From Halieaceae bacterium (GTDB lineage Bacteria; Pseudomonadota; Gammaproteobacteria; Pseudomonadales; Halieaceae), in assembly GCA_018657645.1 (NCBI GenBank), contig JABHWT010000081.1:1-33478 (forward strand): a stretch of DNA of 33,478 nucleotides. The letters are read 5' to 3'. Under the pieces are notes generated by a model that was given only the letters and a program-made list of their open reading frames with translations, was not told the DNA's origin and did no database searches. Made by a program: the position numbers and the translations under genes. Positions 1 to 33,478 of this stretch are shown here, one piece after another. Position 1 is the stretch's first letter. Each line of letters opens with the position of its first letter.

Positions 1-284
1 CTGGTGTTCCTCGTCACTCATACTGTAATATTCAGCGAGTCGTCAAAGGTCACCAGCAAGACGCGCTTTCGCATGCATAGTGGTGCTACGTCAAGAAAAC
101 GCAACGCAGCGGGTGACTTTTGACGGCTCGCCCGAAGGGAGTCTCCCAATTTGCCCGCTGCCGCGTTACAACTCTTGGCAAGGTGACCTACATTCCCTGC
201 GAGCTGCGTCGGAGTGCCGCACCACTCGCAGCGAACAACTTGGGAGGCTCTGAATGCTACAGTATGAGTGACGAGGTACACTAG
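1..284. repeat. MITE-like or large palindromic repeat element with ~37 bp terminal inverted repeats
   Basis: Bases 1-37 (CTGGTGTTCCTCGTCACTCATACTGTAATATTCAGCG) match the reverse complement of 248-284 (CTAGTGTACCTCGTCACTCATACTGTAGCATTCAGAG) at 32/37 positions, with a perfect 19 bp core. Nested inverted pairs: GGTCACC 48-54 / GGTGACC 182-188 and CAGCGGG 107-113 / CCCGCTG 154-160. No convincing gene inside. Confidence 0.6.
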
Positions 285-299
285 CGTCAGGTATTTCGC

Positions 300-305
300 T
301 ATAAT
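300..305 (+). promoter_or_regulatory. putative -10 box (TATAAT) of the ribF operon promoter
   Basis: Perfect TATAAT 36 bp upstream of the ribF ATG; the -35 is weak and would fall at the right end of the TIR element (about 277-282). Confidence 0.4.
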
Positions 306-340
306 TTAACGTTTGGTTTAACAGAGTTCGATTTCCGTTC

Positions 341-1273
341 ATGGAGCTGATAAGAGGCCTACACAATTTGCGGCCGAGACACCGCGGTTGCGTGGCAACT
401 ATCGGTGCCTTTGATGGTGTGCACCAGGGACACCAGGCGGTGATCGGGCACTTGCTGGAAAAGTCAGCAGAGCTGGCGTTGCCCTCGGTCGTTATTGTGT
501 TTGAACCTCTACCGGGAGAGTATTTTTCTCCGAAAATGGCGCCGGCTCGGCTGATGAGCTTCAGGGAAAAATTTCGGGCGATCGAGGCCCTGGGCGTAGA
601 CCGCATTTTACGAATTTGCTTTACCGCGCAGTTGCAGACAATGCCTGCACAGCTGTTTATTGATAGTATTTTTGTCGAGGGTCTGGGGGTAGATTATATC
701 GTCCTTGGAGACGATTTTCGTTTCGGAATGGACCGCAAGGGTGACCTGGCACTGGTGCGGGAGCAGGGCCTGCGCTATGGTTATGAAGCTGTTCCCACAC
801 CTACCCGGTCTTTTTCGGGTGATCGGGTAAGCAGCACCCGCATTCGGGAAGCATTGGCCGACGCAGATTTTGAGTTGGCTGGGGCATTATTGGGACGGCC
901 GTACAGCATGTCGGGCAAGGTGGTTTACGGCCGACAACTAGGGCGTGAAATTGGTGCTCCCACAGCTAATTTGGGTTTGCATCGACTAAAGGCCCCACTG
1001 TCGGGTGTGTATGTGGTTGAAGTGTCTGGAGCTGGCTTGAATCGAGCCCAGGGTGTCGCCAATGTGGGAACCCGACCTACAGTGGACGATGGGACCAGGG
1101 CCAACCTGGAAGTGCATTTATTGGACCGTGAACTGGATTTGTACGGTGAGCGGCTAGAGGTTGTTTTTCGGCATAAGCTCCGGGAAGAAAAAAAGTTTGA
1201 CTCGGTGGATGAGTTGAAAACGAATATCGCCAGAGATTTTGAGCGAGCGCGGGCCTGGATAGGCTCGCTGTAA
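341..1273 (+). CDS. ribF: bifunctional riboflavin kinase / FAD synthetase
   Basis: ORF 310 aa; N-terminal ATIGAFDGVHQGHQAVI nucleotidyl-transferase motif, C-terminal flavokinase GRQLGREIGAPTANL; followed by ileS as in many gammaproteobacteria. Confidence 0.96.
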   Translation: MELIRGLHNLRPRHRGCVATIGAFDGVHQGHQAVIGHLLEKSAELALPSVVIVFEPLPGEYFSPKMAPARLMSFREKFRAIEALGVDRILRICFTAQLQTMPAQLFIDSIFVEGLGVDYIVLGDDFRFGMDRKGDLALVREQGLRYGYEAVPTPTRSFSGDRVSSTRIREALADADFELAGALLGRPYSMSGKVVYGRQLGREIGAPTANLGLHRLKAPLSGVYVVEVSGAGLNRAQGVANVGTRPTVDDGTRANLEVHLLDRELDLYGERLEVVFRHKLREEKKFDSVDELKTNIARDFERARAWIGSL

Positions 1274-1294
1274 CAAGGACAAGAAAGCGGGAAT

Positions 1295-4099
1295 ATGAGC
1301 AATTACAAAGATACACTGAATTTGCCAAAGACGGCATTTCCTATGAAGGCCAGCCTGGCCCAGCGTGAGCCGCAACGGCTGAAACACTGGGATAAGCTGG
1401 GTCTCTACCAAAAAATCCGAGAGGAGTCTGCGGGGCGGCCGCGTTTTATCCTCCATGACGGCCCGCCCTATGCCAACGGTAGTCTGCACGTTGGACACGC
1501 AGTCAACAAGATTCTGAAGGACATTATTGTCAAGTCCAAGACGCTTAATGGCTACGATGCACCCTATGTGCCGGGCTGGGATTGCCACGGCTTACCGATT
1601 GAATTGAATGTCGAGAAAAAGGTGGGTAAGCCTGGTGTAAAGGTTACGCCAGCGGTATTTCGAGAAAAGTGCAGAGATTATGCCGCGCGTCAGATCGATG
1701 CCCAGCGCGAGGACTTCATCCGTATGGGTGTTCTGGGAGATTGGTTCAACCCCTACCTGACGATGGACTTTGCATTTGAGGCTAATATTGTACGCACGCT
1801 GTCGCGCATTATTGACAATGGCCACCTGTATAAGGGTTTTAAACCAGTACATTGGTGCACGGATTGTCAATCGGCCCTGGCGGAGGCCGAGGTGGAATAC
1901 GAGGACAAGATGTCCCCGGCGATTGATGTCGCATTTACTGCCCTCGACCCAGCTGCCATTTGCGCGGCCAGCGGCAGCGATTATAGTGGTGAAATTGCGA
2001 TCCCTATCTGGACCACAACCCCGTGGACAATTCCGGCAAACATGGCTGTGTGCCTTCACCCTGATCTCGACTACGTTGTTATTGAGGCTAATGGGAAGGC
2101 ACTGGTAGTTGCAGCAGCATTAGCCGAGGCTTGTGCGGCACGTTACGGCCTCGAAGTCGTGGACATTGTGGGGCGTTGTAAGGGTGCCGCTCTGGAGAAT
2201 TTGCTGTTGCTGCATCCTTATCTGGATCGTGAGGTGCCGGTTGTTCTGGGCGACCACGTGACCACCGAAGCGGGTACGGGTGCAGTGCATACCGCGCCGG
2301 CCCATGGTCAGGATGATTTTGTAGTGGGCCAGCAATATGGTTTGGAGGTTCATAATCCGGTGGGTGCTAATGGTGTCTATTTGCCCGATGTCGAGCATTT
2401 TGGCGGGCAGCATGTCATGAAGGCCAACGCCGCAATCGTAGAACTGTTACAGAATAAAGGTGTATTGCTGCATAGCGAACAGTACCGGCACTCCTACCCC
2501 CATTGCTGGCGGCATAAGACGCCAATTATTTTTCGCGCAACGCCGCAGTGGTTTATCAGCATGACCCAGAATGGGTTGCTAGGTGGGGCCCTTGCTGCAG
2601 TAGAGCAGGTCGAGTGGCTTCCTCAGTGGGGTAAGGCCAGGATTGACTCCATGCTCAATAATCGCCCGGATTGGTGTATTTCCAGACAGCGTACCTGGGG
2701 TGTTCCGATTACCGTATTTATCCACAAAGAGACAGCTGCTTTGCACCCGGACACTTCGCAACTCATGGAAACAGTGGCAGGGCTTATCGAGCAACGCGGC
2801 ATAGAAGCCTGGTTTGAGCTGGATGCGGAACAACTGCTGGGAGAGGATGCGAAGAACTACGACAAGGTAACCGACACGCTGGATGTATGGTTTGATTCCG
2901 GGGTGACCCACGCCTGCGTCCTGCGTCAGCGCGAGGGCTTGGGAGCGCCGGCCGATCTCTACCTCGAGGGCTCTGACCAGCATCGCGGTTGGTTCCAGTC
3001 GTCGCTTCTTACGGGCATAGGCTCTGATGGCGAAGCGCCCTACAAAGGGGTGTTGACTCACGGATTTACAGTCGACGCGGATGGTCGCAAAATGTCCAAG
3101 TCTCTGGGCAATATTATTCCTGCGAAATCAGCCATGAATGATCTGGGTGCAGATGTGTTGCGCCTGTGGGTGGCAGCCACGGATTATCGCGGTGAATTGT
3201 CGGTGAGCGATGAAATATTCAAGCGCACTGCGGATTCATACCGAAGAATACGTAATACAGCTCGCTTCCTGCTATCCAATCTCAATGAATTTAGACCGGA
3301 CGTGGACGCCCTGAATTTTTCTGAAATGTTGTCGCTTGATCGATGGGCAATCGACCGTGCAGCAATGTTGCAGCAAGAGATAATCGATGCCTATGAATCC
3401 TACCAGTTCCACCTGATTTACCAGAAGCTGCACAACTTTTGTGCCAATGACATGGGTGGTTTCTATCTCGATGTAATCAAGGATCGTCAATACACTACGG
3501 CGGCAAATAGTAAGGCGCGACGGTCGGCGCAAACCGCGATGTATCATATTGTAGAGGCACTGGCGCGGTGGGTGGCCCCCATTATTAGCTTTACGGCTGA
3601 GGAAATATGGGAAAATATCCCCGGGCCGAGGGCAGATTCAGTATTTCTTTGTCAGTGGTACGACGGACTAAGCGCCTTGCCGAAGGATCAGGAAAAGGGG
3701 CGCGATTTCTGGCAGCAGATGATTACTGTCCGTGCCGCTGTAAATCGCGAGATGGAAGTTCAGCGCGGCGACGGCGTGATCCGCGGCTCCCTGGATGCCG
3801 ATGTTACGCTATTTTGTGAGGCGGATTTAATGGCCCGGCTCAATTCCCTGGGGGATGAGCTGCGGTTTGTGTTGATTACATCCGCTGCCACTCTGGCTCC
3901 ACTGCAGGATGCACCGGATGCAACACCCGATACCGAGGTAACCGGATTGCGCCTGCAAGTTGTATTGTCAGAACACGAAAAGTGCGAGCGTTGTTGGCAC
4001 CGCCGAGCGGATGTTGGACAAACTGCAGCGCACTCGAACTTGTGTGGTCGCTGTGTGGAAAATATCGAGGGAGCCGGTGAGCAACGTGAATACGCCTAA
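1295..4099 (+). CDS. ileS: isoleucyl-tRNA synthetase
   Basis: 934 aa; HVGH (HIGH-type) motif, KMSKSLGN, C-terminal zinc-binding CERCWHRR...CGRC. Confidence 0.98.
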
Positions 4100-4598
4100 T
4101 GGTTTGTTGGCCCTTCGCTGGTATGCGTGCGCACTTGTTATTGCGGTGGCAGACCACTATACCAAGGGCCTGGCCAGTACCGGTTTGGTATACGGGCGGC
4201 CAATGGAATTATTGCCCTGGTTCAACCTGACATTGCAGCACAATACCGGTGCCGCGTTTAGCCTGTTAAACGACGCCGGCGGCTGGCAGCGTTATTTTTT
4301 CAGTGTTGTCGCCATCGGCATCAGTGCATTCCTGACGGTCTGGCTGTACCGCATGCAACGGGGCCACCTGTTGCTGGCAATTAGTATAGGTTTGATTCTC
4401 GGGGGAGCCCTGGGTAATTTGTGGGACCGGATGGTTTTGGGCTATGTGGTCGATTTTATCTCCGTTCATTACAAGGGTTACTATTTCCCCGCTTTTAACC
4501 TGGCCGATGCTGCTATATCAGTCGGTGCTGTCGGTATGTTATGGGACAGCTTTCTGACGGACGATCACTCGGACGACGCGAGAGTGAACTCCAAATAA
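4077..4598 (+). CDS. lspA: lipoprotein signal peptidase (signal peptidase II)
   Basis: In-frame GTG at 4077 overlapping the ileS end; [16 protein letters not shown] and [24 protein letters not shown] motifs. The start is chosen over the longer ORF (3960), which runs through ileS. Confidence 0.93.
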
Positions 4599-5545
4599 TG
4601 GATATACACCTGGCTAATCCGCGGGGTTTTTGTGCCGGCGTGGATCGCGCCATCGATATCGTAAATCGAGCTCTGGACGTATTTGGCGCGCCCGTGTATG
4701 TGCGTCACGAGGTTGTGCACAACAAATATGTGGTGCAGAATCTGCGCGACCGGGGCGCCAGGTTTGTCGACCATCTCGACCAGGTTCCCGATAAGGGCAT
4801 TGTTATCTTCAGTGCGCATGGCGTATCTCGGGCTATCCGTGCAGAAGCTGACCGCCGGGGATTGAAAGTGTTTGACGCGACCTGCCCCTTGGTAACCAAA
4901 GTCCATATCGAGGTGGCTCGTTACAGTCAGCAAAGAAGGGAGTGCATTCTGATTGGTCACTGCGGACACCCGGAGGTTGAAGGAACCCTGGGTCAGTACG
5001 ACAAAGGTTCCGACGGCGACATCTACCTGGTAGAAAATGAGAAGCAGGTGTCGCAGCTCAAGATCAGAACACCCGAGCGCTTGTCCTATGTTACTCAGAC
5101 TACCATGTCCATGGATGATGCCGCCGGTATTGTCGACGCTCTTCGGGTGCGCTTTCCTTTGATTCAGGGACCCCGCAAGGATGATATCTGCTACGCAACC
5201 CAGAATCGCCAGAACGCGGTGAAGAGCCTGGCGACCCGCTGTGATCTGGTGCTGGTCGTTGGCTCGCCTAATAGTTCCAACTCCAATCGACTGCGGGAAT
5301 TAGCACAGCGCAGCGGCGCGCAATCTCATCTGGTTGATAGGGCCGAGGATATCGATCCCAACTGGCTCAAGAACAAGCAACAGGTGGGAGTGACGGCCGG
5401 AGCCTCGGCACCGGAAATCCTGGTGCGGGAGGTAGTGGATCGGCTCGGTGAATTGGGTGCCGATGTTCTGCACGAGATCAAAGGGCGCCGTGAGGACATA
5501 GAGTTCTCACTGCCTCGAGAATTGCGTTTGCATGTAGAGAGTTAA
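4598..5545 (+). CDS. ispH: 4-hydroxy-3-methylbut-2-enyl diphosphate reductase
   Basis: [22 protein letters not shown] start; TAATG overlap with the lspA stop; [10 protein letters not shown] and [13 protein letters not shown] motifs. Confidence 0.97.
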
Positions 5546-5617
5546 AACCCCTTCTTTTGTTAGTGGCGAAGTCATCCAAGGCCACCATTTTTCTCCAAAT
5601 ACCGCCATTTACTGGCT

Positions 5618-6226
5618 ATGAACCCGGGTTGCTATAGTCTTGTCACAGCAAGGAGGCGTGCTGTGGGACAGTTTTTTTTAGCGAGGCGCAAACCAGGTTT
5701 TACCCTGATCGAACTATTGGTTGTTTTGTCAGTGGTGGCGATAATACTGTCGGTGGCGGCACCGCCCCTGCGCCAGTTGCTTCAGTCTAATCTTCTTCGC
5801 ACCGAGACCAGGCGTTTACTGGTCGCGATAAACCTGGCACGCAGTGAGGCCATTGCCCGCAACCAACCCGTCAGTTTATGTCCCTCGTCTATCGCAACCT
5901 CGGGCCCGGCTGTTTGTTCGGGGAATTACGCGGGAGGCTGGATGGTTTTTTCTAATCGTGACCGGGATCGGACGGTCGATGTAAGCACCGATGTTGTGAT
6001 CGAGGCATTTGCCGGCTTACCAACGGGATTCACCCTGACTAATAGAGCGGGCACTAGAGACGCTTCCGAGTTGATTACCTACCTACCCGATGGTTCATCG
6101 GGTAGAAATTTGACCCTCAAGATATGCTCTGGGTTTAGCGCTGCGGCAGCGTCGTGGAGTGTGGTAATGAGTCGCGTGGGTAGGCCCAGGGTCGCCAGAG
6201 GGTGGGGTGAATGTCCGACGGGATAA
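5618..6226 (+). CDS. fimT: GspH/FimT family type IV minor pilin
   Basis: Type III signal sequence KPGFTLIELLVVLSVVAIIL, GspH-like body; first gene of the minor pilin cluster. FimT versus FimU assignment is uncertain; the exact start is also uncertain. Confidence 0.8.
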   Translation: MNPGCYSLVTARRRAVGQFFLARRKPGFTLIELLVVLSVVAIILSVAAPPLRQLLQSNLLRTETRRLLVAINLARSEAIARNQPVSLCPSSIATSGPAVCSGNYAGGWMVFSNRDRDRTVDVSTDVVIEAFAGLPTGFTLTNRAGTRDASELITYLPDGSSGRNLTLKICSGFSAAAASWSVVMSRVGRPRVARGWGECPTG

Positions 6227-6864
6227 ACCGCAAAATGCAGCGATGGGTCTCGGGGCGGGCTCGTGGGGCACAGGGCACCCATTGGCACCTGGGCGGAGCG
6301 GCTTGTCATCGACAAGCCCAGGCGGGATTTGGAATGATCGAGGTGCTGATAGCAGCGCTGGTGTTCTCAGTGGGTGCCCTGGGGATGAGCACTGTGCAGA
6401 TTACTGCAAAGCGAGGTAACTACGAGGCCGCCCAGCGCTCCGTAGCGACGAGTCTGGCTCGGGATATTCTCGAGAGAATGCGTAGTAATCCATCCGAGCT
6501 CCCCCAATATGCAGTCTCCGAACTGGGCAGTAGGCTCGCGCCATCTACCGACCACTGCACAACCCAGATCTGCTCGCCGGGACCCCTGGCACAACGGGAT
6601 CTGGATGAATGGAACGAGTTTCTAAGTGGTGATCTGGAGGTTGCCACCCCTGCGCGCTCGGGTTTGAGTGCGGGTGGTCTGCTGGATCACCGCGCCTGTA
6701 TTACCCACGCTGCGGGCCTGGTCACTGTAGCAATAGCCTGGCGGGGAGCGACCAATATGGCGAACCCCGACGCATCGACCTGTGGTCAGAGCAGTGGCCT
6801 CTATGGACCGAATTACACCCTGCGTCGGCTACTGTTATTAACGACTTATATCGGGGGTGTCTGA
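6211..6864 (+). CDS. pilV: type IV pilus minor pilin / modification protein PilV
   Basis: QAGFGMIEVLIAALVFSVGALGMSTVQ prepilin motif; overlaps the fimT and pilW ends; position in cluster. Confidence 0.85.
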   Translation: MSDGINRKMQRWVSGRARGAQGTHWHLGGAACHRQAQAGFGMIEVLIAALVFSVGALGMSTVQITAKRGNYEAAQRSVATSLARDILERMRSNPSELPQYAVSELGSRLAPSTDHCTTQICSPGPLAQRDLDEWNEFLSGDLEVATPARSGLSAGGLLDHRACITHAAGLVTVAIAWRGATNMANPDASTCGQSSGLYGPNYTLRRLLLLTTYIGGV

Positions 6865-7936
6865 GTATGCTATTAGGAGTGCGGCAGCCATGCCTATGAG
6901 AACGAACGTTAGTAGGCATACTCTGTGTGGCAGCTGTAAAGGTTTCTCCCTTGTGGAGCTCATGGTTTCGATTTTGCTTGGGTCGTTGCTGTCTATGGGC
7001 ATGGCGAATATTTACCTCGAGAGTAAACGAAATTTTGAGGCCGAAAGCGAGGCAGCTCAAATACAGGAAAGCGGTCGTTTTTCGCTGAACTTGCTCAAAA
7101 GGGAACTGATGATGGCGGGCTTCTATGCAGGCATGCCCTCGGTGGCTGGACTGGCTGCAAGCCCGGTCGCTGTCGACTGCGCCGGGACGACATGGGCTCT
7201 GGATACCAGCGTGCCGATAGATCTAATTAATGAGTACAGCCTATCAATGGTAACCGTTAACGGCACAGAGCTAACCTGTCTCTCAGCATCGGAGGTGAAA
7301 CCGGGAACTGATATCTTTTCAGTAAAGCGCACAGCCGGAGACCCGACATTGGAAAATGGCGTATATCACCCAGGCGTAAAGGGAGCAGAGCAGACTCAAT
7401 GGTACTTGAGAATTCAAAACTACCAGGACCTGCCGAGCTGGCTATATGTTGACGCCGGGGGCTTTGATTCAGGCGACATTGGCGTTGGCAGTAAAATTAA
7501 TTATTGGGAAATGTATGCCCGCGTTTTCTACATTCGAAATTACTCTAACGCCATGTCCGATGGTGTCCCAGCGCTGTGTGTAGAAAGGTTGAATGGCAGC
7601 GCAATGGCGACCAGATGCCTTGTCGAAGCAGTTGAAGACATGCAGATAGAGTTTGGCATCGACACAGATTCAGATGGCGTACCTAACCAATTCAAACAAG
7701 CGCCAACGGCGAGTGAAATGGGAAATGCAGTGGTGGCAAGGATATTCCTGCTAATTCGCAGCGTTAACGAGTTGACGGGCTACACCAATACCATGGCCTA
7801 CCGTCTGGGACAAAAAAAGGTGAAGGCACGGGGAGATGGGTTTCTGCGCAGGGTTTTTAGCGCGACGGTTCAAATGCGTAATGCGACATTGCCGGTACAT
7901 CAGCGGCGCGAGGGAGTTGCCAATGAGACATCATAA
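6857..7936 (+). CDS. pilW: type IV pilus minor pilin PilW
   Basis: CKGFSLVELMVSILLGSLLSMG prepilin motif, ~350 aa, between pilV and pilX. Confidence 0.87.
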   Translation: MSEYAIRSAAAMPMRTNVSRHTLCGSCKGFSLVELMVSILLGSLLSMGMANIYLESKRNFEAESEAAQIQESGRFSLNLLKRELMMAGFYAGMPSVAGLAASPVAVDCAGTTWALDTSVPIDLINEYSLSMVTVNGTELTCLSASEVKPGTDIFSVKRTAGDPTLENGVYHPGVKGAEQTQWYLRIQNYQDLPSWLYVDAGGFDSGDIGVGSKINYWEMYARVFYIRNYSNAMSDGVPALCVERLNGSAMATRCLVEAVEDMQIEFGIDTDSDGVPNQFKQAPTASEMGNAVVARIFLLIRSVNELTGYTNTMAYRLGQKKVKARGDGFLRRVFSATVQMRNATLPVHQRREGVANETS

Positions 7937-8450
7937 CAGGAGTAAATGTGCTGGAGCGGTATTATTACTGGCAGTGATCTTTGCCATGTTGCTGGCGATG
8001 ATTGCTGGATCCGTCATGCAAATCAGCATGTTGGAATTTCGTATGGCAGGGAATGATCAGTTTCTGGAACAGGCCTTTCAGCGCGCTCATGGCATAGCGT
8101 CTGCAATATCGGAAAAAGCCGCTTATTTTCCTGTTACGGGCGGTATTGGATACACGATTTGCAATCAGGTAAGCGCAGATTCGAACTGCGATGCCAACAT
8201 TATCGCGCTCAATCCAGCAATAGATACAGCAGAAGATGGGGTTAGCGTGAACTACCGGGTTGAACGTAAGGGGCCCTTTGTAATGGAGAGCTTGCCGTTC
8301 AGACTCTCACAAAACGCCGTCACCAGCAGCGTGGCATTCGATGTGGCGCTATTTGAAACCAGGGTCGACGTGGATGGAAGTGATATTGGCCTGGGACGGG
8401 CTTCTGTGGCGCAGGGCATGGCTTTACTAATAGATAACTCGGTGCCCTAG
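7923..8450 (+). CDS. pilX: type IV pilus assembly protein PilX
   Basis: MRHHNRSKCAGAVLLLAVIFAMLLAMIAGSVMQISMLEFRMAGND, a PilX N-terminal pattern; start at in-frame ATG 7923 overlapping the pilW end. Confidence 0.83.
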   Translation: MRHHNRSKCAGAVLLLAVIFAMLLAMIAGSVMQISMLEFRMAGNDQFLEQAFQRAHGIASAISEKAAYFPVTGGIGYTICNQVSADSNCDANIIALNPAIDTAEDGVSVNYRVERKGPFVMESLPFRLSQNAVTSSVAFDVALFETRVDVDGSDIGLGRASVAQGMALLIDNSVP

Positions 8451-8454
8451 AACT

Positions 8455-11400
8455 ATGAAAGTTGAGATTTATATTCTGATCATATGTGTTGCGGCGGGAA
8501 CTATGAAAACTGCCGCCGATGATATTGATATTTATCTGGATAGTACATCAAACCCCGGAGCTTCCTATGTGCACCTTACGCTGGATTACCAGTCCGGTGT
8601 TTTTGAAGGTCTCTGTACTTATGGTGATTCTTGTCTGCCGCCGTTTATGTCGGCACAAACCTATGACAATCTCGGTCCTCATGCGGCGTCGGATACCATA
8701 ACCCGCTACGATGCTTTGGTGGCGATTATGACCACAATTATTGATAATCCGTTGTTTGGGAATGTCTACATGTCGCTCCTTATTTCCAATTCGGTAAATG
8801 GCGGGACGGTACTGGAAGGTTATAAGAAACTAGGCGATCGCGGCGCTGAATTGATCGCCACAATGCGTCAGATTGCCGCTCCTAAAAATAGTAGTGAGGC
8901 GCATAGACTGCAACCCAGTGAGACCTACTATGAATGGTACCGGTATATTAATGGCGAGGCTGTCGAAAACGGGACCACGACTGAAAACAACTTTGGTGAA
9001 ACGAATTTTCCCGGCTATGACAGGTCCATAATCACCGGGGGAACATACATACCGCCCTTCATCGATATCAAAGCCTGCACAAAATTCATCTCAATACTGA
9101 TAGCGATGAATGGTGCAGATCAGGATGGCTCATTGAGCAACCAGATTGCAGCGGATATGTCAGGGTCGGCGTCGCTTTCGTTCGAGAATATGATGAAGTA
9201 CATGCACGACAGTACATCGGATCTAGTCTCTGGTATCGAAGGCGTTCAGCACCTGGCGAAAAGTGTGATTATTTCAAGTTCCGATGGCGCAGCGGTTACG
9301 CAGGGTTGGGTCAGAGCTGGCGGAGGCGAGTCTTCGCTGGATATTGACAAGCCTGCTCAAGTAGAGCGCGCCTTGCACCTGGCATTTAGTGAGGTGCGCA
9401 GCACAAGTAGTACCTATATGCCCGCTTCGGTACCCCTTAGCGCATACAATCGCGCCGAGTCACTGGACAATCTGTTTATCGCCCTGTTCGAGGCCCGATC
9501 AACGCAGCGTTGGCCGGGCAACATCAAGAAACTCAAACTAAAGGACACCAATGCGGATGGTATGTTTGACCAAATTGTTGATGCGGTCGGTGATCCAGGC
9601 TTTGAATCCTCAGGTCCAAATATGGGGCGCATTCGATTTAGTGCGGTGACTTTCTGGACCGATCCGTCGGCACTTCCACCCGGCGATGGTGTGGCTATAC
9701 CCACTATGGCTGACGGTAGGGTGGTGGCCAGAGGCGGTGCTGGTCAGAATATAGTTGGCTTCCTTGATGATGGTGTTCACTGGATAGGCTCAAGTAACGG
9801 TGGTGCTGATTCAGGCTTTGGCTCCAGACAGATTTACTTTGAACCAGATTCAATTACAAGCGGTGCAAGTAATGCGCTTGTAGATTTCAACTCAGACCAT
9901 CGCACTGCGACAGCGCTGCAAAATTTGTTGGGCGCATCGACAGTTAGGGGCGCACAAGATCTTATTCAATGGGGGCGCGGAAGCGATGTAGACGATGAAG
10001 ACGGTGATGGAAATAAAACCGAGGCGCGGTCATGGATATTTTCGAACGTCCTTCACTCGCGGCCACTTGCCCTGAATTACGGAGCCGTTGGTGGCTATAG
10101 CGAGGGTAACCCCAATATCCGTTTGTTTTTGGGGACGGGAGATGGAATGTTTCACATTATTGAGAATACCAGAATTGATGGAAGCGAATCCGGTCGGGAG
10201 GTACTGGGGTTTTACCCCAGAGAAATGCTGGCCAATATTGCAACGCAAAGAATCAATACTGAGTCGAGTTTTAAGATGCGCTACGGCGTAGATGGCAGCC
10301 CTGTGGCATTTGTCGTCGACGTCAACAATGATGGCAATTTGAATAAGCCAGATGGTGATGAGGCCTATGTCTATTTCGGTCTGAGGCGAGGAGGTTTCAG
10401 CTATTACGCTTTGGATGTGAGCGATCCTACTTTGCCCCCTACACTTAAATGGAAAATATCACCCACTACCGGGGGTGACTTTGATGGTATGGGTCTTACT
10501 TTTTCCGTTCCCGTAGTTGGGAAGGTGAAATATGGGGGCCACGCCAGGGATGTACTGATCTTTGGCGGAGGATATAACGGGGGCTGGGATTCGAACTATA
10601 CAGCCAGGGTGGGTAAAGACGCAGGCGACGAGGATGATGTCGTTGGCAACGCTCTGTTTATAATCGATGCGCGAACAGGAGAATTGATCTGGAAGGCGGT
10701 GAACGGCTCGAAGGTTGCTACGGACAACACCTACTATCACAAAGATCTAACGGATAGCATCCCTTCAAGTGTGACTGCATTGGAAAATGGGAACGGTATT
10801 GTTGATCGCCTTTATGTCGGTGACACCGGTGGCGCAATTTGGCGCGTGGATCTGCCGGAGGGCTCCACACCGGAGCACCGGAAAAATAATTGGTATATTT
10901 CCAAATTTGCAGAGCTGGGAACCGATGGCTTGACCACTGATCGCAGGTTCTTTCATCCGCCGGATGTAGTGAGAACTTTCGATGACAATGGAAATTTCGA
11001 TGGTGTGCTGATCTCAAGTGGAGACCGAGCCCATCCCAATGACCTCGATGTCGTGAATTACCTTATCTACATTAAGGATCGCAACACGGCAAGCGGAGAT
11101 CATACGGTTAGATTTCGCGCGCCGTTAACTATTAGCAGTGCACACCTGCCCGATCAAACTTCGTGTATAAACGGAGACGAAGGCTCTGGCAATTGCGCAA
11201 CGTCGCTGCCCTACGGTTGGAAAGTAGAGCTAAAAGATGAAGGTGAGAAGGGGCTGTCGACGCCGATAGTGGAAGCAGGCAGAGTATTTTTGTCGACGTT
11301 TTCTCCTGCCTCCGGGGCAACCGACTGCATACCGACAACGGGGCAGGGGTCTGTTTACCTGGTTAATTTGGCTGATGGCACAGCGGTTTACAATAATAGG

Positions 11401-11595
11401 CGGCGCTACGACATTGGTCCCGGTATTCCCCCCGGTGCGTTGGTAGTTGGCAATGCGCTTTTATTGCCGGGTGGAGGCATATCTGTCAATGATTCAGACG
11501 GTGATGGAGATTTTAAAATTGAAAAACTCATACCTGGTCTGGCTGGGGGGCTGTATCGAGTGTACTGGCGCGAACCGGGCATTGATGACCTCTAG
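8455..11595 (+). CDS. pilY1: PilY1-type pilus tip adhesin / biogenesis factor
   Basis: 1046 aa; C-terminal PilY1 beta-propeller pattern (RLFLGTGDGMFHIIEN, DVNNDGNLNKPDGDEAYVYFGLRRGG, DVLIFGGGYNGGWD, LYVGDTGGAIWRVDL); position in cluster. Confidence 0.93.
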   Translation: MKVEIYILIICVAAGTMKTAADDIDIYLDSTSNPGASYVHLTLDYQSGVFEGLCTYGDSCLPPFMSAQTYDNLGPHAASDTITRYDALVAIMTTIIDNPLFGNVYMSLLISNSVNGGTVLEGYKKLGDRGAELIATMRQIAAPKNSSEAHRLQPSETYYEWYRYINGEAVENGTTTENNFGETNFPGYDRSIITGGTYIPPFIDIKACTKFISILIAMNGADQDGSLSNQIAADMSGSASLSFENMMKYMHDSTSDLVSGIEGVQHLAKSVIISSSDGAAVTQGWVRAGGGESSLDIDKPAQVERALHLAFSEVRSTSSTYMPASVPLSAYNRAESLDNLFIALFEARSTQRWPGNIKKLKLKDTNADGMFDQIVDAVGDPGFESSGPNMGRIRFSAVTFWTDPSALPPGDGVAIPTMADGRVVARGGAGQNIVGFLDDGVHWIGSSNGGADSGFGSRQIYFEPDSITSGASNALVDFNSDHRTATALQNLLGASTVRGAQDLIQWGRGSDVDDEDGDGNKTEARSWIFSNVLHSRPLALNYGAVGGYSEGNPNIRLFLGTGDGMFHIIENTRIDGSESGREVLGFYPREMLANIATQRINTESSFKMRYGVDGSPVAFVVDVNNDGNLNKPDGDEAYVYFGLRRGGFSYYALDVSDPTLPPTLKWKISPTTGGDFDGMGLTFSVPVVGKVKYGGHARDVLIFGGGYNGGWDSNYTARVGKDAGDEDDVVGNALFIIDARTGELIWKAVNGSKVATDNTYYHKDLTDSIPSSVTALENGNGIVDRLYVGDTGGAIWRVDLPEGSTPEHRKNNWYISKFAELGTDGLTTDRRFFHPPDVVRTFDDNGNFDGVLISSGDRAHPNDLDVVNYLIYIKDRNTASGDHTVRFRAPLTISSAHLPDQTSCINGDEGSGNCATSLPYGWKVELKDEGEKGLSTPIVEAGRVFLSTFSPASGATDCIPTTGQGSVYLVNLADGTAVYNNRRRYDIGPGIPPGALVVGNALLLPGGGISVNDSDGDGDFKIEKLIPGLAGGLYRVYWREPGIDDL

Positions 11596-12091
11596 GGCAC
11601 GTCTGATTAACTCGGTAATGGCTCAGCGGAGTCTCTGGTGTGCACTGGCAAGGCGCAATGCGGGTGGGTTTACTCTGATTGAGTTAATGATTGTTGTGAC
11701 CATCGTGGCAATAGCAATGACATTGGCGGTACCCGCGTATCAGGAGCATATTAGAAAAGCCAAGCGGACTGTAGGGAGAGGTGAACTGCTGACTGTTCTT
11801 GCCAGGCAGGAGCAGTTTTTTGTCAACAACAAACAGTATTCTACCCTTTTAACCAATCTGGGCTATAGTGCGAGTCCCTATGCGATTTCCTCCAATGGTT
11901 CGAAAGTTGCGGTTGATGATTCGAACAGAAGTTATTTGATTACTCTAACCAACGCTTCGCCCACTGGTTATACGCTGAATGCAGTTCCACAACTGGCGCA
12001 AGCGACCGATCGGCGCTGTGGGACATTGACCATAACGTCTACTGGGATCCGGTCCCAAAGTGGCATGGCTTCGGCCTCGGAGTGCTGGTAG
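11585..12091 (+). CDS. pilE: type IV pilin PilE-like minor pilin
   Basis: GGFTLIELMIVVTIVAIAMTLAVPAYQEHIRKAKR motif; C-terminal Cys pair DRRCG...ECW. Start 11585 (overlaps pilY1) or 11618. Confidence 0.87.
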   Translation: MTSRARLINSVMAQRSLWCALARRNAGGFTLIELMIVVTIVAIAMTLAVPAYQEHIRKAKRTVGRGELLTVLARQEQFFVNNKQYSTLLTNLGYSASPYAISSNGSKVAVDDSNRSYLITLTNASPTGYTLNAVPQLAQATDRRCGTLTITSTGIRSQSGMASASECW

Positions 12092-12108
12092 ATTGCGTCA
12101 GAGGTACA

Positions 12109-13470
12109 CTAGTCATCCAGTCCGAGCTTCTTCATCCTATAACGCAGACTGCGAAAACTCACTCCCAGTAATTTTGCAGCGTTGGTTTTATTCCAGCGCG
12201 TGTCCTCCAGGGCCTGGTTGATAAGACTGCGCTCAATTCCTTCAAGATAACCCTCCAGGTTGCCTCCGGCATCATGATTTTGTAGTTGCTCACCGCTACC
12301 AGGGGTCGTTTCTGTTTTTGCCTGTGCGTTACTAAATTGCAAATCGTCGGCCGATATAGGTCCGCCCTCAGACAGTGCCACTACCCGCTCCAGCATGTTT
12401 TCCAGCTCCCTCACATTACCGGGGAATGCGTATGAAGTGAGTGCCGAGACAGCTGAGTCATCAAGTTCTGGTTGTTGGCGGTCACCCGTGGTATTAATAC
12501 GCCTCAGTATTGCTCGGGCCAGTTCTGGAATATCCTCTGCGCGCTCGCGAAGCGGTGGGACATGTACATCGATAACATTGATCCGGTAGAACAAGTCACT
12601 GCGAAAATGGCCTGCGGAAACCTCCGCGGTAAGGTCCTTATGGGTAGCGCTAAGAACCCGAACATCGGCGGCCTGCTCCGCGGCAGAACCTACCGGCCTT
12701 ATGGCTTTTTCCTGAATGGCGCGCAGAAGTTTTACTTGCATTGACAGTGGCAGGTCGGCGACCTCGTCCAGGAATAGAGTGCCACCGGACGCAGCCTGAA
12801 ACAGGCCTATCTTGTCCTGGTTTGCCCCCGTGAAGCTACCTTTTATATGGCCGAACAGCTCACTCTCCATCAACTCTGGTGGAATTGCTCCGCAGTTAAC
12901 GGCAACGAATGCTCCCGCCGCTCGAGGTCCATTTTTATGAATGAGACGGGCCACCACTTCTTTTCCGCTACCCGACTCTCCGCGTATATGCACAGGTGCC
13001 TGGCTGCGAGCGAGCTTTGAAATCTGCAAGCGCAGGCTCTTAATGGCTGGCGCTGAACCTATTAGCTCTTGATCAACGGCGGCACTTTCTCTGCTTGCAT
13101 CGTCGCCTAATTGTAGGGCCGTGATGACCAGACTCCGCAGGCGTTCGAGTTCGATCGGTTTGCTAATGAAGTCGAAGGCGCCAGCTTTGAGGGCAGAGAT
13201 CGCAGTCTCAACGCTGCCATGGGCAGTGATCATGGCAACCGGAATATGTGGATGATCTCGCTGAATATATTCTACCAGGCTGATTCCGTCGCCATCCGGT
13301 AAGCGCATATCGGTGAGACATAGATCGGGCAGGACTTCAGCTACCATGCCCTGGGCCTCACCCAAAGTTGCTGCACTGTGGGTCTCCAGGCCCATTCTAC
13401 TTAGTGTAATGTCGAGTAATTCGCGAATATCGGGCTCGTCGTCCACGATCAATACGCTTTGATTAGCCAT
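12109..13470 (-). CDS. pilR: sigma-54-dependent response regulator PilR
   Basis: REC domain (MANQSVLIVDDEPDIREL), AAA+ with GESGSGKE and GSFTGA, C-terminal Fis-type HTH; adjacent to the pilS-like kinase. Confidence 0.93.
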   Translation of the reverse strand: MANQSVLIVDDEPDIRELLDITLSRMGLETHSAATLGEAQGMVAEVLPDLCLTDMRLPDGDGISLVEYIQRDHPHIPVAMITAHGSVETAISALKAGAFDFISKPIELERLRSLVITALQLGDDASRESAAVDQELIGSAPAIKSLRLQISKLARSQAPVHIRGESGSGKEVVARLIHKNGPRAAGAFVAVNCGAIPPELMESELFGHIKGSFTGANQDKIGLFQAASGGTLFLDEVADLPLSMQVKLLRAIQEKAIRPVGSAAEQAADVRVLSATHKDLTAEVSAGHFRSDLFYRINVIDVHVPPLRERAEDIPELARAILRRINTTGDRQQPELDDSAVSALTSYAFPGNVRELENMLERVVALSEGGPISADDLQFSNAQAKTETTPGSGEQLQNHDAGGNLEGYLEGIERSLINQALEDTRWNKTNAAKLLGVSFRSLRYRMKKLGLDD

Positions 13471-13496
13471 GCTTTGCCTCTGCTGTACCTGGACCG

Positions 13497-15122
13497 CTAG
13501 TGCGCGCGCTGACTCATAGAAATTCGAAAACAGCTTTTGCCTTGATCTGTGGGTCGGTAATCCAGGCTCGCATTGTTAATTTCACAGAGCTCTTTACACA
13601 GATACAAACCCATACCACTTCCCTCCTGTACAGTAGTAAAGAAGGGTTCGAATAACTTGGCCTGGTCTGCCGGGGTAACTCCTGCCCCGGCATCGATAAT
13701 ATCCAGCAAACACCTGTGAGAAGTAAAATCCAGGCTAACTATGATTTCCGCCACCTCACTGCCAGTTGCCAGCTTACTATGGCGAAGGGCATTGTCCAAT
13801 AAATTGGACAATATCCGTTGCAGATTTTCAGGGTCGAACTCCACCAGTAGCTCCGGGTAGTCGCAATCAACAGTAATCACTACCGGGTGTTGACTTGATT
13901 GTAAGTAGGCTGCGACCATTTCTTCAAGCCAACTGGCAATAGACAGATACTCTGGTTTGGGAGGTTCGCGACTGGAAATTTGTATGACACTCTCGACAAT
14001 TCGATTAACGCGTCCGCAGTGATGCAAAATAATTTCCGCCATGCGCTGGTCTGAGTCCGACAGCTCAGGGGATTCCTCCAACAATTGGGCCGCATGGCTG
14101 ATAGCGCCAAGAGGGTTTCGAATTTCGTGGGCGATGCTAGCAGTTAGTCGACCCAGCGAGGTGAGTTTCAGCGACTGTGCATACTGGGTGACCGGTGTGT
14201 AATCCTCGACAAATACCAACGACTCCTGATTGGTACTGGGCTGAAGGTCCCGGAAGTTGGCGATTACCGGAGGTGCTCCCTCCATTACTGTAAAGGGTTT
14301 TGCCTTGTGCAGACCAATGCCCTTCCAGTGTTCAAATTGATAGGCCAGCTCGGGGCTGTAATCAGCCAGTTGGCGGCCGTGCTCCATCGAAACCGGCCGT
14401 TCGGGAGCGAGTAGGCCGGTGGCTGCTTTGTTCATAACCCGTACTATGCCATCATTTCCAACCAGCAGAATTCCGGTTTGCATGTGCTGTACAATCTGCT
14501 CGTTTAAACGCTGCAGGTTGTACAGGTCGCTTGCGCGATTACGTGCCAACTCTTCGGCACGCCCGAGGCGATGGGCGATAAATTGCACCAGTAGCGAGAC
14601 GCCAAAAAATAGCAGACCCAGCAGGCCAGCGGGAAACAGCGCGTTAACAGTAAGCTCATGTAACGCAATCAGGCGCAATGTGTCCGCCAGGGTTGCCAGT
14701 ACGCTAAGCGCAGCAATCAGGGTCGCCAGGGTGCGGTTGGTAATGAGCACAGCGCTGGCCGCCACCGTAATTATCAGCAGAATAGGTAAACCGCTGCTCA
14801 TGCCACGGCTGCTACCAGCCAGAAGCGTAATTGCCAGAATGTCGATCAGAAATACGATGAATAGCAGATTCGGATTACGATTCAGGCGGGTAAACAGCGA
14901 CCCCATTAAGATAATGCTGGTTGCGAGGTAGGCCAGGGCGACACCGATGTACAGTCCAGGATTTAAAACACCTACCAATTGCCGGGTGTTGGGGCTGATT
15001 AACATGATCAACAACACAATGGAGAGCAGCGAGCGGTAGCCGACGTAAATCCGAAATAAAGCCAGATCCTGGTCTGTCGAGGGCTGATTGCCGGGTTTAG
15101 CTAATATAGCGGGTCGATTCAC
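13497..15122 (-). CDS. pilS: sensor histidine kinase PilS
   Basis: N-terminal multi-TM region, PAS-like segment, H-box SIAHEIRNPLGAISHAAQLL, HATPase; upstream of pilR in the same operon. Confidence 0.92.
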   Translation of the reverse strand: MNRPAILAKPGNQPSTDQDLALFRIYVGYRSLLSIVLLIMLISPNTRQLVGVLNPGLYIGVALAYLATSIILMGSLFTRLNRNPNLLFIVFLIDILAITLLAGSSRGMSSGLPILLIITVAASAVLITNRTLATLIAALSVLATLADTLRLIALHELTVNALFPAGLLGLLFFGVSLLVQFIAHRLGRAEELARNRASDLYNLQRLNEQIVQHMQTGILLVGNDGIVRVMNKAATGLLAPERPVSMEHGRQLADYSPELAYQFEHWKGIGLHKAKPFTVMEGAPPVIANFRDLQPSTNQESLVFVEDYTPVTQYAQSLKLTSLGRLTASIAHEIRNPLGAISHAAQLLEESPELSDSDQRMAEIILHHCGRVNRIVESVIQISSREPPKPEYLSIASWLEEMVAAYLQSSQHPVVITVDCDYPELLVEFDPENLQRILSNLLDNALRHSKLATGSEVAEIIVSLDFTSHRCLLDIIDAGAGVTPADQAKLFEPFFTTVQEGSGMGLYLCKELCEINNASLDYRPTDQGKSCFRISMSQRAH

Positions 15123-15290
15123 AGAGGGGCAGCCGAGCGTATTGTTGAGCTTAGTGTATCAGGCATGGACGGGAAAAACGCTCACGATTTGGCCTCTATG
15201 GTGGCGATGTATAGAGTTGTAAAGCCGGGCTGGCTATGGGCCGCGCTTTCGCGGAAAATAAGCACTAACTAGTCCAAGCAGAGATAAACT

Positions 15291-16922
15291 ATGAGTACCT
15301 TGAACATCCTGATGGCACAGATGAACACGCTGGTAGGGGATTTTGAAGGCAATGCCTGCAGGATTATTGATGTAATGGGGCGAGCGCAGCAATGCCACGA
15401 GACTCCCATTGTTGTGTTCCCCGAATTGACTCTCTCGGGTTACCCCCCTGAAGATTTATTATTGCGCCCGAGTATTGCGCTGCGGGTAGATCAGGCTTTG
15501 GAGCGTATTTGTAGCGAAATTGAAGGCGAGGCATACGCCATAATCGGTTACCCACGTAGGCGAGGAGAGGCTCTTTACAACGCGGCAGGCGTCATTCATC
15601 GCGGAGAAATTATTGCGGAGTATTACAAGCAGTGCCTACCCAATTATCAGGTGTTTGACGAGAAAAGGTATTTCAGTCAGGGAAGCAGTCCCTGTATTAC
15701 CGAGATTGAAGGGGTCAACGTTGCACTTAGTATCTGCGAGGATATCTGGGAGCAGGAACCGGCTGTGCAAGCAGCTGCCGCGGGGGCGCAACTGCTGGTT
15801 AATCTCAATGCCTCTCCCTACCATTGCGGCAAGCTTAGGGAGCGCTGGGAGCTGGTGTCGGCCAGAGCAAAGGAAGGAGATTTTCCAATTGTGTACGTCA
15901 ATCAAGTGGGTGGACAGGACGAATTGGTGTTTGATGGGGGGTCATTCGTTGTCTCGGCAGACGGGCAGGTGGCTGCTGCGGCACCAACATTTCAGGAAGG
16001 CGAGTACGCTGTGCAGCTTGATTTTGGTGGGGGGCCGGCCAGGGTCATGGGCATGGATGTGGTGCCACCACGTAACGATCTGGAAAGTACCTGGCAGGCG
16101 CTCGTGCTGGGAGTGCGGGACTATGTTAACAAGAATCGGTTTTCCGGTGTGGTTCTGGGCCTGTCCGGAGGGATTGATTCTGCGCTTACTTTAGCCGTGG
16201 CAGTGGAGGCGTTGGGCTCAGAGCGGGTTGAAGCGGTCATGATGCCCTTTCGCTACACCTCTCGAATGAGTGTGGAAGATGCCGCGGAGCAAACCGAGCT
16301 GCAGGGCGTAACCTACAAGGTTATCTCTATCGAGCCTATTTACGAGGCTTTTATGGCGAGTCTGAAGGAGGAGTTTTCGGACACAAAGCCCGATACCACC
16401 GAGGAGAATCTGCAGGCGCGGTGCAGAGGGGTCTTATTGATGTCAATATCCAATAAGAAAGGTCTTCTGGTGCTGACTACTGGAAACAAGAGTGAAATGG
16501 CAGTGGGTTACTCTACCCTTTACGGTGACATGGCAGGAGGTTTCGATGCTCTCAAGGATGTACCTAAAACACTGGTATATGACCTGTGTCGATACCGCAA
16601 TTCCCTGGGGCCTTGCATTCCGCAACGAGTGATAGATCGTCCGCCATCGGCGGAGCTGGCGCCGGATCAAAAAGACGAGGATAGTCTGCCACCCTACGAT
16701 GTTCTGGACCGCATACTGGAGCTTTATGTCGAGCAGGATTACAGCGCCGAGGCAATAATCGCAACTGGAATGGATCGGACCCAGGTCCAGCGTGTTCTTC
16801 GCCTGGTGGATGTCAACGAGTATAAGCGACGCCAGGCGCCCATAGGTGTTCGCCTTAGCCGTAGGGGCTTTGGCAGAGATCGGCGGTACCCCATTACCTC
16901 GGGCTGGGTTATCGGCGACTAG
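15291..16922 (+). CDS. nadE: glutamine-dependent NAD+ synthetase
   Basis: N-terminal nitrilase domain (FPELTLSGYPPEDLLLRP), C-terminal synthetase LGLSGGIDSALTLAVA; 543 aa. Confidence 0.96.
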   Translation: MSTLNILMAQMNTLVGDFEGNACRIIDVMGRAQQCHETPIVVFPELTLSGYPPEDLLLRPSIALRVDQALERICSEIEGEAYAIIGYPRRRGEALYNAAGVIHRGEIIAEYYKQCLPNYQVFDEKRYFSQGSSPCITEIEGVNVALSICEDIWEQEPAVQAAAAGAQLLVNLNASPYHCGKLRERWELVSARAKEGDFPIVYVNQVGGQDELVFDGGSFVVSADGQVAAAAPTFQEGEYAVQLDFGGGPARVMGMDVVPPRNDLESTWQALVLGVRDYVNKNRFSGVVLGLSGGIDSALTLAVAVEALGSERVEAVMMPFRYTSRMSVEDAAEQTELQGVTYKVISIEPIYEAFMASLKEEFSDTKPDTTEENLQARCRGVLLMSISNKKGLLVLTTGNKSEMAVGYSTLYGDMAGGFDALKDVPKTLVYDLCRYRNSLGPCIPQRVIDRPPSAELAPDQKDEDSLPPYDVLDRILELYVEQDYSAEAIIATGMDRTQVQRVLRLVDVNEYKRRQAPIGVRLSRRGFGRDRRYPITSGWVIGD

Positions 16923-16932
16923 GCGAGGTAGA

Positions 16933-17820
16933 TCAGATTTTGGGACGATTGTTGAACTGCGGAGGCCTCGGGGGATCGAATAGTCCAAAGGTTGCCTTGT
17001 TAATCCAGGAGCGCTGCAATCCATCGAGCGTGTAGACACTGCGGTAGTTACCTTCATCATCCAGGGAAGGGTGTGAGGGGTAATTGAGAGCCAATACGTC
17101 AATGGCATCCTGGGCCAGATCGTCCAGGCCCAGTAGAATGTAGCCCTGAGCCATTACTGCCAAGCCATCACTAACTGCTGGTGTCCGTTGAAAGTTCTCT
17201 ACCACGTAGCGACCGCGATTCGCCGCTGCAAGATACGCCCCCCGTCGAAAATAGTAGTTTGCGACATTTATTTCCTGGCGGGCGAGCAAGTTGCGCAGGT
17301 GTACCATTCTGGCCTTGGCGTCTGCGGCAAAAGGGCTGTCCGGGAAGCGTGATATTAGCTGAGCAAATTCAGCAAAGGCCTCTTTCGCATGGTTGGTGTC
17401 GCGCAGGGTCTCATCTGTTGGCAGGAAGCGAGAGAGGATGTCCTGGCCACTGGTGTAGGCCGCCAGGCCCTTCATGTAATAAGCGTAGTCTACGCTGGGG
17501 TGCTGCGGGTGTAGTCGAATGAAGCGGTCGGCGGCCTCAACGGCTGCCTCGTGTTCGTAGGCGCCGTAGTGGGCGTAAATAAGCTCTAATTGGGCCTGCT
17601 CGGCGTACTTGCCGAAAGGGTAGCGAGACTCCAGCATCTCGAGACTACGTACGCTTAAATCAAAATTCTTGGTGCGCATGTAGCGCTGTGCTTCCTCGTA
17701 CATCTGACGTTCTCCGGTATCGGCGGCGATATCGGGGAGTTCGTCGTTGCCAGAGCAGCCAAGGATGAATAGGCTTAATAAAAAGATCAGAACGTATTTC
17801 AAAGATTCCACCAAATTCAA
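16933..17820 (-). CDS. bamD: outer membrane assembly lipoprotein BamD (ComL)
   Basis: Lipobox FILGCSG, TPR-like repeats, [45 protein letters not shown]. Confidence 0.95.
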
Positions 17821-17824
17821 TATC

Positions 17825-17841
17825 TACAGTATGCTACTGTA
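17825..17841. promoter_or_regulatory. perfect inverted repeat TACAGTA-TGC-TACTGTA, putative operator in the bamD/rluD divergent promoter region
   Basis: 7 bp perfect arms with 3 bp spacer, 5 bp upstream of the bamD start codon and 71 bp upstream of rluD. Confidence 0.4.
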
Positions 17842-17911
17842 ACATAGTGTAGGGAAATAGAATGTTACGGGCCGTATTTAACCACAGGCTGGTCGATGCT
17901 TAAACAGGAAT

Positions 17912-18871
17912 ATGATGGCTGAGAGAATTGAACTCACTGCTGTAGTGCCCGACAGCCTGGCCGGTGAGCGCCTGGACCTTGTGGCGGCCCAGTTGTTCCC
18001 CGACTACTCCAGGTCGCGTTTGCAATCCTGGATTAAGAAAGGCGAGTTACGCCTGGCCGGTAAGCAGCACCGCCCACGTGACAAGGTATCTGCAGGAGCT
18101 ACTTTGACCATTGCCGCTGAGCTGGAGCAGGAGGTCAGCTGGCAGCCACAAAATATTGATCTCAATATTGTCCACGAGGATGACAGTATTCTGGTGTTGA
18201 ATAAACCTGCCGACCTGGTAGTGCATCCTGCGGCGGGGCATGCGGATGGCACTTTAGTGAATGCACTGTTGAATCATGATAGTACCCTGGGGGCAGTGCC
18301 GCGGGCGGGTATTGTGCATCGGCTGGATCGGCAGACATCGGGTATTATGGTTGTGGCCAAGACCCTGGCAGCGCACCACCACCTGGTGGACCAATTACAG
18401 GCGCGATCGGTTAAACGGGAGTACTGCGCTGTTTGTGTCGGCGCTATGACCGGCGGCGGAACGGTGGATAAGCCCATTGGACGACATCCAAGGCAGCGAA
18501 CCAAAATGGCGGTGTTGGAAAACGGCGGCAAATCGGCTATTACTCACTATAGAGTGAGCTCCCGTTTCGCCAACCACACCAGGGTAACGGTAAACCTGGA
18601 AACAGGTCGAACACACCAGATTCGTGTTCACATGGCCTTCAGGCACTACCCTTTAATAGGTGATCCACTTTATGGAGGCAGGCCGAGAATCCCCCGGGGT
18701 GCATCGGAGGACCTCATCAGTGCACTGCGATCATTCCCTCGTCAGGCGCTGCATGCGAGAGCCCTTGGTCTGATTCACCCCGAGACAGGTATAGACGCGA
18801 ATTTCGAGTGTCCCCTACCCGATGACATCATGGAATTATTGGCAATTCTGGATCGGGAAGATGCAGTCTGA
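17912..18871 (+). CDS. rluD: 23S rRNA pseudouridine synthase RluD
   Basis: S4 domain, IVHRLDRQTSGIMVVAKT motif, 319 aa; divergent from bamD as in other gammaproteobacteria. Confidence 0.95.
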   Translation: MMAERIELTAVVPDSLAGERLDLVAAQLFPDYSRSRLQSWIKKGELRLAGKQHRPRDKVSAGATLTIAAELEQEVSWQPQNIDLNIVHEDDSILVLNKPADLVVHPAAGHADGTLVNALLNHDSTLGAVPRAGIVHRLDRQTSGIMVVAKTLAAHHHLVDQLQARSVKREYCAVCVGAMTGGGTVDKPIGRHPRQRTKMAVLENGGKSAITHYRVSSRFANHTRVTVNLETGRTHQIRVHMAFRHYPLIGDPLYGGRPRIPRGASEDLISALRSFPRQALHARALGLIHPETGIDANFECPLPDDIMELLAILDREDAV

Positions 18872-18897
18872 ATGATCGTCACACCCGGAGATTTGCG

Positions 18898-19647
18898 ATG
18901 AGTGCGCAGTTTATGACGCCGGAATGGCCGGCACCTGATAATGTTTTCGCTGTGAGTACTACTCGCTGTGGAGGGTGTAGCGCAACCCCGTATATGGGAC
19001 TTAACCTTGGTGAACACGTTGCGGACGACCCCGCAGCAGTGACCGCTAATCGAGAGATTCTTCAGCGTGCTCTACCAGCAGAGACAGCGATACAATGGCT
19101 TACCCAGGTGCACGGTAATCGTGTTGTGGCCGCCGGTCCGACCACCGCCGAGGGAGACGCCACCTGGACCCGGCAGGTGGGTCGGGGCTGTGCTGTTCTG
19201 ACTGCAGATTGCTTGCCGCTTTTACTGTGTTCCACTGCCGGCGATGTTGTGGCCGCAGTCCACGCGGGATGGCGGGGTATGCAAGCAGGTGTGATAGAGG
19301 CTAGTGTCGCGGCTATGAAAGCCGAACCGCAGAAAATACTGGCCTGGCTGGGTCCTGCCATAGGGCCTGATGCGTTTGAAGTGGGACCCGAAGTGCGCAC
19401 CGGGTTTTTGTTGGCTTCTGCGCTCGAGGGTCGCTCATCTGTGGCCGCCTGTTTCGAGCCCTCCACAAGCAAACCAGGCTATTTTTATGCAGACATATAC
19501 GCCCTGGCCAGGCATCGCCTGCGGGCCACTGGGGTTGGGGCGATATATGGGGGTGGCCTTTGTACTTACTCTGATAGGGAGCGATTTTTCTCATACCGAC
19601 GGGATGGTCAAACTGGACGAATGGCGACCGTGATTGTGCTCGGGTAG
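18898..19647 (+). CDS. pgeF: peptidoglycan editing factor PgeF (YfiH/DUF152 laccase-domain family)
   Basis: [27 protein letters not shown] and [14 protein letters not shown] motifs; between rluD and clpB. Confidence 0.94.
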
Positions 19648-19660
19648 GGTCCGGGTAGCA

Positions 19661-19689
19661 CTTGAAAAACAGTCTTTCAAACCCCATAT
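19661..19689 (+). promoter_or_regulatory. sigma-32 (RpoH) heat-shock promoter of clpB
   Basis: CTTGAAA (19661-19667) - 14 bp - CCCCATAT (19682-19689), matching the sigma-32 consensus; 58 bp upstream of the clpB ATG. Confidence 0.82.
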
Positions 19690-19747
19690 AGAAGTTCAGA
19701 CACATACTCAATTACCCCGATTGTTGGGTGGAAGGAGAACTTCTGGT

Positions 19748-22324
19748 ATGAGAACGGACAAGCTGACCAATCAGCTGCAATCGGCGCTAGCCGATGCGCA
19801 GTCGCTCGCCATCGGTAATGAGCACAATTTCATCGAGCCAGTACACCTGTTGTCAGCCCTGCTTGCTCAGCCAGGCGGCGCCACCTGCCCACTATTGCAA
19901 AAGTCTGGAGCCAATCTGGAGGGGCTGATTGGCGCAGTGAAAACGGCAGTAGACGCCATGCCCAAGGTCAGTGGCACTGGTGGCGACATTCATATGTCCA
20001 ATGATCTGGGTCGAATCCTCAATGTGACAGACAAGTTATCCCAGGACAATGGAGACGCTTATATTTCCAGTGAATTGGTGTTGCTTGCCATGTTGGAAAA
20101 CGCAGGGCCAACCGGTGAATTACTGCGGGAGCACGGAGTGGATGCCCAGGCGTTGCAAGGCGCAATCGCCGAGGTACGTGGTGGTGATTCTGTTAACTCA
20201 CCCGAGGCGGAGGAGTCGCGGCAGGCACTCGAAAAGTACACGGTAGATCTAACCTCAAGTGCTGAGGCGGGTAAACTGGACCCGGTTATCGGGCGCGATG
20301 ACGAAATTCGCAGGACAATTCAGGTGTTGCAGCGCCGCACGAAAAACAATCCGGTATTGATTGGCGAGCCGGGTGTAGGCAAGACCGCTATTTTGGAGGG
20401 ATTGGCACAGCGAATAATAAATGGCGAGGTGCCTGAAGGCCTTAAGAGCAAGAGGATTTTATCCCTTGATCTGGGTGCCTTGTTGGCCGGAGCCAAATTT
20501 CGTGGCGATTTTGAGGAGCGATTAAAGGCCGTTCTCAACGAGTTGTCGAAGCAGGAAGGGCAGGTCATTTTATTCATCGATGAATTGCATACCATGGTTG
20601 GTGCTGGTAAGGCAGAGGGATCACTCGATGCCGGTAATATGCTTAAGCCAGCTTTGGCCCGCGGCGAACTGCACTGCGTTGGAGCGACGACGCTCAATGA
20701 ATATCGCCAACACGTAGAGAAGGATGCGGCCCTGGAACGACGCTTTCAGAGGGTCCTCGTATCGGAACCCAACGAGGAAGACACCATTGCAATCTTGCGT
20801 GGATTGAAAGAGCGGTATGAGGTCCATCACGGCGTAGACATAACTGATAGTGCGATTATTGCCGCGGCGAAATTGTCACAGCGCTACATCACTGACAGAC
20901 AGCTGCCGGATAAGGCGATAGACCTGATCGACGAGGCGGCCAGTCGAATTCGGATGGAGATAGATTCCAAGCCGGAGTCGATGGACAAACTTGAGCGTCG
21001 TTTGATCCAACTGAAAATCGAACGTGAAGCAGTTAACAAAGATAGTGATCAGGCTGCCAGGCGGCAGGTGGAACTGCTGGATGAGGAAATATCGAATGTC
21101 GGGCGCGAGTTTTCTGATCTGGAGGAAATATGGAAGGCGGAGAAGGCTTCATTGCAAGGCGCTGCGCAAATAAAGGGTGAGCTGGAGCAGGCTAAGCTGG
21201 AGTTGGAAGCGGCTCGACGCAGTGGCGATCTGACGCGAATGTCGGAATTACAGTACGGGCGCATGCCGGAGCTTGAGAAACAGCTGGAAAGTGCACATGC
21301 AGCAGAGACGATAGAGCATACATTGCTGCGCAACAAGGTCACCGAGGAAGAGGTGGCCGAGGTGGTATCCCGCTGGACAGGTATTCCGGTTGCCAAGATG
21401 TTGGAAGGTGATCGGGAGAAACTGCTTCGAATGGAGGATTCACTGCACGCTCGTGTGGTGGGCCAGGAGGAGGCTGTAACAGCCGTGTCAGACGCCGTTC
21501 GTCGTTCAAGGGCGGGGCTGTCAGACCCCAATCGACCCAATGGTTCATTCCTGTTTCTGGGGCCGACCGGTGTGGGTAAAACTGAACTTTGCAAGGCTCT
21601 TGCGGAATTTATGTTCGACAGTGAACAGGCTATGGTTCGGGTGGACATGTCCGAGTTCATGGAGAAGCATTCGGTGGCCCGATTGGTCGGTGCTCCCCCC
21701 GGTTATGTGGGTTACGAGGAAGGCGGTCACCTCACGGAAGCCATTCGACGTCGACCTTATTCCTTATTGCTGTTGGATGAAGTGGAGAAGGCCCATCCCG
21801 ATGTTTTCAATATACTACTGCAGGTATTGGAGGATGGCAGGTTGACGGATGGACAGGGTCGCACTGTTGATTTTCGCAATACTATAGTGGTTATGACCTC
21901 TAATCTGGGTTCCGACCTGATTCAGGAATTGGCGGGTGAGGACAACTACGAAGCGATGAAATCTGCAGTCATGGGGGTCGTTGGCAATCATTTTCGTCCA
22001 GAGTTTATTAACCGGGTTGACGAGTCCGTTGTTTTCCATCCATTGGGTCGGGAACAAATAAGAGGTATTGCCGAAATTCAGCTCGATTTACTGAAACTGC
22101 GATTGCACGAGCGTGGACTGGCCCTTGATCTTGGTGATGCGTTTATGGATAAACTGGTGTCGGTGGGTTTTGATCCGGTGTACGGGGCGCGCCCGCTGAA
22201 GCGAGCGATCCAGCAGGAATTGGAGAACCCCCTGGCACAGGGTATTCTGGCGGGCGATTTCGAGCCGGGCAAGGTCATAGTTGCAGACTATAAAGATGGA
22301 TTGCCTACGTTTAGCCAGCACTAG
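19748..22324 (+). CDS. clpB: ATP-dependent disaggregase ClpB
   Basis: Start [21 protein letters not shown]; two AAA+ modules ([20 protein letters not shown]), coiled-coil middle domain. Confidence 0.97.
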
Positions 22325-22392
22325 GGAACTGTCCCAGATTAACGATCGTAGCCAGGGCGCCCGATCAGTCTGTTCTCGGATAGACTTCTGGG

Positions 22393-22854
22393 TTAGTCGC
22401 AATGTGTTTCGATCGTGACTTCTGCCTGGTCTCTGCGAATTTGTTTTTGTTCTTCGTCGAGAAAATAAAGCTCGCCCTTATCATTCCTGACGCGAATTCG
22501 GGCGGCAGTGTTCAACGTCCTGAGGTTTTCTTGGGCGCGCGCGCAATACTCTGGATTCTTCTTTAGGGCATCGGTCCGGTCAGTTTCGACCTGTTCAAAT
22601 TTGTTGTCTATGCTGGGTTTGGCAACTGCAGGCACGGCACCTTCATTTGCAGGGACTTTGCGCACCAGAGTGGACCCCGTTGATATAACCTCATATTCAA
22701 TGCCGGCCGGAGGTGGCCGGTCGCTGTGTACCGGGTTGCCGCGCTCGTCCTGCCAGCGGTAATGCGTCTTACCCTCTGCCATTGCAGTACTGGCGGCACC
22801 AGAGAGTACAAGTAACAGCAAGCTATAAAAGATGGGGCTTTGGGACCGTTTCAC
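22393..22854 (-). CDS. DUF4124 domain-containing secreted protein
   Basis: Signal peptide plus HYRWQDERGNPVHSDRPPPAGIEYEVIS, typical DUF4124 pattern. Confidence 0.85.
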   Translation of the reverse strand: MKRSQSPIFYSLLLLVLSGAASTAMAEGKTHYRWQDERGNPVHSDRPPPAGIEYEVISTGSTLVRKVPANEGAVPAVAKPSIDNKFEQVETDRTDALKKNPEYCARAQENLRTLNTAARIRVRNDKGELYFLDEEQKQIRRDQAEVTIETHCD

Positions 22855-22989
22855 GCGGCATCCTCTTGCGGGTCGGAATACGTATGGACCTAAAAGTAAC
22901 CTGAATATACCGTCTGTGGCAAGCCCGGGGCACCTCTGAATAATGCCATAGCTAATTGTGGGGATAAATCACACATATTTCAGATGAGG

Positions 22990-23020
22990 TTGACTTTGGG
23001 GCGTATCCTGCCAACAATAT
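22990..23020 (+). promoter_or_regulatory. candidate ilvI promoter (TTGACT ... CAATAT)
   Basis: TTGACT at 22990-22995 and CAATAT-like -10 near 23015-23020 (19 bp spacing, or 17-18 bp with a shifted -10); implies a ~360 nt leader. Confidence 0.4.
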
Positions 23021-23104
23021 ATCAGTCTCATGAGTGGTAATGGCTAAAGTCGAGTACCCTCGGCCTCTGGCCTACCGTGTCGATCCTATTATTCGGCGCG
23101 GCTG

Positions 23105-23310
23105 CTTGCGAGTCCCGTATCAACCCTCGTTGCGAGGACAGGGTTGAGGGCCATACACTGCGCTACCCCGCAGGGCGACCGATACACGGGTGTTCGTGAT
23201 CGATAATCCCTTCTGGAGCGTCTGGAGACGCCTTGAGAGTAGGTCAAGAGCAGTGTATCGAGCTGTAATGGGGGTGGCGGAGCATATCGAATACCGATTC
23301 AGGTATTTTG
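23105..23310 (+). ncRNA. structured cis-regulatory leader RNA upstream of ilvI (possible ilvB-OMG motif)
   Basis: Hairpins CAACCC(23121-23126)/GGGTTG(23141-23146); CTGCG-CTACCC-CGCAG 23158-23173; GCGTC-TGGA-GACGC near 23218; AATACC-GATTCA-GGTATT 23290-23307; competing pairs ATACACTGC 23153-23161/GCAGTGTAT 23250-23258 versus CGATACAC 23180-23187/GTGTATCG 23253-23260. Confidence 0.55.
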
Positions 23311-23388
23311 TTGCAACGTTCACATATTTTTTAGTTGAAATGTTCCGGTGAGGGTTACACGCCGGTTTTTCATATTGGGAGAAATAAA

Positions 23389-25134
23389 GTGGAGTTGCTT
23401 TCCGGTGGAGAGATCGTTGCTCGCGCTCTGGAGGACGAGGGCGTCGAGTTCATATTTGGGTATCCGGGTGGGGCGGTGCTGCATATTTACGATGCGCTGT
23501 TCAAAGACTGTAAGGTGCCACATATTCTGGTACGGCACGAGCAGGCGGCGGCTCACGCTGCTGACGGTTATGCTCGAAGCACGGGAAAACCCGGGGTTGT
23601 GTTGGTGACATCAGGGCCTGGCGCCACGAATGCTATTACCGGTATTGCCACGGCCTATATGGATTCCATTCCAATGGTCGTGTTGTCAGGTCAGGTTCAA
23701 AGTCACCTGATAGGTGAAGATGCCTTTCAAGAAGTCGATATGGTGGGCATATCGCGCCCTTGTGTGAAACACAGCTTTATGGTCTCCAAGCCCGAGGATA
23801 TTGCCTCTACCATTAAGAAGGCTTTCCATATTGCAGCCTCTGGTCGGCCAGGTCCGGTGGTTATCGATATTCCCAAAGATGTCACCCGTCCCGATGAGAA
23901 AGTTGAATACGTATATCCACCATCGGTCAAAATTCGCTCTTATTCTCCGGCTCAGCGCGGACATACAGGGCAAATAAAAAAGGCCGCACGCCTACTGTTG
24001 GGAGCCAAGCGTCCCATCATCTTCGCTGGGGGTGGTGTGGTACAGGGCGAGGGTAGTGAGTTGCTCGTCGAACTGGCAAAGTCATTGAACCTGCCGGTTA
24101 CCAATACGCTGATGGGTTTGGGTGCCTATCCAGGCAGTGACCGCCAGTTCCTGGGCATGTTGGGTATGCACGGATTGTATGAGGCCAATATGGCGATGCA
24201 TCACAGTGATGTTATTTTTGCCATTGGAGCGCGTTTTGATGACCGCGTAACCAACACAGTGGACAAGTTTTGTCCCGGTGCCAAGGTGATTCATGTTGAT
24301 ATCGACCCGACCTCTATATCCAAAACGGTTGCCGCAGATATCCCTATCGTGGGCCCTGTGCAATCGGTGCTTTCCGATCTGCTCACACAGATTAAACAAA
24401 TAAGAGAAAAGGAAACGGAGTTACCTGACAAATCAGCATTGGACCAGTGGTGGCAGCAAATAGAAGAATGGCGAGAAGCTCATGGTCTGTGGTCGGGGCG
24501 GCGCTACGGTGAGAGTGATCGTATTAAGCCGCAGCAAGCAATCGAGAGCCTGTATAAGATCACCGGTGGAGACGCTTTTGTTGTCTCGGATGTAGGTCAG
24601 CACCAAATGTTTGCGGCCCAATATTACCGATTTGATAAGCCAAGGCGATGGATCAACTCAGGTGGACTTGGCACCATGGGGTTTGGCTTGCCAGCTGCGG
24701 TGGGTGTGAAACTGGCATTCCCCGACAGGGACGTCGTATGTGTGACCGGAGAGGGCAGTATTCAGATGAATATTCAGGAACTCTCTACCTGTAAACAACA
24801 CAATACACCGGTCAAAATTTTTAATTTGCGCAATAACTACCTGGGTATGGTGAAGCAGTGGCAGGACATGCACTATGAAGGGCGCCATGCGATGAGCACT
24901 TACGAGGATTCGCTGCCGGACTTTGTGAAGTTGGTCGAGGCCTATGGTCACGTAGGGCTGGAAGTACAGAAACTCGAGGAACTGGACTCAAAAATGGAAG
25001 AGGCCTTCGCCATCAAGGACAAATTGGTTTTCCTGGATATCATGGTCGATCCAATGGAGCACGTGTACCCCATGCATATAGCGCCCCACGGCTCGATGAA
25101 AGATATGTGGTTAAGCAAGAATGAGAGGACCTGA
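23389..25134 (+). CDS. ilvI: acetolactate synthase large subunit
   Basis: GTG start preceded by [42 protein letters not shown]; ThDP-binding [19 protein letters not shown]; followed by ilvH. Confidence 0.96.
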
Positions 25135-25135
25135 C

Positions 25136-25627
25136 ATGCGACGGATAATATCTATATTGATGGAAAATGAACCCGGAGCACTGTCTCGTGTTGTAGGTCT
25201 GTTTTCGCAGCGCGGGTATAACATAGAAACCCTGAACGTTGCTCCGACCGAAGACCAGACCCTATCGCGCCTAACTCTGACCACATTTGGCAGTGATTCC
25301 ACAATTGAGCAAATCACCAAACAATTGAACAAATTGGTGGATGTAGTGAAACTTGTGGATTTGTCCGAAGGTGCACATGTTGAGCGAGACCTCATGTTGA
25401 TAAAGGTACGGGCTCAGGGTGCTCATCGAGATGAAGTGAAGCGAACCACTGATATTTTCCGTGGCCAGATTGTCGATGTAGGGCCCAACATGTATACCAT
25501 TCAGCTGACCGGCACCAGTGAAAAGCTGGATTCATTCGTGGCTGCCATGGACAGTGTCGATATATTGGAAGTGGTTAGATCGGGTGTTGCCGGAATTTCC
25601 AGAGGTGAGAAGGTGCTTAGCCTCTGA
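25136..25627 (+). CDS. ilvH: acetolactate synthase small (regulatory) subunit
   Basis: MRRIISILMENEPGALSRVVGLFSQRGYNIETLNVAPTED ACT domain; start 1 nt after the ilvI stop. Confidence 0.97.
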   Translation: MRRIISILMENEPGALSRVVGLFSQRGYNIETLNVAPTEDQTLSRLTLTTFGSDSTIEQITKQLNKLVDVVKLVDLSEGAHVERDLMLIKVRAQGAHRDEVKRTTDIFRGQIVDVGPNMYTIQLTGTSEKLDSFVAAMDSVDILEVVRSGVAGISRGEKVLSL

Positions 25628-25785
25628 CGGAGGTAATAGATCGAATTTTCCGCCTGAGCTTGCTCGATGCACAGGGTGATCTGAACCTGATTTATCAGGT
25701 GATGCGGCACTCGAGGGTGCCCAAAGCCGCCCAATCCCTCAGCAAGTTCTATTATGCTCAGACCTCCCTGTGAAACGCTCCAGGG

Positions 25786-27258
25786 CTACACGATAGATGT
25801 CATTGCCGTCATGTAGCCCCGCAGTTTCTTGCCGACGATCTCCACCGGGTGGCTGCGAATTGACTCATTAATAGCGATCAATTCCTGATTCTCAACGCTA
25901 TTGTCTCCTTCCATCCCCCTGCCGATTACGTCGGTGTCAATCCCGGTCATGAAGTCCGCCAGTAATGGACGACAGGCGTGATCAAATAGATAGCAGCCGT
26001 ATTCGGCAGTATCCGATATCACTACATTCATTTCATACAATTTTCGGCGAGCGATAGTGTTGGCGATTAAAGGCGTTTCATGAAGGGATTCGTAGTAGGC
26101 GGACTCCTCGATAATCCCTGCAGAAACCATGGTTTCAAATGCCAGTTCAACGCCGGCCTTAACCATTGCAACCAGTAGGATGCCATGGTCATAGTACTCC
26201 TGCTCACTGATCTCGGCATCGGTATTAGCGGATTTCTCAAAACTTGTCTGTGCTGTTTCAGCACGCCAGGCCAAGAGGTTGCTATCATCGTTGCCCCAAT
26301 CCTCCATCATGGTTCTGGAAAAGTGGCCCGTCATGATGTCGTCCTGGTGCTTTTCATACAGTGGACGCATGACCCGCTTGAGTTCCTCGGCGAGATGGAA
26401 AGCGCGTATTTTGGCCGGGTTGGAGAGGCGGTCCATCATATTGGTAATGCCGCCGTGCTTGAGGCCTTCGGTGACCGTTTCCCAACCATACTGGATTAAC
26501 TTGGACGCGTAGCCCGGCTCTATACCTTTCTCGACCATTTTGTCGAAGCACAAAATGGCGCCGGTCTGTAGCATACCGCAAAGAATGGTCTGCTCTCCCA
26601 TGAGGTCTGATTTGACCTCGGCGATGAAGGATGACTGCAGAACTCCCGCGCGATGCCCACCAGTACCCGCTGCATAGGCTTTTGCGAGCTCCAGACCATC
26701 GCCTCGTGGATCATTCTCTGTATGTACCGCAATCAGGGTGGGTACACCAAAACCACGCTTATATTCTTCACGGACCTCGGTGCCAGGGCATTTGGGGGCG
26801 ACCATTATGACGGTTAAATCGTCTCGAATTTGCATGCCCTCCTCGACAATATTGAAACCGTGGGAATAGCTTAGACAGGCATTTTGCTTCATTAAAGGCA
26901 TAACCTGGGCAATGACACTGCTGTGCTGCTTGTCGGGGGTCAGATTAAGAACCAGGTCAGCCTGTGGAATCAGCTCCTGGTAGGTTCCAACAGTGAAACC
27001 ATTCTCGGTAGCATTCTTCCAGGACTGACGCTGCTCGCTGATTGCAGCATCGCGCAGGGCGTAGCTAACATCCAGGCCGCTATCGCGCAGGTTGAGACCC
27101 TGGTTGAGCCCCTGGGACCCGCAGCCGATAATGACCAGTTTCTTGCCTCTTATTTTCTCGACGCCATCCATGAACTCTGTCTGACCCATGAAACGGCACT
27201 TGCCGAGTTGTGCCAACTGCAGTCGCAGCGGCAGTGTGTTGAAGTAATTCTCGCCCAT
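25786..27258 (-). CDS. ilvC: class II (long-form) ketol-acid reductoisomerase
   Basis: 490 aa, [24 protein letters not shown] start, closely resembling the enteric IlvC with the extended C-terminal knotted domain ([38 protein letters not shown]). Confidence 0.97.
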
Positions 27259-27319
27259 GGTGTTACCTCTTCATTGGGTGCCGGTTGTTTAGTCAGGCTG
27301 AACCATACGCCTGTTCTCG

Positions 27320-27370
27320 ATTTGCGTAAAACGCTATATAATGAATACTGTATTGCAAATAACGCAACAT
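27320..27370. promoter_or_regulatory. ilvY/ilvC divergent control region with putative IlvY operators
   Basis: GCGT-AAA-ACGC 27324-27334; TATAAT 27337-27342; TTGC-N7-GCAA 27353-27367 containing a T-N11-A LysR-type core. Confidence 0.55.
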
Positions 27371-27381
27371 AGGGGTCAGCA

Positions 27382-28296
27382 TTGGATACAAAGGCAATAA
27401 AAGTGTTTCTCTGTGTCGCCGACACGCTGAATTTTAGTCGCAGTAGCCATATATTGCACATGAGTTTGTCCGCTGTCAGTCGAACTATTCAAAAAATGGA
27501 GCAAGAAATCGGTCAAGCACTGTTCGAGCGAGACCGGCGCAAGGTAAAACTAACCGGCGCTGGGCGTGCGTTCAGAGACTATGCTCAGGGCGCCATGTCC
27601 GACTGGCAGCAGATAAAACAACAGCTGGGTGAAGTGGAAGAGCTCGCAGGTGAAGTCAGTCTATATTGCTCGGTGGCGGCCAGCTACAGTGTGTTGGCCC
27701 CCGTACTGGAAGCTTTCAGGGCAAGTTACCCCTCGGTTGAAATCATGCTCCACACGGGCGATCAGGCGGATGGGATTAGCAGGGTACTGGCAGGGCATGA
27801 TGATGTGGCCGTTTGTGTGTTGCCTGCGCAACTGCCCCGACGAGTTGATTTTCTGCCCCTGCTGGAGTCGCCTCTCTTGTTTTGTGCTCCAACCGCAGAT
27901 TGTGCGGTGCGTAACACCCTACAACTTCAATTGGCTGGCTGTGCAGGGTTTGATGGCTCGAGCGTGCCGTTTATCGTCCCGGAGCGCGGTATTACTAAAG
28001 ATATGCTCGATGAGTGGTTCCGGGACCGGGGCATTCGCCCGAAAGTGTATGCACAGGTGGCGGGACACGAGGCTATTCTGGCAATGATTGGTCTGGGTCT
28101 GGGTGTGGGAATAGTGCCGGAGTTGGTGATTGAGGCCAGCGGTATGAGCGGCACTGTTTGCCCTATTCCTGTGGAGCATGAGTTGCCGGCGATAACTATC
28201 GGTTTATGTAGCTTGCGTCGGCGACTCGCGGGTCCGTTGGTACAATCCCTGTGGCAAGTCGCCAGCCAGACCTATGCCAGCGCCCTTAATCAATAG
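27382..28296 (+). CDS. ilvY: LysR-type regulator IlvY
   Basis: N-terminal HTH MDTKAIKVFLCVADTLNFSRSSHILHMSLSAVSRTIQKMEQEIGQALFERDRR; TTG start; divergent from class II ilvC. Confidence 0.92.
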   Translation: MDTKAIKVFLCVADTLNFSRSSHILHMSLSAVSRTIQKMEQEIGQALFERDRRKVKLTGAGRAFRDYAQGAMSDWQQIKQQLGEVEELAGEVSLYCSVAASYSVLAPVLEAFRASYPSVEIMLHTGDQADGISRVLAGHDDVAVCVLPAQLPRRVDFLPLLESPLLFCAPTADCAVRNTLQLQLAGCAGFDGSSVPFIVPERGITKDMLDEWFRDRGIRPKVYAQVAGHEAILAMIGLGLGVGIVPELVIEASGMSGTVCPIPVEHELPAITIGLCSLRRRLAGPLVQSLWQVASQTYASALNQ

Positions 28297-28348
28297 GGTA
28301 CAGTTTGATACAATGTCGCGCCTCGACCTCCTCAGATTAGTGAGAGCC

Positions 28349-29212
28349 ATGAGTGAAAATAACGAAACCGAGCCTGAACCCGGTAGTCCAGACGATGAGA
28401 TTCGGCCCTCAGTAGAGGCCGGTCTTGATTTATTGATTCACGAACACGAGGAGGAAGTGTCCGAAAATGGCCGCACTGTTCGTCGCAAGGGCATCTACCT
28501 ACTACCCAATTTATTTACAACAGGCGCCCTGTTTGCAGGGTTTTACGCAGTGATAGCGGCAATGCGCGGGGACTTTGAAAGTTCGGCTATCGCCATTTAT
28601 AGCGCCATGGTTCTCGATGGAATGGATGGCAGAATTGCAAGGTTAACGCATACAACGAGTAAGTTCGGGGCCGAATACGACAGTTTATCTGACATGGTAT
28701 CTTTTGGTGTTGCGCCTGCGCTGGTTATGTTTAGCTGGGCCCTGGGGGATTTGGGCAAGTTCGGCTGGAGTGCAGCATTCACCTACGTTGGTTGTGCGGC
28801 ATTGCGATTGGCCAGATTCAATACTCAGATAGATACTGCAGATGGCCGTTATTTCACAGGTCTCCCAAGCCCGGCTGCGGCCTGTATCGTCGCAAGTACA
28901 GTCTGGGTTTGTCACAACTTTGGTTGGGTGGGGGATCAAATGCCCTTTGAGGTGTCGGTAATAGTGGGCTTGTTAACAGCGGTAACCGGCCTCTTAATGA
29001 TAGCGAATGTTCCCTATTACAGCTTTAAGGGCATTGATCTACATGGCCGCGTCCCCTTTTTCGTTATTATACTCATTGTGTTGGTGTTCGGGCTTATTAC
29101 CCTTGATCCGCCGCTCGTTTTATTAGTGAGCTTTCTTGTTTACGCCCTGTCGGGGCCTGCTATTTTAGTTTCGAAAATAGCTAAGAAGCGGCCCGGTACT
29201 CCGGTGCCATGA
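28349..29212 (+). CDS. pssA: CDP-diacylglycerol--serine O-phosphatidyltransferase
   Basis: CDP-alcohol phosphotransferase motif DGMDGRIARLTHTTSKFGAEYDSLSDMVSFGVAPA; start at MSENNETEPEPG (28349) preferred over 28274. Confidence 0.94.
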   Translation: MSENNETEPEPGSPDDEIRPSVEAGLDLLIHEHEEEVSENGRTVRRKGIYLLPNLFTTGALFAGFYAVIAAMRGDFESSAIAIYSAMVLDGMDGRIARLTHTTSKFGAEYDSLSDMVSFGVAPALVMFSWALGDLGKFGWSAAFTYVGCAALRLARFNTQIDTADGRYFTGLPSPAAACIVASTVWVCHNFGWVGDQMPFEVSVIVGLLTAVTGLLMIANVPYYSFKGIDLHGRVPFFVIILIVLVFGLITLDPPLVLLVSFLVYALSGPAILVSKIAKKRPGTPVP

Positions 29213-29219
29213 TATTGCC

Positions 29220-29232
29220 CGACACCGTGTCG
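29220..29232. promoter_or_regulatory. perfect palindrome CGACAC-C-GTGTCG upstream of fadB
   Basis: 13 bp, 6 bp perfect arms, in the pssA-fadB intergenic region; no T-tract follows. Confidence 0.3.
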
Positions 29233-29335
29233 ACAGGGTTTCAACTGCGTCCTTGGAGTGAGAATTTACCGACCAGGTAAGCGATTTTCTTTTTTTATTC
29301 ACCTACTTGTTATTAATACTATCAGGAGCTAAGCC

Positions 29336-31483
29336 ATGATTTATTCTGGTCAATCCATAAACGTCGAGTTACTCGACGGCGGTATCGCCGAATTTAAGTT
29401 CGATCTGCGGGGCGAGTCTGTTAACAAATTTGACCGTGCGACCTTGGAGGATCTTGGCGCCGCAGTCACCGCAGTGAAGGCCGACGCCGGGGTTAAGGGC
29501 TTGATTGTTACGTCTGGCAAAGGCGTCTTTATCGTGGGTGCAGATATCACTGAATTTGTCGACTTATTCAAGCACGATGAGGAGGCCATTGCCCACTGGT
29601 GCACCTTGTCCAATGCCGTATTCAACTCTTTTGAAGATCTGCCGGTTCCCACCGTGTGTGCTATTAATGGGTTTGCATTGGGGGGTGGTTTGGAAATGGC
29701 CCTGTGCTGTGATTATCGCATTATGAGCAACCAGGCGCAGGTAGGCTTTCCCGAAGTGAAACTCGGTATATACCCTGGCTTTGGTGGAACGGTGCGCCTG
29801 CCTCGTGTGAGTAGCCCGCAAACTGCAGTGGAGTGGATATGCACGGGAGGCCAGCACCGTGCCAACAAGGCACTTGAAGATGGTGTGGTGGATGCTGTTG
29901 TTGAGCCCGACGTATTACGCCAATGCGCTCTGGATCTGGTGAAGCAGTGCATTGCCGGCGAGAGGGATTTTCAGTCGGCACGGGGGAAAAAACTGTTGCC
30001 GCTGGGCTTGCCCGAAGCAGAAGCAAGCACTGTCTTCGAAGCTCTGGAAGAATCTGTCTCGGGGCGAACAGGCAGTAACTTTCCCGCTCCCCTAGCAGCA
30101 CTGAAAGCCATGCAAGCCAACTCGGGTATGGCTCGCGATGCCGCCCTGCGAGTAGAGGGCAATGGCTTTGCCAAAATCGCGAGAACACCACAGGCAACGG
30201 CAATGGTTGGCGTGTTTCTTGCCGATCAGGCGGTTAAAACAGCTAATCGCTCTCTGTCGCAGGGAGCCATGCCGGTTAACCAGGCGGCAACCTTGGGCGC
30301 CGGTATCATGGGAGGGGGCATTGCTCATTTATCGGCTTTGAAGGGCACGCCGGTTGTGATGAAGGATATTGCGGATGCCGCTCTTGATTTGGGTATGAGT
30401 CAGGCCTCCAAGCTGCTGTCAAAGCGGGTTAGTCGCGGGCAAATGGCGGCCGAGAAAATGGATGCGATACTCTCATCTATCCATCCCACCCAGTCCTATG
30501 ATGAATTCGGCACAATAGATGTTGTGATAGAGGCGATAGTCGAGAATGAAGCCATCAAGCAATCGGTGCTTACCGAGGCCGAGGCAGTATTAAAGGACAA
30601 CGCTCTTTTGGCGTCCAATACTTCAACTATCTCCATCACTCGACTAGCGTCAACACTGGAACGGCCGGAGAACTTTGCCGGTATGCACTTTTTTAATCCG
30701 GTGCATATGATGCCACTGGTTGAGGTTATCCGCGGAGAGAAAACCTCGCCGCAAACTATTGCGACACTGGTAGCGTATGCGACGAAACTGGGCAAGAATC
30801 CGATCGTAGTTAACGACTGCCCCGGTTTTCTTGTCAATAGAGTATTGTTCCCCTATTTTGCTGGCTTTTCGATGCTTTTGCGCGATGGCGCAGACCTCCA
30901 GGCCGTCGACCGGGCAATGGAAGCGTTTGGTTGGCCCATGGGGCCGGCTTATCTAATGGATGTTATAGGCGTGGATACTTGTGTTCACTGTGTCGAAGTC
31001 ATGGCACAAGGGTTTCCAGATCGTATGCAGTACGATTTTAAAGATATGTCTCAGGTCATGTTTGAGAATCAGCGCCTGGGCCAGAAAAACGGTGTTGGTT
31101 TTTACAAATACGAAGCGGACAGCAAGGGGCGAAAGCAAAAGACAGTGGACGAGGCTTCCTACGCGCTCATTAAGCCTCATGTCGCCGAAGCAGCTGAATT
31201 TGACGAGAGCGACATTGTGGCTCGCATGATGGTTCCATTGTGTACGGAAATAGTACGTTGCCTGGAAGATAATATAGTTGGATCGGCAGCTGAAGCCGAT
31301 ATGGCGCTCATTCACGGTATTAGTTTTCCCGTTTTCCGTGGAGGGGCATTGCGTCATATCGATTCTATCGGTGTAAGACAGTTTGTAGATTTGTGTGATA
31401 AATATGCCCATTTGGGCCGAATCTATGAGGCCCCGCAATTGCTCAAGGATATGGCAGCCAGCGGCAGGTCATTTTTCGGCTGA
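29336..31483 (+). CDS. fadB: fatty acid oxidation complex alpha subunit (enoyl-CoA hydratase / 3-hydroxyacyl-CoA dehydrogenase)
   Basis: 715 aa, FIVGADITEF, NGFALGGGLEMALCCDYRI, AATLGAGIMGGGIAH; resembles FadB more than FadJ in its N-terminus. Confidence 0.93.
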   Translation: MIYSGQSINVELLDGGIAEFKFDLRGESVNKFDRATLEDLGAAVTAVKADAGVKGLIVTSGKGVFIVGADITEFVDLFKHDEEAIAHWCTLSNAVFNSFEDLPVPTVCAINGFALGGGLEMALCCDYRIMSNQAQVGFPEVKLGIYPGFGGTVRLPRVSSPQTAVEWICTGGQHRANKALEDGVVDAVVEPDVLRQCALDLVKQCIAGERDFQSARGKKLLPLGLPEAEASTVFEALEESVSGRTGSNFPAPLAALKAMQANSGMARDAALRVEGNGFAKIARTPQATAMVGVFLADQAVKTANRSLSQGAMPVNQAATLGAGIMGGGIAHLSALKGTPVVMKDIADAALDLGMSQASKLLSKRVSRGQMAAEKMDAILSSIHPTQSYDEFGTIDVVIEAIVENEAIKQSVLTEAEAVLKDNALLASNTSTISITRLASTLERPENFAGMHFFNPVHMMPLVEVIRGEKTSPQTIATLVAYATKLGKNPIVVNDCPGFLVNRVLFPYFAGFSMLLRDGADLQAVDRAMEAFGWPMGPAYLMDVIGVDTCVHCVEVMAQGFPDRMQYDFKDMSQVMFENQRLGQKNGVGFYKYEADSKGRKQKTVDEASYALIKPHVAEAAEFDESDIVARMMVPLCTEIVRCLEDNIVGSAAEADMALIHGISFPVFRGGALRHIDSIGVRQFVDLCDKYAHLGRIYEAPQLLKDMAASGRSFFG

Positions 31484-31581
31484 CTCCGATAGGGGGCGGA
31501 TGCGGCCTGATAGTGTGAAAAGAGCGCGTGCTATGGAACCAACACATTGATCTGCACTCTGAACAATAGTGAAATCAATAA

Positions 31582-32577
31582 GTGGGACAGACACACGTGA
31601 GCAACAAGCGCCTTTTCCCCCCTGTAGCATCTTCGGAAATTACGCCGGAGTCTGCCTACCTTTCCCGTCGAACATTCATGCGGGCAAGCGCTGCACTACT
31701 CACTACTGGAATTGCCGCCGACTCTGGATCGGCAAGTCCCAGGACCGGGGGTGAAGCGCTCAATTATCAGCGGGCTAGCCCGTCTGCCAATGGTTTTCAT
31801 ACGGCGGAGGACCAGACACCCCAAGACGATGTTGCAGCCTACTGCAATTTCTATGAATTTGGGACTGAAAAGAGCGATCCCGCAAGCTATGCCCATGAAA
31901 TGAGCGTGGACCCCTGGAGCATTGAAGTGGATGGCGAGGTGTCCAGGCCCGGAAAATTGCACCTGGAAGATATTATGTCGGGTTTTGACCTGGAGGAGCG
32001 TATCTACAGACTGCGCTGTGTCGAAGCCTGGTCGATGGTAGTGCCCTGGGTAGGCTTCCCCTTGGCTAAGCTCTTAGCGCGCTTTGAACCCACCACCAGA
32101 GCCCGATATGTGGAATTTAGTACCCTATACGACAGCCAGCAAATGCGAGGCACTCGCTCCTTAACTGGCCTTATCGAGTGGCCCTACCGGGAAGGTTTGC
32201 GCCTGGATGAGGCACTGCACCCACTGACCCTGCTCTCGGTGGGGATGTATGGAAAAACGCTACCCAATCAGAATGGCGCGCCGATCCGGCTGGTGGTTCC
32301 ATGGAAATATGGCTTCAAAAGCATTAAGTCGATCGTCAAAATTCGTCTGGTCGAGAAACAGCCAGTTACTTCCTGGGAGCTTTTTGCTCCCAGCGAGTAT
32401 GGGTTCTACTCTAATGTAAATCCCGAGGTAGACCACCCGCGTTGGAGTCAGAAATCAGAGCGCAGGCTGCCATCCACCTTGTTCCGTCCAAATCGTATTG
32501 AAACCAAAAAATTCAACGGCTACGAAGAACAGGTGGCCAGCTTGTACACCAGTATGGACTTGAAAAAACAGTACTGA
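31582..32577 (+). CDS. msrP: protein-methionine-sulfoxide reductase catalytic subunit MsrP
   Basis: TAT signal SRRTFMRASAAL; molybdopterin Cys motif YRLRCVEAWSMVVPWVGFPLAKLL. Start 31582 or GTG 31597. Confidence 0.95.
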   Translation: MGQTHVSNKRLFPPVASSEITPESAYLSRRTFMRASAALLTTGIAADSGSASPRTGGEALNYQRASPSANGFHTAEDQTPQDDVAAYCNFYEFGTEKSDPASYAHEMSVDPWSIEVDGEVSRPGKLHLEDIMSGFDLEERIYRLRCVEAWSMVVPWVGFPLAKLLARFEPTTRARYVEFSTLYDSQQMRGTRSLTGLIEWPYREGLRLDEALHPLTLLSVGMYGKTLPNQNGAPIRLVVPWKYGFKSIKSIVKIRLVEKQPVTSWELFAPSEYGFYSNVNPEVDHPRWSQKSERRLPSTLFRPNRIETKKFNGYEEQVASLYTSMDLKKQY

Positions 32578-32579
32578 GT

Positions 32580-33170
32580 ATGGAGCGCCTGGTCAGACTC
32601 TGTGTGTTCTCCCTGTGCTTGCTACCGTTTTCATGGCTGGCTTTTGCTGCAATTGGAGGCCGTCTGGGACCGGACCCGGCTGAACTTATAATGCACTTTA
32701 CCGGGGAGTGGGCGGCCAGGATGTTGGTATTGACCCTGCTGGTAACGCCACTGCGGCAATGGACTCGCTGGAGTCTTGTTCTTAAGCTGCGCCGAATGCT
32801 AGGTTTGTACGCTTTCTTTTATAGCATTATTCACCTGGCTGCTTTTGGCCATTTCTATGTTGGCTGGTCGTGGGTGTTCCTTTTGGATGAGTTAGCGGAG
32901 AGGCCCTATATTAGCCTCGGCTTCGCTGCATGGCTGCTAATGCTGCCACTGGCCATAACGTCGACACGGGCCATGCAGCGTCGGTTGCGCAGGCACTGGC
33001 GCCGACTGCATCGTCTGGTTTATCCGGCGGCGGTGCTGGTTTGCTGCCATATCTTGTGGCAGGCACGGTCTGATTTAGGCGAGGCCCTACTCTACATCGC
33101 TTTATTCGGTTCTCTGCTGGGTTGGCGTATCGCTCGCCTGTACAGAGAAAAGCACGCGCGCTCTTCCTGA
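32580..33170 (+). CDS. msrQ: heme-binding membrane subunit MsrQ
   Basis: Multi-TM ferric-reductase-like protein; TGEWAARMLVLTLLVTPLRQ, RRMLGLYAFFYSIIHLAAF; directly follows msrP. Confidence 0.94.
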   Translation: MERLVRLCVFSLCLLPFSWLAFAAIGGRLGPDPAELIMHFTGEWAARMLVLTLLVTPLRQWTRWSLVLKLRRMLGLYAFFYSIIHLAAFGHFYVGWSWVFLLDELAERPYISLGFAAWLLMLPLAITSTRAMQRRLRRHWRRLHRLVYPAAVLVCCHILWQARSDLGEALLYIALFGSLLGWRIARLYREKHARSS

Positions 33171-33219
33171 TACGATGTAAACAGGGGTGGCGCGACCTGT
33201 CTGGGGCCACTATTTCCTC

Positions 33220-33236
33220 TCGAAAGCTCGATTTTT
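33220..33236 (+). terminator. weak candidate intrinsic terminator after msrQ
   Basis: TCGA-AAGC-TCGA followed by TTTTT; the stem is short. Confidence 0.25.
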
Positions 33237-33298
33237 AACCAATATGTGATGAGCCTCAAAATATCTCGAATATTTATACATTATTTCGATTAAAACCC

Positions 33299-33326
33299 TT
33301 GCAGGAGAGGGAACGATACGTATAAT
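33299..33326 (+). promoter_or_regulatory. rRNA operon P1-type promoter with A+T-rich UP region and GC-rich discriminator
   Basis: TTGCAG (33299-33304) - 16 bp - TATAAT (33321-33326) followed by GCGCTCC; A/T-rich tract 33255-33295 upstream. Confidence 0.8.
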
Positions 33327-33382
33327 GCGCTCCTCGGTCAGGGCGAGCCCTGTCGAATGCTTGTGTCCCAGCGATATTAAGC

Positions 33383-33424
33383 GTTGTTTAACAAGAAGAT
33401 GAAGACAGATGTGTGGGCACTTGT
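33383..33424 (+). promoter_or_regulatory. rRNA leader boxA antitermination site and 5' 16S processing-region sequence
   Basis: GTTGTTTAACAA resembles boxA; followed by GACAGATGTGTGGGCACTTG, the sequence typical upstream of gammaproteobacterial 16S rRNA. Confidence 0.82.
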
Positions 33425-33478
33425 TGATGTAGTCGTCACGACTATCAGACACAAGTGACTCATAAATTCGTTAATGAA

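Follow-up and report, generated by a model that had tools for sequence, protein, structure and literature searches.

Introduction

Several families of small mobile elements have been described whose ends, targets or folds can be compared with a palindrome found at the left edge of a bacterial contig. IS630 of Shigella sonnei prefers the TA of 5′-CTAG-3′ as its target, according to Tenzen and Ohtsubo (1991) as cited in PMC2170065. RUP of Streptococcus pneumoniae, for which mobilisation by IS630-Spn1 has been proposed (PMC2229807), and Correia/NEMIS of Neisseria are small, TA-flanked elements with terminal inverted repeats and a stable fold in the transcript. MITEPsy1 of Pseudomonas syringae has a 4-nt target, CTAG or YTAA, and the ends GGAAGGTCTGAAAAAGCC, and is related to IS5 (PMC3189936). 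QMITE1 and QMITE2 of Coxiella burnetii are gammaproteobacterial MITEs with stable folds that overlap the 3′ ends of genes (PMC5896051). REPIN/BIME repeats likewise contain two inverted hairpins, but these are built from 20-40 bp GTAG-type REPs with RAYT (tyrosine transposase) partners and lack long terminal repeats and target duplication.

The DNA analysed here (the window, 33,478 nucleotides) is the whole contig G000:C121:1-33478 of a fragmented metagenome assembly (G000; 5.4 Mb in 491 contigs, 89% complete). The element at its left edge resembles members of the IS630/Tc1-mariner group in its TA duplication and its preference for CTAG, and an IS630 with related ends resides in G000; unlike IS630, the element has no transposase, and its ends are only 27/35 identical to those of the resident copy. 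RUP and Correia/NEMIS differ from it in their size (about 107-155 bp) and their single stem-loop, and a double-hairpin core common to different terminal-repeat families is not described in the literature consulted on them. MITEPsy1 resembles one of the related end classes reported below, the GGARCCTCTGAATAACTCC class, including its 4-bp target rule, but at 100 bp and with a target rule other than TA it is unlike the class found in the window. The direct repeats of QMITE1/QMITE2 (2-3 nt of variable sequence; 7-11 nt) differ as well, and both elements are reported only from Coxiella. REPIN/BIME serve as an analogy only, as the units described here are hairpins of ~97 nt, set apart from REPs by size, terminal repeats and target. 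An earlier note on this DNA had offered MITE-like or BIME-like as its reading; the BIME-like alternative is not supported, because each copy is one long element that has terminal repeats and a CTAG target, whereas BIMEs are clusters of GTAG-type REPs of 20-40 bp.

Results and Discussion

Structure and position of the window element

Complementarity between the arms at 1-35 and 250-284 reaches 89%. Within positions 1-600 of the window, the best 35-nt inverted repeat paired at 31/35 positions, compared with at most 25/35 in 100 shuffles, and the perfect 19-bp core reported earlier (CCTCGTCACTCATACTGTA) is present. Folding gave z = -11.0 as RNA and z = -7.9 as DNA, with none of the shuffles equally stable. 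The palindrome is thus real, but it does not fold into one long arm as had been proposed: a basal stem (about 1-34 with 251-281) carries two hairpins, A and B, and a tiny hairpin (Table 1). No ORF of at least 100 aa is confined to the element, which encodes nothing.

Table 1. Features of the window element, of a putative second site in the window and of minimal copies in related assemblies
Feature	Position or locus	Strand	Basis or remark
Element with CTAG-type target, coordinates of the earlier note	1..284	.	Aligned to full copies C397, C82 and G163:C6
MITE copy proper, 278 bp, without own ORF	4..281	.	Ends GTGTACC...GGTACAC from 19 paired-end copies compared
Left target dinucleotide TG (TA in intact copies)	2..3	.	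Beside contig edge at base 1
Right target dinucleotide TA, within CTAG	282..283	.	
Left terminal inverted repeat, 5′ side of basal stem	4..34	+	
Right terminal inverted repeat, 3′ side of basal stem	251..281	-	
Hairpin A, 97 nt	35..131	+	Fold; motif related to AAGGCGC...GCAACGC
Mini-hairpin CCGAAGG, separating A and B	132..138	+	Fold; CCTTCGG/CCGCAGG/CCTGCGG in other families
Hairpin B, 112 nt, inverted relative of A with extra 15-nt tip	139..250	+	Matches model R1
Probable relic, solo 12-bp end CTAGTGTACCTC, TAG being the stop of an ORF	12101..12112	-	Exact 12-mer, rough expectation 0.004 in window; weak
47-bp minimal palindromes	L107, L108, L110, L118, L179, L182, L190, L195		In G161 and G163

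Comparison with other copies places the start of the element at base 4: these read C-TA-[GTGTACC ... GGTACAC]-TA-G, where the window reads C-TG-[GTGTTCC. The copy is therefore complete and does not extend to the left of the window, as the earlier note had considered possible. Base 1 marks the limit of the contig, and the left flank is unassembled. The suggestion that the missing murJ marks a rearrangement point found no evidence; murJ is not visible because the contig breaks at base 1. In G004, an ORF that we take to be murJ directly precedes ribF, and the space between the two holds no such element. Contigs also end inside or beside element copies elsewhere (G025:C6, G021:C140, G161:C65, G161:C222 and G162:C291, besides G000:C121), as is expected for repeats in short-read assemblies.

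On its right, the element is followed by ribF (341-1273), with FAD synthetase and riboflavin kinase domains. A -10-like motif (TTCGCTATAAT, 295-305) lies just to the right of the element and recurs upstream of ribF in relatives without the element, so the window copy lies directly upstream of a probable promoter, for which it may supply the upstream DNA.

Dispersal and target

Using window positions 1-290 as a query, BLAST against G000 returned 63 matches at E <= 10, many of them partial copies or solo ends, including two further near-full copies in C397 (83%) and C82 (77%). A 26-bp end pattern (TAGTGTACCTCGTCACTCATACTGTA, up to three mismatches) occurred 13 times in G000, 10 times in G021 and 15 times in G025, and its reversed control not at all. 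G021 and G025 belong to genera other than that of G000, and the window family is absent from the same-genus genomes G001 and G002; any match to the family was found in 8 of 58 relatives. The end was also present in the gammaproteobacterial metagenome assemblies B36_G6, B37_G6, B19_G6 and KW1-S15_72 (named records). No match was obtained when the family's sequence was compared with a plasmid collection, when viral contigs were searched with the hairpin motif, or when a phage collection was searched with a related class. As a separate observation, a 26-mer (GTGCCCGAAAAAGAGGGGCAGGCTCT) is nested as a small repeat inside hairpin A of L003 (G000:C82) and also stands alone in intergenic DNA at L054, L060, L066 and L070 (G004) and at L055 and L062 (G018).

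Among the 19 copies with paired ends, TA flanks the element on both sides in six and on at least one side in all. Target-site duplication, which had been named as a check, is thus seen in some copies and imperfect in most, the window copy with its TG and TA included. The second flank is often CCAG, CTGG, CGAG or CAAG opposite an intact CTAG, even among identical 47-bp copies, so that decay must be assumed even for these. VSR-type repair of CTAG or a one-sided stop-codon constraint are possible reasons for the one changed flank. CTAG is scarce in the window, with 21 sites compared with 129 expected from base composition. Duplication of all 4 bp of CTAG was considered as the rule for the window class and fits worse than TA, as the flanks CTAA..TTAG of L179 are not a direct 4-bp repeat. 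In related classes, copies flanked by TTAG..CTAG, again no direct 4-bp repeat, and CTAG..CTAA fit TA duplication.

Presence and absence were compared at orthologous sites of other copies, the window copy lying at a contig edge, mainly between the related metagenome assemblies G161 and G163. The places in G163 orthologous to two 47-bp copies of G161 (L182 and L176) are empty. In G161, a third 47-bp copy (L184) sits where a long open frame meets its stop codon, and G163 lacks this copy; the frame ends in CTAG both with and without it. Its right flank (query 906-959) holds an unrelated ~54-bp repeat, containing GTCATTCCCACGCAGG, that occurs at about ten places in G161. Between hslV and hslU, G163 has a 264-bp copy and G161 only a short stub of the left end of that copy, while G003, G030, G018 and G021 lack the element. 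At one further site, a 47-bp copy in G163 corresponds to a longer copy bearing hairpin B in G161. Wherever it could be examined, the family was thus the opposite of a single-copy sequence kept at one locus without length polymorphism. The 47-bp form consists of two terminal repeats back to back around one central base and occupies some eight places across G161 and G163. These palindromes are candidates for being among the shortest MITEs, or else recurrent deletion products.

Related IS630 elements and proposed mobilisation

In G000, an IS630 element of about 1.16 kb (L153) has CTAG flanks and a 361-aa transposase (NF033545, 289 bits at a cut-off of 100), and its ends (CTAGTGTAGGTCGTCATAAATAGTGTAACAT) match the MITE end at 27/35 and 23/35 positions. 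A second IS630 copy, L161, lies at a TAG stop. Searches with DDE_3 and transposase models (3 and 140 genomes) found no exact autonomous partner of the window family apart from this related IS630; a full insertion sequence sharing the terminal repeats, which had been named as a check, was thus seen in these genomes with related ends and not with identical ones.

Given the related IS630 ends and the shared CTAG target, an IS630-type MITE moved in trans is the best reading. The observations on which it draws are that copies sharing these ends are dispersed, that they target CTAG, with a duplication in some, that orthologous sites can be empty, that G000 also holds an IS630 with related ends, and that the element lacks coding capacity. 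Positions 4-281 of the window are accordingly regarded as probably a non-autonomous IS630-type MITE that targets CTAG, duplicates TA and has moved both within this lineage and in related genera, which bears out the MITE-like half of the earlier note. The IS630 transposase, or a lost relative, would act in trans on the terminal repeats.

Placement at stop codons

Stop codons closing frames of at least 100 codons fell exactly at the element end for 16 of 71 ends in the window family and for 17 of 102 in related classes, whereas each other offset between -100 and +30 held 0.22 and 0.35 stop codons, respectively. The targeting of CTAG accounts for most of this pattern: of the control CTAG strands in the fetched loci, 88/861 (10.2%) are stops of such frames, leaving an enrichment of ~2-fold beyond all CTAG sites (p = 0.003 and 0.001, with control loci that are not independent). 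Judged from protein ends, the genes with an element at their stop presumably include fdx, moaD, frr, trkH, pyrE and those for an enoyl-CoA hydratase and porins. In the window itself, a 453-aa ORF (12109-13470, minus strand) ends in ...GACTAGTGTACCTC, and the 12-bp end at this place (Table 1) is a probable, weakly evidenced relic of a second copy.

The first base of the element, next to the duplicated TA, is G, so that TAG would be rebuilt when a C-TAG stop is the insertion site. Gene ends would then be harmless insertion sites, and insertion preference together with selection against gene damage may have left copies at stops and in intergenic DNA. Selection for 3′ ends as the sole explanation was rejected, because divergent intergenic copies are common.

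The same contexts bear on a different proposal, in which the element is a regulatory or structural repeat, a REP/BIME-like 3′-UTR hairpin selected for mRNA stabilisation or termination, and its dispersal is old and incidental. The very stable fold, the position after stop codons and the intergenic bias (three spanning ORFs in 74 elements) would suit such a role. The empty orthologous sites in relatives, the divergent promoter regions that make up 13 of 58 classifiable contexts and the two same-genus genomes without the element all speak against it, and we consider it very improbable.

A double-hairpin core found with different ends

The interior of the window element recurs with different ends, as seen first in G030, G016 and another G000 contig. 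In an alignment of module B from eight elements, 19 of 35 pairs were changed on both sides; all five covariation measures exceeded 500/500 shuffles and fell sharply when the partner was slid, although the structure came from this very alignment and is thereby favoured. A covariance model of one hairpin (R1) matched in 84 of 392 genomes of the order and in 46 of 143 genera; at most nine candidates were scored per genome, so copy numbers are lower bounds. The window copy scored 106.7 bits (G000:C121:130-256; E 1.2e-23), a match by construction as it is part of the model's alignment.

Full elements, delimited at 74 R1 loci, fall into more than ten end types, among them CTAGTGTGGTGTAACG, CTAGTGTCCTGTCCGG, CTAGTGTCCCTTAACATAAG, CTAGTACTCTTTCAGGG, CTAGGGGGCGTTCTCAATTAG and GGARCCTCTGAATAACTCC. 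A common fold was found in 76 of 81 elements: a basal stem of ~31 bp, two hairpins mostly of 96-100 nt and a CCGAAGG/CCTTCGG-like mini-hairpin. The two hairpins of the core are in inverted orientation, B being an inverted relative of A, and share the consensus AAGGCGC...CGCAGGGAATGG...CCCTTT.CAAGAG..GCAACGC. The outer stem of hairpin A mostly pairs at 83-100%, with all four Watson-Crick pairs occurring at most positions. Both motif halves (AAGGCG/GCAACG) were present in 12 of 18 hairpins outside the model, compared with 1 of 43 shuffled sequences, and since these hairpins were unused by the model the motif is not only an artefact of the search. Concerted evolution of A and B within an element was considered and rejected, similarity within elements (0.671) equalling that between elements (0.66).

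No description of the double-hairpin elements came up in Rfam 15, the annotation of the records checked or the open-access literature searched; Rfam 15 gave nothing relevant for the window element (E up to 1) or for 19 relatives (E up to 0.5). Named occurrences include the P. aeruginosa PA83 plasmid NZ_CP017294.1 (near 8597-8791), the A. chroococcum plasmid pAcX50f and a plasmid of Halomonas sp. PA16-9, none with an annotated feature at the site in the PLSDB gene tables, which are incomplete.

Target rules differ between end classes. The GGARCCTCTGAATAACTCC class shows exact 4-bp duplications in 11 of 22 cases, including the non-palindromic CAAG, TTAG and TAAA, and the GGGGGCGTTCTC class has TA flanks on both sides in 9/9. 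MITEs that follow at least two different target rules therefore share the core. In the complete genomes G513, G326 and G361, no end pairs at IS-like spacing were found; the ends, present in many copies, occur almost only at MITE spacing.

This lack of IS-sized pairs of like ends in G513, G326 and G361, despite their many copies, is what would be expected if the double hairpin, rather than the terminal repeats, were recognised by the mobilising machinery as single-stranded or cruciform DNA, leaving the ends free to change. The constant size of the core across more than ten terminal repeats and the near-invariant motif halves, found also in hairpins not used in finding the elements, point the same way. 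Such a structure-specific element is nonetheless unlikely, as the clean 4-bp duplications of one class and the TA on both sides in another indicate DDE transposases acting on the ends, and core-less 47-bp copies occupy several sites.

Template-switch correction of palindromes can likewise produce paired changes in the stems when structure is not under selection, and the symmetric changes in perfect 47-bp palindromes (L179) are as this process would give. These changes, together with the many solo and truncated copies in G000, fit a plain decaying MITE whose core is an inherited ancestral interior, its stems kept in register by template-switch correction and functionless. This account may be correct, though we would not favour it over its negation: conservation of unpaired and loop-side motifs and of the 97-nt hairpin length extends across families whose stems and ends have lost any common sequence. 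This loop-side motif and the hairpin length argue for constraint better than the covariation does.

We tentatively propose, as a possibility still short of an even chance, that the elements form a widespread, apparently uncharacterised gammaproteobacterial superfamily of ~270-bp palindromes, in which the core is constant and recognised or selected while ends, target rule and transposase family are interchangeable. Under the favoured reading of an IS630-type MITE, the shared core would be retained because it helps such passengers to persist; most likely its folding, in the transcript or as extruded DNA, would make insertion near genes tolerable.

Implications

The interior of a MITE is usually seen as leftover. 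Here, architecture, dimensions and a loop-side motif are kept while the ends change, and with the ends the type of transposase probably changes too. Selection on a MITE interior thereby becomes testable, for example for harmless insertion near genes or for recognition as a structure. The exact placement at TAG stops offers a simple account of how CTAG-targeting elements may spread through compact genomes without breaking genes.
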